Assembly (NCBI RefSeq): GCF_003044185.1
Contig: NZ_PYYB01000001.1
Location: 1,942,978-2,006,977, forward strand
DNA: 64,000 bases
Source of the DNA: Paraconexibacter algicola
Lineage (GTDB): Bacteria; Actinomycetota; Thermoleophilia; Solirubrobacterales; Solirubrobacteraceae
Reading direction: 5' to 3'
In this document: positions 1 through 64,000 of the stretch, piece after piece
Layout of the letters: each line of letters opens with the position of its first letter
Position numbering within the stretch: position 1 is the first letter of the stretch
Notes under the pieces: generated by a model
Told to the model about the DNA's origin: nothing
What the model saw: only the letters and a program-made list of their open reading frames with translations
Database searches by the model: none
Position numbers and translations under genes: made by a program

Positions 1-1639
1 GCTGGCCCTCCTCCACCGTGTCGCCCTCGGCGACGACGATCTTCCACATGTTCCCCTGCATCGGGGAGTCGAGCCGGTCGGCGCCACCGCCGCCGCCCTT
101 GGAGGCGCGCTTCTCGCGCTTCTTCGGGCCGGCGGCCCCGGGCGCGGCGGCCGGCGCGGCACCGTACGCGGGGGCGTCGCCGAACACCTTCACGTCGAAG
201 CGCTTGCCGCCGACCTCGACGACGTAGTCGCTCTGGACCTTGTCCTCGTCGTCGGACTCGTAGCGCTCGCCCGAGTCCTCCGCGGTGGACTTGAGCCAGT
301 CCTGGTCCTCGACGAGGTCCTTGCAGATCGAGCCCTTGGCCCAGTCCTCGGTGGACAGGAGCGCCTTGTGGAACGGGATCAGGGTCTCGAGGCCCTCGAT
401 CTCGTACTCCTCCAGCGCGCGGATCATGCGGGCCGTGGCCTGCTCGCGATCGGCGTCCCAGACGATGAGCTTGGCGACCATCGGGTCGTACATCGGCGAG
501 ACCTCGCCGAACGCCTGCACGCCGGAGTCGACGCGCACACCGGGGCCGGTCGGCTCCTTGTAGTTGCCGATCGGGCCGGGGGCGGGAGCGAAGTTGCGCG
601 GGGCGGACTCGGCGTTGATGCGGCACTCGATCGCGTGCCCGCGCAGCTCGATGTCCTCCTGCTGGTAGTCGAGCGGCAGGCCGGCGGCGGCCTTGATGCC
701 CTGCTTGACGATGTCGATGCCCGTCGTCATCTCGGTCACGCAGTGCTCGACCTGGACGCGGGTGTTCATCTCCAGGAAGAAGTACTCGTCGCCCTGGAGC
801 ATGCCCTCGATCGTGCCCGCGCCGACGTAGTTGACGGCCTTCGCGGCGTCGATGCCGATCTTGCCGATCCGCTCGCGCATCTCCTCGTCGACGACCCACG
901 ACGGGGCGGGGGACTCCTCGATGAGCTTCTGGTGGCGGCGCTGGATGGAGCAGTCGCGCTCGCCGAGGTGGATGACGTTGCCGTGCGTGTCGGCGAGGAT
1001 CTGGACCTCGACGTGGCGGGGCTCGGGCAGGTAGCGCTCGAGGTACACGGTGCCGTCGGAGAAGAACTTCTCGCCCTCGCGGCTCGCGCCCTCGTAGGCG
1101 TCCTTGAGCTTGTCCTCGGTCAGCGCGACGCGGAAGCCCTTGCCGCCGCCGCCGGAGGCCGCCTTGACGGCGACCGGGTAGCCGATCTCGTCGCGGGCGA
1201 TGCGGACGGCGTCCTCGTAGGTCTCGACGGCCTCGGTGGTGCCGGGGACGATCGGGACGCCCGCCTTCTGCATCAGCTCGCGGGCCTTGGTCTTGGAGCC
1301 CATGGCGTCGATCGCGGACGCGGGCGGGCCGATGAAGACGATGCCGGCGTCCTCGCAGGCCTTCGCGAACGGCGCGTTCTCGGACAGGAAGCCGTAGCCG
1401 GGGTGGATGGCCTCGGCGCCGCACTCCTTGGCGACCTCGATGATCTTGTCGACCTTGAGGTAGTTCTCGGACGCGGGACCGTCGCCGATGAAGTACGCCT
1501 CGTCCGCCTTGGTGGGGTGCAGCGCGTTGCGGTCGGTCTCGGAATAGACGGCGACGGACGTGATGCCCATCTCCTTGCACGCGCGGAAGACGCGGATCGC
1601 GATCTCGCCGCGGTTGGCCACCAGGATCTTCGAGAACAT
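1..1639 (-). CDS. Acyl-CoA carboxylase alpha chain (biotin carboxylase + biotin carrier), 3' end cut by window edge
   Basis: This chain carboxylates biotin with ATP and bicarbonate and carries it to a carboxyltransferase beta chain in acetyl- or propionyl-CoA carboxylase. About 546 residues are visible. The N-terminus reads MFSKILVANRGEIAIRV, the usual biotin carboxylase start. The ATP-grasp glycine loop (SGGGGKG) and the EMNTRVQVEH motif follow. After an Ala/Gly/Lys-rich linker the carrier domain begins (DSPMQGNMWKIVVAEGDTV), and the window ends before the AMKM biotin-lysine motif, so roughly 30-40 residues are missing. The fused BC-BCCP layout is typical of actinobacterial acyl-CoA carboxylases. 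The likely partner beta chain lies at 24177-25742 and a possible epsilon subunit at 9592-9786. Acetyl- versus propionyl-CoA specificity cannot be read from this chain. Confidence 0.93.
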   Translation of the reverse strand, partial: MFSKILVANRGEIAIRVFRACKEMGITSVAVYSETDRNALHPTKADEAYFIGDGPASENYLKVDKIIEVAKECGAEAIHPGYGFLSENAPFAKACEDAGIVFIGPPASAIDAMGSKTKARELMQKAGVPIVPGTTEAVETYEDAVRIARDEIGYPVAVKAASGGGGKGFRVALTEDKLKDAYEGASREGEKFFSDGTVYLERYLPEPRHVEVQILADTHGNVIHLGERDCSIQRRHQKLIEESPAPSWVVDEEMRERIGKIGIDAAKAVNYVGAGTIEGMLQGDEYFFLEMNTRVQVEHCVTEMTTGIDIVKQGIKAAAGLPLDYQQEDIELRGHAIECRINAESAPRNFAPAPGPIGNYKEPTGPGVRVDSGVQAFGEVSPMYDPMVAKLIVWDADREQATARMIRALEEYEIEGLETLIPFHKALLSTEDWAKGSICKDLVEDQDWLKSTAEDSGERYESDDEDKVQSDYVVEVGGKRFDVKVFGDAPAYGAAPAAAPGAAGPKKREKRASKGGGGGADRLDSPMQGNMWKIVVAEGDTVEEGQ

Positions 1640-1816
1640 AGGGGCCGGAATCTACTTCAAGGCGGGCGTCGGGCGACGTCTGGCGGGCCTGGGGACCCGA
1701 CGCGTGTCCGGGCGGGGTGTGCGGGGCGCGGCGCGGGGGTAGGGCAGGCGCCCAGGGCGGCTCGTCGGCCGCCGCGCACGGGAGTACGCTCCTGGCGCCC
1801 ATCCGCTCAAGCCTCC

Positions 1817-1823
1817 AAGGAGG
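1817..1823 (+). promoter_or_regulatory. Strong ribosome binding site fixing a GTG start
   Basis: AAGGAGG lies 8 nt upstream of GTG 1832. It is one of the few textbook Shine-Dalgarno sequences here, and it rules out the long upstream extension of this reading frame. Confidence 0.8.
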
Positions 1824-1831
1824 ACCCGTTC

Positions 1832-2272
1832 GTGGACGCATCCCAGCTCAGCACCGGTGCAAAGGTCGCCGGTGGTGCCGGTCTCGCGCTGCTCATCATC
1901 ATGTTCCTGCCGTGGTACGAGGTGTCGGCATCGTTCGGCAACATCTCGGCCTCGGACAGCGGGAACGCGTGGCAGGTGTTCAGCTTCATCGACATCGTCC
2001 TGTTCATCACCGGCGTCGTCGCGGTCGGCGTGGCCGTCGCCGCCGCGCAGAACAAGCTCGGCGCCCTCCCGGTGCCCGCGGGCCAGCTCGTCCTGGGCCT
2101 CGGGGCCCTCGCGACGCTGCTCGTGCTGTTCCGCATCCTCAGCGTGCCGGACGGGGACATCCCCGACGGCCTCGACGACGGGATCGACATCGGTCGCAAG
2201 ATCGGCGTCTTCCTCGGCTTCTTCGCCTCCGCGGCCATCGCGTACGCGGGCACCCTGCTCGCGAAGAAGTAG
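1832..2272 (+). CDS. Small four-TM membrane protein, function unknown
   Basis: The protein has 146 residues with about four hydrophobic segments (roughly residues 9-25, 45-67, 80-100 and 122-142). An acidic loop (VPDGDIPDGLDDGIDIG) sits between the third and fourth. The first TM contains a short FLPWYEV motif. The start is GTG 1832 because of the perfect SD just upstream; the frame stays open far to the left only because of GC bias, antisense to the carboxylase. It is a single gene divergent from the carboxylase alpha chain and followed by a strong hairpin. I do not recognise a named family; small actinobacterial membrane proteins of this layout are common. Confidence 0.8.
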   Translation: MDASQLSTGAKVAGGAGLALLIIMFLPWYEVSASFGNISASDSGNAWQVFSFIDIVLFITGVVAVGVAVAAAQNKLGALPVPAGQLVLGLGALATLLVLFRILSVPDGDIPDGLDDGIDIGRKIGVFLGFFASAAIAYAGTLLAKK

Positions 2273-2282
2273 GTCCCGGACC

Positions 2283-2311
2283 GTCGCGTCGCGCCCGGTG
2301 CGCGACGCGAC
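2283..2311 (+). terminator. Perfect 12-bp hairpin after the membrane protein gene
   Basis: GTCGCGTCGCGC (2283-2294) pairs perfectly with GCGCGACGCGAC (2300-2311) around a 5-nt loop, 10 nt after the stop codon. No T-run follows, so it is a U-less hairpin of the kind often found in high-GC actinobacteria. Confidence 0.6.
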
Positions 2312-2520
2312 ATCGGGCGTGGCATCCGCGGCCGGGTCCGTGCCCCGCCGCGGGCGCGGCGCCCGGGCGTCCCGCTCGGTCGCCACGTCGCGCCGCCGCC
2401 GGCTCGCCTGGGCGTCCCGCCGCGGGCGCATCGGCGCGGGCGCGTCGCCGCGGCCGTTTCGCCCGGCGGCCTCGCCCCAGCGCTCCGCCGCGGGCGCATC
2501 GTCGCGCCGCTCCGCCCGTT

Positions 2521-2562
2521 TTGGGTGATCTGGAGGCCAGATATGGACTCCGCCTCACCCAG
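2521..2562. repeat. 42-bp inverted-repeat element, copy 1
   Basis: The arms TTGGGTGA (2521-2528) and TCACCCAG (2555-2562) face each other. An inner palindrome ATCTGG-AGG-CCAGAT occupies 2528-2542. Flanks (CGTT before, TTCGGCG after) are shared with copy 2. The element is exactly 42 bp, as are the other two copies. Confidence 0.75.
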
Positions 2563-2603
2563 TTCGGCGTTGGCGCGGCGACCGCGGCCGCAGTCCGCGC
2601 GTT

Positions 2604-2645
2604 CTGGGTGATCTGGGTGCCGGATATGGGCTCGGCCTCACCCAG
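2604..2645. repeat. 42-bp inverted-repeat element, copy 2
   Basis: CTGGGTGA (2604-2611) and TCACCCAG (2638-2645) are perfectly complementary and the total length is 42 bp. The interior matches copy 1 in layout (ATCTGG..., GGATATGG, CTC.GCC), as do the GCGTT and TTCGGCG flanks. Copies 1 and 2 sit in direct orientation 83 bp apart, upstream of the DUF559 gene. Confidence 0.75.
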
Positions 2646-2806
2646 TTCGGCGTGGGCCGGGGTGGCCGCGACAGCGTCCGGGTCGTCCGTGACGCTCGAA
2701 CCGTCTGTTGCGCGCGGGCGCAGGTTCGCGTCGGGCGGCACGCGATCCAGCACTGCTTCGGTGACAGCGGGCGGCTCCCGCGCGCGCCCGGGTGATCGTC
2801 CTGCGC

Positions 2807-3709
2807 ATGGTCACCTTCCCTCTCCACATCTGGGAGCTCGTGCTGGCCCAGTCCGGGGTCGTCACCGCCGCCCAGCTGCGCGCCGGCGGCGTCGCGCTCG
2901 CCGACGTCCGCCGTGCCCGCCGCGCCGGGCTGCTGCGTCCGCTGCACGGAGGGACCGGCGTGTACGCCACCTTCCCCGAGGGCCTCGCGCCGCCCGACGC
3001 GGCGCTGCGCGCCGCGGTCCTCGCCTGCGGCCCGGACGTCGTGCTCTCCCACCAGACCGCGGCCGCACGCTGGCAGCTCGTGGCCCACGGACCCCCGGGG
3101 CTCATCGAGCTCGCCTCGCGCCGGGAGCTGACGCCGCCCGAGGGCATCTGGATCCACCGATCGCGGCTACGCGCGGCCGAGGTCGTGCCGCTCGACGGCT
3201 TCGCGATCACGACGGTCGAGCGGACGCTGCTCGACATCGCGATCAGGTTCGCGCCCGCCGCGCTGGACCGGGCGCTGCGCGAGGCCGAGTTCCACCACGG
3301 CACGCGGCCGGAGGATCTCGCCGCCGTCCTGCGCCGTGGTCACCGGGGCAGCGCGAGGCTCCGGGCGGCGATCGAGCGGCACGTCCCCGGATGGGGGGAG
3401 ATGCGCAGCCGGCTCGAGCGGCGGTTCCGCAGCCTGCTGGTCCGCCACGGGATCCCGCTCCCACGGCGCAACGTGACCCTCGGACCGTGGATCGTCGACT
3501 GCCTCTGGCCGGAGCTCGGCGTCGTCGTCGAGCTCGACGGGCGTCAGCACGCGCGCCCCGGGCAGGCGGCGGTCGACGCCCGGCGGGACCTGTGGCTGCG
3601 CGCCAACGGCTACGTCGTCCTGCGGTACACGTGGCAGCAGGTGACCGAGGACTCGGACGCGGTCGTCGCCGATCTCCTCGCGGCGCTCGGCGCCCGGCGT
3701 TCTGGGTGA
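2807..3709 (+). CDS. DUF559 / AbiEi-like winged-helix protein with Vsr-like nuclease-fold C-terminus
   Basis: The protein has 300 residues. The N-terminal third (LVLAQSGVVTAAQLRAGG...RRARRAGLL) resembles the winged-helix region of AbiEi-type antitoxin proteins. The C-terminal third carries the DUF559 pattern: VELDGRQHA, then D..RD, then GYVVLRYTWQQV, related to very-short-patch-repair endonuclease folds. Such proteins are numerous in actinobacteria and their role is unproven. ATG 2807 is preferred over GTG 2792 because homologue-like sequence begins near it. The last three bases of the gene (TGA 3707-3709) are part of the 42-bp element copy 3, so the repeat overlaps the coding end (GRRSG). 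The gene is a singleton between repeat copies. Confidence 0.8.
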   Translation: MVTFPLHIWELVLAQSGVVTAAQLRAGGVALADVRRARRAGLLRPLHGGTGVYATFPEGLAPPDAALRAAVLACGPDVVLSHQTAAARWQLVAHGPPGLIELASRRELTPPEGIWIHRSRLRAAEVVPLDGFAITTVERTLLDIAIRFAPAALDRALREAEFHHGTRPEDLAAVLRRGHRGSARLRAAIERHVPGWGEMRSRLERRFRSLLVRHGIPLPRRNVTLGPWIVDCLWPELGVVVELDGRQHARPGQAAVDARRDLWLRANGYVVLRYTWQQVTEDSDAVVADLLAALGARRSG

Positions 3710-3743
3710 TCCGAGACCCACATCTGGCCCTGCGACCACCCAG
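3702..3743. repeat. 42-bp inverted-repeat element, copy 3, overlapping the DUF559 stop codon
   Basis: CTGGGTGA (3702-3709) and CCACCCAG (3736-3743) form the arms with one mismatch. The length is again 42 bp, the interior contains ACATCTGG, and the flanks are GGCGTT and TTCGCGCG. The TGA of the left arm is the stop codon of the DUF559 gene. Confidence 0.7.
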
Positions 3744-3791
3744 TTCGCGCGTTGCGGGAGGCGCGCCCGTTCACTCGGGGGCGCGTGGCCT

Positions 3792-3840
3792 CGCCGCGCC
3801 GCGCCGCGCCGCGCCGCCCGCCCGCGCGCCCGCGCGGCGG
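3792..3840. repeat. GC-only low-complexity tract with GCGCC pentamers
   Basis: Four tandem GCGCC units (3796-3815) run into an almost purely G/C stretch ending at the cysN stop. It may help terminate the sulfur operon but has no clear stem-loop with a T-run. Confidence 0.5.
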
Positions 3841-3845
3841 CCGCC

Positions 3846-5159
3846 TCAGGCGATCATGCCCGCGGCGACGGTGTCGTTCGTGCCCTCGTCGATGAGGATG
3901 AACGCGCCGGTCGCGCGGTTGACGGCGTAGGGGTCGACCGCGAGCTCGCGCGAGACGCGCAGGCGGACGCGGCCGATGTCGTTGAGCGCGAGCTCCAGCT
4001 GCGGCACGTCGGCGAACTCGTCGTCCGGATCCGCCGCGGCCGCGCCGCGCGACTCGAGCGTCTCGACGTCGACGACCGATTCGATCGCGTCGACGATGAC
4101 CCGCGCGGACGCGGTCGTGTGCTTGATCGCCAGGCGGGCACCGGGACGCAGCGGCTGCTCGCCCATCCAGCAGACGTCGGCCTCGAGCGTCCGCGCCACC
4201 GTGGGCAGCGAGGAGGAGTGCACGATCATGTCGCCGCGCGACACGTCGCGCTCCTCGGCGAGGCGGATCGTCACGGACATGCCGGCGAACGCCTCGTCCA
4301 GCGGCCCGTCGTAGGTCTCGACCGCGGCGATCGTCGTCGTGGCACCCGACGGCAGGATCGTCACCTCGTCGCCGGCCCGGAACACGCCGGAGGCGACCTG
4401 ACCCGCGTAGCCGCGGTAGTCGCTGCCGCCGTCGCGGATCACCCACTGCACGGGAAAGCGCGCGTCGGCGAGGTTGCGGTCCTCGTCGAGCGACACCGTC
4501 TCGAGGTGCTCGAGCAGCGGCGGGCCCGTGTACCAGTCGGTGCGCTCGGAGCGGTCGACGACGTTGTCGCCGAGCAGCGCGCTGATCGGGATGAACGTCG
4601 TCTCGCGCACCCCGTGCAGCCGCGAGGCGAGCTCGGTGAAGTCGCGCACGATGCCGTCGAAGACCTCCTCGCGCCACTCGACGAGGTCCATCTTGTTCAC
4701 GGCGACGACGAGGTGCGGGATGCCGAGCAGCGCGCTCAGGTACGCGTGGCGCTTCGTCTGCTCGATGACGCCCTTGCGCGCGTCGATCAGCACGATCGCG
4801 AGGTCGGCCGTCGACGCGCCCGTGACCATGTTGCGCGTGTACTGCACGTGCCCGGGCGTGTCGGCGAGGATGAACGTGCGGCGCGCCGTGGCGAAGTACC
4901 GGTAGGCGACGTCGATCGTGATCCCCTGCTCGCGCTCTGCGCGCAGGCCGTCGGTCAGCAGCGACAGGTCCGGCACGTCGGAGCCGCGCTTGCGCGACAC
5001 CTCCTCGACGTGCTCGAGCTGGTCGGCGAGCACCGCCTTGGAGTCGTAGAGCAGCCGCCCGATCAGGGTGGACTTGCCGTCGTCGACGGAGCCGGCGGTC
5101 GCCAGGCGCAGGAGGCCGGCGTTCGCGAGGTCGGTCTGGGAGGGGGGAGGGGCGGTCAT
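3846..5159 (-). CDS. cysN: Sulfate adenylyltransferase subunit 1, GTPase (CysN)
   Basis: CysN is the regulatory GTPase of ATP sulfurylase; it couples GTP hydrolysis to CysD-catalysed formation of adenosine 5'-phosphosulfate (APS). The 437-residue protein shows the P-loop GSVDDGKST near residue 25, DTPGHVQY near 100 and NKMD near 155, followed by EF-Tu-like domains II and III. It ends without a CysC (APS kinase) extension, unlike bifunctional NodQ/CysNC proteins. ATG 5159 is chosen over the adjoining GTG 5162. It lies 21 nt after cysD as the last gene of the sulfur operon. The lack of an APS kinase fits the APS-type reductase upstream. Confidence 0.96.
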   Translation of the reverse strand: MTAPPPSQTDLANAGLLRLATAGSVDDGKSTLIGRLLYDSKAVLADQLEHVEEVSRKRGSDVPDLSLLTDGLRAEREQGITIDVAYRYFATARRTFILADTPGHVQYTRNMVTGASTADLAIVLIDARKGVIEQTKRHAYLSALLGIPHLVVAVNKMDLVEWREEVFDGIVRDFTELASRLHGVRETTFIPISALLGDNVVDRSERTDWYTGPPLLEHLETVSLDEDRNLADARFPVQWVIRDGGSDYRGYAGQVASGVFRAGDEVTILPSGATTTIAAVETYDGPLDEAFAGMSVTIRLAEERDVSRGDMIVHSSSLPTVARTLEADVCWMGEQPLRPGARLAIKHTTASARVIVDAIESVVDVETLESRGAAAADPDDEFADVPQLELALNDIGRVRLRVSRELAVDPYAVNRATGAFILIDEGTNDTVAAGMIA

Positions 5160-5180
5160 CACGGCGGTCTCGGTCTCGGT

Positions 5181-6107
5181 CTAGAAGTAGCCGGCGATCT
5201 TGCGGTCTTCCATCGCGGCCTCGGACACCTTGTCGTCGGCGCGCGTCTCGCCGCGCTCGGTCACCCGGGTGGAGGCGATCTCCGCGACGACGGCCTCGAG
5301 CTCGCTCGCGGTCGAGCGCACGGCGCCGGTGCAGCTCATGTCGCCGACGGTCCGGTAGCGCACGGACTCCACGAACGGGGTCTCGCCGTCCATCAGCTCG
5401 ACGAAGTCGCTGACCGCGTAGAGCATGCCGTCACGGGCGAAGACCTCGCGCTCGTGCGCGAAGTAGATCGACGGGATCTCGAGGTTCTCCTGGGCGATGT
5501 ACTCCCAGACGTCCAGCTCGGTCCAGTTGCTGATCGGGAAGACGCGGACGTTCTCGCCGCGGCGGATGCGGCCGTTGTAGAGGTTCCAGAGCTCGGGGCG
5601 CTGGCGCTTGGGGTCCCAGCCGCCGAAGTCGTCGCGGAAGCTGAAGATGCGCTCCTTCGCGCGGGCGCGCTCCTCGTCGCGGCGGGCACCGCCGAACGCG
5701 GCGTCGAACCCGTGCTCGGCGATCGCGTCGAGCAGCGCCGTCGTCTGCAGCCGGTTGCGGGACGCGCGCGGGCCGGTCTCCTCGGTGACGCGGCCCTTGT
5801 CGATCGCCTCCTGCACGGACGCGACGACGAGCCGGACGCCGAGCTCCTCCACGCGGCGGTCCCGGAACTCCATGACCTCCGGGAAGTTGTGCCCGGTGTC
5901 GACGTGCATGACCGGGAACGGGATCGGCGCGGGCCGGAACGCCTTCTCGGCGAGGCGCAGCAGCACGATCGAGTCCTTGCCGCCGCTGAACAGCAGCACC
6001 GGGTTCTCGAACTCGGCGGCGACCTCGCGCATCACGTGGATCGCCTCGGCCTCGAGGGCCTGCAGGTGGGTGAGCTCGCGGTTGCGGGCGTCGACGGGCG
6101 GTGTCAT
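5181..6107 (-). CDS. cysD: Sulfate adenylyltransferase subunit 2 (CysD)
   Basis: This is the catalytic PP-loop subunit of ATP sulfurylase, making APS from ATP and sulfate with CysN. The protein has 308 residues. The PP-loop LLFSGGKDSIVLLRLA lies near residue 40, followed by HVDTGHNFPEV, GGARRDEERARAKERIFSFRDDFG and the NWTELDVWEYI region. The C-terminus ends AMEDRKIAGYF, a typical CysD ending. The start ATG 6107 overlaps the stop of the upstream transporter gene (ATGA, 6104-6107), implying translational coupling. The frame is open further upstream, but that extension is Arg-rich and lies inside the transporter gene. Confidence 0.96.
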   Translation of the reverse strand: MTPPVDARNRELTHLQALEAEAIHVMREVAAEFENPVLLFSGGKDSIVLLRLAEKAFRPAPIPFPVMHVDTGHNFPEVMEFRDRRVEELGVRLVVASVQEAIDKGRVTEETGPRASRNRLQTTALLDAIAEHGFDAAFGGARRDEERARAKERIFSFRDDFGGWDPKRQRPELWNLYNGRIRRGENVRVFPISNWTELDVWEYIAQENLEIPSIYFAHEREVFARDGMLYAVSDFVELMDGETPFVESVRYRTVGDMSCTGAVRSTASELEAVVAEIASTRVTERGETRADDKVSEAAMEDRKIAGYF

Positions 6108-7033
6108 GCGGGTGCGACCTCCGATGAGGGGCGGGGTGCGGACGAGGAGCGGTGGCGCTGCAGCGCGTACGCGGCGGCGCCGACGAGGAGCGGGGGACCG
6201 ACGATGCCCCACGCGGGCAGGTCCAGGCCGGCCTTCGTGGCGACGCCGAGCGCGCTGGCCAGGAGCACGCAGCCGAGCGCGGGCCGCAGGCCGGCGGCCG
6301 GGACGCGCGGCAGCAGCGCGGTGCCGATCCAGACGCCCGGCAGCGAGCCGAGCAGGATCGTGCCCATGAGCCCGAAGTCGACGTTGCCGCCGATCCAGTG
6401 GGCGATGCCGGCGCTCCAGAGCAGGATCGCGGCGTGGAAGACGTCGGTGCCGACGACGCGGTGCGGCGTCAGGCGGAAGATGAGGATCAGCGCGAGGCCG
6501 ATGAGCGCGCCGGAGCCGACCGAGGTCAGGCCGACGATGAAGCCGAGCACGAAGCCCAGGCCGGCGGCCCCGGACTTCACGCGCTGCGTGAGCTCGACGG
6601 TCTCGCGCTCGCGCTCGGCGAGCTTCGGCATGAACAGCGCACGGCCGAGGATCGTGATCGCGACGATCACCAGGGCGACCGCGATCCCGGCGAGCAGCAC
6701 GTCGTCGAAGCCGTCGCCGTAGCGGGCGTGCAGCTCCTCGACGACGAGGACCCCGAGGATCGAGCCGGGGACCGACCCGACCGCCAGCCACTTCGACACG
6801 CCGAGGTCGACGGTGCCCGACCGCCAGTGCTTCCAGCCGCCGACGGTCTTCGTGACCGCCCCGTACGCGAGGTCGGTGCCGATCGCGACGACGGGGTTGA
6901 TGCCCGCGAAGAGGACGAGCAGCGGGGTCATCAGCGAGCCGCCGCCGATGCCGGTCAGGCCGACGAGGATGCCCACGCCGAGACCGAAGACGACGATGAC
7001 GGGATCGATGCCGAGCATGGGCGGGGCGGCCAC
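6104..7033 (-). CDS. TauE/SafE (DUF81) family transporter, probably for sulfate or sulfite
   Basis: This 309-residue membrane protein has about eight hydrophobic segments. It carries the repeated TauE/SafE signature: GLTGIGGGSLMTPLL near residue 25 and GLTSVGSGALIGLAL in the second half. Family members move sulfite, sulfoacetate or related anions. Its position between the APS reductase and ATP sulfurylase genes, with a 4-bp overlap into cysD, suggests sulfate uptake here, since no ABC sulfate importer or CysZ is visible. Two starts are possible: GTG 7033, 4 nt after cysH, or ATG 7018. Direction of transport cannot be decided from sequence. Confidence 0.88.
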   Translation of the reverse strand: MAAPPMLGIDPVIVVFGLGVGILVGLTGIGGGSLMTPLLVLFAGINPVVAIGTDLAYGAVTKTVGGWKHWRSGTVDLGVSKWLAVGSVPGSILGVLVVEELHARYGDGFDDVLLAGIAVALVIVAITILGRALFMPKLAERERETVELTQRVKSGAAGLGFVLGFIVGLTSVGSGALIGLALILIFRLTPHRVVGTDVFHAAILLWSAGIAHWIGGNVDFGLMGTILLGSLPGVWIGTALLPRVPAAGLRPALGCVLLASALGVATKAGLDLPAWGIVGPPLLVGAAAYALQRHRSSSAPRPSSEVAPA

Positions 7034-7037
7034 GTCC

Positions 7038-7667
7038 TCAGACGTGGAGGCCGCACTCCGTCTTGTCGGTGCCGGCCCAGCGGCCCTCGCGGCCGGAGCC
7101 GGGCTTCGTGCACGGCGCGCAGCCGATCGACGCGTAGTCCTGGTCGTGGAGCGGGTGGTACGGGATGCCCCGGTCCATGATCCGCGTCCACAGGTCCTTG
7201 TCGGTCCAGTGCGCGAGCGGGTTGTACTTGGGGATGCCGCCGCGCTTCTCGTCGGCCTCGACGAGCTCCGCGTCGGCGCGGGTCGGCGCCTGCTCGCGGC
7301 GGATGCCGGTGATCCAAGCGTCGGCGCCGGCGAGGGCGCGCTCGAGCGCGGCGACCTTCTGCGCGCCGCAGCAGTGCTCGGGGCCCGTCCAGGCGGGCGT
7401 GCCCTCGGGCGCCGAGGCGTCCTCGACGTGCACGGTGATGCCCCAGCGGTCCTCGAACGCCTTCCAGGTGGTCAGCGTCTCGGGGAAGAGCACGCCGGTG
7501 TCGATGGTGACGAAGCGCACGGCGTCGAGCGCGTCGAGGCGCGCGAGCTCGTCGACGATCACCGACTCCTCCTTCTGGAAGGAGGTGAGCAGGACCAGGC
7601 GGCCGTCGGCGTGACGCTCGACGGCCTCCTGCAGGACCCGCGTGGTGTCCTGCGTCAGACCGCGCAC
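7038..7667 (-). CDS. cysH: Adenylylsulfate (APS) reductase, CysH family with 4Fe-4S cysteines
   Basis: The enzyme reduces APS to sulfite with thioredoxin. The product is 209 residues from GTG 7667. The four FeS-cluster cysteines that mark APS-type reductases are present: C99-C100 (HCCGAQK) and C183/C186 (GCAPC). The catalytic cysteine is C205 in the C-terminal KTECGLH motif. GIRREQAPTR and KYNPLAHWTDKDLW are standard substrate-site motifs. The gene overlaps the end of the sulfite reductase gene by 13 bp, and no ATG alternative exists near the N-terminus. PAPS-type enzymes lack the two cysteine pairs, so this operon should not need APS kinase. Confidence 0.93.
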   Translation of the reverse strand: MRGLTQDTTRVLQEAVERHADGRLVLLTSFQKEESVIVDELARLDALDAVRFVTIDTGVLFPETLTTWKAFEDRWGITVHVEDASAPEGTPAWTGPEHCCGAQKVAALERALAGADAWITGIRREQAPTRADAELVEADEKRGGIPKYNPLAHWTDKDLWTRIMDRGIPYHPLHDQDYASIGCAPCTKPGSGREGRWAGTDKTECGLHV

Positions 7668-9496
7668 TCGCCCTCGCCCCGGACGACCTGGAACGGCACG
7701 TTCTTGGTCCAGTCCATGAACATGTTCATGGTGTCGAGGCCGAACTCGACGGGCATCGCGAGGTCGCGGATCTCGTCCTCGAAGCGCTTCGTGCCGACGC
7801 GGTCGGCGTAGGCGTTGAACGCCTCGCCGTCGTGGCGCTCGGCCTCGTACATGCGCACCCAACGCTCGACGGCGTCGGGGACGCGCTTGGACGGGATGCG
7901 GACCTTGAGCCGCTTGCCGTAGGCGACCTGGCCCTGCTCGTAGGTGCCGCCGACGTGCGGGATCGTCGCGGGGATCGTGTGCTCCCCGGCCTTGATCGAG
8001 GCGCCGTAGAAGCCGATGTTGGCGATGTGGTGCTGGCTGCAGCCGTTGGGGCAGCCGGACATCTTGATCTTGATGTCGCGGGTGAGCGGGTCGGTGATCC
8101 CCATCTCGACGACCTTCTCGTGCACGGCCTTGTTGAGGCCCATGGAGCTCGTGATGCCGAGCTTGCAGGAGTCGGTGCCGGGGCAGGAGACGACGTCCTC
8201 GATCGTGCGGACGCCCTTGTCGCCGACGCCGAGCTCGACGAGCTTGGTCCAGACCTCGTAGACGGACTCGTCGCGGACCCAGCGCAGCAGCAGGTTCTGC
8301 TGCACGGTCGTGCGGGCGAGGCCGCCGGAGTAGTCGCGCATGACCTGCGCGAGGCCGCGCCACTGGGCGGGGTCGAGGTCGCCGCGGGTGATCTTCACCT
8401 CGACGGCGCTGTAGCCCTCCTGCTTCTGGGCCTGCACGTTGTACTCGCGCCACGCCTCGAAGGCGGCGCGGTCGGCGTCGGTCGGCTGCGCGTACTCGCG
8501 GGCGGGATCGGCCTGGGGCGCGAGCGTGGCCTCGTCGACGTTGAAGTACTTCTCGTCGATCGAGAAGTCGCGCTGGGCGACCCAGTCGCCCTCGAGCTCG
8601 TCCTTGATCATCTGCGTGACCGCCTCGGCGCCGTCGCGGTCGACGAGCACCTTGATCCGCGCGCGGGCGCGGTTGACGCGCAGCCAGTCCTGGGCGTCGA
8701 AGATCCGGAAGACGGCCTCGGCGACCTTCAGGTACTCGCCGTCGTCGGCCGACGCGAACTCCCACAGCGTGGGCGCGACGCGCGGCATGATCGAGGTGCC
8801 GCCGCCGACGCGGATCTCGAAGCCCTTGACGCCGTCCTTGATCTTGGCGAGGAACGCGATGTCGTGGATGCCGGTGATCGAGCGGTCCTCCGACGGCGTG
8901 CCGTCGAACGCGGTCTTGATCTTGCGCGGCATCAGCTGCGTCGTGGGGTGGCGCACGAAGTAGCGGACGTAGGCGCCGACGTACGGGGTGGTGTCGAAGA
9001 CCTCGCCCTCGGCGATGCCGGCCCACGGGTCGCCGGTGACGTTGCGCACGGTGTTGCCGCAGCCCTCGCGGGAGGAGAGGCCGGACGGCGAGATCTCGCG
9101 GATCAGCGCGGCCATCTTCATCAGCGGCACGTGGTGGATCTGGATGTTCTGCCGCGTGGTGATGTGCGCCTTGTTCAGCGGCGCGTACTTCTCGACGACG
9201 TTCGCGACGGTGTCCATCTGGTCGGGCGTCACGCCGCCGAAGGGCAGCTTGATCCGGCACATGTTCACGTCGGGCTGGCGCTGCCCGTAGACGCCCTGCT
9301 TCAGACGGAAGCCGATGAACTCCGGCTCGGGCGTGTGCCCGTCGAGGAACTTCGTGGCCTCGGTGTCGAAGTCGTCGAACTCGCGCTCGATGATCGGGAT
9401 GATGTGGCCCGGGACGTCGAGGCGCTCGGGGTCCTTGAGCGAGCCGCGACCGGCGGCGTCGGCAGCGGTGTCCGTGGGGACCGAAGAAGGCTCCAT
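7655..9496 (-). CDS. Assimilatory sulfite (or nitrite) reductase, ferredoxin-type, siroheme 4Fe-4S
   Basis: It reduces sulfite to sulfide with six electrons, probably from ferredoxin. The 613-residue protein contains both half-domains, with the siroheme/4Fe-4S cysteines SCPGTDSCKLG and SGCPNGCSQHH in the C-terminal half. RQNIQIHHV and GCGNTVRNVTGDPWAG are typical substrate-site regions. Sulfite and nitrite reductases of this family are hard to separate by eye; sulfite is assigned because the gene heads an operon with cysH, cysD and cysN. No good SD precedes ATG 9496; a TACATT hexamer about 10 nt upstream may be a -10 element for a leaderless or short-leader transcript. Confidence 0.92.
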   Translation of the reverse strand: MEPSSVPTDTAADAAGRGSLKDPERLDVPGHIIPIIEREFDDFDTEATKFLDGHTPEPEFIGFRLKQGVYGQRQPDVNMCRIKLPFGGVTPDQMDTVANVVEKYAPLNKAHITTRQNIQIHHVPLMKMAALIREISPSGLSSREGCGNTVRNVTGDPWAGIAEGEVFDTTPYVGAYVRYFVRHPTTQLMPRKIKTAFDGTPSEDRSITGIHDIAFLAKIKDGVKGFEIRVGGGTSIMPRVAPTLWEFASADDGEYLKVAEAVFRIFDAQDWLRVNRARARIKVLVDRDGAEAVTQMIKDELEGDWVAQRDFSIDEKYFNVDEATLAPQADPAREYAQPTDADRAAFEAWREYNVQAQKQEGYSAVEVKITRGDLDPAQWRGLAQVMRDYSGGLARTTVQQNLLLRWVRDESVYEVWTKLVELGVGDKGVRTIEDVVSCPGTDSCKLGITSSMGLNKAVHEKVVEMGITDPLTRDIKIKMSGCPNGCSQHHIANIGFYGASIKAGEHTIPATIPHVGGTYEQGQVAYGKRLKVRIPSKRVPDAVERWVRMYEAERHDGEAFNAYADRVGTKRFEDEIRDLAMPVEFGLDTMNMFMDWTKNVPFQVVRGEGECAV

Positions 9497-9541
9497 CGGG
9501 CCAATGTAGCAAAACCCGATCGCACTTCAGGAATTAGGAAA

Positions 9542-9584
9542 CCGGCATGAATGCTGGACATTCCCCACGGACAATGTGGGGAAT
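9542..9584. promoter_or_regulatory. Two adjacent inverted repeats upstream of the sulfate-assimilation operon
   Basis: A perfect 9-bp repeat, ATTCCCCAC (9560-9568) and GTGGGGAAT (9576-9584), has a 7-nt spacer. Beside it, CCGGCAT-GA-ATGCTGG (9542-9557) is nearly palindromic. The region is AT-richer than its surroundings and sits 46-88 bp upstream of the sulfite reductase start. It could be an operator for a sulfur regulator. The 9-bp repeat is also just 7 nt after the stop of the small gene at 9592-9786, so it may instead be that gene's terminator. Confidence 0.45.
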
Positions 9585-9591
9585 CGCGGGG

Positions 9592-9786
9592 TCAGCGCAG
9601 CCAGGGATGGTCGGCGCCGGCGGGCAGGCCGACGCCCTCGAGCAGCGCCGCGCGCTGCCAGCCGGGCAGGCCGACGGGGGCCGGGGCGGCGGGCGGGGCG
9701 TTGTCGCGCAGGAACTGCTCCACGGCCGCGACGACCGCCGCGGCCTCGTGCTCGGTCGCGGGGCTGGTGATCTCGACTCGCGCCAT
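9592..9786 (-). CDS. Small protein resembling acyl-CoA carboxylase epsilon subunit
   Basis: The product has 64 residues, starting MARVEITSPATEHEAAAVV. A helix of the form EHEAAAVVAAVEQFLRD is followed by a Pro/Ala linker and a Trp-containing tail (GWQRAALLEGVG, ending WLR). This is the general plan of AccE/PccE epsilon subunits (EE.AALVAVL... then W..A), small proteins that stabilise actinobacterial acyl-CoA carboxylases. The similarity is by eye and the protein is short. The gene is not next to a carboxylase gene, although alpha and beta chains are present at both sides of this region. It is divergent from the secreted protein gene at 9857. Confidence 0.5.
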   Translation of the reverse strand: MARVEITSPATEHEAAAVVAAVEQFLRDNAPPAAPAPVGLPGWQRAALLEGVGLPAGADHPWLR

Positions 9787-9856
9787 GCGTGCATCCTGCC
9801 ATGCGCGCGCGATCGGCACCGCCCCGGGCGCCGACGACTGGAAACCGGAGTGTCGG

Positions 9857-10957
9857 ATGTGCGAGGGTCGCCGCGTGCTCCGACCCCGTCGCCTGCCCGT
9901 CCCCGTCCTCGCCGCCCTCGGCGTGCTCGCGCCCGGCGCGGCCGCCGCCGAGGCGCCCGTCGTGTTCACGAACACCGGCACCGACTGCCGCAACCTCGCG
10001 ATCACGCTGCCGATCGACCCGGTCGCCGCGCGTGAGCTCGTGCCCGAGCGCTTCGCCTTCGCCGGCGAGGAGCCCGAGGGGTTCGTCGAGCTCGCCACCT
10101 GCCCCGAGGGGACGATCGACGGGGTCCGCCGTCCCGCCTACCGGATCGCCGAGGCCGCGGTGGTGATCCGCACGCCCGTCCCGCTCGACGACCCCGGCGG
10201 CACGATCACCCAGGACATCTACGCGATCTCGCAGCTCGACACCGATCCCGAGCTCTCGCGCCGCAAGGTCGACGTCGGCTTCCGCTCCGACCTCGTCGAC
10301 ATCGCCTTCGACCGCTCCGGGCCGCTCGGGACGCGCATCGACGCCCGGATCCCGTGGGCGTTCTCGCCGTACACGATGACCGCCGACCTCACCCCCGGAA
10401 CGCCGCCGCTGCCCGGCGTCACCATCGTCACCCGGATCTGGGGGCTCGGACCGAAGGGCCTCGTGCTGACCCGCAACGACATCGAGCAGGTCCACGAGGG
10501 ATCGGTCGCCTCCGGCACCGTGACGTTCGCCCCCGGCTCGCCGCTGTCGCGGCTGTTCGGCGGCACGACCCTGCGCGGCACCGGGATCTCCGGCCGCGGC
10601 ACGTTCACGAACGTCACGCGGATCGTCGAGCCCGCGCCGGTCGCGTCGCCCGCTCCGGCCCCCGCCGTCCGGCCCCGGCTCGTCGTCCGCCGCGAGGGCC
10701 GCGCCTTGCGGATCGCCGTCCGGGACGCCGCCGGCCCGTTCCGGGCCACGGTGCGCCGCGGCGCCTCCGCGCGCGGCGGGCTGGTGCGGACGCTGCGCGG
10801 CGCGACCGCGGTGCGCTGGGACGGCCGCCGCGCCGACGGGCGCCGCGTGCCCGACGGGCGCTACACCGTCCGCGTGCGGCGCACGACCGGCGACCGCGCG
10901 CTCGTCGGCGCGCTCACGGTGCGCGTGGCGCGCGGCGCCGTGCGGCCGACGGGCTGA
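9857..10957 (+). CDS. Secreted protein of unknown function with C-terminal FlgD-like beta domain
   Basis: The 366-residue product has a signal peptide (RRLPVPVLAALGVLAPGAAAAEA, cleavage about residue 35). A unique N-terminal domain follows (VFTNTGTDCRNLAITLPIDPVAARELVPERF...), then a Pro/Ala hinge (PVASPAPAPAV) near residue 270. The C-terminal region reads RTLRGATAVRWDGRRADGRR...GRYTVRVR, the FlgD-type Ig-like pattern seen at the end of many secreted actinobacterial proteins. GGAG lies 6 nt before ATG 9857; GTG 9875 is an alternative start. I do not recognise the N-terminal domain. The gene stands alone, convergent with the OCD-family gene. Confidence 0.75.
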   Translation: MCEGRRVLRPRRLPVPVLAALGVLAPGAAAAEAPVVFTNTGTDCRNLAITLPIDPVAARELVPERFAFAGEEPEGFVELATCPEGTIDGVRRPAYRIAEAAVVIRTPVPLDDPGGTITQDIYAISQLDTDPELSRRKVDVGFRSDLVDIAFDRSGPLGTRIDARIPWAFSPYTMTADLTPGTPPLPGVTIVTRIWGLGPKGLVLTRNDIEQVHEGSVASGTVTFAPGSPLSRLFGGTTLRGTGISGRGTFTNVTRIVEPAPVASPAPAPAVRPRLVVRREGRALRIAVRDAAGPFRATVRRGASARGGLVRTLRGATAVRWDGRRADGRRVPDGRYTVRVRRTTGDRALVGALTVRVARGAVRPTG

Positions 10958-10978
10958 GGGCCGGGCGCCCGCCGCCTC

Positions 10979-11950
10979 TCAGAGCTCGATCGTCTGCGCC
11001 GACACCCGGCCCGCGCGCAGGGCGTCGAGTGCGGCCGCGGCGATCGCGAGGTCCTGGATCGCCAGGCCCGTGGAGTCGAACAGCGTCACCGCCTCCGGTC
11101 CGCGTCGTCCGGGCGCCTCGCCCGTGAGGACCGCGCCGAGGTCGGTGACCTGCTCGCGGGTGACCATGCCCGCCTCGACGGCCCCGGTGAGCTCGCCGCC
11201 GTGCGACGCCTGCGCCCACTCGTCGCAGAACAGCGCGCACGAGGCGACCGCGCCGATGCTCATCTCCGCCTTGCCGGGGCCGTCGGCCCCGAGCATGTTC
11301 AGGTGCAGGCCCGGTCGCAGGTTGCCGACGTCGAGCACGATCTCGTGCCCGGGCGTGACGCAGCAGAGCACGTCGCAGCGCAGCGCGTCCGCGGTGCTGC
11401 CGACCGTCCAGCGGTCGGCGCCGAGCTCGTCGGCGAGCGCCGCCGCCACGTCCGCGCGCGGGTCGACCAGCACGTTCCCGCCCCCGCCGCCGTACCCGTC
11501 GGCGACCAGGCACCGCGCCGCCCACGCGCCGTGCAGCCCGCAGCCGATGATCGCGACCGTCGCCGCCTCGGGCCGCGCGAGCGCCCGCGTGGCGACGGCC
11601 GCGACGGCGCCCGTGCGCAGCGCGGTGACCGCCCCGGCGTCGAGCAGCAGCAGCGGCTCGCTCGTGCGCGCGTCCGACACGCAGACGAGGCCCATCACGG
11701 TCGGCAGCGGCTCGGCGCGGTCCGGGTTGCCCGGGAACGACGAGATCCACTTGAGCATCGCGAGGTCCCCGCCGAGCGCGGGCATCGCGCGGAAGTCCCC
11801 GTACGGCGGGGACGGCAGGTAGACCTTCGACGGCATCGTCCACGCGCCGGCGTGGTGGCGCAGGAACGCCTCGCGGGTGTGGTGGATCGCGTCCGCGGCG
11901 CTGACGGCGGCCAGCACGGCGTCGCGGTTCAGGACGGGCAGGGCGGGCAC
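10979..11950 (-). CDS. Ornithine cyclodeaminase / mu-crystallin family NAD(P)-dependent enzyme
   Basis: This 323-residue protein has the OCD/mu-crystallin fold. The N-terminal region contains MPSKVYLP and GGDLAMLKWISSFPGNP, including the conserved substrate-binding Lys. The Rossmann glycine motif (VAIIGCGLHGAWAARCL) follows near residue 135. Family members include ornithine cyclodeaminase, alanine dehydrogenase and ketimine reductases; sequence alone does not select one. The start is GTG 11950. It is transcribed away from the RDD gene's stop by about 40 bp and ends 22 bp from the convergent secreted protein. Confidence 0.88.
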   Translation of the reverse strand: MPALPVLNRDAVLAAVSAADAIHHTREAFLRHHAGAWTMPSKVYLPSPPYGDFRAMPALGGDLAMLKWISSFPGNPDRAEPLPTVMGLVCVSDARTSEPLLLLDAGAVTALRTGAVAAVATRALARPEAATVAIIGCGLHGAWAARCLVADGYGGGGGNVLVDPRADVAAALADELGADRWTVGSTADALRCDVLCCVTPGHEIVLDVGNLRPGLHLNMLGADGPGKAEMSIGAVASCALFCDEWAQASHGGELTGAVEAGMVTREQVTDLGAVLTGEAPGRRGPEAVTLFDSTGLAIQDLAIAAAALDALRAGRVSAQTIEL

Positions 11951-11992
11951 GGCGCGCAGGCTGTCACACGCGACGGCGCCGCGGGGGGCCGC

Positions 11993-12634
11993 TCAGCCGT
12001 CGAGCCCGATGCGGCCGGCGAGGTCCTCGCGCTCGCCGTGGCCGGCCGGACGGCCCGGGGCGGGCGGTGGGGGTGGCAGCAGGCTGCCCGGGACCGGCGC
12101 GGCGAGGCGGTCGCCGCCGAAGGCGTCGACCTCGTCCTCGCCGTCGAGCACGACGCGGGTCGAGCAGACGAGGTCGTGGATGGCGCGCTGGTGGGGGTCC
12201 CACAGGGGCCACAGGAAGCTGAGGAGCAGCGGCACCGTGAAGAGCCCCAGCGCGCCCTTCGCCAGGGCCTCGCGCAGGAACGCGGTGCCGAGACCCACGG
12301 GCCGGCCGTCGTTGCGCACGACGCGGATGCCGACGATGCGACGGCCCGGCGTGCGGCCCCGCGTCAGGCCCAGCAGCAGCCACGGGTACAGGAAGGCGCT
12401 CGCGATCCCGACGCCGATCGCCCACGCCGCCCAGTACGGCGCGGTGGCGGTGGCGTCCGTGTCCTCGTAGCGGTACTCGCCCCAGTCGGTGACGAACCCG
12501 ACGACCACCGCGACGGCGACGACCAGCAGCAGCTGGACGAGGAGGTCCAGCAGCAGCGCGCCCGCGCGCTGGCCCCACCGGGCCGCCGGCAGGGCGAAGG
12601 CGGCCGGGGCGGGACGCTCGGGAGCGACGGACAC
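11993..12634 (-). CDS. RDD family integral membrane protein
   Basis: The protein has 213 residues. The RDD domain shows WGQRAGALLLDLLVQ near residue 20 (the Arg of the family name), a second TM around residues 70-90, and TRGRTPGRRIVGIRVVR, the typical second motif. A third TM (LFTVPLLLSFLWPLWDPHQRAIHDLVCSTRVV) ends with the conserved H..D. A disordered Pro-rich tail follows. RDD proteins are poorly characterised membrane proteins, some acting as ion antiporters. The start GTG 12634 is 48 bp from the divergent methyltransferase start. Confidence 0.88.
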   Translation of the reverse strand: MSVAPERPAPAAFALPAARWGQRAGALLLDLLVQLLLVVAVAVVVGFVTDWGEYRYEDTDATATAPYWAAWAIGVGIASAFLYPWLLLGLTRGRTPGRRIVGIRVVRNDGRPVGLGTAFLREALAKGALGLFTVPLLLSFLWPLWDPHQRAIHDLVCSTRVVLDGEDEVDAFGGDRLAAPVPGSLLPPPPPAPGRPAGHGEREDLAGRIGLDG

Positions 12635-12682
12635 GCGCCGGATCGTACGCCCGCCCGCGGTGCCGCGGTAGGGTCCGGCCCC

Positions 12683-13447
12683 GTGCTGCCCTCCGCCACC
12701 CAGCGCATCCTCGACACGCTCCCCGACGGCGCGACCCTGCTCGACGTCGGCGGCTGGGCCGCCCCGTTCAACCGCGCCACGCACGTGCTCGACCTGATGC
12801 CCTACGAGACGCGCGGGGCGATGGGCAGCTACGGCCCGCGCGGCGAGCGCTTCACGCGCCGGACGTGGACGGTCCGGGACATCTGCGACCACCGGCCGTG
12901 GCCGTACGCGGACGACCAGTTCGACTTCGCGATCTGCGTCACGACGCTGGAGGACATCCGCGACCCGATCTGGGTCTGCCACGAGCTGAGCCGTGTCGCG
13001 AAGGCCGGCTACGTCGAGGTCCCCACGATCGAGGCGGAGCTGATCTTCAACGTCGAGGGCAACGGTCCCTGGCTCGGCCACGAGCACCACCGCTGGCTCT
13101 GCGACGTCGTCGACGGGGCGCTCCGGTTCACGCACAAGCCGCACTCGATCCACCACGACTGGACGCTGCGGGTCAACGACCGCTGGCGCGCGCGGATGGA
13201 GCTCGAGGACCACCTGCTCGGGCTGTTCTGGGAGGGCACGCTGCCCGCGTTCGAGCGGCCGCTGATCGGGGAGGACGACTACCAGCGCCTGTTCGCGGAG
13301 CTGCGCGAGCGGATCCGGCGGCGCTTCGAGCCGTCGGAGGCGGAGCTGCGGCTGAAGACGGCGCGCGATCTCGCGCGGCACGGCGCCGCGCTCGCGGCAC
13401 AGCGACCGCGGCGGCTCGCCTCGCAGCTCATCGATCGTCTGCGGTAG
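12683..13447 (+). CDS. SAM-dependent methyltransferase, class I
   Basis: The product has 254 residues from GTG 12683. Motif I is TLLDVGGWAAPF near residue 20, and an acidic motif II-like segment (HVLDLMPYE) follows. WPYADDQFDFAICVTTLEDIRDP matches the central region of Methyltransf_11-type enzymes. The second half (VEVPTIEAELIF...GHEHHRWLCDV) is unusual and resembles sugar- or glycan-associated methyltransferases. The substrate is unknown. It is divergent from the RDD gene and 38 bp upstream of the BI-1 gene on the same strand. Confidence 0.8.
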   Translation: MLPSATQRILDTLPDGATLLDVGGWAAPFNRATHVLDLMPYETRGAMGSYGPRGERFTRRTWTVRDICDHRPWPYADDQFDFAICVTTLEDIRDPIWVCHELSRVAKAGYVEVPTIEAELIFNVEGNGPWLGHEHHRWLCDVVDGALRFTHKPHSIHHDWTLRVNDRWRARMELEDHLLGLFWEGTLPAFERPLIGEDDYQRLFAELRERIRRRFEPSEAELRLKTARDLARHGAALAAQRPRRLASQLIDRLR

Positions 13448-13485
13448 GCGTCGGGCGCCCCGCGCCGGGGTACCATCGGCGCACC

Positions 13486-14163
13486 ATGGACGACCAGCGC
13501 TCCGGATTCACGTACCCCGCCGAGTCGAGCTTCGGCCGCTCGCGCGTCGAGATCTCGACGGCCCAGCTGCTCGGGCAGGTGATGTTCCTCGTCGCGGTCG
13601 CGCTCGGCTTCGCCGTGCTCGGCACCTTCCTGGGTCGCGAGCTCGAGGTCGGCGCCGCCCGGATCTGCTCGTTCGCCGGCTTCGGCATGCTGCTGGTCTC
13701 CTCCTTCGGCGGGGAGCGCTTCCGCGTCGGGCCGCTCGCGATGGGCTGGCTGTTCGCGACCGCGCTGCTCATCGGGCTCGGGCTCGGCCCGGTCATCGGC
13801 TACTTCGCCGAGGTCGATCCGGCGCCGCTGACGCAGGCCGCCGGGGCGACGGCGCTCGTCGTCGCGGGCACGGGCTCGCTGGGCTTCGCGCTGTCGAAGG
13901 ACCTGAAGTCGTGGATGCGGCCGCTGAGCTTCCTCGTCTTCGGCCTCGTGATCGTGTCGCTGCTGCTGATGCTCGCGGGCGGCGGGGGCAACCCGCTGAT
14001 CTCGATCGCGATCGGGGCCGTCAGCGCGCTGCTGATCGTGGTCGACTTCAACTACCTGCGCAAGCACGGCACCGAGGACGACGCCGTGATGCTCGCCACG
14101 GGGATCTTCGTCTCGATCGTGAACATCTTCCTCGCGCTGCTGAACATCTTCGGCAACCGCTGA
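13486..14163 (+). CDS. Bax inhibitor-1 / YccA family membrane protein
   Basis: This 225-residue protein has seven hydrophobic segments and ends in IFVSIVNIFLALLNIFGNR, the signature C-terminus of the BI-1/YbhL/YccA family. Members are pH-sensitive calcium-leak channels or modulators of membrane proteases. The conserved acidic residue in ALLIVVDFNYLRK and the GTEDDAVMLA segment precede the last TM. ATG 13486 follows a short leader. A perfect 11-bp palindrome lies 27 nt after the stop. Confidence 0.9.
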   Translation: MDDQRSGFTYPAESSFGRSRVEISTAQLLGQVMFLVAVALGFAVLGTFLGRELEVGAARICSFAGFGMLLVSSFGGERFRVGPLAMGWLFATALLIGLGLGPVIGYFAEVDPAPLTQAAGATALVVAGTGSLGFALSKDLKSWMRPLSFLVFGLVIVSLLLMLAGGGGNPLISIAIGAVSALLIVVDFNYLRKHGTEDDAVMLATGIFVSIVNIFLALLNIFGNR

Positions 14164-14189
14164 TCGGCCGCAAAACGGCCCATCGATGG

Positions 14190-14213
14190 CCCGTTGAACG
14201 GACGTTCAACGGG
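14190..14213. terminator. 24-bp near-perfect palindrome after the BI-1 gene
   Basis: CCCGTTGAACG (14190-14200) pairs with CGTTCAACGGG (14203-14213) around a 2-nt centre. The stem is 27 nt after the stop codon and immediately precedes the putative promoter of the collagen-like gene. It could be a terminator or an operator. Its core, TTGAACGGAC, partly resembles the arm of the long hairpin family at 45455 and 49315. Confidence 0.5.
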
Positions 14214-14215
14214 TC

Positions 14216-14277
14216 GTGCAATCTCGTCACGTTGCCACTACGGTGTGACCGACGTGGCGGGGGAACGGGTCCCCCGC
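14216..14277 (+). promoter_or_regulatory. Possible promoter and leader hairpin of the collagen-like gene
   Basis: GTGCAA (14216-14221) and TACGGT (14239-14244) are separated by 17 bp, a weak sigma70-like arrangement. A perfect 7-bp hairpin, GCGGGGG (14257-14263) with CCCCCGC (14271-14277), then sits in the leader, 12 nt before the AAGGGGG ribosome binding site. The hairpin is certain; the promoter is a weak guess. Confidence 0.35.
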
Positions 14278-14298
14278 AGGGCAGATGCAAGGGGGAAC

Positions 14299-15726
14299 AT
14301 GACGTTCAAGAACACGCGCGCCACGCTCGGTGCGCTCGGGTCGACCGCGGCGATCGCCGCCGCCATGGCGGCGCCGGCACAGGCCGCCACCACCACCTAT
14401 CCCGCCGGCGGGAGCAGCTTCACCAGTGGCCTCGAGGGCTGGCAGGACACGAGCACCTCGTGCGTCCTGCTCGTGCTGCCGTCGCTGCTGTGCGACGTGG
14501 ACAACCTCCACGCCGCCGGCGTCGGCAACCCGGCGGGCTCGCTGCAGGTCCGCTACACGACGCTGCTCGGGCTCCTCGGGGTCGCGACGGGCACGAGCGT
14601 CGTGACGTCGCCGTCGTTCACGGTCGCCGAGACCGGCGGCTCCGGCGTCCTGCAGCTCGATCGCCGCGCCGACATCCAGGCGCTGCTGGACCTCGGCGGC
14701 ACCGCCGGCTACCGGGTCGTCCTCGTCAACCAGTCCAACGGCGCCCGCACGGTGCTGCTGGAGGAGGCGCTCGACAACGCCGACAGCGCGTTCGTCAAGC
14801 GCACCGCGGCGGTGCCGACCGGGCTGCTGCAGCCGGGCACGAGCTACCGCCTGGAGATCACGACGCGCCTGACCTCGCAGCTGCTGCAGATCCTCGGCGG
14901 CAGCGTCAGCGCCTACTTCGACAACGTCGGCCTCGCGGTCACCGACGGTCCCGCCGGCCCGACGGGTCCGAGCGGCCCGACCGGTCCGAGCGGCCCGACC
15001 GGGCCCACCGGTCCGAGCGGTCCCACCGGTCCGAGCGGCCCGACGGGTCCGAGCGGCCCGACCGGTCCGAGCGGCCCCACGGGCCCGAGCGGTCCGACCG
15101 GCCCGACGGGTCCGGACGGCCCCACCGGTCCGACGGGTCCGAGCGGCCCGACGGGTGCGACCGGCCCGCAGGGCCCGACGGGTGAGACCGGGGCCCCCGG
15201 CCCCGCCGGCCCCGCCGGGGCGAACGGCACGAACGGCACCAACGGCGCCAACGGGGCGGCCGGGCCGGCCGGTCCCGCGGGCCCCGCCGGCCCGCAGGGT
15301 CCGGCCGGTGCGACGGGCGCGACCGGCGCCTCGGTCGACGGCGCCTCGCTGCCGACGTCCAAGCAGCTCCTGCGCATCGACTCCACGAACCTCGCCGTTC
15401 CGCGGTCGAAGGCCAAGGGCTCGAAGATCGTGAAGGTCCGGATCTACTGCCGGCCGTTCGCGACCCGCACCTGCTCGGGCACCGTGAAGATCCGCTCGAC
15501 GAACAAGCTGCGGTTCGGCCGCTCCGGCAACGAGCGCGTGACGTTCGGGACCAGCGAGTTCCAGCTCAACCGCCGCCAGGTCGGGTTCGTGAAGGTCCCG
15601 CTCGGCGCCGACCGCGTCGCGCTGGCCCGCAAGCGCCGCACGACCGAGGTGATGGTCACCGTCGCGGTGATCGACACCAGCGGCAACCGGCAGACGTTCC
15701 GCCGCACCGTGCGCCTGCGCGGCTAG
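14299..15726 (+). CDS. Secreted collagen-like triple-helix protein
   Basis: The 475-residue product has a signal peptide ending PAQA at about residue 29. A globular N-terminal domain (30-215) follows. An uninterrupted Gly-X-Y tract of about 43 triplets runs from residue 217 to 345, first nearly pure GPT/GPS, then [10 protein letters not shown] basic C-terminal beta domain (about 360-475) has two cysteines ([10 protein letters not shown]). Bacterial collagen-like proteins form trimeric rods on cell surfaces or secreted filaments; trimerisation here is inferred. GPT-rich triplets without hydroxyproline are typical of bacterial forms. ATG 14299 has AAGGGGG 3-9 nt upstream. No sortase motif or C-terminal TM is visible, so anchoring is unclear. 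Confidence 0.9.
14947..15333 (+). repeat. In-gene 9-18 bp tandem repeats encoding Gly-X-Y
   Basis: Tandem units such as GGTCCGAGCGGCCCGACC encode (GPSGPT)n. Near-identical units make this tract a likely site of copy-number change by slippage or recombination. Confidence 0.85.
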
Positions 15727-15867
15727 CAGCCCGCCGCACCGCCTGACCGCGACCGACCCCGTACGCCCACGAGGTGTGCGGGGCCGGTCCGCGTCCGGGC
15801 CCGGACATCCGTCCAGGTCCGTTGACAGCGCCGCGCAGATCCGCGCCCGCCCGCCGATGGACGGGCC

Positions 15868-16896
15868 GTGCGCCGCGCCCGTCCCCAGGCCCTGCTCCTC
15901 GCCCTCGCGGTCGTCGCGCTGCTCGGCGCGCCGGCCGCCGCGTCGGCGGCGGTCCCGGGCCTCGGCTGGCTGCAGCGGGCCGTCGGCGTCCAGTCCCGGA
16001 TCGCGGTGCCGGCCGCGACCGCCGCGCGCACGGTCACGGTGGCGGTCGTGGACAGCGGTGCCGATCTCGCGCACCCGGCCCTCGCCGGTGCGCTGTGGAC
16101 GAACCCCGGGGAGACCGCGGGCAACGGCGTCGACGACGACGGCAACGGCCACGTCGACGACGTGCACGGCGTCAACCTCCTCGACGACACGCAGCCGCCG
16201 CTGGACCAGTCCGGGCACGGCACCGCGGTGGCCGGGATCGTGGCGGGCCGGCCGCGCTGGCGGGGCCGCAGCGGTCTCGCGTCCGGCGTCGCGCGCGTCA
16301 TGGTCGTGAAGGTCCTGGGCGAGCGCTCGAAGGGCTCCACGGGCACGGTGGCGGCGGGCATCCGCTACGCCCTGGCCGAGGGGGCGCAGATCATCAACCT
16401 CAGCGTCACGACGCCCGACGACGACCCGGAGGTCGCCGCCGCGGTCGGCGAGGCGGCCGCGCGCGGGGTCCTGCTCGTCGTCGCCGCCGGGAACCACGGC
16501 CGCGATCTGCGCGACGCCCCGCTCTACCCGGCGGCCTACCGGACGCCCGACATGGTCACGGTCGGCGCGACCGACCGTGACGGCTACCTCGTGGACCTGA
16601 GCGCCTTCGGACCGGGGGTCGATCTCGCGGCGCCGGGGCTGGACGTGCCCGCGCTGGCGCCGGGTGGGCGCGCGACGCGGTTCAGCGGCACGAGCGCCGC
16701 CGCGCCCCTGGTCTCCGGGGCTGCGGCGCTCCTGCTGGCGCGCCATCCGGGCACGCCGGTCGTCACGCTGCGCGCCGCGCTGCTCAACGGCGCCCGCCGC
16801 ACGACGGCGCTGCGCGACGAGATCCGCACGGGCGCCCTGGACGTCGGCCGCGCGATCCGCCGGCTCGACCGGCGCGCCGCGGTTCGCGGGCGCTGA
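15868..16896 (+). CDS. Secreted S8 family (subtilisin-like) serine protease
   Basis: The protein has 342 residues from GTG 15868 with a signal peptide (ALLLALAVVALLGAPAAASA). The catalytic triad is clear: D62 in VVDSGAD, H117 in GHGTAVAG and S276 in GTSAAAP. The Asn of the oxyanion hole sits in AAGNHG. A subtilase calcium-binding-like insert (NGVDDDGNGHVDD) follows the Asp block, as in many actinobacterial subtilases. There is only a short propeptide-like stretch and no C-terminal TM, unlike mycosins. It lies 141 bp after the collagen-like gene in the same direction; a link between the two is only positional. Confidence 0.93.
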   Translation: MRRARPQALLLALAVVALLGAPAAASAAVPGLGWLQRAVGVQSRIAVPAATAARTVTVAVVDSGADLAHPALAGALWTNPGETAGNGVDDDGNGHVDDVHGVNLLDDTQPPLDQSGHGTAVAGIVAGRPRWRGRSGLASGVARVMVVKVLGERSKGSTGTVAAGIRYALAEGAQIINLSVTTPDDDPEVAAAVGEAAARGVLLVVAAGNHGRDLRDAPLYPAAYRTPDMVTVGATDRDGYLVDLSAFGPGVDLAAPGLDVPALAPGGRATRFSGTSAAAPLVSGAAALLLARHPGTPVVTLRAALLNGARRTTALRDEIRTGALDVGRAIRRLDRRAAVRGR

Positions 16897-16905
16897 GCCG
16901 CCGCG

Positions 16906-17196
16906 TCAGCCGCGCCGCATGAGCCGCGCCACGGCGGCCATCAGCTCGTCGGTGCGCTCCGCGCGCAGCTCGTCGGGGGCGTGCAGGACGCAGTGGCGGG
17001 CGTGCTCGTCCATCAGGCCCAGCGCGACCTTGTCGAGGGCCGCCTGGACGGCGCTGATCTGCGTGAGCACGTCGATGCAGTAGCGGTCGTCGTCGACCAT
17101 CCCCTGGATCCCGCGGACCTGGCCCTCGATCCGGCGCAGGCGCGTGCGCAGCTGGTCCTTCGTCGCGGTGTACCCCCGGGTCGTCGGCTCGGCCAT
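16906..17196 (-). CDS. csoR: Copper-sensing repressor CsoR
   Basis: The 96-residue all-helical DUF156 protein has the Cu(I) ligand set C40, H65 and C69 (YCIDVLTQ and DEHARHC). This matches the C-H-C spacing of CsoR rather than the C-H-C-H of RcnR or the C-H of FrmR. The RRIEGQVRGIQGMV helix is the DNA-contact region typical of the family. Apo-CsoR represses copper efflux genes and is released by Cu(I). It faces copZ-copA across a 47-bp gap containing a GC-rich palindrome, so it probably controls both directions. Confidence 0.95.
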   Translation of the reverse strand: MAEPTTRGYTATKDQLRTRLRRIEGQVRGIQGMVDDDRYCIDVLTQISAVQAALDKVALGLMDEHARHCVLHAPDELRAERTDELMAAVARLMRRG

Positions 17197-17212
17197 GGAC
17201 GCAGCGTAGCGG

Positions 17213-17229
17213 ATACCCCCCGGGGGTGT
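17213..17229. promoter_or_regulatory. CsoR-type operator
   Basis: ATACCCCCCGGGGGTGT is a G/C-tract pseudo-palindrome of the CsoR type (TACCCCC...GGGGGTA). It lies between csoR and copZ, just upstream of a TATGGT -10-like hexamer (17232-17237). Repressor bound there would block both divergent promoters. Confidence 0.8.
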
Positions 17230-17243
17230 GCTATGGTCGAGGC

Positions 17244-17441
17244 ATGAGCGAGACGACCTACACCGTCACCGGCATGACCTGCCAGCACTGCGTCGCCAGC
17301 GTGCAGGAGGAGGTCTCCGAGGTCCCGGGCGTCACCGAGGTCCGCGTCGACCTCGACACCGGCCGGGTCGTCGTGGTGGGCGAGGCGCAGGACGCCGCCG
17401 TCCGCGCGGCGATCGACGAGGCCGGGTACGCGGTCGCCTGA
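17244..17441 (+). CDS. copZ: Copper chaperone CopZ (HMA domain)
   Basis: The 65-residue single HMA domain has the metal site GMTCQHC (residues 11-17) and a beta-alpha-beta-beta-alpha-beta layout. It would carry Cu(I) to the HMA domain or membrane site of CopA. ATG 17244 is only about 7 nt after the -10-like TATGGT, so the transcript may be nearly leaderless. It is first in the copper operon, 2 nt before the next gene's GTG. Confidence 0.93.
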   Translation: MSETTYTVTGMTCQHCVASVQEEVSEVPGVTEVRVDLDTGRVVVVGEAQDAAVRAAIDEAGYAVA

Positions 17442-17443
17442 TC

Positions 17444-18396
17444 GTGTCCGTCGCCGCCCGCCTGAGCGCGTTCGCGCTGCTGCTCGCCGCCGTCTTCGCC
17501 GCGGCCGCGCTGGCGGGCGGGCTCGTCGACCCGGACGGTGCGTCCGACACCACCGGGACCGCGCACGGCGCGACCGCGACGCCGCACGACACCGACGGGA
17601 CGCACGGCGGCGCGTCCGCCGACGCGCACGGCGCCGGCGGCGCGCCCGACGCGACGGACCACGGAGCGGACGCGGGCCCCGACCACGGGACGGCCGGCCA
17701 CGCCGACGGCACCGGGCAGGCCGCCGCGCCGCCCGGACTCACCGCCGAGCAGGACGGCTACCGCCTGGTCCTCGACGCGGCACCGCGCACGGTCGGGGTC
17801 ACCGCACCGCTGCGCCTGCGGATCCTCGGACCCGACGGGCGTGCCGTCCGGCGCTTCGACGTCGCGCACGCGCGGCGGCTGCACCTCGTCGTCGTCCGCC
17901 GGGACCTCCAGCACTTCCGCCACGTCCACCCGGTGATGGGCGCCGACGGCACCTGGAGCATCCGGCTGGCGCTCCCCGCCGCCGGCACCTACCGCCTCTA
18001 CGCGGACACGACGATCGACGGGGTGCAGCGGACGCTGGGCACCGACGTCCAGCTCCCGGGGACCTTCACGCCGCGGCCCGTCGCGCGCCCGGCGACGCTC
18101 GCCGACGCCGGGGACGGGCTGCAGGTCCGTCGCCGCCCCGGTCCCGCCGGCTCCGTCGCGTTCGACGTGCTGCGCGACGGGCGCGTCGTGACCGGCGAGC
18201 TCGAGGACCACCTCGGCGCCCGCGGCCACCTCGTCACCCTCCGGGCCGGCGACCTCGCGTACCTCCACACGCACCCGGCCGGTGACCGGCTCGCGTTCGG
18301 CGTCGAGCTCCCCGGGCCGGGGACCTACCGCAGCTGGGTCGAGTTCCGGCTCGACGGGCGCGTGCACACCGCCGCCTTCACCGAGGTGGTGCCCGG

Positions 18397-18400
<4 letters not shown>
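17444..18400 (+). CDS. Exported histidine-rich protein of the copper operon
   Basis: The 318-residue protein has an N-terminal hydrophobic export segment (residues 3-28). A low-complexity His/Asp/Gly/Thr stretch (about 30-95) has repeated H every 5-10 residues ([19 protein letters not shown]). Two beta-sandwich-like repeats follow, each with an H.H pattern: [18 protein letters not shown] and DLAYLHTHP. Proteins of this arrangement occur with copper ATPases in actinobacteria. Extracytoplasmic copper binding is inferred from the histidines and operon, not known. GTG 17444 starts 2 nt after copZ, and the stop overlaps copA by ATGA (18397-18400). Confidence 0.85.
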
Positions 18401-20619
<2,219 letters not shown>

Positions 20620-21333
20620 GCGCCGCGGCGCCCGCGGCGGTGACCGTGAGCGCGCGGCCGTCCGGACGGCGCCGGACCCAGTCCTGGGCGAGCGCCGCGT
20701 CCAGCAGCGCCGCGCCGAGCGCGCCCGCGAGGTGCGGGCGGCGCTCCGTCCAGTCCGCGCAGGCGCGCGCGAGCGGACGCGAGGCGGCGGTCGCGCGGAC
20801 CGCGTCGAGATCCACCCCGAGCGCGGCGTAGGCCGCCTGCGCGCCCGCGGGGACCGCAAAGCCCCCGTCGTCCGCGCGCAGCGCGGCGCAGGCGACCAGC
20901 GCGTCGGTCACCCGCACCCCGACCTCGCCGGCGAGGTGGTCGTAGCAGGAGCGCGCGTGGCGCAGCGCCTGCGCCCTGGTGACCGCCCGCAGCCCGATCG
21001 GCCGCGGGGCCGGTGCCAGCCGGCCGAGCGCCTCGAGCGCCTCCGCGACCCGCGGGCCCGCGAGCGCGACCTCCCGACGCCGGCCGACCGGCGTCACCGT
21101 CACGAGGCCGGCGTCGACGAGCCGGGTCAGGTGCCCGCTGACGGTCGAGGGCGCCACGCCGACGCGGGTCGCCAGCGCCCCCGCGGGAAGCGGGACCCCG
21201 CCGAGCAGCTCCTCCAGGATCCGCGTGCGGGTCGGGTCGGCCAGGACGGCGGCGATCGCGGCGAGCTCCGACGACATCGCTCCAGCGTACGGCCGCGACG
21301 GTTGGGCGGGGACCGAAGCGTCGGGCGTCTACC

Positions 21334-22296
21334 GTGACGGGCGTGCCGCGCACCGACCGCCTCGCCCTCGCCGCCGCCGCCGTCACCGTCCTTCTGTGGG
21401 CGTCGGCGTTCGTCGGCATCCGCGCCGCCGCCGAAGACCTCACCGCCGGCCCGCTCGCGCTCGGGCGGCTGCTCGTCGCGTCGCTGGTGCTCACGCTCGT
21501 CGTCCTGTGGCGCGGCGAGGCAGGCCTGCCGGAGCGCCGGGACCTGCCCGCGGTCGCCCTGTGCGGCGTCGTCTGGTTCGGGCTCTACAACGTCGCGCTC
21601 AACCAGGGGGAGCGGAGCGTCGACGCCGGGACGGCCGCGATGCTCGTGAACCTCGGCCCGCTGCTGATCGCCCTGCTGGCCGGCGCGGTCCTGGGGGAGG
21701 GCTTCCCGCGCGCCCTGCTGCTCGGCTGCGCGGTCGCGTTCGCCGGCACGGTCGTCATCGGGGCGGGGTCGACCGCGTCCCGGCACGCCGACCTCGCCGG
21801 GGTCGCGCTGTGCGTCGGCGCGGCCGTCGCGTACGCCGTCGGCGTGACGCTGCAAAAGCCGCTGCTCGCGCGCACCAGCGCGCTGCGCATCACCTGGCTG
21901 GCCTGTCTCACGGGCACGGTCGTGCTGCTGCCGTTCTCGGCGGTCCTCGTACGCGAGACGGGGGACGCCGACGCCGGCGCACTCGCGTGGACCGTGTACC
22001 TGGGGATCTTCCCGACCGCGGTCGCGTTCACCACCTGGGCGTTCGCGCTCGGTCGCACGACCGCCGGACGGATGGGCGCGACCACGTACCTCGTCCCGCC
22101 GCTCGCCGTCCTGCTCGGCTGGCTGCTGCTCGACGAGGTGCCCGCGACGATCGCGCTCGCCGGCGGCGCGCTGTGCCTGGCGGGCGTCGCGCTGGCGCGC
22201 CGCGGCAGCGGCCCGCCCGCCGCGGCGGGCACGGCGGCGGCGGCCACGTCCCCGGTGGCCGCCGCGCGCAGCGCGCCCCCGGCCGCCTCGCGCTAG
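21334..22296 (+). CDS. EamA/DMT superfamily transporter
   Basis: The 320-residue protein has ten TM segments in two EamA repeats. Signatures are LLWASAFVGIRAAAEDLTAGPLALGRLL in the first half and TTWAFALGRTTAGRMGATTYLVPPLAVLLGWLLLDEVP in the second. Family members export metabolites or amino acids; the substrate here is unknown. The start is GTG 21334. It is divergent from the ArsR-like gene, which may regulate it, and its stop shares CTAG (22293-22296) with the convergent phosphatase gene. The last 30 residues are an Ala-rich tail. Confidence 0.9.
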   Translation: MTGVPRTDRLALAAAAVTVLLWASAFVGIRAAAEDLTAGPLALGRLLVASLVLTLVVLWRGEAGLPERRDLPAVALCGVVWFGLYNVALNQGERSVDAGTAAMLVNLGPLLIALLAGAVLGEGFPRALLLGCAVAFAGTVVIGAGSTASRHADLAGVALCVGAAVAYAVGVTLQKPLLARTSALRITWLACLTGTVVLLPFSAVLVRETGDADAGALAWTVYLGIFPTAVAFTTWAFALGRTTAGRMGATTYLVPPLAVLLGWLLLDEVPATIALAGGALCLAGVALARRGSGPPAAAGTAAAATSPVAAARSAPPAASR

Positions 22297-23936
22297 GCGG
22301 TGGCGGGAGGTCCGTTGACGCCCTTGATCGACTGCTGGCCGCGCGCCACCCGGTAGCGCCAGCCGGTGCTCGGGAGCGTCTTGGTGGTCCGGCGCTTGAT
22401 CGTCTCCATGCGGACCATCTGGCAGTCGAACGCCGACGGGGTCGCGACGACCTTGCCGTACCCGTGGTGGTCGAAGTCCGCCTGGTCGACCCACGGGTTG
22501 AAGCCCCGCAGCGTGTCGATGAGCCCCGGGTCGGTCTGGGGGTTCGCGTCGTTGCCGGGCAGCACGACCCCGCCGCCGACGTCGAGCTTCGTCTCGCCGA
22601 GCGACTGCGAGGTGATCGACCCGCCGACGAACTCGGTCGCCACGGTCTCCCCGGCCGCGGTCCGCACGTCCCCGGCGATAAACGTGTGGATGTCGCCGGT
22701 GATGAAGACCGTGTCCTTGATCGCGCGGTCGCGCAGGAAGCCGAGGAGCTCCTCGCGCTCCCCCGGGTAGCCGCTCCACGTGTCGTAGGAGTAGTTCGCC
22801 CCGCCGAGGACCCGCGTCGGCATCATCGTCACCTCGTTCGCGAGCACCTTCCAGGCCGCGGTCGAGGAGCCGAGCCGCTGCTTGACCGCGTCCAGCTGCG
22901 TGCGCCCGAGCAGGGCGCGGGGCTGCTCGAGCTCCGCGCACGGGGCGACGACCGCGTCACCGCAGGGCTGGTCCTGGCGGTAGCTGCGCTGGTCCATGAC
23001 GACGAGGTCGACGACGTCCCCGAACCGCAGCGACCGGTAGATCCGCTGCCCGCTGGAGCCCGGGAACGCGGGCATGCTCTCGAAGAACGCCTTGCGCGCC
23101 GCCGCCTTGCGCGCCGCGCCGTAGCGCTTGGCGGCCGGGAGACCCCCGTCCTTCTCGGCGCCGGCGTAGTTGTCCTGCACCTCGTGGTCGTCCCACAGCA
23201 TCACCATCGGGAAGCGCGCGTGGACCGCCTGGAGCGCCGGGTCGGACCGGTAGAGCGAGTACTTGGCCCGGTAGTCGGAGAGCGTCAGCGCCTCCCGCAC
23301 GATGTCCCGGTTCGGTCCGCTGCGGCCGATCCGGTCGTCGCGCACCGCGGTCTTCGTGCCCTTCACCGAGTGGTAGGTCTCGGAGTAGATGTAGTCCCCG
23401 AGGCAGACGACGAAGTCGAGGTCCTCCTTGGCCATGACCTCGTGCGCGTTGTACCAGCCGTGCGTGTAGTCCTGGCAGGAGAAGAACGCGAACCGCACCG
23501 GCTGCTGCGAGCCCGCGGGCAGCGCGGTGCGCAGCCGGCCGACGCGACTCTCACCGGTCCGCGTGCTGAAGCGGTAGTAGTACTGCTCGTAGGGCTTCAG
23601 GCCGGTGAGCCGCGCCTTGACCGCGTGGTTCGCGGCGCCGCTGGTGGCGATCTGCCGGCGCTGCACGACGCGCCGGAACGCCCGGTCGGTGGCGACCTCG
23701 AGCTCGACGCGGCCGGCGCCCTCGACGCCGGTGACGCGCGACCACAGCGTGCAGCCGGTCGGGGTCGGGTCGCCGCAGATGACGCCGTCGGCGAAGCGGC
23801 CGCCGCGGAACACCGGGGCCTTGCGTGCGCTGGCCAGGCCGAGCGCGAACGTCTGCGGGGCGAGGACGACGGCACCGCCGGTCGCCGCGGCGCCGGTGAG
23901 GAAGCGCCGGCGCGTGGTCCGGGACGGGTGGGACAT
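22293..23936 (-). CDS. phoD: PhoD family alkaline phosphatase, Tat-exported
   Basis: This 547-residue secreted phosphodiesterase/phosphomonoesterase has a Tat signal (SRTTRRRFLTGAAATGG). An N-terminal Fn3-like PhoD domain (about 45-140) comes next. The metallophosphatase core has the metal ligands FFSCQDY, CLGDYIY, MLWDDHEVQDNYAG and FITGDIHTF. PhoD enzymes use Fe(III) and Ca(II) and release phosphate from diesters such as teichoic acids. AGGAGG (23942-23947) precedes ATG 23936 by 5 nt. No clear Pho box is recognisable, but two inverted repeats lie upstream. Confidence 0.95.
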   Translation of the reverse strand: MSHPSRTTRRRFLTGAAATGGAVVLAPQTFALGLASARKAPVFRGGRFADGVICGDPTPTGCTLWSRVTGVEGAGRVELEVATDRAFRRVVQRRQIATSGAANHAVKARLTGLKPYEQYYYRFSTRTGESRVGRLRTALPAGSQQPVRFAFFSCQDYTHGWYNAHEVMAKEDLDFVVCLGDYIYSETYHSVKGTKTAVRDDRIGRSGPNRDIVREALTLSDYRAKYSLYRSDPALQAVHARFPMVMLWDDHEVQDNYAGAEKDGGLPAAKRYGAARKAAARKAFFESMPAFPGSSGQRIYRSLRFGDVVDLVVMDQRSYRQDQPCGDAVVAPCAELEQPRALLGRTQLDAVKQRLGSSTAAWKVLANEVTMMPTRVLGGANYSYDTWSGYPGEREELLGFLRDRAIKDTVFITGDIHTFIAGDVRTAAGETVATEFVGGSITSQSLGETKLDVGGGVVLPGNDANPQTDPGLIDTLRGFNPWVDQADFDHHGYGKVVATPSAFDCQMVRMETIKRRTTKTLPSTGWRYRVARGQQSIKGVNGPPATA

Positions 23937-24176
23937 GGGGACCTCCTGCGGGACGGTGGGGACCCCGCGACGCTACCGGCGCGGCGACCGTCCGTGGGGG
24001 CGGTGCAGGACGCTCGACGGATGTCCGAACCGACATCCGGAGCGGGGTGCAGCGGCGGCCGCGAGCGACGGCCGCCGCGCACGCACCCGGTTCTCCTCTC
24101 CCAGGTGTGAACGCGCGGTTCACGTCCTGGATCCTGCCAGAGTCACCGGCGGGGGACGCCGGTGACTCGCCGGGTG
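23937..24176. other. 240-bp gap with three inverted repeats between phoD and the carboxylase beta gene
   Basis: No gene is apparent. From left to right it contains the phoD SD, a perfect 8-bp repeat CGGATGTC/GACATCCG (24018-24025 and 24032-24039), a 6-bp repeat GTGAAC/GTTCAC (24107-24112 and 24118-24123) and the terminator hairpin at 24140-24168. The first two are candidate operator sites for phoD. Confidence 0.55.
24140..24168 (-). terminator. Perfect 11-bp hairpin after the carboxylase beta gene
   Basis: GAGTCACCGGC (24140-24150) and GCCGGTGACTC (24158-24168) enclose a 7-nt loop, starting 8 nt after the stop of the minus-strand gene. There is no T-run. Confidence 0.65.
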
Positions 24177-25742
<1,566 letters not shown>

Positions 25743-25780
25743 GGGACGGGCGAGTTTATTGCGGCTGGCGCCGGGACGAC

Positions 25781-25858
25781 CTCCCGGTGCCCCGGGAGCC
25801 GTGGGAACGCGCCCCGTCGGGGGGCGTGGACCGCCCGGACAGGGGGTGTCGCCGGGCG
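25781..25858 (-). terminator. Cluster of GC hairpins after the SRPBCC-type gene
   Basis: CGCCCGG (25832-25838) pairs with CCGGGCG (25852-25858), beginning 13 nt after the stop at 25872. CTCCCGG (25781-25787) pairs with CCGGGAG (25792-25798) further on. These probably end the upstream minus-strand gene before the carboxylase beta promoter. Confidence 0.5.
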
Positions 25859-25871
25859 TCCCCGACCGGGT

Positions 25872-26705
25872 TCAGCGGGAGAACGGCCGGTGGTGCGCGG
25901 CGCCGAGGTCGTCCAGGACCCCGGCGAGGATCGCGCTCGTGCGCTCGGGCGACAGCGGCTCGGGGGCGGGCGCCGGCGCGGCGGGCTCGACGGCGACCGC
26001 GGCGGGCGGCGGCTCCTCGGACTCGACGGGGTCCGGGGCGCGGACGGGCAGCGGGATGACCGGGGCGGGCGCCGGCTCGACCGGGGACGGCTCGACGGGC
26101 GCCTCCGCGGTGGGCGCGGGTACGACGACGACCGGTGCCGCGTCGGCGGGGGCGACGGGGGCGGCGGTCCGCACGGCGCGCGGCTCCAGGGCGCGGCGAC
26201 CGAACAGCCGCGCGAAGAACCCGCGACGTCGCGGAGTCGGCTCCGGCTCCGGCTCGACCGGCAGGACCGAGCCGACGGTGACGGTGGGCTCCGGCGTGGC
26301 CGCCTCGACGGGCTCGGGCGCCGCGGACGCGGACGGCTCGGGCTCGGGCTCGGGCGCCACGGGCTCGGTCTCGGGCTCGGGCGCGACGACGGCGTCCACC
26401 GGCGGGACGGCGGCCACGACCGCCGGGGCCTCGGGCTCGCCGGCTCGGGCCACGGACGCGTCGGGCGCGGCCTCGACGGCCTCCGCGGTGAGGATCACCC
26501 GGGTCCCCCAGCCCGAGACCTCGAGCTCCACCGTGCCGCGTGCGCGGTCGCCCTCCCAGGCGACGGTGGTCTCGGGCTCGGTGCGGGTGATGCGGATCTC
26601 GCCGAACTCGCCCAGGTGGCGGGCCAGCGACTCGACGTCGCTGATCTCCGCCCACAGCTCGGGCGGGCTCTTCACCAGGGTGCGCTTGACGGTCGCTTCG
26701 GGCAT
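25872..26705 (-). CDS. SRPBCC-like protein with long Pro/Ala/Glu-rich linker
   Basis: The product has 277 residues from ATG 26705. The first ~75 residues (VKRTLVKSPPELWAEISDVESLARHLGEFGEIRITRTEP...) look like a small START/SRPBCC hydrophobic-pocket domain. About 170 residues of P-E-P-A-V repeats follow, interrupted near residue 175 by a basic patch (RRRGFFARLFGRRALEPR). The C-terminal segment (SPERTSAILAGVLDDLGAAHHRPFSR) looks helical. The PE-rich linker and basic patch suggest an extended tether, perhaps to membrane or a partner. I cannot name a function. It is divergent from the small gene at 26804. Confidence 0.7.
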   Translation of the reverse strand: MPEATVKRTLVKSPPELWAEISDVESLARHLGEFGEIRITRTEPETTVAWEGDRARGTVELEVSGWGTRVILTAEAVEAAPDASVARAGEPEAPAVVAAVPPVDAVVAPEPETEPVAPEPEPEPSASAAPEPVEAATPEPTVTVGSVLPVEPEPEPTPRRRGFFARLFGRRALEPRAVRTAAPVAPADAAPVVVVPAPTAEAPVEPSPVEPAPAPVIPLPVRAPDPVESEEPPPAAVAVEPAAPAPAPEPLSPERTSAILAGVLDDLGAAHHRPFSR

Positions 26706-26803
26706 CGCGTCCGGGATTCCACCGCTCCCGGTCGGTTCCTTCCGGCGTGGCGCGGTTACGGAGCCTGAACGGCGCCTTGCGCCCGCCACGTACCATCAGG
26801 CAC

Positions 26804-27145
26804 ATGACGGCCCGCAAACGCGCGCTGCTGCTGGCCATCGGCGCCGCCGGGGCGGTCGCCGCGCTGTCGGGCGCCGTGCTCGAGGGCTGCGTCGCGATCG
26901 GGTTCGCCGTCGAGACCTACCTCGTGTGCTGCGCCTACCTCGCGCCGTCGTTCCCCGACGACGAGGACGACGAGCCGGACGACGACGGCGGCGGCGGGGG
27001 CGGCGACGGCGGGCCGGACCTCCCGCCGGACCCGTGGCCCGACGGGTGGGAGGAGGCCCAGGCTCAGGCGTACCCGCCCGGCTTGGCGACCATGAAGAAC
27101 ACGGCGACGGCGACGAGTCCGGCGGCGACCAGCCCGACCGTGTAG
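26804..27145 (+). CDS. Small exported or membrane-anchored acidic protein, unknown
   Basis: The product has 113 residues. A hydrophobic N-terminus (RALLLAIGAAGAVAALSGAVLEGCVAIGFAVETYLVCCAYLA) is followed by an extremely acidic Gly-rich stretch (DDEDDEPDDDGGGGGGDGG). The last ~25 residues lie antisense to the end of the DUF2269 gene (82-bp convergent overlap) and may not be conserved. Coding status is plausible from the TM plus acidic pattern but not certain. Confidence 0.5.
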   Translation: MTARKRALLLAIGAAGAVAALSGAVLEGCVAIGFAVETYLVCCAYLAPSFPDDEDDEPDDDGGGGGGDGGPDLPPDPWPDGWEEAQAQAYPPGLATMKNTATATSPAATSPTV

Positions 27146-27561
27146 ACGCGCTGGTAGAGCGCCTCGTACTCGGCGCTGAAGCGGACGGTGCCCGGCTCGC
27201 TGCCGCTGGCGAGGTCGCGCTGCGACAGCTCGGCGAGCTTGCGCTCCTGCGGGGCGAAGAACGCGCCGCCGAGACCGAACAGCACGATCAGGATGACCAT
27301 CGGCACGCTCACCCAGACGCGGTCCCAGAGGTCGCGGTCGGAGGCCAGGTAGATCCCGGCGACCAGCACGACGACCATGCCCGGCGTGATGATCCGCTTG
27401 CCGAGCATGTCCTGCGCGCCGTGCAGCGCGGGCATCGCGTGCGGGTGGCGGCCCTTGACCCAGCGCAGCAGCAGCGGGTACGCGAAGGTGATGCCGAACG
27501 CGACGACGACGCCGAGGACGTGGACGGCCGTGACGACGTCGTAGAAGAGGATGGCGGTCAT
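27064..27561 (-). CDS. DUF2269-like integral membrane protein
   Basis: The 165-residue protein has four TM segments. Motifs are YDVVTAVHVLGVVVAFGITFAYPLLL at the N-terminus, GMVVVLVAGIYLASDRDLWDRVWVSVPMVILIVLFGLGGAFFAPQERKL in the middle and a final TM ending AKPGGYA. This is the pattern of predicted small membrane proteins of the DUF2269 type, function unknown. ATG 27561 starts it; the hairpin at 27599 separates it from the mutase gene upstream. Confidence 0.75.
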   Translation of the reverse strand: MTAILFYDVVTAVHVLGVVVAFGITFAYPLLLRWVKGRHPHAMPALHGAQDMLGKRIITPGMVVVLVAGIYLASDRDLWDRVWVSVPMVILIVLFGLGGAFFAPQERKLAELSQRDLASGSEPGTVRFSAEYEALYQRVYTVGLVAAGLVAVAVFFMVAKPGGYA

Positions 27562-27598
27562 GCCCGGAAGGCTACCCGGGGCGCGGACGACCGCCGAC

Positions 27599-27623
27599 GG
27601 GTCCGGCCGCGGGGGCCGGACCC
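27599..27623 (-). terminator. Perfect 10-bp hairpin after the mutase gene
   Basis: GGGTCCGGCC (27599-27608) and GGCCGGACCC (27614-27623) form a stem with a 5-nt loop, 8 nt after the mutase stop. No T-run is present. Confidence 0.65.
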
Positions 27624-27631
27624 GGACCGGC

Positions 27632-29260
<1,629 letters not shown>

Positions 29261-29300
29261 GCCGGAAGCCTACGCCCGACGGCGTCGACCCGGCGGTCAG

Positions 29301-29321
29301 CCCGCACGGCGTCCGTGCGGG
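29301..29321 (-). terminator. Perfect 9-bp hairpin after the DUF1963-type gene
   Basis: CCCGCACGG (29301-29309) pairs with CCGTGCGGG (29313-29321) around CGT, 42 nt after the stop at 29364. It is the likely end of the VapBC-DUF1963 transcript. Confidence 0.55.
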
Positions 29322-29363
29322 TACGCGCCACGGCAGGCCCGCGCACGGTCGCCCCGGGCAGGC

Positions 29364-31832
29364 TCAGCTCGAGTCCGCGGTCGCGACCACCGCGCTCCAG
29401 TCGCCCTTCGCGAGCGCGGTCGCCGGGATCCGGAACTGGAAGTTGCCGCCGTCGGCGAAGGTGAAGCCCAGCGCCTCGTCCCAGGCGAGGTGCAACAGCA
29501 GCACCGTGTCCGGCTCGGGCTCGTGGCCCTGGACGCCGGGCTCGTGGCCGAGGACCCAGTGGGTGCCCCTGAGCGTGTAGCCGTCGTCGCGCTCCCACGC
29601 GTCGCCTCGCTCGCCGTCGTCGTGGTCGTCCAGGTCGGGGCCGCGTCGGGCGCCGCCCGCGGGCGGCTCGTCCAGCCGTTCGAGCGCCTCGCCGGCCAGC
29701 TCGTGCGCCGCTCGCAGGACTCCGCGCCAGCCGCCCCTGCGGCCGGCCTCCACGACGCGGTCGACCGCTTCGCGCACGTCGACGCCGGCCTCGGAGGACC
29801 CGGCCCGCGGCCCGGGGTCGGGCCGCTCGGTCGCGCCCCGGCCGTCGTCGCCCCGGTCGGGGTCGTCCTCGCCGTCGTCCTCGGCGCTCCCGCGACCGGG
29901 ATCCCGAGGAGGGGCGGCGTCGTCGAGCAGCGCGAACGCGAGGGTCGAGTACGCCTCGGCGCTCGCACCCTCGAGCCCGAGCGTCGTGGCCGTGTCGTAG
30001 CCCGTCGGCAAGGTCAGACGGGGGACGAACCCGACGTGCCGGTCGCGCAGCCGCCGACCGTCGCCGGCGGCCCCGAGCTCGGGCGGGTGCTCGCGCTCCT
30101 GCGGACGGTCTCCCGGCGGGACGAACAGCACGCGCACGGTCGACCCCGGTGTGTTGTCCGCCTCGTCCTCGAACACCTCGTCGGCGAAGTCCGGGTCGAG
30201 CACCGCGAAGAACAGCAGGACGCCTGCGTCGGGCAGGGGCGAGCCGCCCTCGACGGCCGGCAGCTCGGCCAGGTCGACCGCGGCGAGAAAGGTCAGCGCC
30301 CGTCCGCCGCTGGTCCGAGGCCAGTCCGTGCCCGGCGGCAGGAGCGCGGGCCCGCCGAGCCGACTCGTGACGCGTCCGGTCGCCGGCTCGGCGCGCAGGC
30401 CCCACTCTGCGATCTCGTGCGCGAGCCGCCCGGCGTGCTCGGGCAGGCCGCCCTCGGTGAGGAAGCGCTCGAGCGTGGCCCGGTCGCGGTTCGCGGCCGA
30501 CCAGTCGGCGGGCTCGTCGACCGCCGGGGCGCTCAGCGAGCGTCGGAACGCCGCGACGTGCTCGGCGCCGTGGACCTCGGCGGCGGCCTCCCAGCCGATC
30601 TCGTACTCGCTGTCGTACAGGGTCGCGAGCTCCACGAGGTGCAGGAACGGGTCGATCGCACCCGCCGGCACCTCCTGCGCGAGATTCCGCGCGAGCCCCC
30701 GGCGAACGTCGCCGAGCACCCGGACACAGCGGTGCAGGTCGGGCTCCGTCCCGTCGTGCGCGGCCATGGTGTTGAACTCGCGGCAGGCCCGGAGGGTGGC
30801 GGCGTCGCAGGCGGGCTGCAGCGGCGCGGTCGCCTTGTGCCCCGGGCGGTCACGGGTGGCGCGCAGCGCTTCGAGCGCTCCGCCGCTTGCCGGGCGCGCC
30901 CGCGCGTCCCGGCGGATCGCGTCGCCCCCGACGGTCACCTGTCCGGGGAGGGGGCCGGGTCGGGGCTCGTGATCGCGGCGGGCGTCGACCCGGACGACGA
31001 ACGGCTCCTGCACGTCGAGCCCGGCGACCGTCACGACGATCGCGCGGGTCAACCCGGAGACGAGATCCGCGACGAGCGCGTCGTCGTCGGCCCGCGGCGG
31101 CTCCGGACGGTGCGTCACGGCCGACCAGACCACCCGGTCGCCGTCCGGGTCGGCGTCCGCCGCGTCGAGCGCCTGCGAGAGCGCGGGCACGAGCGCCTGC
31201 GCGTCGGTCACGGGCGGCTCGTCATCGTGCCCGGGGGCCTGGAACCGTCCGAGGCCGGTGAACCCGCGGCGCAGCTCGTCCAGTCGGCCCTCGTCGTCGA
31301 ACGTCGCCCGGAGCGTGACGCGGGTGCCGACCTCGTTCTCCCAGGTGCTGGCGGCCGCCCCGCGCGCCGGGCGCCCTTCGATCCACGTCCAGCGCTCGAC
31401 CTCGACGTCCTGGCCGTCCTCGGTGGTGGCGACGAGGACGACCCGGCCGTCCTCGTCGAGGACGAGCTGCTCGACCGTGCCCGGGTGTCGCACGCGCGTG
31501 ATCCCCCCGGCCGCGGGAAGTGCGGCGCTCAGGACCAACGGCGCCGCGCCCTCCGGGCCGGGGCGCTCGTGGATGACGATCGTGCCGTCGGCGTCGAGGC
31601 CGACGCGCTCGTCGCGGTCCCGCGGTGGCGGGCTGAACTCCCCCGGGGGCCGGCCGAAGCGCTCCTGCGCCCAGGGCACCGGGTCCGGGCCGCCGTGACG
31701 GATGTCGTCCCGCCAGGAGACGACCCGCGACCGTGCGAGCGCGCGGAACGCGTCAGCGCCGCCGTCGGCGCGGATGCGTGCGAACGTCTCCAGGACGGTT
31801 CGGCAGGCGTCCCGGAGGATGGCCTCGGTCAC
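29364..31832 (-). CDS. Large DUF1963 (YwqG-like) protein coupled to a toxin-antitoxin pair
   Basis: The product has about 822 residues from GTG 31832; the stop of vapC overlaps as GTGA. The C-terminal half has the DUF1963/YwqG pattern: TSRLGGPALLPPGTDWPRTSGGRALTFLAAVDLAEL, then GVLLFFAVLDPD, an acidic disordered insert (AEDDGEDDPDRGDDGRG, about residue 640), and LHLAWDEALGFTFADGGNFQFRI. The N-terminal 200 residues (TRVRHPGTVEQLVLDEDGRVVLVATT...) look like a separate beta-rich domain, and 200-420 is helical. No signal peptide or TM is visible. YwqG-like domains recur in bacterial immunity and polymorphic-toxin neighbourhoods, but the role here is unknown. Confidence 0.75.
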   Translation of the reverse strand: MTEAILRDACRTVLETFARIRADGGADAFRALARSRVVSWRDDIRHGGPDPVPWAQERFGRPPGEFSPPPRDRDERVGLDADGTIVIHERPGPEGAAPLVLSAALPAAGGITRVRHPGTVEQLVLDEDGRVVLVATTEDGQDVEVERWTWIEGRPARGAAASTWENEVGTRVTLRATFDDEGRLDELRRGFTGLGRFQAPGHDDEPPVTDAQALVPALSQALDAADADPDGDRVVWSAVTHRPEPPRADDDALVADLVSGLTRAIVVTVAGLDVQEPFVVRVDARRDHEPRPGPLPGQVTVGGDAIRRDARARPASGGALEALRATRDRPGHKATAPLQPACDAATLRACREFNTMAAHDGTEPDLHRCVRVLGDVRRGLARNLAQEVPAGAIDPFLHLVELATLYDSEYEIGWEAAAEVHGAEHVAAFRRSLSAPAVDEPADWSAANRDRATLERFLTEGGLPEHAGRLAHEIAEWGLRAEPATGRVTSRLGGPALLPPGTDWPRTSGGRALTFLAAVDLAELPAVEGGSPLPDAGVLLFFAVLDPDFADEVFEDEADNTPGSTVRVLFVPPGDRPQEREHPPELGAAGDGRRLRDRHVGFVPRLTLPTGYDTATTLGLEGASAEAYSTLAFALLDDAAPPRDPGRGSAEDDGEDDPDRGDDGRGATERPDPGPRAGSSEAGVDVREAVDRVVEAGRRGGWRGVLRAAHELAGEALERLDEPPAGGARRGPDLDDHDDGERGDAWERDDGYTLRGTHWVLGHEPGVQGHEPEPDTVLLLHLAWDEALGFTFADGGNFQFRIPATALAKGDWSAVVATADSS

Positions 31833-32200
31833 CACAGGACCGCGCAGCCGTACTCCCGCAGGCGCGGGTCGCCGGTGACCAGGACGCACCGCTCGAGCAT
31901 CGCCTGCGCGACGATGACCCGGTCGAACGGGTCGCCGTGCACGAGCGGGAGGTCCGCGGCGAACCGGCCGTGCGCCGCGGTGATGGGGACTTCGGCGATG
32001 TCGGCCGTCTGGAGGACGTCGTGGAGGTCGACGCCGGTGTACTTCCCGGCCTTGCGCTTGATCGTGAGCTCCCAGACGCTCGCCGCGCTGAGCAGTCGCT
32101 CGTTGCCGGGATCGTCGATGGCCTCGCCGGCGCGCTGGCTCAGCCGCGGGTCGTCCGTGACCCACCAGACGGCGGCATGGGTGTCCAGCAGCAGCCTCAC
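31829..32200 (-). CDS. vapC: PIN-domain ribonuclease toxin (VapC family)
   Basis: The 123-residue PIN domain has acidic residues expected at the active site: D6 (LLLDTHA), E44 (ASVWELTIK), D93 (GDPFDRVIVAQA) and D111 (LVTGD). This layout matches VapC toxins of the Sll0205-like PIN subgroup, which cleave RNA. ATG 32200 overlaps the antitoxin stop by ATGA, and its own stop overlaps the DUF1963 gene by GTGA, so three genes are coupled in one transcript. Confidence 0.92.
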   Translation of the reverse strand: MRLLLDTHAAVWWVTDDPRLSQRAGEAIDDPGNERLLSAASVWELTIKRKAGKYTGVDLHDVLQTADIAEVPITAAHGRFAADLPLVHGDPFDRVIVAQAMLERCVLVTGDPRLREYGCAVLW

Positions 32201-32460
32201 CCGGCCTCGCCGGACGGCAGGATCCCGAACATCCGCCCGTAGAGCTCCTCGTCTCCCGGCAGGTCGACCTCGCTCGACCTCACGTGCTTGAACAGGCCCC
32301 GGCCCCGCACCTCCCGAGGGCCGCCGTCGACCTCGACCACCGGGACGAGCTTGGCGACCGGACGGCCACCGCGGGTGACGAGGACCTCCGCCCCGGCCTC
32401 GACCTCGCGCATGAGCGAGGACAGGTTGGTCTTCGCCTCGTGGATGCCGACGGTCTTCAC
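32197..32460 (-). CDS. Antitoxin of the Phd/YefM type (VapB partner)
   Basis: The 87-residue protein begins VKTVGIHEAKTNLSSLMREVEAGAEVLVTRGGRPVAKLVP, the standard Phd/YefM DNA-binding fold. The C-terminal half (RGRGLFKHVRSSEVDLPGDEELYGRMFG) is the flexible toxin-binding tail. The start is taken as GTG 32460; the reading frame is open to 32496 but the added residues do not fit the family. It would neutralise the PIN toxin and repress the operon. Confidence 0.9.
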   Translation of the reverse strand: MKTVGIHEAKTNLSSLMREVEAGAEVLVTRGGRPVAKLVPVVEVDGGPREVRGRGLFKHVRSSEVDLPGDEELYGRMFGILPSGEAG

Positions 32461-32505
32461 GGAGCCCAACCTAGACCCCGCGGACCAACAGGTCAACCAG
32501 TCCGA

Positions 32506-33135
32506 CTAACCACGTTGCGCGACCACGGTCGTGTGGAACGGCGTGCGGTGCTCCTGCACGACCGCGAAGCCGGTCGCGTCGAGCATCGCGCGCAGCGCGC
32601 TCGGGGTGATCGCCCAGTACCAGTTGACGTAGCTGCGGGCCGGGTCGAACGGCTCGGTGTGCGTCGGGTGGATCCCCGGCTCGGGCGCGAACACGCAGAC
32701 GTTCCGCGCGCCGATCCGCTCGGGGATCGTCTCGGTCGCGAGGATCAGCGTCTCGCGCGTCACGGAGCGCAGCCGCTCGAGCGTCAGCAGCGGGTGCGGC
32801 GCGTGGTAGAGCACCCCGCTGCACCAGACGACGTCGTGCGGGCCGAGCCCGGCGAGCGCCACCTCGTCGTGCAGGTCCCCCTGCACGAACCGCATCCGCG
32901 AGCGACGGCGGGCGTGCTCGGCCTGGAACTCCGGGGTCTCGCCCATGAGGTCCATGCCGCTGACCTCGCTGGCGCCCGCGTCCTCGGCGGCGAACGCGAT
33001 CGCCCCGTGCACCGACCACATGCAGCCCACGTCCGCGAACGACCGGCCGGCGACGTGCGCGGCGACGAGCTCCTCACGGGGCGGGGTGGCGCGCGAGAGC
33101 CGGGCGCGCAGGCGGGCGGGGATGAGCGGCGTCAC
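32506..33135 (-). CDS. SAM-dependent methyltransferase
   Basis: The product has 209 residues from GTG 33135. Motif I reads SFADVGCMWSVHGAIAFAAEDAGA near residue 35, followed by an acidic motif II (SGMDLMGETPEF) and FVQGDLHDE. VVWCSGVLYHAPHPLLTLERL is the post-motif typical of class I methyltransferases related to the CmoB/DUF1698 group. The C-terminal NWYWAITPSALRAMLDATGF is the common substrate-side helix. The target is unknown. A single gene between the toxin operon and the secreted propeller protein. Confidence 0.82.
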   Translation of the reverse strand: MTPLIPARLRARLSRATPPREELVAAHVAGRSFADVGCMWSVHGAIAFAAEDAGASEVSGMDLMGETPEFQAEHARRRSRMRFVQGDLHDEVALAGLGPHDVVWCSGVLYHAPHPLLTLERLRSVTRETLILATETIPERIGARNVCVFAPEPGIHPTHTEPFDPARSYVNWYWAITPSALRAMLDATGFAVVQEHRTPFHTTVVAQRG

Positions 33136-33174
33136 GGTGCGCGGCAGGCTACCCGCCCGCCGCGCCCGGGCGGC

Positions 33175-34680
33175 CTACGAGCAGATCCGGATCTTCAGCG
33201 AGACCGACTTCTTCGGGACCTTCTTGGTCTTGCGGACCTTGATGAACGCGCGGGCGCGCATCGTGATCGTGCTGCCCTTCGCCGCGGTCGCGGTGGCCGT
33301 GAGGGTCTGGCGGAACGGCGCCTTGCGGTCGGTGCGCAGGATCCGGCCGTCGATCGAGAAGTCGACCTTCGTGACCTTCACGAACAGGTTGCCCTTGCGC
33401 TTCTGCTTGCGGACCGTGAGCGTGGCGGTGAAGCGTCCTCCGCGCGGCACGCACGTGCGCGGGCCCGACACCGTGAAGCTGCCGCCGTTGGACGACCCGC
33501 TGGCGCTCGACGGCAGCCCCGAGGGCCCACCCGGCACGAACGTCGGCGTGGTGGGCGTCGGGGTGGGGGACGGGATCACCGGCGTCGGCGTCGTGGCGGG
33601 GACCGCCGGGGTGAGGTCCGCGGCGCGCAGCAGGTTGCCCTCCCCCTTGTAGACGACGAGACCCTGGCCGCTGTCGTCGATCCCGACGTCCGGGAACGTG
33701 CCGCTCTCCGCCGCGACGACCCGCAGCGCGTAGGTCGCCCCGCCGTCGCTGGACACCATCGCGTAGACGGCGCCCCCGAGCGCGCCCGCCCGCACGCTGT
33801 CGCCCCCGTCCTCGGACGCGTCGCTGCGCGACAGCGAGCCCGTGAACGGCACGGTCGCGACGGGCGCGCCGAACGAGCCGCCCGCGAGCTTGCGCACGCG
33901 CACGGTGCCCCCGGTGCGCGAGAACGCGTAGGTCTGCCCGCCGCCGGACACGACGTCCGTGTCCTTCTCGCCCGCGCCCAGGAGCGTCGGGCCGACCCAG
34001 TTGCCGACGAGGTCCGCGCCCGCCTGGTCGGGGAGCGTCCAGAAGTAGGCGTTGTCGAGGTTGTTCGCCACCGCGACGAGCCCGGGGGCGCCCGCCCGCG
34101 CGACCGCGAGGTCGTAGACGAGGAACGGCACGCCGCCGTCCCCGAGCATCGCGGAGGTGTCGGTCGCCGCCTCCGACCCGTCGAGCGCCCAGCGGTCCAT
34201 CCGGCGCCCCGAGTTCGTCGACGGGGTCAGCACGAACCCGCCGTCGAGCCGCAGCGGGCGCCGCGCGTCGGTCCCCGGGTTCGCGTCGCTGACCGCGGTC
34301 GGACCGGTCCACGTCGCGCCGTCGTCGACCGACCGCCAGATCCGGACGTTCCCGGCGACGTAGCGCGTGTCGACGAGGGTCAGCTCGCCGGAGCCCGCGT
34401 TGCGCAGCAGCCACGGCTGCTCGACGTCGGACGGCGCGCCGATCGTCGCGGTCGCCGCGCACGCCCGCGCGCCGCGCGGCAGGCGGCAGAACGCCACCTG
34501 GGTGGCGCTCGTCTGCCAGGCCACGTAGGCGGTCCCGTCGGCGTCGTTCATCGCGACGGAGAACTTGTCGTTGCCGTTGGTGGTGGTCCCGAGGGTGAAG
34601 GGCGTGCCCGCCGTGGCGGGGGCGGCGGCGAGCAGGGTCGCGGCCGTGACCAGGGAGACCGTCGTGCGCATCCGGTGCAT
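33175..34680 (-). CDS. Secreted beta-propeller-like protein with Pro/Thr stalk and basic C-terminal domain
   Basis: This 501-residue protein has a signal peptide (SLVTAATLLAAAPATAG). BNR/sialidase-like repeats follow (IWRSVDDGATWTGP, AMVSSDGGATYALRV) across residues 30-355. A P/T-rich stalk (TPTPVIPSPTPTPTTPTF) spans about 360-385. The C-terminal domain (TCVPRGGRFTATLTVRKQKRKGNLFVKVTKVDFSIDGR...) resembles the C-terminal beta domains of other secreted proteins here. No catalytic sialidase set can be recognised, so binding or structural use is more likely. ATG 34680 and 34671 are both possible starts. Confidence 0.75.
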   Translation of the reverse strand: MHRMRTTVSLVTAATLLAAAPATAGTPFTLGTTTNGNDKFSVAMNDADGTAYVAWQTSATQVAFCRLPRGARACAATATIGAPSDVEQPWLLRNAGSGELTLVDTRYVAGNVRIWRSVDDGATWTGPTAVSDANPGTDARRPLRLDGGFVLTPSTNSGRRMDRWALDGSEAATDTSAMLGDGGVPFLVYDLAVARAGAPGLVAVANNLDNAYFWTLPDQAGADLVGNWVGPTLLGAGEKDTDVVSGGGQTYAFSRTGGTVRVRKLAGGSFGAPVATVPFTGSLSRSDASEDGGDSVRAGALGGAVYAMVSSDGGATYALRVVAAESGTFPDVGIDDSGQGLVVYKGEGNLLRAADLTPAVPATTPTPVIPSPTPTPTTPTFVPGGPSGLPSSASGSSNGGSFTVSGPRTCVPRGGRFTATLTVRKQKRKGNLFVKVTKVDFSIDGRILRTDRKAPFRQTLTATATAAKGSTITMRARAFIKVRKTKKVPKKSVSLKIRICS

Positions 34681-34784
34681 GACCGGCGACGCTAGCCCCG
34701 CACCCGCGAGCGGTCCAGCGATACGAGACGGATGTGCGACCCGCGCCGTCCGCGGCGCTGCGCCGTCGCGCCGCGCCAGCCGCC

Positions 34785-36425
34785 ATGATCCCCGCCATGG
34801 AGCGGTTGCGCGGACGGATCGGACGCCCGGAGGCGCTCGTCTGGGGCCTGCTCGTGCTCGGCGCGCTCGTCCTGCGGCTGATCGACCTCGGCGACCGCTC
34901 GTTCCACCACGACGAGAGCCAGATCGCGTACTTCTCGTGGTCGACGATCACGCAGCAGCACACCTACGAGTACAACCCGCTGCTGCACGGCCCGTGGCAG
35001 TACTACGCCACCGCGCTCACCTACAAGCTGTTCGGCGTCTCCGACTTCGCCGCCCGCTCGGGGCCCGCGCTGCTCGGCACGCTGATGGTCGCGATGCCGT
35101 TCTTCGTGCGCCGGCACATCGGCCGCATCGCCGCCTACTCCGCGGCCGTCGGGCTCGCGATCGGCCCGTCCTACCTCTACTACTCGCGCTTCACGCGCGA
35201 GGACATCCACATCGCCGCGATGACGCTCGCGGTGATCGTGATCGTCATCCGGATGCTCGACACGCCCCGCCGCTGGCATCCGCCCGTGCTGTTCGCGCTG
35301 CTCGCCGCGACGCTCACGGTCAAGGAGTCCGGCCTGATCTTCGGGTTCCTCTGCGCGCTGTTCATCGTCGCGCTGCTCGTCGGGGCGCGCGTACGGCACA
35401 CCGGACGCACCCGTGCGGTGCAGGTGGCGCTCGCCGTCGGCTGGCGCCCGTGGGTGCTGGCGGGCCTCGCGTTCGTGCTCGTCTACTGCGCGTTCTTCTC
35501 GAGCTTCGGCAGCCACTGGGCCGGCATCTGGGACGGGATCTACGAGGGCCCGAAGTACTGGATCGACCAGCACGACGTCGGCCGCGGCGGGGAGCGCTGG
35601 TACCTCTACGCGGGGATCCTCGGCGGCTACGAGTGGCCCGTCGTCCTGTTCGGCCTGGTCGGGGCGGTCGCCGTGCTGCGCTGGGCGGTGCGCCCGTCGA
35701 CGGAGATCCCGGGGTTCACCGACCGGGTCGCCCCGCACGTGCGCGTGCTCGCCGTCTTCCTCGTCTGGCTGTTCGTCGCCTCGTTCACCGGCTACTCGAT
35801 CGCCGGGGAGCGGTTCGCGTGGCTGATCCTCCACCCGCTGCTGCCGCTGCTGCTGCTCGCCGGGATCGGCCTGCAGGTCGTGTGGGCGGGCCGCGACCGG
35901 GTGCTGCCGCGGGTCGCGCTCGGCCTGCTCGTGCTCGGCCTCGCGTCGACGGTCTACTCCTCCTACCGGGTCAACGCCGACGACCCCGTCGACCCCAGCG
36001 AGCTGCTCGTCACCACCCAGTCCGGCCCGGAGATCCCGGCGGCCTCGCAGCGGCTGCACGACCTCGACACCAAGCTCCAGCGCTCCCAGGGCCGCCGGCT
36101 CAGCATCACGATCGACCCCAACGACGGGGCGTCGTTCCCGTGGGCCTGGTACCTGCGGGACCTGCAGGTCTCCTACGACGCCGGGGTGCGGACACCCGGC
36201 TACACCCCGTCGACGGACGCGCTGGTCCTGACCGCCGGATCGCAGGTCGCGGGCCTCGGCGGCCTGCAGGCGTACGATGCGCGCCCGATCCTGCTGCGGT
36301 CCGGCTGGGCGCGCGACTGGGGGGACGCGACGCCGCGCGCGTGGTGGAACTGGTACTTCAAGCGGCAGGCGTGGGGCCCGCTCTCGGACCTCGACGAGAC
36401 GCTGTTCATCCGGAAGGGGCTCTAG
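34785..36425 (+). CDS. TIGR03663 family membrane protein (GT39-like)
   Basis: This protein of about 546 residues has ten or more TM segments. The first periplasmic loop carries the GT-C signature DRSFHHDESQIAYFSW, with the acidic pair HDE typical of PMT/GT39-like enzymes using polyprenyl-phosphate sugars. FTREDIHIAAMTLAV and a C-terminal soluble region (from about 410) complete the TIGR03663 pattern. Family members occur in Chloroflexi, archaea and some actinobacteria; substrates are unknown. ATG 34797 is an alternative start. The next gene starts 3 nt after its stop. A DUF2298 (TIGR03662-like) gene lies 1.7 kb downstream on the opposite strand. Confidence 0.88.
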   Translation: MIPAMERLRGRIGRPEALVWGLLVLGALVLRLIDLGDRSFHHDESQIAYFSWSTITQQHTYEYNPLLHGPWQYYATALTYKLFGVSDFAARSGPALLGTLMVAMPFFVRRHIGRIAAYSAAVGLAIGPSYLYYSRFTREDIHIAAMTLAVIVIVIRMLDTPRRWHPPVLFALLAATLTVKESGLIFGFLCALFIVALLVGARVRHTGRTRAVQVALAVGWRPWVLAGLAFVLVYCAFFSSFGSHWAGIWDGIYEGPKYWIDQHDVGRGGERWYLYAGILGGYEWPVVLFGLVGAVAVLRWAVRPSTEIPGFTDRVAPHVRVLAVFLVWLFVASFTGYSIAGERFAWLILHPLLPLLLLAGIGLQVVWAGRDRVLPRVALGLLVLGLASTVYSSYRVNADDPVDPSELLVTTQSGPEIPAASQRLHDLDTKLQRSQGRRLSITIDPNDGASFPWAWYLRDLQVSYDAGVRTPGYTPSTDALVLTAGSQVAGLGGLQAYDARPILLRSGWARDWGDATPRAWWNWYFKRQAWGPLSDLDETLFIRKGL

Positions 36426-36428
36426 ACG

Positions 36429-37067
36429 GTGCGCGTGACGATCAAGCTGTTCGCCGGGTTGAAGGAGCGTGCGGGCGCCTCGGAGATCGAGGTCGACCTG
36501 CCCGACGGCGCGCGCGTGCGTGACGCGATCGCGGCGATCGAGCACCTCGCCCCGCCCGGCCTCTGCCTCGTGCTCGCGGTCAACCGCATGTACGCCGGGG
36601 AGGACCAGCTGCTGTCGCCCGGGGACGAGCTCGCCGTCGTGCCGCCCGTCAGCGGCGGGGCGCCGCGCGTGCACGTCGCGATCCGGGAGGAGCCGCTGTC
36701 GCTCGACGGGCTCGCCGGGTTCGTCGCCGACCCGGCCGCCGGGGCCGTCGTGACGTTCGACGGCCGCACCCGCGACGTCGACTTCCTCGACTACGAGGCG
36801 TACGCCGAGATGGCGGAGCCGGTCCTGCGGGAGGTCGCCGAGGCGGCGGTCGCCCGGCACGGCCTGTGCGCGGCGGCGGTCGAGCACCGGATCGGGCGCG
36901 TGCCGCTCGGGGAGCCGTCGGTGCTCGTCGCCGTGAGCGCCGGGCACCGGCCCGAGGCGTTCCTCGGGGCGCGCGAGATCATCGACGAGCTGAAGGACCG
37001 CGCCCCGATCTGGAAGAAGGAAGAGGGCGACTGGAAGCACGAGTCGGTCCCGCCGACCAGGCCGTGA
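36429..37067 (+). CDS. Fused MoaD-MoaE molybdopterin synthase
   Basis: The 212-residue fusion makes both subunits of molybdopterin synthase, which converts precursor Z (cPMP) to molybdopterin. Residues 1-77 are MoaD (VTIKLFAGLKERAG), ending PPVSGG with the thiocarboxylate glycines G76-G77. Residues 78-212 are MoaE (VHVAIREEPLSLD...GAVVTFDGRTRD...YEAYAEMAE...APIWKKE), keeping catalytic-type lysines K196-K197. The diglycine must become C-terminal to be thiocarboxylated, so cleavage or another mechanism is implied, as for MoaX-type fusions. The loop between GRTRD and YEAY is several residues shorter than usual. GTG 36429 follows TIGR03663 by 3 nt; the stop overlaps the SelB-like gene (GTGA). Confidence 0.92.
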   Translation: MRVTIKLFAGLKERAGASEIEVDLPDGARVRDAIAAIEHLAPPGLCLVLAVNRMYAGEDQLLSPGDELAVVPPVSGGAPRVHVAIREEPLSLDGLAGFVADPAAGAVVTFDGRTRDVDFLDYEAYAEMAEPVLREVAEAAVARHGLCAAAVEHRIGRVPLGEPSVLVAVSAGHRPEAFLGAREIIDELKDRAPIWKKEEGDWKHESVPPTRP

Positions 37068-38131
37068 GCGCCCGCACCGTCGCGTTCGCCGGACCGGTCG
37101 GGGTCGGGAAGACCGCGCTGGTCGCGGCGCTCGCCGGGATCGAGGACGCGCTCGTCGGGGCGCAGGAGCACCGCACGGGCCGCACCGCCCTGCCCCACGA
37201 GGTGCTCTGCGACGGCGTCGGGCTGGTCGACCTGCCCGGGAGCGTGTCGGGGCCGGTGCTGGCCGCGCTCGCCGCGGCCGACGCCCACGTGCTCTGCGTG
37301 GCCGCCGACGACGGGCCCACCCCCGAGCTGCTCGAGCACGCCCACCTGCTGGCGGCGCTCGACCGGCCGGTCGCGGCCGTCTGCCTCACCCGCTGCGACC
37401 GGGCCGGCGCCGCCCCCGGGCTCGCTGCGGGCCTGCCCGCGGTCGACGCCGCCGTCCCGGTGCTGCGCACGGACGCGGCGGCGACGGGCGCGGTCGATCC
37501 CGCGCCGCTGCTCGACGTCGTGCGCGGCGTCGACCGGCGGCCGGCGACCGGACCGGTCGTGCTGCACGTCGAGTCGGTGCAGGAGGTCCCCGGGGCCGGG
37601 ACCGCGGTCGTCGGCGGCGTGCTGCGCGGCACGCTCGCGGTCGGCGCGGCGCTGCAGCTCCTGCCCGCCTGGCACGACGCGCTCGTCGGCGCGGTCCGGG
37701 TGCGCGGCGCGCTCGCGACGCAGGCGGTCGCCGGGGATCGCGTCGTCGTGCGCCTCGACGGCGTCCCCGCCGGGGAGGTCGCGCCGGGGGACGCTCTCGT
37801 CGGCCCCGAGGCCGGGGTCGTGCGCTCCCGCGTCCTGGACGTCGCGCTGGGCGAGCACGTGCGGCTCGCGCACGGCTCGGCGGTCACCGTGCTCGCCGGG
37901 GCGCGCGAGGTGCGCGCGGAGGTCGCGTGGCTCGGTGGCCGCTTCCACCAGCTGCGGCTCGCCGCGCAGGACGAGCTGCTCGTGGCCCCGTGGGACCGCG
38001 TCGTGCTGCGCACCGGGGCGGGCGAGGTGGCGGGCGCGGACGTCCTCGATCCCGCCGCGCGCCGGCAGGGGCCGTCGCGCGAGCTGCTCGCCGCCCTGGC
38101 CCGCCGGGCGCGCGGCGAGCGCGACGGCTGA
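37064..38131 (+). CDS. SelB/EF1A-like translational GTPase lacking the C-terminal winged helices
   Basis: The protein has 355 residues from GTG 37064. The GTPase domain has the P-loop AGPVGVGKT (residues 9-17), DLPGS as G3 and TRCD in place of NKxD; switch I is poorly conserved. Domain II (HVESVQEVPGAGTAVVGGVLRGTLAVG) and domain III (VTVLAGAREVRAEVAWLGG...PWDRVVLRTGAGEVAGADVLDPA) follow the SelB pattern closely, and the protein ends there. SelB proteins need four more winged-helix domains to bind SECIS RNA. Selenocysteine delivery is therefore doubtful; no selA, selD or tRNA-Sec is visible. It is translationally coupled to moaDE. Confidence 0.78.
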   Translation: MSARTVAFAGPVGVGKTALVAALAGIEDALVGAQEHRTGRTALPHEVLCDGVGLVDLPGSVSGPVLAALAAADAHVLCVAADDGPTPELLEHAHLLAALDRPVAAVCLTRCDRAGAAPGLAAGLPAVDAAVPVLRTDAAATGAVDPAPLLDVVRGVDRRPATGPVVLHVESVQEVPGAGTAVVGGVLRGTLAVGAALQLLPAWHDALVGAVRVRGALATQAVAGDRVVVRLDGVPAGEVAPGDALVGPEAGVVRSRVLDVALGEHVRLAHGSAVTVLAGAREVRAEVAWLGGRFHQLRLAAQDELLVAPWDRVVLRTGAGEVAGADVLDPAARRQGPSRELLAALARRARGERDG

Positions 38132-38149
38132 GCTCGCCGCCGGAGGCGG

Positions 38150-40261
38150 TCAGCGCACGCGGTAGACGACCGTGCCGTCCGGCGCGGCGAACGCGCGCGT
38201 GCCGAGCTGCGCGACCGCCCGCAGACCGGGCCCGGGGTAGGTCGTGCGCTCCAGCGCCCCGACGACGACGTAGTCGACGCCGTAGCGGCGCAGGACCGCG
38301 CGCGCCGCGGCGGGATCGGTGCCCGCGTACACGGTGGCGACCTCGGTCTCGCGCCGGCCGATGTCCTGGTTCCAGACGAGGTGGTGACCCGCCCACGCGA
38401 TCACCGTCGCGCGACCGCTGAACATCGCGATCCGCCCGGCGGTCGTGTAGTCGGGGCCCGCGGCCTCGAGCACGACCGCGTCGCGCGCGGTGCGGTCGCG
38501 CAGCCAGCGGATCGCCGCGACGTCGCCGGGTGCGCTGCGCTCCAGCCAGCGCATGCCGCCGAGCTGCGCGGGCTCCGCGAACCCGCCGGTCCGCGCGTAC
38601 GGGCCGGCGACGACGAAGACGGCGGACGCGACCGCCGCGACGAGCACCGCGCCCGCCAGCGCGGTCCGCGCCGTCCGGCCCGCGTCCGACCAGACCGCCG
38701 CCAGGAGCGCCCCCGACCCCGCACCGAGCAGCACCCAGGCCGAGAACGTGAACTTGAAGATCGTGTTCTGCCGCTCGAACGGGCCGCCGTCGAACGCGTC
38801 GCGGACGTAGACCACCTCGGGCAGCAGCAGCGACACGAGCGCCGCGCCGACGAGCACGAACGCGAACCCGGTCGGCGCGTCACGCCCGCGCGCCGCCACC
38901 GCCAGGGCGACCCCGGCGAGCCCCAGCAGCAGCACCGGTCCGGCCACGGACGCCCCCAGCAGGCCGAGCAGCAGCGCCACACCGACCGCGACCGCCGCGG
39001 CGCGCCACGCGCGCGTCGCGAGCGCCAGCAGCGCGACGGCGAGCAGCACGCCCTGCGTGAGCCCCAGGCGACCGAGCAGGTGCCAGAGGTCCTGGCGGTC
39101 GTCGACCGCCCCGGTGCCGTCGGTGCCCGGCTCGAACGCCAGCAGGAACGGCGCGAGCAGCACGACCGCGGCGACCGCGACCGCGGCCATCCACGCCACC
39201 ACGAGCATCGCGGAGCGCGCATCCCGTGCCTGCGGTGGCCGGCGCCACCACCAGCCCGCGCCCGCGGCGATGAGCAGGCCCACCGCCCCGGGCACGTTCC
39301 ACGAGTGCATCGCGTAGAGCGCGCCCACGGTCAGTCCCGTGAGCGCCGCGCGGGCCGCGGCCACCGCGGGCGGGCCCGCCCACGGTCCACGGAGCCACGC
39401 GTGCGCCGCGAGGGCGGCCCCGAGCAGCACGAACGGGATCGCGAGCAGGTGGGCGTGCAGGTCGCCGAGCATCGTGGCGAAGAAGGGGAAGTCGTCGATC
39501 CCGCCGGGTGTCACGCGCGAGGCGTCGAACCACGACAGCGCGCGCAGCGGCCCGTCGTGGTCGAGCACGATCCGCAGCCCCTCGAGGTTCGACGCGAGCA
39601 CGGTGAAGCCGGTGGCGACCGTGCCCGCGAGGACCGCGCGGCGCGGCCGCACCCGTGCGGCGAGGCCGCCCGCGACGCCGAAGACGGCGCTCGCGCTGAG
39701 CCCGAACGTCAGGCCGATCCCGAGGTTGTAGACGCGGTCGGGCTCGATCCCCAGCGCCGTGCCGACGAACCCGATCAGGTACGAGCCGAAGTAGTAGTAG
39801 TTGACCTCCTGCCCGGCGAGCCAGAGGTCGGTCGGCGGCAGCCGGTCGGTCCCCATCGTCGCGTGCAGCAGCATCATGTCCGAGGGCTTCTCGGTCCCGA
39901 GCACGTCCGGCGCGAAGGCGGCCAGCAGGCAGCCGAGCACGAAGAACGCCACGAACGCGACCTCCGCCCCGATCACGAGCGCGCGCGCCGTGGGGTCCGG
40001 CTCCCGTCGTGGCGTCGCGCGGTGCACGCCCAGGCCCAGCGCGGCGACGGCGAGGATCCCGAGCCAGACCCAGGGCGCGGTCACCGCACCGATCCCGAGG
40101 CTCACGAGGAGCCAGACCGCGAAGCCCGCCAGCAGCAGCGCGAGCGGCCGCGCGACGCCCGCTCCGCCACCGGGCAGACCGGCGAGCAGCACGCGGGCCG
40201 GTGGGAGCCCGGCGAGCCCGAGCGCGCCGGCGAGCGCGAGGACCGCGAGCGCGTCAGCCAT
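38150..40261 (-). CDS. DUF2298 / TIGR03662 (Chlor_Arch_YYY) membrane protein
   Basis: This 703-residue polytopic protein contains the family region GTEKPSDMMLLHATMGTDRLPPTDLWLAGQEVNYYYFGSYLIG, including the eponymous YYY. DDFPFFATMLGDLHAHLLAIPF is the second conserved block. A soluble C-terminal part (about 590-703) resembles GT-C accessory domains. Such proteins often accompany TIGR03663 proteins, as here, and probably act in polyprenyl-linked glycan transfer; this is inference. It is convergent with the SelB-like gene (18-bp gap) and overlaps the acetyltransferase stop by 8 bp. Confidence 0.88.
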   Translation of the reverse strand: MADALAVLALAGALGLAGLPPARVLLAGLPGGGAGVARPLALLLAGFAVWLLVSLGIGAVTAPWVWLGILAVAALGLGVHRATPRREPDPTARALVIGAEVAFVAFFVLGCLLAAFAPDVLGTEKPSDMMLLHATMGTDRLPPTDLWLAGQEVNYYYFGSYLIGFVGTALGIEPDRVYNLGIGLTFGLSASAVFGVAGGLAARVRPRRAVLAGTVATGFTVLASNLEGLRIVLDHDGPLRALSWFDASRVTPGGIDDFPFFATMLGDLHAHLLAIPFVLLGAALAAHAWLRGPWAGPPAVAAARAALTGLTVGALYAMHSWNVPGAVGLLIAAGAGWWWRRPPQARDARSAMLVVAWMAAVAVAAVVLLAPFLLAFEPGTDGTGAVDDRQDLWHLLGRLGLTQGVLLAVALLALATRAWRAAAVAVGVALLLGLLGASVAGPVLLLGLAGVALAVAARGRDAPTGFAFVLVGAALVSLLLPEVVYVRDAFDGGPFERQNTIFKFTFSAWVLLGAGSGALLAAVWSDAGRTARTALAGAVLVAAVASAVFVVAGPYARTGGFAEPAQLGGMRWLERSAPGDVAAIRWLRDRTARDAVVLEAAGPDYTTAGRIAMFSGRATVIAWAGHHLVWNQDIGRRETEVATVYAGTDPAAARAVLRRYGVDYVVVGALERTTYPGPGLRAVAQLGTRAFAAPDGTVVYRVR

Positions 40262-40865
40262 GCGCGGCCAGCCGCGCCCGCAGCCGCCGGCGGACCGCGG
40301 GCCACTCCTCGTCGACGATGCTGAACCAGGCGGTGTCGCGCACCCCGATGCCGGGCACGAGCTGCTTCTTGCGGTGGATGCCCTCGAACCACGCGCCCAT
40401 CGCGGTCATCGCGTCCCGGGACCGCTGGTTCTCGGCGTGCGTCTTGAGCTCCACGCGCATGCACCCGAGGGCGTCGAACGCGTGGGTGAGCATGAGCAGC
40501 TTCGCCTCGACGTTCGCGCCCGTGCGCCACGCGGCGGGACCGAGCCACGTCCAGCCGATCTCCAGGCCCCGGTGCTCGGGCCGCAGCGCCATGAACCGCG
40601 TCGAGCCGACCGGCACGCCGTCGCGGACGCGCACGGTCGCGAACGGGAACTCGCTGCCCTCCTCGCGGGCGCGCAGGGCGTCGTCGATCCAGGCGTCGAA
40701 GCTCGCCCGTGACGCCGGGTAGGCCCGCATCCAGCGCCAGATCGCCGGGTCGCGCGAGGCGGTGAAGAGGGCGTCGACGTGGTGCTCTGCGAGCGGCTCG
40801 AGCCGCACGATCGCGCCGGTCAGCGAGCCGGCGAGCGGGGAGGGCCAGGGGCGGGCGTCGGACAC
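40254..40865 (-). CDS. GNAT acetyltransferase, RimJ/RimL type
   Basis: The 203-residue protein begins VRLEPLAEHHVDALFTASRDPAIWRWM, a typical RimL-like N-terminus. ATVRVRDGVPVGSTRFM and EIGWTWLGPAAWRTGANVEAKLLMLTHAF form the acetyl-CoA-binding core, with LGCMRVELKTHAENQRSRDAM after it. It likely acetylates an amino group on a small molecule or protein N-terminus; the substrate is unknown. The start is GTG 40865 and the gene overlaps the DUF2298 gene by 8 bp. Confidence 0.9.
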   Translation of the reverse strand: MSDARPWPSPLAGSLTGAIVRLEPLAEHHVDALFTASRDPAIWRWMRAYPASRASFDAWIDDALRAREEGSEFPFATVRVRDGVPVGSTRFMALRPEHRGLEIGWTWLGPAAWRTGANVEAKLLMLTHAFDALGCMRVELKTHAENQRSRDAMTAMGAWFEGIHRKKQLVPGIGVRDTAWFSIVDEEWPAVRRRLRARLAAHG

Positions 40866-40929
40866 GGCGCGCGGACCGTAGCGGCCGCGCGCCGCGAGCG
40901 CCAGCGGGGACCGTGGCGCGAGGTGGCTC

Positions 40930-41463
40930 CTAGAGCGCGCCGCCCGCCGCGGCGGGCGCGGTGGCGTCGCCGCCCTCCTCGCCCGCGGCCTCGCGGGCGA
41001 GCCACTCCTCGGCGCGCAGCGGGTCGTCGATGCAGCGCTTGACGATCGCGAGGAGGTCGTTCATCGACGCGACCTCCTCGACCTGCTCCTTGATGAACCA
41101 CTGCATGAACTGCTCGCTGGCGTAGTCGCCGTGCTCGCGCGCGGCGGCGGCCAGGCCGTTGATCTGGTCGGTCACGCGCTTCTCCTGCTCGAGCGCGAGC
41201 TGCACCGGCTCGACGATGTCGCCGAAGCCGTTGCGGGGACCGGCGACCGCGGGGATGCTGACCTCGGCGTCCGCGTCGAGCAGGTACTGGACCATCATCA
41301 TCGCGTGGTTGCGCTCCTCGAGCGCCTGCGCGTAGAAGAACGACGCGAGGCGGGGCAGCGTCTCGCCGTCGTAGTACACGGCGATCGCGACGTACTGCTG
41401 CGAGGCGGCGAACTCGTAGGCGACCTGCTCGTTGAGCTTGGCGACGAAGGGGGCGGCGGGCAT
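40930..41463 (-). CDS. Ferritin (non-heme, iron storage)
   Basis: The 177-residue four-helix ferritin has ferroxidase residues E17 (AYEFAASQQY), E50 and H53 (LEERNHAM), and further E residues in VQLALEQEKRVTDQI and the FIKEQVEEVASM helix. No heme-ligating Met of bacterioferritin type is apparent. A Gly/Ala-rich tail extends beyond the last helix. ATG 41463 is preferred; GTG 41469 is possible. A TACGAT hexamer just upstream suggests a short or absent leader. It is divergent from the small Cys-rich gene. Confidence 0.93.
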   Translation of the reverse strand: MPAAPFVAKLNEQVAYEFAASQQYVAIAVYYDGETLPRLASFFYAQALEERNHAMMMVQYLLDADAEVSIPAVAGPRNGFGDIVEPVQLALEQEKRVTDQINGLAAAAREHGDYASEQFMQWFIKEQVEEVASMNDLLAIVKRCIDDPLRAEEWLAREAAGEEGGDATAPAAAGGAL

Positions 41464-41512
41464 GCCCACATCGTATGCGGCCGAGGGGACGAGGACGCGC
41501 CCGGCGACGGCG

Positions 41513-41521
41513 TGTTAGGCT
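41513..41521 (+). promoter_or_regulatory. Extended -10 promoter for the small Cys-rich gene
   Basis: TGTTAGGCT is an extended -10 (TG-N-TAGGCT) about 47 nt upstream of ATG 41569. No good -35 is seen, as expected for extended -10 promoters. A small repeat CCGAC...GTCGG lies in the leader. Confidence 0.5.
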
Positions 41522-41568
41522 ACCCGAAGCAATCCCGACCTCCCGTGTCGGTCTTTGCCCTGAACCTC

Positions 41569-41772
41569 ATGTCCAAGACGCTCGCCCCCGGCAAGAAGAT
41601 CACCGCGAAGAAGAAGTGCTGCAAGGACGGCCCGCGGTGCAAGAAGTGCCCGGTCGTGCTGAAGCGCCTCGAGACGCAGGGCTACTACGAGCGCCTGGAT
41701 CGCCGCACCTACACGGTCGTCGAGATCGTGCCCAAGGCCGCGCTGAAGGCCGCGCGGCGCCGCGCGAAGTAG
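41569..41772 (+). CDS. Small basic protein with CCx5CxxC motif
   Basis: The 67-residue, strongly basic protein has a Cys cluster KKKCCKDGPRCKKCPVV near residue 17, then a helix (LKRLETQGYYERLDRRTY) and a basic tail (ALKAARRRAK). Four cysteines in CC-x5-C-x2-C spacing could bind Zn, and the net charge suggests nucleic-acid contact. I recognise it only as a conserved-looking actinobacterial small protein. It lies 12 nt before the UXS gene, and an extended -10 promoter lies upstream. Confidence 0.75.
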   Translation: MSKTLAPGKKITAKKKCCKDGPRCKKCPVVLKRLETQGYYERLDRRTYTVVEIVPKAALKAARRRAK

Positions 41773-41784
41773 CCTTCGCGCCCT

Positions 41785-42732
41785 ATGGCTACGTGTCTGG
41801 TGACCGGCGGTGCCGGGTTCCTGGGGTCCCATCTGTGCGACGAGCTGCTCCGTCGCGGGCACCGGGTGATCTGCGTCGACAACCTCGAGACCGGCTCGCT
41901 CCACAACATCGAGCACATCCGGGTGCCCGAGTTCGAGTTCCGGCAGCTCGACATCATCGAGCCCTACTTCGTCGACGAGCCGGTCGACTTCGTGTACCAC
42001 CTCGCCTCCCCGGCCTCCCCGATCGACTACCTGCGGCTGCCGCTGCACACGCTCAAGGTCGGCTCCCACGGCACGCACCACACCCTGGGCCTGGCGAAGA
42101 AGCACCGCGCCCGCTTCCTCATCGCCTCGACCTCCGAGGTCTACGGCGACCCGCAGGTGCACCCGCAGCAGGAGTCCTACTGGGGCCACGTCAACCCGAT
42201 CGGCCCGCGCGGCGTCTACGACGAGGCCAAGCGGTACGCCGAGGCGCTCACGATGGCCTACCACAAGCAGCAGGGCGTGGACACGGCGATCATGCGGATC
42301 TTCAACACCTACGGCGCCCGCATGCGCGCCCACGACGGCCGCGCGATCCCGACCTTCATGCGCCAGGCGCTCCAGGACCTCCCGATCACCGTGTTCGGCG
42401 ACGGCAGCCAGACGCGGTCGTTCTGCTTCGTCAGCGACCTGATCGACGGGATGATCCGCCTGGCCGAGAGCGGCGAGCACTTCCCGGTCAACATCGGCAA
42501 CCCCGACGAGTTCACGCTGCTCGAGCTCGCCCACGCCGTCGTGGACGTCACCGGCTCGGCGTCGGACATCGTCTTCGAGGCGCTGCCGACCGACGACCCC
42601 AAGCAGCGTCGCCCCGACATCACGCGCGCCAAGGAGCTGCTGGGCTGGGAGCCCAAGGTGGCGCTGCGCGAGGGCCTGCAGCGCACGCTGGACCAGGCCG
42701 GCCGCGACGCGCTCGTCGGTCACGCCCGCTGA
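41785..42732 (+). CDS. UDP-glucuronate decarboxylase (UDP-xylose synthase) family SDR
   Basis: The 315-residue extended SDR has the NAD motif [12 protein letters not shown], the catalytic YDEAKR (YxxxK) and the UXS-specific block [52 protein letters not shown] and [16 protein letters not shown] are further UXS hallmarks. It would convert UDP-glucuronate to UDP-xylose for the polysaccharide locus that begins here. The downstream GH10 enzyme, a family acting on xylan, makes a xylose-containing polymer an attractive guess. Confidence 0.93.
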
Positions 42733-42821
42733 TCCGGGCGTGTCCGCCGGTCCCCGGTGGATGATCCCGGGCATCCACAACCGCGTTACTTCTGCGAGGG
42801 TGCGGCGTTATCGGTAGGGAG

Positions 42822-44351
42822 ATGCGCACGCAGCCGGCGCCCGATGCCGCGCGCGGAACCGATCCGCGCAGCGCGACCGACGGGGTCGCGGGTCCTCCCC
42901 TGCCCGAGCGCGACGTCCGCGCCAAGCGCCCGCCGGTCCTGCGGTTCCTGCTGCGGCTCGACACCGCCCGCCGCCTCGGTCGCGTCCTGTCGCTGCTGCT
43001 GCTCGACCTCCTCGGGGTCTTTGCCGCGATCTTCACGGCGCTGATGATCAAGTACTTCGCGCGCGACGCGTTCGAGTTCTCGACGGTCATCGACCAGACC
43101 AAGCAGTACGCGTCGTTCGCCTACCTCGTCACCGCGCTGCTGTTCGCCCGCTCGGACATGTACGGGCACCGCAGCGTGCGCCCCGGCCTGACCCGGATCG
43201 TCGCCTCGCTGTTCCAGGTGATGGTCGTCTCGCTGATCTACGCGGTCGTCAGCGGCGAGACGTTCTCCTCCTACTACCTCTTCTACGGCTCGCTGGCGTT
43301 CGCCGTCGCGTACGTCAGCACGCTGCGCTTCGCCTACGAGCGGATCACCGGCTACCTGCTGTCGGCCGCCGGCTACGAGCGCCGCGCGGTGCTCGTCGGC
43401 TCCGGCCAGCACATCGAGCAGGTCGCGCACGCGCTGAAGGCGGGGGACGCCGGCGGCATCCACCTCGTCGGCTTCATCTCCCTGACCCCGCGGCCGGACA
43501 ACGGGCTGCGCTCGCTCGGCTCGCTGGAGGACCTCTCCGACATCCTCGCCCGCGGCGGGATCGACGAGGTCATCATCGCCGACCCCGACTTCCCGCAGCC
43601 GCAGGCCGTCGACCTCGTCGACCGCTGCCACCAGCGCGGCGTCCGCGTGCGCGTCGCGCCGTCGACCATGGAGATCCTCATCCACCGCGCCGAGTTCCTG
43701 CCCGGCCAGTCCGTGCCGCTGTTCGAGCTGAAGCCCCCGGTCTTCGAGGGCGTCGACTTCGCGCTGAAGCGCTCGTTCGACCTGCTCGTCGCCAGCGTCA
43801 TGCTGCTGCTGCTCTCGCCCGTGCTGCTCGTCGCCGCGCTCGCGGTGCGGCTCACCTCGCGCGGGCCGATCATCTACCGCTCGATCCGACCCGGGATCGG
43901 CGGCGTGCCGTTCGCGTGCTTCAAGTTCCGCACGATGTACCGGGACGCCGACCAGGTCCAGGCCGAGCTCGAGGACGCCAACGAGGCCAGCGGCGCGATC
44001 TTCAAGATCAAGGACGACCCGCGGATCACGCCCGTCGGCAAGGTCCTACGCCGCTTCAGCCTCGACGAGCTGCCGCAGCTCGCCAACGTCCTGAAGGGCG
44101 ACATGTCGCTCGTCGGCCCGCGGCCGCTGCCCCAGCGGGACTTCGACCGCCTCGAGGACTGGCACCGCAAGCGCTACCTCGTGCTGCCCGGCATCACCGG
44201 CCTGTGGCAGGTGTCCGGCCGCTCCGACCTGGACTTCGACGACCTGGTCCGCCTCGACTTCCTCTACCTCGAGCGCTGGTCCCCGTCGCTGGACCTCACG
44301 ATCCTCGTCAAGACGATCCCCGCGGTCCTGAGCCGCCGCGGCGCGTTCTGA
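42822..44351 (+). CDS. Polyprenyl-phosphate sugar phosphotransferase (WbaP/CpsE-like)
   Basis: The 509-residue initiating enzyme transfers sugar-1-phosphate from a nucleotide sugar to undecaprenyl phosphate. It has four N-terminal TM segments, a CoA-binding-like domain (RRAVLVGSGQHIEQVAHAL...), a fifth TM (SFDLLVASVMLLLLSPVLLVAAL) and the catalytic PGT domain. Motifs there are FKFRTMYRDAD, RRFSLDELPQLANVLKGDMSLVGPRPLP and LPGITGLWQVSGRSD. It starts the repeat unit of the exported glycan. ATG 42822 directly abuts an AGGGAG, so GGTAGG slightly upstream probably serves as the SD. Confidence 0.95.
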   Translation: MRTQPAPDAARGTDPRSATDGVAGPPLPERDVRAKRPPVLRFLLRLDTARRLGRVLSLLLLDLLGVFAAIFTALMIKYFARDAFEFSTVIDQTKQYASFAYLVTALLFARSDMYGHRSVRPGLTRIVASLFQVMVVSLIYAVVSGETFSSYYLFYGSLAFAVAYVSTLRFAYERITGYLLSAAGYERRAVLVGSGQHIEQVAHALKAGDAGGIHLVGFISLTPRPDNGLRSLGSLEDLSDILARGGIDEVIIADPDFPQPQAVDLVDRCHQRGVRVRVAPSTMEILIHRAEFLPGQSVPLFELKPPVFEGVDFALKRSFDLLVASVMLLLLSPVLLVAALAVRLTSRGPIIYRSIRPGIGGVPFACFKFRTMYRDADQVQAELEDANEASGAIFKIKDDPRITPVGKVLRRFSLDELPQLANVLKGDMSLVGPRPLPQRDFDRLEDWHRKRYLVLPGITGLWQVSGRSDLDFDDLVRLDFLYLERWSPSLDLTILVKTIPAVLSRRGAF

Positions 44352-45421
44352 CCCGCCGGCGCGTCCTCACGGTCCTGCTGCTCGGCGGGATCCTGCTCGG
44401 GGCGCTGCTGGTCGCCGCGCTGGTGCGCGAGTCGAACGTCGGCGGGGAGCCCAACGGGCCGGTGCCGCTGCGCGAGCTCGCCGCACGCGATGGGCGCGAC
44501 GTCGGCACCGCGGTCCCCGGCCCGGCGCTGAAGAACTACGCCGGCTACCGCGAGGAGCTCGCGCGCGAGTTCTCGACGCTGACGCCCGAGAACGCGATGA
44601 AGTGGGACGCGATCGAGCCGGAGCGCGGGACGCTGAACTGGACCGACGCCGACGCCGCGGTCGACTTCGCGCGGCGGCACGACATGGCGGTCCGCGGGCA
44701 CACGCTGATCTGGCACAACCAGATCCCGCGGTGGCTGACGGACGGCGGCTTCTCCCGCGAGCAGCTCGACGGCATCGTCCGCGAGCACGTGCGCCGGACC
44801 GTCGGCCGGTACCGGGGACGCGTGTTCGAGTGGGACGTCCTCAACGAGCTGACCGCCGACGACGGCTCCGGCTACCGCAGGTCCCTCTGGTCCGACACGC
44901 TCGGCCCCGACTTCCCCGCCCGGGTGCTGCGCTGGGCGCGCGAGGCGGACCCGGACGCGAAGCTCTACTGGAACGAGATCGCCGCGGACGGCATCAGCGC
45001 CAAGAGCGACCGCTTCTACGCGTTCGCGAAGGCGCTCAAGGCGGCGGGCGCGCCCCTGGACGGCGTCGGGTTCCAGGCGCACTTCAACCTCGACGGCGTT
45101 CCGAAGGGCTTCGAGGAGAACCTGCGTCGCTTCTCCGACCTCGGCCTCGACGTGCGCGTGACCGAGCTGGACGTGGCGCTTCAGCTGCCCGCCGACGACA
45201 CCGCCCGGGCCCGCCAGGCGGACATCTACGCGCAGGTCGTGCGCGCCTGCCGGCGCGTCGACCGCTGCAAGGGCATCACGGTGTGGGGCTTCACCGACCG
45301 GTTCTCGTGGATCCCGGAGACGCAGCCGGGCTTCGGCGACGCGACGCTGCTGGACCGCGAGCTGGAGCCCAAGCCCGCCTACCGGGCGTTCGCCGCCGCG
45401 CTGCAGGCGCCGACCCCCTGA
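44348..45421 (+). CDS. Membrane-anchored GH10 glycoside hydrolase (xylanase family), probable CTG start
   Basis: This GH10 barrel hydrolyses beta-1,4-xylan-type chains by a retaining mechanism. The acid/base is E167 (WDVLNE) and the nucleophile E273 (VTELD); HTLIWHNQIPRWL and YWNEIAADG are family motifs. A single N-terminal TM (VLTVLLLGGILLGALLVAALV) anchors it outside the cytoplasm. No ATG, GTG or TTG lies in frame between the preceding gene's stop and the TM. CTG 44348 overlaps that stop as CTGA and is the simplest start; otherwise a start some 46 codons upstream within the transferase gene (GTG near 44209) is needed. Placed in a glycan export locus, it may trim or cut the polymer. Confidence 0.88.
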   Translation: MTRRRVLTVLLLGGILLGALLVAALVRESNVGGEPNGPVPLRELAARDGRDVGTAVPGPALKNYAGYREELAREFSTLTPENAMKWDAIEPERGTLNWTDADAAVDFARRHDMAVRGHTLIWHNQIPRWLTDGGFSREQLDGIVREHVRRTVGRYRGRVFEWDVLNELTADDGSGYRRSLWSDTLGPDFPARVLRWAREADPDAKLYWNEIAADGISAKSDRFYAFAKALKAAGAPLDGVGFQAHFNLDGVPKGFEENLRRFSDLGLDVRVTELDVALQLPADDTARARQADIYAQVVRACRRVDRCKGITVWGFTDRFSWIPETQPGFGDATLLDRELEPKPAYRAFAAALQAPTP

Positions 45422-45454
45422 GCGCCCCCCGGCCCCACCCGCCACCCTGCGGGG

Positions 45455-45581
45455 GCGGTGAACGGACATTTCCAGCCCCCGGAGGGGCGGAAGATGGACA
45501 GCGCGACGGGGCGATCGCCCGGAGGCGTCGCAGGCTGTCCATCTCCTGTCCCCATGAGGGCTGGAAATGTCCGTTCACCGC
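45455..45581. repeat. Long nested hairpin element, copy A (127 bp)
   Basis: A perfect 23-bp outer stem pairs 45455-45477 with 45559-45581; its core is GTGAACGGACATTTCCAGCC. An inner stem pairs AGATGGACAGC (45492-45502) with GCTGTCCATCT (45534-45544). The loop itself folds: GCGAC (45503-45507) with GTCGC (45527-45531) around palindrome GGGCGATCGCCC. It sits exactly between two convergent genes, 34 nt after the GH10 stop and 32 nt after the GT4 stop, so it could terminate both. Copy B is at 49315-49445. Confidence 0.85.
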
Positions 45582-45612
45582 GGCGGGGCGGGGCGCGGCG
45601 GGGCGGGGCGGC

Positions 45613-46647
45613 TCAGCGGGCGGCGGCGGTCCGCTCGATCGCCGCGCGGAGCGCGACCGCGGTGTGCTCGTGGTCGAAGGCGCCGACGCGCGCGGCGCCG
45701 CGGCGGACGAGCTCGTCGGACAGCTCGCGGTTCTCGAGGGCCAGGGCGACGAGCTCGGCGACGACGGCCAGGTCGCGGTCCTCGACGAGCAGCGCCGCGT
45801 CGCCGGCCACGGACGGGATGCCGCCGACCGGCCGGGCGACCACCGGGGCGCCGAAGTGGAACGCCTCGAGCAGCGGGATGCAGAAGCCCTCGTGCTCGGA
45901 GAGGCAGACGAACGCCCCGGCGGACGCGTACCGCGTGGCGAGCTCGTCCGCCGTGAGCGACGACTCGATCGTCACCGCGCCGGGCGCGAGCTGGTCCGCG
46001 AGACCGGCGAGCGCGGCACGGTAGTTCGGGTTCAGCGGCTCCCCGACGAGGCGCAGCGTCGCGTCCGGCAGCCGGTGGCGGCGCAGCAGCGCGACCAGGC
46101 GGATCAGCTCGTCCTGCCGCTTGTGCGGGGCGAGCCGCCCGACGAACAGCAGCTCGTGCGGTCGGCGCCCCGCGTCCGGCGCCGGGGTGCCGAGCGTCCC
46201 GGGGTCGAACAGGATCGGCACGACGACGTCGCTGCCGAGCTCGGCGGCGTTGTACGGCGACACGCCCGCGACGACGTCGGCGCGGGCCGCGTACTCCGGC
46301 AGCTGCGCGCGGCCGAGCTGGCAGTGGATCGCCACGGTCGGCTCGTAGTCCCAGAACCAGCGGGCCGGGGTGACGTTGTGGGAGAGCAGGAGCGTGCGGT
46401 TGGGCAGGTCCAGCACGCGGCGCAGCCGCGGGGCGTACGCGGAGTAGTGCACGAGCAGCAGGGCGTCCGGCGTCGGCGTGCCGAGCGCGCGCAGCGGCCG
46501 CACCTCGGAGGCGATCCGCGGGTCGATGTGCCCGGCGAAGATGTCCCCGGACCACCCCCACGAGCGGAACAGCGTGCGGAACTCGCGCGCCTGCGTCGTG
46601 ACCGCGTCGTGCGGTCCGGCGCCGCTCAGGACCTGGTGGACGATCAC
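45613..46647 (-). CDS. GT4 family glycosyltransferase
   Basis: The 344-residue GT-B enzyme starts at GTG 46647 (VIVHQVLSGAGPHDAVT). The C-terminal nucleotide-sugar domain shows ELLFVGRLAPHKRQDELIRL and FVCLSEHEGFCIPLLEAFHFGAPVVARPVGGIPSVAGDAALLV, the EX7E motif of GT4 enzymes. It likely adds a hexose to the lipid-linked repeat unit. The start overlaps the previous gene's stop (GTGA, 46644-46647), making it the last gene of the minus-strand exporter operon. Confidence 0.92.
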   Translation of the reverse strand: MIVHQVLSGAGPHDAVTTQAREFRTLFRSWGWSGDIFAGHIDPRIASEVRPLRALGTPTPDALLLVHYSAYAPRLRRVLDLPNRTLLLSHNVTPARWFWDYEPTVAIHCQLGRAQLPEYAARADVVAGVSPYNAAELGSDVVVPILFDPGTLGTPAPDAGRRPHELLFVGRLAPHKRQDELIRLVALLRRHRLPDATLRLVGEPLNPNYRAALAGLADQLAPGAVTIESSLTADELATRYASAGAFVCLSEHEGFCIPLLEAFHFGAPVVARPVGGIPSVAGDAALLVEDRDLAVVAELVALALENRELSDELVRRGAARVGAFDHEHTAVALRAAIERTAAAR

Positions 46648-47009
46648 GAGGACGCGCCCCGCAGCCGCGCGTTCTCCTCCTCGAGCGTGCGCACCCGGTC
46701 CTCGAGCTCGGCGAGGTGGACGAGCAGGTGCAGGTGGAAGCGGCTCTCCTGCGAGGTCAGCTCGTTGAAGTGCTGCTGCAGGCCGCGCAGCAGCAGCCGC
46801 TTCAGCCACGTGATCGGGGCGCCCAGGCGACGGGTCGAGCGCATCAGCGTCTCGTCGGGCTCGATCACCGCCCACTCCATCAGCGTCTCGGTCGACACGC
46901 GGTCCGTCGGCTCGATCGCGAAGCCCTCCAGCGCGTCCGCGTAGGCGCCGCGCTCCCGGGCGGCGGCGGCCGCGGTGCGCGCGGCGTCCAGGGCGTCCTC
47001 GGGCCGCAT
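46644..47009 (-). CDS. Small helical / coiled-coil protein of the polysaccharide export operon
   Basis: The product has 121 residues. Its C-terminal half (PITWLKRLLLRGLQQHFNELTSQESRFHLHLLVHLAELEDRVRTLEEENARLRG) is a helix passing into a short coiled coil. Similar stretches occur at the N-terminus of glycosyltransferases or methyltransferases next to Wzt genes; here it is a free-standing protein. It overlaps wzt by one base (TGATG) and the GT4 gene by GTGA. A scaffold or length-control role is possible but unproven. Confidence 0.75.
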   Translation of the reverse strand: MRPEDALDAARTAAAAARERGAYADALEGFAIEPTDRVSTETLMEWAVIEPDETLMRSTRRLGAPITWLKRLLLRGLQQHFNELTSQESRFHLHLLVHLAELEDRVRTLEEENARLRGASS

Positions 47010-47770
47010 CAGGAGGTCCCCATCATCCGATGGTAGAACGGCATGCCCTCCAGGCACGGGCCGTCGAACGCGACCTTGCCCCCGTCGAGCACCACGACCC
47101 GCGCGCACGTGCGCTCGACGAGCGCGGCGTCGTGGGAGACGAGGACGAGCGTCGCGCCCGCCGCGACCTGGGCGGCGATCCGCTCCTCGCACTTGCGCTG
47201 GAACGCCTCGTCGCCGACCGCGAGGACCTCGTCGATGAGCAGGATGTCGGCGTCCAGGTGCGCGGCGATCGCGAACCCGAGCCGCACGTACATGCCGGAG
47301 GAGTAGGTCTTCACCGGCACGTCGATGAAGTCGCCGAGCTCGCTGAAGGCGATGATGTCGTCCATCCGCGCCTCGATCTGCTCCTTCGTGAGGCCGTGCA
47401 GCGCGCCGCCGAGCAGGATGTTCTCGCGGCCGCTGAAGTCGCGCCCGAAGCCGGCGGCGAGCTCCAGCAGGGTCACGACCTGGCCGCCGAGCGCGACCCG
47501 CCCGCGGTCGAGCGGCACGATCCCGGCGAGGACCTTCAGCGTCGAGGACTTGCCGGCCCCGTTGCGGCCGACGATCCCGACCGTCTCGCCGGGCGCGATC
47601 CGCAGGGTGACGCCGTCGAGCGCCTGGATCGCGCCCGGCCCGTGCGGCGTCGCAGCCCGGCGGCGCAGCACGAGCTCCTTCAGCGTGCCGCCGCGATCGG
47701 CGCGCACGCTGAAGGCGCGCGACGCGTCCTCGAGGAGGATCTCGCCCCGGGCGACGGTCGCGGCGCTCAC
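47009..47770 (-). CDS. Polysaccharide export ABC transporter ATPase (Wzt-like)
   Basis: The 253-residue ATPase has Walker A GRNGAGKSS, the signature YSSGMYVRL, Walker B ILLIDEVLAVGD and the switch His in VLVSHD. GRENILLGGALHGLTKEQI is typical of the Wzt/TagH/RfbE subfamily that exports lipid-linked polysaccharides. It lacks the extra C-terminal carbohydrate-binding domain of some Wzt proteins. The start GTG 47770 overlaps the permease stop. Confidence 0.94.
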   Translation of the reverse strand: MSAATVARGEILLEDASRAFSVRADRGGTLKELVLRRRAATPHGPGAIQALDGVTLRIAPGETVGIVGRNGAGKSSTLKVLAGIVPLDRGRVALGGQVVTLLELAAGFGRDFSGRENILLGGALHGLTKEQIEARMDDIIAFSELGDFIDVPVKTYSSGMYVRLGFAIAAHLDADILLIDEVLAVGDEAFQRKCEERIAAQVAAGATLVLVSHDAALVERTCARVVVLDGGKVAFDGPCLEGMPFYHRMMGTS

Positions 47771-48543
47771 ACGATCACCGCCAGCTCGCGCTGCATGCCG
47801 CGGAAGATCGCCCGGCCGATCAGCAGCGCGAGCGTCGCCGCGACGAGCACGTACAGGAGCACCGCGGCGCTCGGGACGGTCCCGTCGTAGAGCACGTCGC
47901 GGACCGCCTCGATGAACGGCGCGACCGGGTTCACCCACGCCATCGCGAACTTCGCGGCCGCCTGGTCGGTGATGTCCTCGGGCTCGAAGAAGATCGGGGA
48001 GAGGAAGAACCACGGCAGCAGGACCGCGCTGAGGATCGGCGCGACGTCCCGGAAGTACGTGTGCAGGACGCTGACCGCGAGCGCGAGGCCGAGGACGAAC
48101 GCGTACAGCGCGACGAGGATCACGGGCAGCAGCAGGATCGCGGGGTCCAGCGTGCCGCGGACGGCGATCGTCACGACCCCGACGAGCGCCAGGACGATCG
48201 TGAACGTCACCATCTGCACGGTGACGACGGCCCCGGGGATCGTCTCGCGCGGGAACGGCGCCTTGCGGATCAGCGCGCCCTGGTCCAGCAGGGCGGGCGC
48301 GCTGGAGAGCAGGGCCTGGCTGAAGAACATCCACACGACGAGGCCGACCATGAGGAACAGCGGGTAGTCGTCGTGCTCGGCCAGCGTGAACACGACCCCG
48401 AACATCAGGTAGTAGGCGCCCATCAGCACGAGCGGGTTCACGAAGTACCAGGCGATGCCGAGCACGCTGCCCTGATACTTCTGACGCAGCTCGCGACGGA
48501 CGAGCTGCTCGAACAGATAGCGGTAGCGCAGGAGCTCCCCCAT
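47767..48543 (-). CDS. Polysaccharide export ABC permease (Wzm-like, ABC-2 type)
   Basis: The 258-residue permease has six TM segments. The N-terminus MGELLRYRYLFEQLVRRELRQKYQGSVLGIAWYFVNPLVLMGAYYLMFGVVF is characteristic of ABC2 polysaccharide exporters, with FPRETIPGAVV and ILSAVLLPWFFLSPIFF later. With the downstream ATPase it would move undecaprenyl-linked polymer across the membrane. Its ATG (48543) shares CATG 48541-48544 with the divergent rpiA start. Confidence 0.94.
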   Translation of the reverse strand: MGELLRYRYLFEQLVRRELRQKYQGSVLGIAWYFVNPLVLMGAYYLMFGVVFTLAEHDDYPLFLMVGLVVWMFFSQALLSSAPALLDQGALIRKAPFPRETIPGAVVTVQMVTFTIVLALVGVVTIAVRGTLDPAILLLPVILVALYAFVLGLALAVSVLHTYFRDVAPILSAVLLPWFFLSPIFFEPEDITDQAAAKFAMAWVNPVAPFIEAVRDVLYDGTVPSAAVLLYVLVAATLALLIGRAIFRGMQRELAVIV

Positions 48544-49264
48544 GGACCATGAGTGTCCCAACTCCGACCCCGACACGACCGCCCGCCGCGCCGCGGCGCA
48601 GGAGGTCGCGCAGCTCGTCGAGCCCGGCATGGCCCTGGGACTGGGGTCCGGGCGGGCCGTCTGGGCCGCTGTGGACGCGATCGCGACCCGTCTCGGGGAC
48701 GCGACCGGCACGCTCACGGCGGTCTGCGCGTCGGCGGCGACGGAGCGGGCCGCCGAGGCCGCGGGCATCGTCGCGCTGCCGCTGATGGCGGGCAGCGACC
48801 TCGCGCTGGCGATCGACGGCACCGACGAGCTGACCACCGGCCTGGACCTGCTGAAGGGCGGTGGCGGCGCGCTGCTGCGCGAGCGGCTCGTGCTGAGTGC
48901 CGCCCGGCGGTTCGTCGTGGTCGCCGAGCAGCCGAAGCTCGTCTCGCGGCTGGGGGAGACCCGCCGGCTGCCGGTCGAGATCGCCCGCTTCGGCGCGCAG
49001 GCGACGCAGCGGCGCCTGGCGCTGCTCGTCGGCGACCCGCAGCTGCGCCTCGAGGACGACGGCAACCCGTTCGTCACGGAGGAGGGACACCTGCTGCTGG
49101 ACGCGGAGATCCCCGGGGACGCCTCGCTGCCGCTGCTGCACACGCAGCTGCTCACCACGCCGGGCGTCATGGACCACGGCCTGTTCCTCGGGGTCGCCGA
49201 CGAGGCGCTCGTCGGCCGCCCGGACGGCACCGTGGCGACGTTCACCCGCGATCCCCTGGGCTGA
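48542..49264 (+). CDS. rpiA: Ribose-5-phosphate isomerase A
   Basis: The 240-residue isomerase interconverts ribose-5-P and ribulose-5-P. It has GMALGLGSGRAVWAAVDAI, DGTDELTTGLDLLKGGGGALLRERL and VVAEQPKLVSRLG, with the catalytic acidic residues in the DGTDE block and Lys in LKGGG. The normal GLGTGST motif is GLGSGRA, a mild change. ATG 48542 overlaps the divergent permease start, so each gene's SD region would be inside the other gene. A pentose isomerase here might support nucleotide-sugar supply, or simply be a housekeeping insertion. Confidence 0.88.
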   Translation: MDHECPNSDPDTTARRAAAQEVAQLVEPGMALGLGSGRAVWAAVDAIATRLGDATGTLTAVCASAATERAAEAAGIVALPLMAGSDLALAIDGTDELTTGLDLLKGGGGALLRERLVLSAARRFVVVAEQPKLVSRLGETRRLPVEIARFGAQATQRRLALLVGDPQLRLEDDGNPFVTEEGHLLLDAEIPGDASLPLLHTQLLTTPGVMDHGLFLGVADEALVGRPDGTVATFTRDPLG

Positions 49265-49289
49265 GGTCCCCGGCCACCACGGGGCGGGC

Positions 49290-49303
49290 CCGGCCAAGGC
49301 CGG
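49290..49303 (+). terminator. Short GC hairpin after rpiA
   Basis: CCGGCC-AA-GGCCGG lies 25 nt after the rpiA stop and just before the long hairpin copy B. The loop is only 2 nt, so pairing would open to at least 4 nt. Confidence 0.35.
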
Positions 49304-49314
49304 TCCCGGAGGGC

Positions 49315-49445
49315 GTGAACGGACATTTCCAGCCCTCAGGGGGGCGGAAGATGGACAGCCTCGGGCCGTCGTTGCCCGTGATCGCCCTCGAGGCCGCCGA
49401 GCTGTCCATCTCCCGCCCCTCCCGGGGCTGGAAATGTCCGTTCAC
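49315..49445. repeat. Long nested hairpin element, copy B (131 bp)
   Basis: A 21-bp perfect outer stem pairs 49315-49335 with 49425-49445; its first 20 bases are the same as in copy A (GTGAACGGACATTTCCAGCC). The inner stem AGATGGACAGC (49349-49359) with GCTGTCCATCT (49401-49411) is also unchanged. Between stems, GGGGCGG (49341-49347) faces CCGCCCC (49413-49419); this segment differs from copy A yet still pairs. The loop has a different sequence. It lies between rpiA and the kinase gene on the same strand. Confidence 0.85.
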
Positions 49446-49553
49446 CCCGCCGGGGGGCCGGGGGGCCGGGGGCAAGCCCGGGGTGGGCGGGCGCCGGGGG
49501 CCGGGAACGCCGCGCGCGCTAGCGCGCCGGGTGCGGTGGGTAGGGTCCGGCGG

Positions 49554-50564
49554 GTGACCGTCGTGATCGACCTGCCCGCCGCGATCACCCGCCGTGCCAC
49601 GTCGGGCCCGCAGGACGGGCTGGTCGTCGGGGTCGACGCCGGGGGCACCAAGACGCTCGCCGCCGCGCTCGACCTCGCCACCGGCGCGGTCACGACCGGC
49701 CGGTCCGGACCGGCGAACCCCGACGCGATCGGCCTCGACGACGCCGTCGCCGCGATCACGGAGGCGGTCGGGGAGGCCACCGGGGACCGGGAGGACGTCC
49801 GCGCGGTGCTCGTCGCGGGTGCGGGCACCGACGCCGCCACGCTCGGGGAGGCGGTCGTCCGGGCGCTGCCGTCGGCCGTCTTCGTCAACGACGTCGTCGC
49901 CGCCTGGGCGGCCGTCGCGGCCGGCGAGCCCGCCATCGCGGTGATCTCCGGGACCGGCTCCAACGCCCTGGGGGTCGACGGCGAGCACCGCGCCCGTCGC
50001 GCCGGTGGCTGGGGGCACGTCTTCGGGGACGAGGGCTCCGGGCACTGGCTCGGCCGCGAGGCGGTCGGCGCCGCGATCCGCGCCTACGACGGGCGGGACG
50101 CCCCGACGCTCCTCGGAACGCTGCTGTGCGAGGAGACGGGCGCCGCGTCCGCCGCGGACGCGGTGATCGGGCTCTACGCCGACGGGGCCGGCAAGACCCG
50201 CGTCGCCGCGCTCGCCCCGATCGTCTCGCGGGCGGCCGCGCAGGGCGACGCCGCGGCGACCGCGCTGCTCGCCCGTGGCGGGGAGGCGCTCGCCGACCAC
50301 GTCGTCGCGATCGCCGACGCGCTGGAGCTCGGGGCCGACGCCGTCCTGCCGATCGGGCTGACCGGCTCGACCTGGAAGGCCGGTGGCGCGCTCACCGCCC
50401 GGTTCGCCGAGGTCGTCGCCCAGCGGCTCCCGGGCGCCGAGATCCGCCGGGTCCAGACGCCGCCCGTGGTCGGGTCGCTCGCGCTGGCGCTCCACGCCTG
50501 CGAGCGGTCCGACGCGATCGAGGCCCTCCTGCCCGACGCGGCCGCCGCGCTCGCCGACGCCTGA
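49554..50564 (+). CDS. BadF/BadG-type ATPase, probable N-acetylglucosamine kinase
   Basis: The 336-residue ASKHA-fold kinase has phosphate-1 motif VVGVDAGGTKTLAA, phosphate-2 region VISGTGSNALGVDG and GGWGHVFGDEGSGHWLGREAV, which is the hallmark of N-acetylglucosamine kinases of the NAGK/BadF family. Sugar phosphorylation for cell-wall or polymer recycling is likely. The start is GTG 49554, with no canonical SD. It follows long hairpin copy B by 108 nt. Confidence 0.85.
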   Translation: MTVVIDLPAAITRRATSGPQDGLVVGVDAGGTKTLAAALDLATGAVTTGRSGPANPDAIGLDDAVAAITEAVGEATGDREDVRAVLVAGAGTDAATLGEAVVRALPSAVFVNDVVAAWAAVAAGEPAIAVISGTGSNALGVDGEHRARRAGGWGHVFGDEGSGHWLGREAVGAAIRAYDGRDAPTLLGTLLCEETGAASAADAVIGLYADGAGKTRVAALAPIVSRAAAQGDAAATALLARGGEALADHVVAIADALELGADAVLPIGLTGSTWKAGGALTARFAEVVAQRLPGAEIRRVQTPPVVGSLALALHACERSDAIEALLPDAAAALADA

Positions 50565-50635
50565 CGGTCCCGCGCGCCCGCCCGACAGGGACCCCGCACC
50601 GCCCCGGTCACGGCGGCCGGGCGACCGACCGCCGC

Positions 50636-51055
50636 TCAGATCGTGACCGCGCCGTCCTCGTCGAGCGTCCAGAACGGGTTGTGCGCGACCTCCCACGGGT
50701 GGCCGGCGACGTCGAGGAAGACGCCGGAGTAGCCGCCCCACGGCGTCGGCGCCCCGGCGCGGCGCACGGTCGCCCCGACGGTCCGCGCCTCCTCGAGCAC
50801 GGCGTCGACCTCCTGCGGTGACCGCACGTTGTACGCGAGCGTGACGCCGCCCCAGCCGCCGCCGTCCGTCACGCACGAGTCTGCGGCGAGCGCGGCGCGC
50901 GACCACAGCGCGACCGCCATGCCGCCGCACTGCACGAACGCGACGTCCTGGGCGCGCCAGTCGTTGGCGACGGTCCAGCCGAGCCGCTCGTAGAACCCGA
51001 CCGCGTCGGGGAGCGACGGCACGCCGAGGGTGATCAGGGACACGCGCTGCTGCAT
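50636..51055 (-). CDS. VOC (glyoxalase/bleomycin-resistance) family protein
   Basis: The 139-residue protein consists of a single VOC domain pair: VSLITLGVPSLPDAVGFYERLGWTV, then GVTLAYNVRSPQEVDAVLEEARTVGATV and GGYSGVFLDVAGHPWEVAHNPFW. The expected metal ligands are incomplete: no His near the N-terminus, though the late Glu (HPWEVAH) is present, so enzyme activity is uncertain. It sits 12 bp from the PfkB gene stop on the same strand. Confidence 0.88.
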   Translation of the reverse strand: MQQRVSLITLGVPSLPDAVGFYERLGWTVANDWRAQDVAFVQCGGMAVALWSRAALAADSCVTDGGGWGGVTLAYNVRSPQEVDAVLEEARTVGATVRRAGAPTPWGGYSGVFLDVAGHPWEVAHNPFWTLDEDGAVTI

Positions 51056-51066
51056 GTCCCGGCACG

Positions 51067-51879
51067 CTACGGGGTCGGGGCGTCCACCGGGAGGAGCTCG
51101 TGGATGCGGCCGAGCAGGTCGCCGACCGCGGCGTGCGCCGCCGCGACGGCGGCCGGCAGGCGCGCGCCCGCCGCGAGCTCGAGACCGATGACGGTCGCGA
51201 ACACGTCGCCGGCACCGGTGTCGTCGGCCAGCTCCACGGGGGAGGCCGGCACGGACACGGTGCCCGCGCGGGTGCGCACGGTGGCGTCCCGTGGCCCGTC
51301 GGTCACCACCAGCGCGCCGCCCACCGCGACGGCGCGGTCGCCGAGGTCGCGCATCCACTCGAGCTCGCCCGCGTTGACGACGACGATCACGCGCCGGCGC
51401 AGGGCGCGCGCCCACGACGGGTCGATCGGCTCGTGGTGCACGGGCCCGGTGCCGGTGGGGGCGTCGGGCCACCCGCGCACGAGCCCCTGCGGCGTGAGGA
51501 CCACGACGACGTCCTGCTCGGCCTCGTCGAGCCAGTCGGGCGCGAGCTCGCGTGCCACCGGGCCGAGGTGCAGGACGCGCGTCGTCACCGGCGTCGACCG
51601 GGGCGCGACCATGCCGCCCCAGCCGAGCAGCTCCTGCACCCGCTCGCGGTCGGTGCCGCGGTTGCGGAAGGTCGACGTCGCGTCGGCCTCGTCGCGCTCG
51701 AACGTGACGCCGTCGACGCGCGGCAGCAGCGCCGCGAGGTCGTCGGCGCCGGCGGTCAGCACGTGCGCGGCCTCCCCGCGCAACGTCGCGGCCAGGGCAC
51801 CGTAGAGCACGGTCCCGCCCGCCCGCCGGGCGCCGCCCGGCAGGATGTCGACGGTCACGTGCCCGGCCGCGGCGTACAT
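51067..51879 (-). CDS. PfkB family carbohydrate kinase, short form
   Basis: The 270-residue protein has the ribokinase-like C-terminal signature ELADDTGAGDVFATVIGLELAAG with the catalytic Asp in DTGAGD, and an N-terminal GHVTVDILPGGARRAGGTVLYGALAA. The usual second glycine signature is weak, and the protein is shorter than typical ribokinases (about 300). The sugar substrate is unknown. It precedes the VOC gene and lies 10 bp after the stop of the big membrane protein gene on the same strand. Confidence 0.85.
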   Translation of the reverse strand: MYAAAGHVTVDILPGGARRAGGTVLYGALAATLRGEAAHVLTAGADDLAALLPRVDGVTFERDEADATSTFRNRGTDRERVQELLGWGGMVAPRSTPVTTRVLHLGPVARELAPDWLDEAEQDVVVVLTPQGLVRGWPDAPTGTGPVHHEPIDPSWARALRRRVIVVVNAGELEWMRDLGDRAVAVGGALVVTDGPRDATVRTRAGTVSVPASPVELADDTGAGDVFATVIGLELAAGARLPAAVAAAHAAVGDLLGRIHELLPVDAPTP

Positions 51880-51889
51880 CCGGCAGACC

Positions 51890-53782
51890 CTACGTCGTCA
51901 CGCGCTCGATGGTCTGGACCATCTTCTGCGAGCAGCGCGACGGGCCGGGCAGGCCGGGTCGCGCCCGCCACAGCGTGAACGCGTCGAGCCGGCGCACCGG
52001 CGCGCCGAGCGCGTCCGCGGGGCGGGGCGCGTCGTTCTTCGTGAGGATGAAGTCCGCCCGCCGCGAGATCGGCACGTGCGGATAGGACGTGTTCAGCAGC
52101 GGTCGCTGCGAGCACAGCGGCTGCCCGTGCAACATGAACGCGACCCAGTTCTGCTCCTGCGGGTCGACGTCCAGCCGGATCGACCGTCCGGGCGGCAGCG
52201 CGTCGTCGATCGACCGCAGCGCCAGGACGTGCTTGGGCAGCTGGTCGAACGTGCGCGCGAGCTCGTCATTGGCCGACCCGAACGCGCTGAGCAGCAGCAC
52301 GACGGCGGCGGTCGGCCCGACCCACGCGGCCCGCGCCCGGGCCAGCCCGGCGATCGCGAGCACGAGCGCGATCGGCGCGATGAACGCGAGCGTCTTGAAG
52401 TGGAAGTAGAACCCGAACTCGCGGATGCGGAACCAGATCCCGAACACGATCGCGAACGCGATGACGCCGAGCAGCCCGTTGCGCAGGCCGCGGGGCAGCT
52501 CGCGCACCGCGAACCAGATCCCGGAGCCGAGGACCGGGATCATCGCGACGAAGAACCACCACTCGTCCATGCCCAGGAACCACGGCTCGGGGAAGTAGCC
52601 GGTCAGGTCGCCGCCCCAGTTGCGCAGCGTGCGCGTGGGGTTGAAGACGACGTTGTAGGCGGAGGCGCCCTTCTCGACGACGCCGCGGATCGGCACGAGC
52701 GCCACGAACCCGACCGGCACCATCCACAGCAGCGACCGCGGCCCGCGCCACAGCCCGCGCAGCCACGGGCGCACCCGGCGGCGCTCGGGCCACAGCAGGA
52801 TGAGGATCGGGATCATCGGGATCGGCAGCGCGAGCGGGTACGCGAACGCGAGCACGGCGGTGAAGGCGACGAGCAGCCCGACGCCGCCGCGCGTGCGCTC
52901 CTTCACGACCCACCAGGCGAGGACGAACGCGAACGGCATCGCGAAGAAGCCCCACGTCTGGTTGAAGTACGGGTGCATGATCGTGTGGAGGACCATGCGG
53001 TCGAGCCCGACGAGCCCCATCGCCACGAGCCCGACCCAGCGCGGTGCCTGCAGCACCTCACGGGTGAACAGGTAGAAGCCCAGCGCGCTGAGCGCGAGCA
53101 GGACGGCGGCGAGCGTCGAGATCGTCTGGAAGACCTCGAGGCCCGCGAGCGTCGCGGTCGCGCCCAGGGCGTAGTAGATCGGCTGCTTGGAGCGCCACAC
53201 CAGCGGCATCCGGTCGACCGGCTCCTCGATCGCCTCCGCGGTCGGATAGTGGTGCTGCAGGAAGATCGCGCTGCCGACCGCCAGGTGCGCGTCCTGCCCC
53301 TCGCCGCCGACGGTCGCGAAGCCCGCCCGGAACAGCGGGATCAGCGCGACGCACGCCAGCAGCAGCGCGACGTAGAACGGCCAGCCCGCCCGCCGCAGCG
53401 CGGGCACCCCGCCGGAGCCGAGCACGCCCCCGGGCACGCGCCGGACCGCGACGACCGCGAGCACCGCGCCGCCCGCGAGCGTCAGCGCGAGGTTCAGCTC
53501 GAACGGCACGTACGCGAACCCCAGGACGGTCATGACCAGCGCGCACACGCACGCCCCGACCGGCAGCACCCACAGCCACTCGCGTGACCGCAGGCCCGCG
53601 GGCAGGAACAGGCGCGTGATCCCGAAGCCGCAGATCCCGAACAGGACGACCGCCGCGAACCCGGCGCGGGCGAGGTCGGGCACCGCGCCGCGCCCGACGA
53701 CGCCCGCGGCGTCGGCGAGGTTGAGCGCCCCGAGACCGGCGAGCAGCGCGGCCGCGGGCGACGCCCAGCGGCGGCGGCTCAA
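51890..53782 (-). CDS. Polytopic membrane protein, probable GT-C-type glycosyltransferase, TTG start
   Basis: This 630-residue protein has twelve or so TM segments. A periplasmic first loop contains GEGQDAHLAVGSAIFLQHHYPTAEAIEEPVDRMPLVWRSKQPIYYA, plausible for a GT-C enzyme, though no clear DD/DE pair is seen. NWGGDLTGYFPEPWFLGMDEWWFF lies in a later loop and a soluble ~100-residue C-terminus follows. The start TTG 53782 overlaps the WecG stop (TTGA, 53779-53782); no ATG or GTG fits nearby. Polymerase or transferase action in the same glycan pathway is inferred. Confidence 0.8.
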   Translation of the reverse strand: MSRRRWASPAAALLAGLGALNLADAAGVVGRGAVPDLARAGFAAVVLFGICGFGITRLFLPAGLRSREWLWVLPVGACVCALVMTVLGFAYVPFELNLALTLAGGAVLAVVAVRRVPGGVLGSGGVPALRRAGWPFYVALLLACVALIPLFRAGFATVGGEGQDAHLAVGSAIFLQHHYPTAEAIEEPVDRMPLVWRSKQPIYYALGATATLAGLEVFQTISTLAAVLLALSALGFYLFTREVLQAPRWVGLVAMGLVGLDRMVLHTIMHPYFNQTWGFFAMPFAFVLAWWVVKERTRGGVGLLVAFTAVLAFAYPLALPIPMIPILILLWPERRRVRPWLRGLWRGPRSLLWMVPVGFVALVPIRGVVEKGASAYNVVFNPTRTLRNWGGDLTGYFPEPWFLGMDEWWFFVAMIPVLGSGIWFAVRELPRGLRNGLLGVIAFAIVFGIWFRIREFGFYFHFKTLAFIAPIALVLAIAGLARARAAWVGPTAAVVLLLSAFGSANDELARTFDQLPKHVLALRSIDDALPPGRSIRLDVDPQEQNWVAFMLHGQPLCSQRPLLNTSYPHVPISRRADFILTKNDAPRPADALGAPVRRLDAFTLWRARPGLPGPSRCSQKMVQTIERVTT

Positions 53783-54603
53783 CGGTGGTCGTGGCGGCTG
53801 CGGGCCTGCGCCATCACGCGGCCCACGAACTGCGGGTTGCCCAGCAGGTAGCGGCGCCACATCCGCTGCGGCTCGATCGCCAGTCGGAAGATCCATTCCA
53901 GCCCATTGTCCGCCAACCACGCCGGGGCGCGCGGCACGCGCCCGGACACGTAGTCGAACAGCGCGCCGACCGTCCACACCACGTCGGTGTCGAGCAGGTG
54001 CGCGTTGCGCTCGACCCACAGCTCCTGCTTGGGGGAGCCCATGCCGACGAGCACGATGTCGGGACGCTTGGCGTTGATGTCCTCGACGACGCGCTCGTCG
54101 TGCGCGGAGCCGGGCTCGAAGTACCCGTGGTGCGTGCCGACGACGTTCAGCCCCGGGTACCAGCGGCGCAGGCGACGGGTCGCCTCGGCGGCGACGCCCG
54201 GCTCGCTGCCCAGGAGGTAGATCGACTGGCCGGCGGACTCGCACAGCGACGCGAGGCCCCAGACCCAGTCCGCGCCGGTCATGCGGTGCGGGATCTCGGT
54301 GTCCATCGCCTTCGCGGCGAGGCGGACGCCGTACCCGTCGCAGTACACGAGGTCGCTCGACTCGAGCGCCCGGCGCAGGGCCGGGATCGCGTGCGACTGG
54401 TTCAGGACGTGCGCGTTGACGTACATGACGCGACGAGGGCCCTGCCCGTCCCCGACCCAGCCGGTGATCCGGCGCAGCAGGTCGGCGGGCTCGGCGAGGT
54501 CGACCGGGATCTCGAAGATGTTCGACCGCGCGGGGGTGTCCGCGTGGGCGTGCTTCCTCGTGTCCTGGACCTCGATCGTCGCGTCGTCGATGACTGTCGT
54601 CAC
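53779..54603 (-). CDS. WecG/TagA/CpsF family glycosyltransferase (GT26)
   Basis: The 274-residue enzyme transfers N-acetylmannosamine-type sugars to a lipid-linked acceptor. Key motifs are YVNAHVLNQSHAIPALRRALESSDLVYCDGYGVRLAAK (with T..N..H-type active-site region), MTGADWVWGLASLCE, YLLGSEPGVAAEA and DIVLVGMGSPKQELWVERN. GTG 54603 is chosen because TCCTCC on the plus strand (GGAGGA, 54611-54616) lies 7 nt upstream. It is coupled to the membrane protein gene and divergent from the GT4 gene. Confidence 0.94.
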   Translation of the reverse strand: MTTVIDDATIEVQDTRKHAHADTPARSNIFEIPVDLAEPADLLRRITGWVGDGQGPRRVMYVNAHVLNQSHAIPALRRALESSDLVYCDGYGVRLAAKAMDTEIPHRMTGADWVWGLASLCESAGQSIYLLGSEPGVAAEATRRLRRWYPGLNVVGTHHGYFEPGSAHDERVVEDINAKRPDIVLVGMGSPKQELWVERNAHLLDTDVVWTVGALFDYVSGRVPRAPAWLADNGLEWIFRLAIEPQRMWRRYLLGNPQFVGRVMAQARSRHDHR

Positions 54604-54728
54604 CTCGGGTTCCTCCCTGCCCGGGTTTCCCCTGCCGCGCGGGATCGTACGGGTTGTCACGGACGCAGGCAACGCCGAGCGTGCCCCGCGGGTCCCCGCG
54701 CGGGCATCCGCCGTACCCTTCCCCGGGC

Positions 54729-55760
54729 ATGCGCACCGTCGTACTCGACGCCCGGGACGCGTTCGCCCAGCCCCTGCGCGGCTGGGGACGCTCGGTCCTC
54801 GGCCTGGTCCAGCACCTGCCCGGCGCGCTCGGCGACGACCTGCGGCTCGAGCTCGTCCGGGAGGGCGGCGGCCCGCTGGAGGTGCTGTTCGAGCAGGTCC
54901 AGCTGCCGCGGATCGCGCGCCGTGCGGGCGCGGACCTCGTGCACGCCCCGAACTGCTTCCTGCCGCTGCGCCGCTCCTGTCGTGGCGTGGTCACGGTGCA
55001 CGACCTCGCGTTCGAGGCGCACCCCGACGACTTCGCGCGCACGACGGGCCTGAAGTACCGGACGATCACGCGACGCGCGGTGCGCTCCGCCGACGCCGTC
55101 ATCTGCGTGAGCGCCTGGACCGCCGCGGACGTGGCCGACCGCTACGGCGTCCCCGCCGAGAAGCTCCACGTCGTCCACAACGCGCCGTCGCTGCCGCTGA
55201 CCGACGGGCCCGCGGGCCTCGCCGCGGCGGGCCTGCGGGACGACGGGCGCCCCTACCTGCTCGCGGTCGGGGACCTGCGGGCGAAGAAGAACCTCGCCCG
55301 GCTGGAGGCGGCGCACGGGGCGCTCGTGGCCCGCGGGGCGCTCGAGCACCGGCTGATCCTCGCCGGGACCGACACCGCCACCCGCGACCACGAGCCGGGC
55401 CGTCACGGCGCCGAGACGACCGGCTACCTCGACGACCGGGCGCTCGACGCGCTGATGCGCGGCGCCGACCTGCTCGTGCACCCGAGCCTCTACGAGGGCT
55501 TCGGGCTCGTGCTCGTGGAGGCGATGGCCCGCGGCGTCCCGGTCGCCTGCGCGGACGCGACCGCGCTCCCGGAGACCGCGGGGGGCGCCGCCGAGCTGTT
55601 CGACCCGCTCGACGTGGAGGCGATCGCCGACGCGATCCTGCGCGCCCTGGGCCGCCGGGACGAGCTGGCCGGCGCCGGGCGCGTGGTCGCCGCCGCGCAC
55701 ACGTGGGAGGCCACCGCGCGGGCGACCGCCGCGGTCTACCGGCAGGTGCTCGACGCGTGA
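54729..55760 (+). CDS. GT4 family glycosyltransferase
   Basis: The 343-residue GT-B protein begins MRTVVLDARDAFAQPLRGWGRSVLGLVQ, an N-terminal GT4 pattern. VVTVHDLAFEAHPDDF and ADAVICVSAWTAADVADRYGV lead into the C-domain with YLLAVGDLRAKKNLARL and HPSLYEGFGLVLVEAMARGVPVACADATALPE (EX7E). Acceptor and sugar are unknown. It overlaps the following GT2 gene by GTGA. Confidence 0.93.
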   Translation: MRTVVLDARDAFAQPLRGWGRSVLGLVQHLPGALGDDLRLELVREGGGPLEVLFEQVQLPRIARRAGADLVHAPNCFLPLRRSCRGVVTVHDLAFEAHPDDFARTTGLKYRTITRRAVRSADAVICVSAWTAADVADRYGVPAEKLHVVHNAPSLPLTDGPAGLAAAGLRDDGRPYLLAVGDLRAKKNLARLEAAHGALVARGALEHRLILAGTDTATRDHEPGRHGAETTGYLDDRALDALMRGADLLVHPSLYEGFGLVLVEAMARGVPVACADATALPETAGGAAELFDPLDVEAIADAILRALGRRDELAGAGRVVAAAHTWEATARATAAVYRQVLDA

Positions 55761-56734
55761 GCCGGGCGCGCACCACGATCCTCGTGCTCAGCGTCGACGA
55801 GGCGCACCGCCTCGAGCACTCGCTGCCGGCCGCCGCCGCGCAGCCGGACGCCGAGGTCGTCGTGATCGACAACGCGTGCACGGACACGACCCGCACGGTC
55901 GCCGAGCGGCACGGCGCGCGGATCGTCGCGCTGTCGCAGCGGCGCAGCTACGCCGCGGCGATCAACGCGGGCCTCGCGGCCACCGACGGGGAGGCCGTGC
56001 TGCTGCTGAACGCCGACTGCGTGCTGGACGCGGGCTTCCTCGCCGCCGCCCGGCCGCAGCTCGACCGGCCCGGGATCGGCTCGGTCGCGCCGCGCCTGGT
56101 GCGCGCGACCGGCATGACCGAGGCGGAGCGGCTGGAGGTCCTCGACACCGCCGCGATGGCGATCGACCGCCGGCGCAAGAACGGGCTCGTCGGGCACGGG
56201 GAGCCGATGGCCCGTCGCGCACGCCGCGCCCCGGTGTTCGGGGGTGACGGCGCCTGCGTGCTCTACCGCCGCGAGGTGCTCGACGCGTGCGCGGTCGGGG
56301 CCGAGGTGCTCGACGAGGACATGGAGCTGTGGGCCAGCGACGTCGACCTCGCGTGGCGCGCCCAGCTGCTCGGGTACGGCTGCACGTACGAGCCGGCCGC
56401 CCTGGCCTGGCACGTGCGGTTCTACTCGCCGACCACGCGGTCGCAGATCAGCCCGGCGCACCGGACGCTGCAGTTCCGCAACCGGCTGCTGATGATCGCC
56501 AAGAACGACAGCGCCCGGTCGCTCGCGCGCGACCTGCCGCGGCTGCTGCTCTACGAGGTCCTCGCGCTCGGCTACGCGGTCCTGCGCGAGCGCCACCTGC
56601 TGCGCGGGTACCGCGACGCCTACCGGCTGCTCCCGGGGGCACGCCGCCGGCGCGCGGTGCTGCGCGCGCGGATGGCCGAGCGCGGCGGTGCGGCGGCCGC
56701 GCCGTTCGGCCTGGAGCCGCCCGTCAGCCCCTGA
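55757..56734 (+). CDS. GT2 family glycosyltransferase (rhamnosyltransferase-like)
   Basis: The 325-residue GT-A enzyme starts at GTG 55757. The nucleotide-sugar site shows VVVIDNACTDTTRTVAE and LLLNADCVLDAGFL (NAD in place of DXD), later DEDMELWASDVDLAWRAQLLGYGCTYEPAALAWHVRF with the catalytic E/D-W pattern of rhamnosyltransferases. The C-terminus is amphipathic. It is coupled to the upstream GT4 gene and overlaps the convergent methyltransferase by 11 bp. Confidence 0.92.
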   Translation: MSRARTTILVLSVDEAHRLEHSLPAAAAQPDAEVVVIDNACTDTTRTVAERHGARIVALSQRRSYAAAINAGLAATDGEAVLLLNADCVLDAGFLAAARPQLDRPGIGSVAPRLVRATGMTEAERLEVLDTAAMAIDRRRKNGLVGHGEPMARRARRAPVFGGDGACVLYRREVLDACAVGAEVLDEDMELWASDVDLAWRAQLLGYGCTYEPAALAWHVRFYSPTTRSQISPAHRTLQFRNRLLMIAKNDSARSLARDLPRLLLYEVLALGYAVLRERHLLRGYRDAYRLLPGARRRRAVLRARMAERGGAAAAPFGLEPPVSP

Positions 56735-57641
56735 GCGGGCGCGCGAGGACCTGCATGCGGTCGCGGAAGTCCGGGGCCCACAGGCGCTCCGCGAGCCCGA
56801 CCCGCGCGGCGGCGCCGACCGCGGTCCGCGACAGCGCCGGGGAGTAGCCCGCCAGCCGCTCGAGGTAGTAGCGGACGGTGAACGCCTTCGGGGCCGTCGC
56901 GACCTCGAGCACCTCCCAGCCGTGCGTGCGCAGCAGCGTGCGGACCGACGTGCGCGTGAAGTACTGCACGTGCGTGGGCAGCACCGACCACCAGCGCGCG
57001 CCGAGCCCGCGGGCCACCGCGCTGCCCGCGTCGGGCAGCGCGAACCACGCCACGCCGCCCGGCCGCAGGAGCGCGGCGATGCGCTGAAGCGCCTCCCCGG
57101 GCCGCGGCAGGTGCTCGAGCACGTCGCCGAGCACGACCGCGTCGTAGCCGGCCGACGGCAGCGCGGCGGTGAAGAGGTCCTCGGTCCGCACGTCCAGCCC
57201 GAGCTCGTCGCGGGCGAACGCGGACGCGAACGTGCTCGGCTCGACGCCGGTCGTGCGCCAGCCGCGGTCGCGCGCCTCGGCGAGCAGGAACCCGACCCAG
57301 CAGCCGAGGTCCAGCAGCTCCTCGGTGCGCGCGGCGTGCCGCTCGATCCGCTCGAGCGCGCGTCGGGCCGTCTCGCGCTGCCCGACCTCCTCCGCGACGT
57401 AGTCCGCCGACGCGGCGTCGGCGTACGCCTGCTCGAGCACCGCGTCCTGGGGCATCGGCGACAGCTGCATGTGCCCGCAGGCCGGGCAGCGCACGATGTC
57501 CGCCAGCGCGGTGCCGTACCGGTCGGTGGTCGGGATCAGGCCGTCGGCGCCCATCTCGCCGGCGACGCGCAGGTGGTCGCGCAGGCCGCGGGTGCCGCAG
57601 GCCACGCAGGACGGACCGGTCGCGTTCACGGCGGTGGACAC
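56724..57641 (-). CDS. Class I methyltransferase with N-terminal zinc-ribbon
   Basis: The product has 305 residues from GTG 57641. The N-terminus CVACGTRG...CPACGHMQLSPMP gives a four-Cys zinc finger as in Methyltransf_13-type sugar methyltransferases. The SAM domain follows with LLDLGCWVGFLLAEARDRGW, VEPSTFASAFA and VVLGDVLEHLPRP. Such enzymes usually methylate sugars or nucleotide-sugar precursors. It is divergent from the GT2 gene by 12 bp. Confidence 0.88.
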   Translation of the reverse strand: MSTAVNATGPSCVACGTRGLRDHLRVAGEMGADGLIPTTDRYGTALADIVRCPACGHMQLSPMPQDAVLEQAYADAASADYVAEEVGQRETARRALERIERHAARTEELLDLGCWVGFLLAEARDRGWRTTGVEPSTFASAFARDELGLDVRTEDLFTAALPSAGYDAVVLGDVLEHLPRPGEALQRIAALLRPGGVAWFALPDAGSAVARGLGARWWSVLPTHVQYFTRTSVRTLLRTHGWEVLEVATAPKAFTVRYYLERLAGYSPALSRTAVGAAARVGLAERLWAPDFRDRMQVLARPLRG

Positions 57642-57653
57642 TACGATGCGGCG

Positions 57654-58613
57654 GTGACCGGCGGTGAGCCGACCCGCGACGGGCTGATCAGCGTCGTCGC
57701 GCCGATGTACGACGAGGCGCAGAGCGTCCGCCCGTTCGTGGAGCGCGTGTTCGCCGCGCTCGCCGACGAGGACGTCGAGCTGATCGTCGTCGACGACGGC
57801 TCCGTCGACGGCACCGCGCAGGCGCTCGCGGAGCTCGCGGCGCAGGAGCCGCGGCTCGTCGTCGTCGAGCTGAGCCGCAACTTCGGCCACCAGGCGGCGA
57901 TCACCGCCGGCCTCGACCACGCGCGCGGCGCGGTCGCGGTCACGATCGACGCGGACCTCCAGGATCCGCCCGAGCTCATCCCGGTGCTGCTGACCCACTG
58001 GCGGGCGGGCGCCGACGTCGTCAGCGCCGTCCGCACGAGCCGGCCGGGGGAGACGCGGTTCAAGCTCCGCACCGCCGACGCCTTCTACCGCGTGCTGTCG
58101 CGCGTGGCGGACATCGAGGTGCAGCAGAACGCCGGCGACTTCCGGCTGCTGGACCGCCGGGCGCTCGACGGGCTCCGCGCGATGCGCGAGAGCAACCGCT
58201 ACCTGCGCGGGATGACCAGCTGGGTCGGCTACGTGCAGACGACGGTCCCCTACGAGCGGTCCCCGCGGCACGCCGGGGAGACGAAGTACCCGCTGCGCAA
58301 GATGGTGCGGCTCGGGCTCGACGCGATCGTGTCGTTCTCGCACGCGCCGCTGCAGGTGGCGACGATCGTCGGGTTCGTCAGCGCGCTCCTGGCGTTCCTC
58401 GCGATCCCGGTCGCGGTCGGCTTCCGCATCGCCGGGCAGTTCGTCCCCGGCGTCACCACGACCGTGATCGCCGTGCTGCTCCTGGGCGGTATCCAGCTGA
58501 TGGCGATCGGCGTGATCGGCGAGTACGTGGGACGGATCTACGACGAGGTCAAGCAGCGCCCGCTCTACCTCGTCGGGCGCGTGCGCAACCGGCCCGACGC
58601 CGAGGAGGACTGA
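57654..58613 (+). CDS. GT2 polyprenyl-phosphate sugar transferase (DPM/ArnC-like)
   Basis: The 319-residue enzyme has a GT-A domain with APMYDEAQSVRPFV, VVDDGSVDGTAQALAEL and TIDADLQDPPELIP (DXD). QQNAGDFRLLDRRALDGL and YERSPRHAGETKYPLRKM are DPM1/GtrB-type motifs. Two C-terminal TM segments and IGEYVGRIYDEVKQRPLYLV complete the pattern. It loads a sugar onto polyprenyl phosphate, giving donors for GT-C enzymes such as the TIGR03663, DUF2298 and 51890-53782 proteins. The next gene starts 4 nt later. Confidence 0.94.
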   Translation: MTGGEPTRDGLISVVAPMYDEAQSVRPFVERVFAALADEDVELIVVDDGSVDGTAQALAELAAQEPRLVVVELSRNFGHQAAITAGLDHARGAVAVTIDADLQDPPELIPVLLTHWRAGADVVSAVRTSRPGETRFKLRTADAFYRVLSRVADIEVQQNAGDFRLLDRRALDGLRAMRESNRYLRGMTSWVGYVQTTVPYERSPRHAGETKYPLRKMVRLGLDAIVSFSHAPLQVATIVGFVSALLAFLAIPVAVGFRIAGQFVPGVTTTVIAVLLLGGIQLMAIGVIGEYVGRIYDEVKQRPLYLVGRVRNRPDAEED

Positions 58614-58617
58614 GCGC

Positions 58618-60015
58618 GTGCGCGTCGCCGTCGTCGGGGCCGGGGTCGCCGGCCTGACCGCCGCGCTGCGGCTGCAGCAGGCCGGGCACGTCTGCGACGT
58701 CCACGAGCGCTGGCCCGGTCTGGGCGGGATGGCCGCGACGCTCGACGTCGGCGGCGGGCACCTCCTGGAGCGCTACTACCACCACTGGTTCACCAGCGAC
58801 CGGCACATCGTCGCGCTCTGCGAGGAGCTCGGGGTCGGGCCGATCGACTGGCACCCGTCCTCGACCGCGTTCTTCCTCGAGGGACGGTCGTGGCCGTTCA
58901 CGTCGCCCCTGGACCTCCTGCGCTTCTCGCCGCTGTCGCTGCGCGACCGGCTGCGGATGGGCCTCGCGGTGCTGCGCCTGCAGCGCGCCGGCCGGCCCGT
59001 GACCGAGTACGAGCACGAGACCGCCCGCGCGTGGATCCTGCGGCAGATGGGCGAGCGGCCCTACGAGCGGGTCTGGGGGCCGCTGCTGCGCGGCAAGTTC
59101 GGGTCGCGCGCCGACGACATCTCGATGGCGTGGCTGTGGGGGAAGTTCATGCTGCGCCGCCAGCTCGAGGGCAAGGAGGCGCGGGAGGAGTTCCTCGGCT
59201 ACCCGCGCGACTCGTTCGAGCCGCTGTGGACGGCGCTGCAGCAGCGCATCGAGGCGGGCGGCGGGCGCGTCCTGATCGACCGGCCGGTGGCGCGGATCGA
59301 GCGCGCGGAGCGCTCGGGCTTCACGGTGCACGCGGGGGCGCCGCAGTCGTTCCGCCGCGGCCACGACCCGCGCGCCTTCGCGCTCGCGCCCGAGGGGCCG
59401 GAGCACTACGACGCGGTGCTCGCGACGGTGCCGAGCGACATCTTCCGCGGGCTGCTGCACGACGACCTCGCCGCCGCGATCGGGGACGACTACCTCGGGC
59501 GGCTCGGGCGCGCCGAGTACCACGCGGCGCTGTGCCTGCTGCTCGAGCTCGACCGGCCGTTCTCGCCCTACTACTGGACGAACATCGCCGATCCGCAGAT
59601 CCCGTTCGTCGGGCTGGTGGAGCACACGAACCTCGTCGATCCCGCCCGCTACGACGGCCGCCGGTTCCTCTACGTCGCCAACTACGTGGCGCCCGACGAC
59701 CCGCTGCTGGCGCTCGACCGCGACGCGCTGCTGGCGCACTACCTGCCCGGGCTGCGCCGCGTGCGCCCGGACCTCGACCCGTCGTGGATCCGGGCCTCCT
59801 GGCTCTTCCGCGAGCCCGCCGGGCAGCCGATCGTCACGGTCGGGTACCACGAGCGGATCCCGCCGCTGCAGACCGGCGTCCCGGGGCTCGTGCTCGCGAA
59901 CACCACGCAGATCTATCCCGAGGACCGGGGCACGAACTACGCGGTGCGGCTCGGCGGCGAGGCCGCGCAGGAGCTGCTGCTCAGCGTGGGCGCCGCGGCG
60001 GCCGGGCCGGCCTGA
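58618..60015 (+). CDS. FAD-dependent oxidoreductase (protoporphyrinogen oxidase / UGM-like amine oxidase fold)
   Basis: The 465-residue flavoprotein begins VAVVGAGVAGLTAALRLQQAGH, the dinucleotide-binding motif, and has the FAD-contacting VGGGHLLERYYHHW and the C-terminal GLVLANTTQIYPEDRGTNYAVRLGGEAAQELL. Proteins of this kind commonly pair with GT2 enzymes in cell-wall gene clusters, which supports sugar or lipid-sugar redox rather than heme synthesis. The start is GTG 58618, 4 nt after the GT2 stop. The last 35 bp overlap the convergent GT4 gene. Confidence 0.85.
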   Translation: MRVAVVGAGVAGLTAALRLQQAGHVCDVHERWPGLGGMAATLDVGGGHLLERYYHHWFTSDRHIVALCEELGVGPIDWHPSSTAFFLEGRSWPFTSPLDLLRFSPLSLRDRLRMGLAVLRLQRAGRPVTEYEHETARAWILRQMGERPYERVWGPLLRGKFGSRADDISMAWLWGKFMLRRQLEGKEAREEFLGYPRDSFEPLWTALQQRIEAGGGRVLIDRPVARIERAERSGFTVHAGAPQSFRRGHDPRAFALAPEGPEHYDAVLATVPSDIFRGLLHDDLAAAIGDDYLGRLGRAEYHAALCLLLELDRPFSPYYWTNIADPQIPFVGLVEHTNLVDPARYDGRRFLYVANYVAPDDPLLALDRDALLAHYLPGLRRVRPDLDPSWIRASWLFREPAGQPIVTVGYHERIPPLQTGVPGLVLANTTQIYPEDRGTNYAVRLGGEAAQELLLSVGAAAAGPA

Positions 60016-60952
60016 CCTCGGCGATCTCCCGGTACACGTCCCAGGTGGCGCGGGCGGCGTCCTCCCAGCTCCACGCGGGCGGGGCGGGCGCGGGCCGCGC
60101 TGCCGCGTGGGCGGCCGCGACGAGCGCCGGCAGGTCGTCGACGGGGACGAGCGTCGCGCGGCCGTCGAGGACCTCGCGCAGCGCCGGCACGTCGCACGCG
60201 GCGACCGGCGTCCCGCACGCGAGCGCCTCCACGGTCGGAAGGCCGAACCCCTCGTCGTCGGAGGCGAACACGAGCGCGTGCGCCGCCGTGTAGATCGCGG
60301 CGAGCTCGTCGTCGCTGACGTGTCCGGTGAGGATCAGCGGCGCGCCGGCGTCCGTGCTGTCGCACAGCGCGTGCGCCCACTCGCGCGCCGGGCCGACGAG
60401 CACCAGCGGCAGCTCGCGCGGCGTCGCGGCGAGCTCGGCGACGCGCTTGCGCGGGTCCGGGCGCTCCATCCCGCCGACCCAGACGAGGAACTCGTCGGGC
60501 AGCCCGTAGCGCTCGCGGACCGCGGCGACCTCGTCGGCCGGGCGCGGGCGCATCGCCGGCGCGGGCGCCTCGCCGATCACGCTGATCCGCTCCAGCGGCA
60601 CGTCGAGCCGCTCGACGACGTCGTGCGCGACCGCCGCGGTCGGGCAGATCACGCGCTGGGCGCGCTCGACCGCGAGGTAGCGCAGGCGAAACCGCATGCC
60701 GGTGCGCAGGTACTCGCTGCGGCGCTTCAGCGGCACCACGTCGTGCAGCGTCACGACCTGCGGGACGCCCGCCCGCACGTTCGCGCCGTCGATCCACGGG
60801 GAGTGGAACACGTCGACGCGGCGCGGCCGGTGCGTCTCGACGACCACGTCGTCGTCCTGTGCGGTGGCGAGCAGCGCCTCGTGCAGGCAGCGGATGTAGC
60901 GGCCGATCCCGCGCGGGTCGCCCGCGCCGCGGGTGTCGAACGCGACCCTCAC
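59981..60952 (-). CDS. GT4 family glycosyltransferase
   Basis: The 323-residue protein begins VRVAFDTRGAGDPRGIGRYIRCLHEALL. VVTLHDVVPLKRRSEYL, RVICPTAAVAHDVVERL, EFLVWVGGMERPDPRKRV and LVFASDDEGFGLPTVEALACGTPVAACDVPALRE (EX7E) are GT4 motifs. It overlaps the next upstream gene by GTGA (60949-60952), and the C-terminus overlaps the FAD gene by 35 bp. The Arg/Pro-rich last 15 residues may be non-functional read-through. Confidence 0.92.
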   Translation of the reverse strand: MRVAFDTRGAGDPRGIGRYIRCLHEALLATAQDDDVVVETHRPRRVDVFHSPWIDGANVRAGVPQVVTLHDVVPLKRRSEYLRTGMRFRLRYLAVERAQRVICPTAAVAHDVVERLDVPLERISVIGEAPAPAMRPRPADEVAAVRERYGLPDEFLVWVGGMERPDPRKRVAELAATPRELPLVLVGPAREWAHALCDSTDAGAPLILTGHVSDDELAAIYTAAHALVFASDDEGFGLPTVEALACGTPVAACDVPALREVLDGRATLVPVDDLPALVAAAHAAARPAPAPPAWSWEDAARATWDVYREIAEVRPARPPRRPR

Positions 60953-62001
60953 GCGCCGTCGGCCGGGGTCGCGAGCAGGGGGCGCAGGAGCGCCTCGACG
61001 CGGTCGCTGTAGGCGTCGGCGCCGAACCGCCGCGCGGCCTCGCGGGCGCGCGCCCCGAGCTCGTCGCGGCGCTCCAGCACGCGCAGCACCGCGGCGGCGA
61101 GCGCGGGCGGGTCGCCCGGCTCCACGAGGATCCCGTTGACGCCGTCGTCCACGACCTCCGCGAGGCCGCCGACGCGGGTCGCGACGACCGGGACGCCGAC
61201 CGCCATCGCCTCCGACAGCACGGTGCCGAACGGCTCCTGGTGGGAGGGTGCGACCAGCACCGAGAGGTGGCGCATGATCGCGGGCGCGTCGTCGACCCAC
61301 GGCAGGTGCTCGACGGCCGGGGCGCTGCGCACGTCGGCGAGGTAGTCGGGGTCGGTGTCGTAGGGGTCGTCGCCCATCACCACGACGCGGATCTCCGGGT
61401 CGTGCGCGCGGATCGCGGGCGCGGCGGCGACGAGGTCGGCGACGCCCTTGCGGGGCTCGATCCGGCCGACGAAACCGACGACGGGCCCGGTCTCGCCGTG
61501 CGGGCCGGTCGGCGCCCAGGGCGCCGGGGCCTCCCCGGGGTCGAGCTCGATCGGGCAGTAGACGACGTGCGCGCCGAGCCCGTCGAGGCGGTCGGCGACC
61601 GCCTGGGAGTCGGCGAGCACGACGTCGGCCCGGTGCCAGTGGCGTGGGACGCGCTCGACGACGTCGTGGACGTGCAGCACGGTCCGGTGCCCGCGCAGCG
61701 CGGGCAGCAGGCGCCCGCACACGGTGGAGTTCAGGTAGACGACGTCGTGGGCCCGGGCGAGCTTGCGGGCGCGCGGCCAGGCGGCGACCGCGCGGGCGCC
61801 CTCACCGGCACCGAGCCCGCCGACGTCCAGGCGCGCCCAGTCGAACCCCTGGTGGGCCAGCGGCCCGGCCTCCGGCGAGGTCAGCGTGATCTCCCAGCCG
61901 CGCGCCCCGAGCCGGCGGGCGAGGCGCACGAGGCCGAGCTCCGCGCCACCCGGGTGGTCGACCGCGTTGACGGCGAGCAGCCGCGGCGCCTCGAGGGTCA
62001 C
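60949..62001 (-). CDS. GT4 family glycosyltransferase
   Basis: The 350-residue GT-B protein starts at GTG 62001 (LEAPRLLAVNAVDHPGGAELGLVRLARRL). LHVHDVVERVPRHWHRADVVLADS, VVGFVGRIEPRKGVADLVAAA and VLVAPSHQEPFGTVLSEAMAVGVPVVATRVGGLAEVVDDGVNGILVEPGDPP form the C-domain with the EX7E motif. The start overlaps the stop of the upstream gene and its stop overlaps the next GT4 start, so three genes form a tight operon. Confidence 0.93.
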   Translation of the reverse strand: MTLEAPRLLAVNAVDHPGGAELGLVRLARRLGARGWEITLTSPEAGPLAHQGFDWARLDVGGLGAGEGARAVAAWPRARKLARAHDVVYLNSTVCGRLLPALRGHRTVLHVHDVVERVPRHWHRADVVLADSQAVADRLDGLGAHVVYCPIELDPGEAPAPWAPTGPHGETGPVVGFVGRIEPRKGVADLVAAAPAIRAHDPEIRVVVMGDDPYDTDPDYLADVRSAPAVEHLPWVDDAPAIMRHLSVLVAPSHQEPFGTVLSEAMAVGVPVVATRVGGLAEVVDDGVNGILVEPGDPPALAAAVLRVLERRDELGARAREAARRFGADAYSDRVEALLRPLLATPADGA

Positions 62002-62669
62002 GCGGACACCGGGGCGGGGAGGCAGGTCACGTCGCGGGCGGCGAGCCCGGTGGCGGCGACGAGCAGCTCGGCGAGCGACCGCGGGCCCAGCGGCGCGTGA
62101 CGCCAGCGTTCGGGGTCGCGCAGCAGCCGCCGGGCGGCGAGCGCCGCGACCAGCGGGGCGCTGAGCACGAGCGCGGGTCGGGGCTCGGTGGCGGCGGCCG
62201 CGACCCGGCCGTGCGCGGCGGCCTCGCGGCGCAGCTCGCGCAGGGTGGCGGCGATCGCGGGGCGGCCCAGCCGCGGCACGCGGGCGGGGACCGCCTCGCA
62301 GTGCCAGGCGGGCCCGTCGACCCGCAGCAGCCCGTCGTCCGCGCGCAGGCCGTCGAGCACGCCGAGCAGCGGCGCGCGCAGGTCGGTGCGCGCGTCCAGC
62401 CAGACGACCGCGGCGCCGGGCGCGCAGGCGTGCGCATGGGCGAGCGCGGTCACGAGCGCGGCCGTCGCCGATCCACCCGGGGCGCGCAGGACGTCGGGAC
62501 CGTCCGGGCCCTCGGGCCACGGCCGCGTGTCCGGGTCGCGGTCGGCGTCCAGGACGACGACGCGGTGCGGGGCGGGCTCGTGGTCGCGCAGGCGGTTCAG
62601 CAGCTCTCCGGCGTCGCCGTAGGCGTGCTGTCCGCGTGCGGCGACGATGGCGACGACCGGGTCGGGCAT
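61998..62669 (-). CDS. Unrecognised protein, possibly a degenerate GT-A fold
   Basis: The 223-residue protein begins MPDPVVAIVAARGQHAYGDAGELLNRL and has VVVLDADRDPD and GAAVVWLDARTDLR, which recall the nucleotide-binding strands and DXD of GT-A enzymes. The remainder (LRELRREAAAHGRVAAAATEPRPALVLSAPLVAALAARRLL) is Ala-rich helical. No family can be named with confidence. It is translationally coupled to two GT4 genes, so a role in the same glycan pathway is likely. Confidence 0.65.
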   Translation of the reverse strand: MPDPVVAIVAARGQHAYGDAGELLNRLRDHEPAPHRVVVLDADRDPDTRPWPEGPDGPDVLRAPGGSATAALVTALAHAHACAPGAAVVWLDARTDLRAPLLGVLDGLRADDGLLRVDGPAWHCEAVPARVPRLGRPAIAATLRELRREAAAHGRVAAAATEPRPALVLSAPLVAALAARRLLRDPERWRHAPLGPRSLAELLVAATGLAARDVTCLPAPVSA

Positions 62670-62760
62670 CGCGACGAATCTACGGCACCTGCGGGGCCGA
62701 CGGGGCGCACGCGCACCGAGGGCTCCGGGGACGGGGGCGGCCGGTAGGGTCCCCCGGCCG

Positions 62761-63375
62761 ATGGAGTCCCTGCGCGAAGCGGTCTGGCAGGCCGTCCCGG
62801 AGGACGTCGAGCCCGAGCGGTTCGCGGTCCGCCGCGCGTTCCTCCTGTCGCACGTCGGTCCCGCGGACCGCGTGCTGGACGCGGGCTGCGGCGCGGGCGC
62901 GTTCGCGGCGGCCCTGGCCGACCACGGGGCGGAGGTCGTCGGCGTCGACGTCAGCCACGAGGCGATCCGTCGCGCCCGCCGCGCCCACGCGGGTCGCGCG
63001 ACCGACCTGCGCGTCGTCCCGGAGGGCGTGGCGCTGCCGTTCGAGGAGGACGCGTTCGACACGGTCTGGGCGGGGGAGGTGCTCGAGCACATCGTCGATC
63101 CGGTCGGCTGGCTGGCCGACGTGCGGCGCGTCCTGCGCTGGGGCGGGCGTCTGGTCCTCACCACGCCGTACCATGGCCGCGTGTCCACGGTGCTCCTCGG
63201 GCTGCGCGCCGCTGCGTTCGACGCGCACTTCGACCCGCGCGCCGACCACCTGCGGTTCTTCAGCGCCCGCACGCTCGACGGGCTGCTGCGCGACGCCGGC
63301 TTCGCGGAGGTCGACCTGCGCGCCGTCGGCGGCCCGCCGCTGCTGCGCCACAGCTTCCACGTCGTGGCGAGCTGA
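62761..63375 (+). CDS. SAM-dependent methyltransferase
   Basis: The 204-residue class I enzyme has motif I DRVLDAGCGAGAFAAAL, VVGVDVSHEAIRRARR, LPFEEDAFDTVWAGEVLEHIVDP and GGRLVLTTPYHG. It is a compact Methyltransf_11 protein, of the type that methylates sugars, lipids or quinones. It begins at ATG 62761 and precedes the GT4 gene by 4 nt. Confidence 0.9.
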   Translation: MESLREAVWQAVPEDVEPERFAVRRAFLLSHVGPADRVLDAGCGAGAFAAALADHGAEVVGVDVSHEAIRRARRAHAGRATDLRVVPEGVALPFEEDAFDTVWAGEVLEHIVDPVGWLADVRRVLRWGGRLVLTTPYHGRVSTVLLGLRAAAFDAHFDPRADHLRFFSARTLDGLLRDAGFAEVDLRAVGGPPLLRHSFHVVAS

Positions 63376-63379
63376 GCCC

Positions 63380-64000
63380 GTGCGCGTCCTGCTCGACACG
63401 ACCTTCGCGCTGCGCGGCCACTCCGGGACCGGCGTGTACCTCGCGCACCTCTCCGAGGCGCTGCAGCGCCTCGGCGTCGACGTGGTCGAGGCGCGCAACG
63501 AGGGCCGCCGCGCCCCGGGCGGCGGCGTGCGGCGCAGCGTCGTGAACGCGTCCGCGGACCACTGGTGGACGGCGGTGGAGCTGCCGCGCCGCGCCCGCGA
63601 GTGCCGCGCCGACGTCGTGCACCACCCGCTCCCGGCGACCAGTCCGCTGGGGTTCGTGCCGCAGGTCGTCACCGTCCACGACCTCGCGTTCGAGCGGCTC
63701 CCGGACAGCTTCGACGCGCGCTTCCGCGTCTGGGCGCGGCTCGCGCACCGGGCGGCCGCGCGCCGCGCGCAGGCCGTCGTGGCGGTCTCGCGGACCACCG
63801 CGCAGGACGTGATGGCGCGCTGGGGGATCGCGGCCGACCGGATCGTCGTCGCCCGCCACGGGCCGGGGCAGGAGCCCGACGCGGTGCGCCCGCGTGACCG
63901 CGAGCCCGCCCACCTGCTGTACGTCGGGGACGACGAGCCGCGCAAGAACCTCGGGCTGCTGCTCGCCGCCCACCGCCTGTACCGCGAGCACGCGGCGGCG
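63380..64000 (+). CDS. GT4 family glycosyltransferase, 3' end cut by window edge
   Basis: About 207 residues are visible from GTG 63380: VRVLLDTTFALRGHSGTGVYLAHLSEALQRLGVDVV, VVTVHDLAFERLPDSFDARF, AQAVVAVSRTTAQDVMARWGI and LLYVGDDEPRKNLGLLLAAH. The reading reaches the start of the C-terminal sugar-donor domain; the EX7E motif lies beyond the edge. The N-domain is similar in plan to the GT4 at 54729. Confidence 0.88.
   Translation, partial: MRVLLDTTFALRGHSGTGVYLAHLSEALQRLGVDVVEARNEGRRAPGGGVRRSVVNASADHWWTAVELPRRARECRADVVHHPLPATSPLGFVPQVVTVHDLAFERLPDSFDARFRVWARLAHRAAARRAQAVVAVSRTTAQDVMARWGIAADRIVVARHGPGQEPDAVRPRDREPAHLLYVGDDEPRKNLGLLLAAHRLYREHAAA

Follow-up and report, generated by a model that had tools for sequence, protein, structure and literature searches.

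Between the convergent genes for a GH10 xylanase and a group-1 glycosyltransferase in Paraconexibacter algicola lies a long nested hairpin, hereafter copy A. It was analyzed within a window of 64,000 nt from this high-GC (74%) genome. Both genes lie outside the element, and their stops, at 45421 (+) and 45613 (−), are 34 and 32 nt away from it, as the first-pass annotation had stated. The outer arms, 45455-45478 paired with 45558-45581, are perfect, also as stated there, and measure 24 bp, one more than the 23 bp given. The annotated 11-bp inner stem was found as described (45492-45502 with 45534-45544). Among perfect inverted repeats with a span below 350 nt across 464 kb (the window and another 400 kb of this genome), copy A is the longest. 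By perfect-arm length a second element of the window, copy B, ranks third and an element at C1:1923k fourth; a Markov control yielded no perfect inverted repeat longer than 15 bp.

Members of the family were collected from the 4.74-Mb genome by a pattern search together with R1, a model of the repeat unit's sequence. About 17 units were found, dispersed over 11 loci on three contigs (Table 1). Each unit forms an imperfect palindrome of 44-46 nt, GGTGAACGGACATTTCCAGCCCC-tgga-GGGGCGGGAGATGGACAG, whose consensus folds with 12 pairs. Six loci are doublets, two in the window (A and B) and four elsewhere in the genome, with the same inverted arrangement of units in 6/6; two more are solo units, and three are symmetric palindromes composed of two inner halves. 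The recurrence of the arms in copy B, proposed earlier, holds, and the presence of common arms in six doublets excludes chance. Copy B has an outer arm of 21 bp and is not placed between convergent genes: its neighbours are rpiA and, downstream on that same strand, a BadF-type ATPase gene. The solo unit at C1:1114k, which scores 43 bits with R1 versus 53-60 for units in doublets, is more diverged than any of them, in line with what has been reported of REPINs (PMC3116915). This does not hold for the second solo unit, at C1:1316k.

Two side observations were made at these loci. The solo unit at C1:1316k is adjoined by a second nested hairpin with 23-bp perfect arms (L227:15983-16072, i.e. G000:C1:1315983-1316072), which shares its convergent gene pair and is single-copy, with no other close match to its core in this genome. 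In its longest reading, a glyoxalase-family gene shares part of its N-terminal region with the left unit of the C1:1923k doublet (L016:3338-3349); the true start may be downstream.

Table 1. Repeat elements and the genes flanking copy A. Positions without a prefix refer to the window; C1, C2 and C3 are contigs of the same genome (G000).
Feature	Position	Strand	Basis
GH10 xylanase gene (start provisional)	44363..45421	+	Pfam PF00331, E 8e-98
Copy A, complete doublet (two inverted units and spacer)	45455..45581	.	24-bp perfect arms; alignment with five other doublets
Copy A left unit, REP-like palindrome, loop type GGA	45457..45502	+	alignment of units; R1 match G000:C1:1988436-1988479
Copy A variable spacer, unrelated to remaining spacers	45503..45533	.	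spacer comparison
Copy A right unit, inverted, loop type TCx	45534..45579	-	alignment of units; R1 match G000:C1:1988511-1988556
Group-1 glycosyltransferase gene (start provisional)	45613..46710	-	Pfam PF00534, E 7e-26
Copy B, complete doublet	49315..49445	.	aligned with other doublets; perfect-arm search
Copy B left unit	49314..49359	+	alignment of units; R1 match G000:C1:1992291-1992336
Copy B right unit	49401..49447	-	alignment of units; best R1 match, E 9.5e-16
Doublet	C1:613462-613607		
Doublet	C1:1923339-1923502		
Doublet	C2:139714-139830		
Doublet	C3:257146-257364		
Solo unit	C1:1316077-1316122		
Solo unit	C1:1114364-1114409		
Symmetric palindrome, two inner halves	C3:53278-53317		
Symmetric palindrome, two inner halves	C1:416500-416538		
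Symmetric palindrome, two inner halves	C1:2232242-2232280		

In the alignment of units the arms have a mean column identity of 88%. The unit's outer 18 bases and its inner ATGGACAG are near-invariant, in contrast to the variable tip that separates them. Spacers of the six doublets are 33, 33, 43, 62, 80 and 135 nt long, and their comparison revealed no clear likeness, with 2 of 15 pairs at p <0.05. The first-pass annotation had offered a structured RNA as one of three options, and the highly stable fold predicted for all six doublets (−91 to −170 kcal/mol) is what a conserved RNA selected as one long nested hairpin would have. However, the covariation term of the doublet consensus fold is unfavourable (+2.44), and arms differ by a mean of 6.0 bases within a doublet, as much as between doublets (5.1), so that they do not track each other and no compensatory change is seen. 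Given also the unrelated spacers and an Rfam scan of the window that returned nothing, selection of one long hairpin is not supported and we consider it very improbable. Conserved arms, unrelated spacers and the lack of compensation between arms suggest instead that it is the sequence of each unit, rather than the long hairpin itself, on which conservation acts.

Two ideas about the make-up of doublets were rejected. Two loop subtypes, roughly TGGA and TCCx, are combined in 5/6 doublets, but random pairing gives this about 1/4 of the time by a hand count, and obligate heterodimers were dropped. Capture of host sequence in the spacers was also considered; the longest spacer occurs only once in the genome, and no clear likeness exists among the spacers.

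A membrane-protein gene contains the solo unit at C1:1114k, which is read in frame. When aligned with homologues from related genomes, the protein shows a 24-residue insert at this place, ATPRPPGGERTFTAPPGAGDGQPG or the same shifted by a residue or two, that is absent in 18/18 homologues. Since the insert is 72 nt long and the unit 46 nt, extra sequence arrived with the unit or stayed behind. An in-frame unit within an insert that 18 homologues lack points to mobility of the family, as judged by sequence comparison; the evidence concerns one solo unit inside a gene, not a doublet. Of the options raised at first pass, a non-autonomous mobile element is therefore the best supported, by the dispersed species-specific family together with this gene insertion. 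Empty sites of the doublets were sought by comparing DNA with genomes of the same genus, but these are too diverged, and no orthologous junction could be aligned. No target-site duplication was visible by eye in the flanks of the six doublets, where GC-rich sequence limits the test. A homologue of the membrane protein in another genome (L205, genome G012) carries a different insert of ~26 residues, RSWKTAGGPASSGHGPTASLPPTRRF, at almost the same site, which may be another repeat.

The other ten loci are intergenic. Convergent junctions hold seven of them (A, C2:139k, C3:257k, C1:1316k and all three symmetric palindromes), one-strand junctions two (B and C1:1923k) and a divergent junction one (C1:613k). 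The 7/10 share compares with a 19% baseline, the fraction of junction bases between convergent genes by rough gene calls in 464 kb (p ~6e-4; the value is approximate, as the copies were classed by hand whereas the baseline relied on a GC3 rule). A similar leaning towards convergent and unidirectional junctions has been published for REPs (PMC3733652). This excess, and the convergent setting of all the symmetric palindromes, would suit bidirectional terminators or 3′ stabilisers whose similarity is kept by function and not by mobility. Against such a reading, one copy is an insertion inside coding sequence, one lies between divergent genes and two between genes of one strand. In addition, the copy A hairpin is followed by GC-rich sequence with no T-run on either strand, terminators do not require 18-24 identical bases, and no similar copies were found in the related genomes searched. 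As a full explanation, the terminator role proposed at first pass leaves the divergent and in-gene copies unexplained, and we regard it as quite unlikely. As a secondary role it fares better: the 7/10 convergent copies make a putative function as 3′ hairpins between convergent genes probable. Landing of the element in an existing terminator was rejected, because complementarity outside the arms (−38.6 kcal/mol) was no better than that of mismatched flanks (−38.4 kcal/mol).

R1 searches that covered 145 further genomes from the family and 231 from the order revealed no convincing copy, with the stricter filters applied in searches over more than 40 genomes, under which weak matches may be lost. 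A weak half-match in G126 (E 8e-4), one in 232 genomes, was taken as chance. Scans of GTDB release 220 contigs and IMG/VR for exact 16-mers gave isolated single matches only. These were not accepted as real copies: the GTDB count is about that expected by chance, and the IMG/VR matches are single as well. Further copies, sought in both places at the suggestion of the first-pass annotation, thus exist in the genome but were not found in relatives. By these searches the repeat family is species-specific, and its absence from relatives is as expected of a recently spread family.

In anatomy the family is most like REPINs, which likewise consist of two inverted palindromic units (here in all six doublets) with a less conserved spacer and form a long single-strand hairpin (Bertels and Rainey 2011, PMC3116915). 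Solo units, dispersal in one genome and a mostly extragenic location (here 10/11 loci) are also common to both, and the short palindromic unit is a general REP feature. REPs usually exceed 100 copies (PMC2817692); the common consensus found here is carried by only ~17 units. Further differences from REPINs are the spacer length, which is not conserved here, the unrelated sequence, and the lack of a detected RAYT gene. The GTAG/CGTC-tagged REPs are similarly short palindromes, either single or in inverted dimers whose spacers mostly measure 20-100 bp; they are enriched at convergent and unidirectional junctions and sometimes found inside genes (Di Nocera 2013, PMC3733652), where dimers encode 20-30 residues (PMC3733652). 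In contrast to these, the conserved unit here has no GTAG or CGTC tag, and many of the published families are far more abundant (PMC3733652). Rickettsia palindromic elements also are palindromic repeats in frame within protein genes (PMC3733652); they differ in sequence, and here only 1/11 loci is intragenic.

A search for the Y1 transposase domain (Y1_Tnp, PF01797), expected of an associated RAYT gene, gave no match in this genome, whose assembly is 95.6% complete; controls were positive. We therefore do not file the family as a RAYT-associated REPIN. The domain was matched in 16/81 genomes of the family, and loss of the gene while repeats persist is documented for E. coli strains (PMC3733652). 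A REPIN-like population could also spread without a RAYT, with an unknown trans-acting enzyme recognising each 44-46-nt unit and copying pairs together with arbitrary intervening sequence, which we hold to be rather unlikely.

Another scenario, in our view unlikely, is that a classical (DDE) insertion sequence left MITE-like remnants, the units being its terminal inverted repeats, which outlasted the transposase gene, and the spacers its remaining interior. Nested-repeat MITEs (NEMIS/Correia, ERIC) are roughly 100-200 bp long, have long terminal inverted repeats and fold as RNA; the elements here resemble them in these respects, but have interiors unrelated between copies and no visible target duplication. 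Long inverted arms around unrelated interiors of varied length and a genome without a Y1 transposase match agree with an origin as insertion sequence remnants. Against it, no target-site duplication is visible at the six doublets. The unit is itself an imperfect palindrome, and solo units and half-unit symmetric palindromes suit REPs better than insertion sequence ends. All strong R1 matches are accounted for; none flanks a long element, and no full-length insertion sequence with these ends is among them.

We conclude that the repeats are probably a small species-specific family of REP/REPIN (BIME) type palindromes, in which inverted pairs around an arbitrary spacer make up the nested hairpins A and B. 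Copies are dispersed, arms are conserved around unrelated spacers, and one copy is inserted in frame in a gene. Counting against the REP-type assignment are the search for a Y1 transposase that gave no match, the small number of units, the lack of a GTAG/CGTC tag, of a visible target-site duplication and of an alignable empty site for a doublet, and the fact that the in-gene insert involves a solo unit and is longer than that unit. Under the REP-type reading, a trans-acting transposase would copy the units in the form of single-stranded hairpins; it would probably be a Y1/HUH enzyme of the RAYT kind, either lost from the assembly or never in it. Copies landing just past stop codons between convergent genes would be tolerated, and would probably serve as 3′ hairpins for both transcripts. 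This puts a REP-doublet-like family into a lineage where Y1 transposases occur sporadically; in at least two relatives, palindromes of other kinds flank the Y1 genes. Being very small and confined to one species, with one insertion located by means of homologues, the population lends itself to asking how these repeats start and whether they outlast their transposase.

The Y1 transposase of a same-genus genome, G005, was considered as the source of the family and rejected, the palindrome flanking it being AAAGGGGTCAGACCCCTTT-like and unrelated. This gene (L247; a 223-aa ORF at 2327-2998) is accompanied by inverted palindromes of GGGGTCAG type at 2191-2225 and 2981-3006. Inverted flanking palindromes are described for TIR-associated tyrosine transposases. 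In genome G155, a Y1 transposase region (L250) contains repeated palindromes of AAAGAGGGACTGTCCC type.

Follow-up and report, generated by a model that had tools for sequence, protein, structure and literature searches.

The hairpin element at positions 49315-49445 of the window (copy B), present as the initial annotation had described it, is probably a doublet of species-specific, REP-like miniature mobile palindromes resembling REPINs or BIMEs. We regard the X/Y units of which it is built as a previously undescribed REP-like family belonging to a known kind of element; no published description of such a unit family was found in the literature searched. The window is the whole stretch of 64,000 nucleotides that was analysed (C1:1942978-2006977 of the 4.74-Mb Paraconexibacter algicola genome, which is in 6 contigs and 95.6% complete). 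It carries two copies of the element, copy A extending over 45458-45578, and the relevant features are as follows.

44423..45421, + strand, glycosyl hydrolase family 10 gene, ending before copy A (PF00331, 6.6e-98)
45458..45501, - strand, 5' unit of copy A (unit scan, L046 302-345; alignment row A5)
45502..45534, no strand, palindromic spacer of copy A, 33 nt (sequence and fold)
45535..45578, + strand, 3' unit of copy A (unit scan, L046 379-422; alignment row A3)
45613..46647, - strand, glycosyltransferase gene, ending convergently after copy A (PF00534, 5.8e-26)
48542..49264, + strand, rpiA (ribose-5-phosphate isomerase A), upstream of copy B (PF06026, 3.2e-45)
49315..49358, - strand, 5' unit of copy B, reading X-core-Y on the - strand (unit scan, L047 311-354; alignment row B5)
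49359..49401, no strand, spacer of copy B, 43 nt, partly self-complementary (sequence and fold)
49402..49445, + strand, 3' unit of copy B, X-core-Y (unit scan, L047 398-441; alignment row B3)
49554..50564, + strand, BadF/BadG/BcrA/BcrD-type ATPase gene, downstream of copy B (PF01869, 5.7e-33)

The predicted fold of copy B has an energy of -128.6 kcal/mol, and none of 200 dinucleotide shuffles was as stable (z -9.19). The identity of the outer-arm core (GTGAACGGACATTTCCAGCCC, 21 nt) and of the 11-bp inner stem (AGATGGACAGC/GCTGTCCATCT) between copies A and B, as well as the GGGGCGG facing CCGCCCC in copy B, were all borne out by our comparison. The compensatory change that the initial annotation had read from this pair was not: copy A has GGGGCGG on its 5' arm too, and only the 3' arm facing it differs (CCTGTCCCC in copy A, CCCGCCCC in copy B), so that the change is one-sided, giving a G-U pair in A and a G-C pair in B.

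The collection of all genomic copies, which had been proposed together with that claim, combined DNA, pattern and covariance searches in the species' own genome with inspection of the stretches found, and it yielded a family of 11 loci. Six are inverted doublets (copies A and B, C2:139712-139832, C1:613460-613609, C3:257144-257366 and C1:1923337-1923504), two are single X-Y units (C1:1316078 and C1:1114365) and three are short X-X' palindromes (C1:416498, C3:53278 and C1:2232240). The 44-nt X-Y unit consists of CTGTCCATCTYC, a 16-nt G/C palindromic core and GGAAATGTCCGTTCAC, with a fixed internal spacing: the start of Y lies 28 nt from the start of X in 14/14 units, and the distance from TGTCC to TGTCC in the unit alignment is constant at 32 nt. 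The 14 units align without gaps, and 28 of the 45 columns are invariant. The variable columns are mainly those around the core (9-11, 13, 19-23 and 26), with single exceptions in the ends; the X and Y ends are thus nearly invariant, while the core varies in sequence at constant length. In a doublet two units are inverted with Y outside (6/6), and the spacer ranges from 33 to 135 nt. All 14 units are distinct from one another, and the family is therefore not the exact duplication of a single recent origin which had been named as a refuting outcome.

The initial annotation had also suggested selection for structure. Were pairing under selection, an arm would be expected to match its own partner more closely than the arms of other doublets. 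Inside the six doublets 228 arm-to-arm matches were observed against a mean of 233.0 after permutation; 671 of the 720 permutations of the arms scored at least as high as the observed arrangement and 96 as low or lower, and among all 10395 pairings of the 12 halves the corresponding numbers were 9609 and 1400. The doublet halves thus tend towards unlikeness, though non-significantly, and unlike halves are reported for many REP families in the excerpts of Di Nocera et al. (2013, PMC3733652) on which we draw. Within the unit hairpin 91.6% of the cells pair, two-sided change was seen in 0/11 pairs, and the covariation score was equalled or exceeded in 241 of 500 shuffles. Covariation is at chance level for the doublet halves and for the unit hairpin alike, the outcome that the initial annotation had named as refuting, and the argument for selection from covariation fails, there being neither excess matching within doublets nor any two-sided change. 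Compensatory evolution of the long stem is rejected and that of the unit hairpin has no support; with six doublets the test is a small one, in which selected pairing is unsupported and its absence not proved. The lesson is that the likeness of both arms is not in itself proof of selection for pairing.

The range of the family appears to be a single species. In the order's 231 other genomes no copy of the family was found. When up to 2 mismatches were allowed, a search of 232 genomes of the order with the Y 18-mer gave 13 matches in the own genome and one each in 9 others, and none of the 7 of these 9 that were inspected at the match has a palindromic partner. The covariance model R1, run against 146 genomes of the family, recovers the own genome and two weak single matches (G117 and G142), with no doublet in the 300 bases at the middle of either locus. 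The exact 17-mer has 31 single matches in the GTDB species collection, about the chance level and none with an X partner, and two single matches in viral contigs, likewise without a partner. The pattern GTCCATCT...AGATGGAC gave single matches in G001, G083 and G174; these are taken as chance, since the reversed control also matches 3 genomes. The locus in G001, a congener, is one perfect palindrome with arms of about 25 bp which contains GTCCATCT/AGATGGAC (L159, G001:C1:354505-354538), and it was judged a chance likeness. Rfam gave nothing at the gathering score, and its microRNA-type matches were set aside as below threshold and reflecting mere hairpin likeness. In the search for an empty site of copy B, rpiA had no match in six of 7 congeners and one match of 40% identity in the seventh, and the plasmid matches to the copy B region are confined to its rpiA part. 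As for an enzyme, the Y1/RAYT transposase domain (PF01797) has 0 matches here, with 5 positives among the 14 genomes used as controls, no transposase gene adjoins any copy among the flanking genes scanned, and a Y-ended element with kilobase spacing did not turn up when the own genome was searched by DNA, pattern and model.

The most direct evidence for movement is the single unit at C1:1114365, which sits within an open 527-aa gene (PMT_2-like). Homologues of this gene were matched in 110 of the 146 family genomes, the own genome included, and in many of them tblastn yields two pieces, interrupted at residues ~156 and ~181 of the query. Alignment to 29 homologues (loci L207-L235, a subset of the many matches) places 24 extra residues of the query precisely at the unit, the junction reading LEARRPR-(24 extra residues)-AGLPM in the query and LEAxRPR-RG-LPV/M in the homologues. 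The X-Y unit is present in 0 of these 29. The junction is short in 24 of them, and the other five (L207, L208, L211, L212 and L220) have other, unrelated extra residues, which means that the loop tolerates inserts. In L211 and L220 the unrelated insertions at this same loop measure roughly 25 residues; they might be those species' own repeats. The insert comprises 72 nt, namely 18 nt, a 45-nt unit (GGTGAACGG to GGACAG) and 9 nt; being longer than the 44-nt unit and defined at one locus, it fixes the element ends only approximately. At this one defined insertion there is no clear target-site duplication; the flanks carry an imperfect direct repeat of 8-9 nt (CCCGGGCG/CCCGGGGCG) in G/C-rich DNA. 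The suggestion that the element moves as a foldback unit is supported by the dispersed doublets of the same orientation, the occurrence in 1 of 232 genomes and the clean in-frame insertion, and mobility has better support than selection for structure. Insertion into the loops of older hairpins was also considered, as the 12 nt flanking the elements pair better with their own partners than with swapped ones (-190 vs -157 kcal/mol, p 0.004, 10 loci), yet the signal is weaker when longer flanks are taken (p about 0.04), and the six doublets by themselves do not show it (p 0.21 to 0.50). At C1:1114365, where the insertion is defined, the outer CCCCGG/CCGGGG arrived with the insert, and this reading is therefore not claimed.

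The placement of the family is far from even. Eight of the 11 loci lie between convergent genes (copy A, C2:139712, C3:257144, C1:1316078, C1:1923337, C1:416498, C3:53278 and C1:2232240), one is tandem (copy B), one divergent (C1:613460, between AhpC and endonuclease/exonuclease/phosphatase genes) and one intragenic (C1:1114365). Genes were taken from a codon-based caller trained on the window, with Pfam support for most of the flanking ones; one gene of the convergent pair is without a Pfam match at C3:257144 and at C3:53278, at C1:1923337 one match is below the cut-off, and the unit at C1:1316078 overlaps its neighbour's predicted stop by 2 bases. The position of copy B between genes of the same strand (rpiA and the BadF-type ATPase), from which it had been argued that termination alone does not explain the placement, is correct, but copy B is the sole such locus among the 11. 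In a census of 864 kb of the genome, 38 of the 314 gaps measuring at least 50 bp are convergent, and convergent gaps hold 6706 of the 48768 bases (13.7%) in gaps of 50-800 bp; the probability of 8 or more convergent loci among 11 is 1.4e-5 at this share and 1.2e-3 at a share of 25%. In the same 864 kb, other convergent gaps of 50-600 bp reach a stem score of 18 or more in 0/32 cases and of 14 or more in 3/32, while of the four convergent gaps that bear an element three score 23-33 and the fourth, with an X-X' palindrome, 11. Such stems being seldom found in other convergent gaps, the element is not the usual terminator of this genome. Elsewhere in the genome two intergenic gaps, C1:528636 (708 bp) and C1:536827 (592 bp), have in common an 84-nt repeat of 92% identity, with a third, weaker copy in the gap at C3:237448.

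This distribution could also be produced by dispersed bidirectional terminators selected at convergent gene ends, their likeness being due to a shared origin or to a termination factor that binds them. A comparable case is that of the TRIT terminators of M. tuberculosis (RNIE; Gardner, 2011), which are also mentioned in PMC3526491: like our elements, these are reportedly hairpins of conserved sequence dispersed over the gene ends of a high-G+C genome. Together with the 8/11 convergent loci, the very stable and symmetric hairpins are in keeping with such a function. As the origin of the family, however, it is unlikely: a scan of the two window copies, 45458-45578 and 49315-49445, found a T-run terminator-like site at neither, the in-frame insertion and the divergent placement do not fit TRIT-like terminators, and the conserved flanks are longer than a hairpin terminator requires. 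The rarity of long stems in other convergent gaps (0/32 at a score of 18 or more) and the failure to find compensatory change weigh in the same direction.

The inverted arms with Y outside in 6/6 doublets, the restriction to one species and the in-frame insertion would also suit MITEs that descend from a DDE-type insertion sequence, with the Y arms as terminal repeats and a parent that was lost or never assembled. We consider this origin quite improbable, given that DNA, pattern and model searches of the genome revealed no autonomous relative with the same ends and that no clear target-site duplication is seen beyond the imperfect CCCGGGCG/CCCGGGGCG in G/C-rich sequence; the single units, the X-X' forms and the internal palindrome are also more REP-like than TIR-like. 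A third possibility, that the TGTCC motifs are paired operators or nucleoid-protein sites, bound by a protein with a role in organising the DNA of convergent gene ends, would account for the nearly invariant X and Y ends around a variable core and for the constant 32-nt spacing of TGTCC. It is very improbable, as there is no candidate protein, the sites are missing from relatives, unlike a housekeeping site, and one copy lies within a gene.

Under the REP-like reading, which we prefer, a hairpin of the unit or of the doublet would form in single-stranded DNA, where a transposase or a similar enzyme acting in trans may recognise it together with the conserved ends and copy or move the element. 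The end motifs would then be kept by enzyme recognition and not by compensatory pairing. Harmful insertions would be lost, leaving survivors mainly at convergent gene ends, where they are presumably close to harmless and where the stable hairpin may in addition form the 3' end of the transcripts arriving from either side. The X-X' palindromes and the inverted core loops (TCCG vs CGGA between units) look as though they might have arisen by hairpin template switching. The one divergent copy counts against the REP-like reading, as do the negative Y1/RAYT search, the low copy number, the missing tags and compensatory changes, the demonstration of insertion at a single locus with no clear target-site duplication, and the variability of the insertion site, a loop that also differs in 5 of the 29 homologues.

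The REP-like reading is made more likely by a second, unrelated palindromic repeat specific to the same species. This 45-nt repeat, GTTCTGGGTGATC-25 nt-CACCCAG, has 18 forward and 13 reverse pattern matches in the own genome and 0 in 231 other genomes of the order. The repeats are often clustered and many lie at gene ends; they occur in the window at 2511-2574, 2594-2657 and 3692-3755 and elsewhere on C1 at 217484, 429027, 780832, 1387591, 1438459, 1495038, 2217134, 2227887 and 2669713. A DUF559 (PF04480) gene at 2792-3709 of the window has GTTCTGGGTGATC units on both sides; its candidacy as the mobiliser of this second family was dropped, such a gene being found among 0 of 10 neighbour genes at six other clusters. 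With at least two unrelated, species-specific families in this genome, we tentatively entertain, as possible though doubtful, the wider proposal that both owe their spread to a mobiliser not yet recognised, or else to template switching at hairpins during replication, and that they persist at convergent genes as 3'-end structures serving both strands. The window also contains 9-nt periodic repeats of another kind at 14847-15305, with 34 overlapping copies in the predicted gene 14299-15726, which implies a tripeptide-repeat stretch.

Among known systems, REPINs (Bertels and Rainey, 2011, PMC3116915) are, as far as the excerpts of that paper go, likewise inverted pairs of short palindromes with a variable spacer and a long hairpin, accompanied by single units as apparent remnants and mostly extragenic; inverted palindromic units folding into one hairpin are found at 6 of our 11 loci. 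The same excerpts report 430 doublets in P. fluorescens SBW25 and describe compensatory changes as common. The X/Y family, in contrast, comprises 11 loci and not hundreds, has no detected compensatory changes, and was found with neither a RAYT/Y1 gene nor a GTAG tag. In the unit alignment GTAG is absent beside the stem, the flanks being CTGTC(C) and TCCGTTCAC; TGTC is present in 13/14 units, followed by C and then AT, which is one base off the AT of the stem, and there is no exact CGTC. According to the excerpts of PMC3733652, the spacers of CGTC/GTAG-tagged REP doublets are mostly 20-100 bp, their halves often differ, some lie inside genes while they are found predominantly between convergent and unidirectional genes, and CGTC families are without a dedicated transposase. 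Our elements share with them, on this description, the doublet architecture, the unlike halves, the gene-end placement with intragenic units (here 8/11 convergent and one intragenic), the lack of a dedicated transposase seen in the CGTC families, in so far as no Y1 gene was found here, a 4-nt loop and, as in some families, a situation within small G/C palindromes; they differ in a longer stem of 11 pairs with mismatches. The phyla listed in the excerpts of that paper exclude Actinobacteria, a word with 0 occurrences in its main text. The Rickettsia palindromic elements (RPE), as outlined in PMC3733652, also place a palindromic unit in-frame within protein-coding genes; in the X/Y family 1 of 11 loci is intragenic, and the likeness drawn here is one of placement. 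The X/Y family thus works like REP/REPIN elements and is REP-like; with no RAYT gene or compensatory change found, no GTAG or exact CGTC and few copies, it is not classed as a RAYT-mobilised REPIN.

REP-like repeats shape the 3' ends and the stability of bacterial genomes, and the RAYT is their best-known mobiliser. From this point of view, a small family of 11 loci in a single species, for which one in-frame insertion is defined and a RAYT was not found, provides a convenient test case for RAYT-free movement, and also for the question of why palindromes settle between convergent genes.
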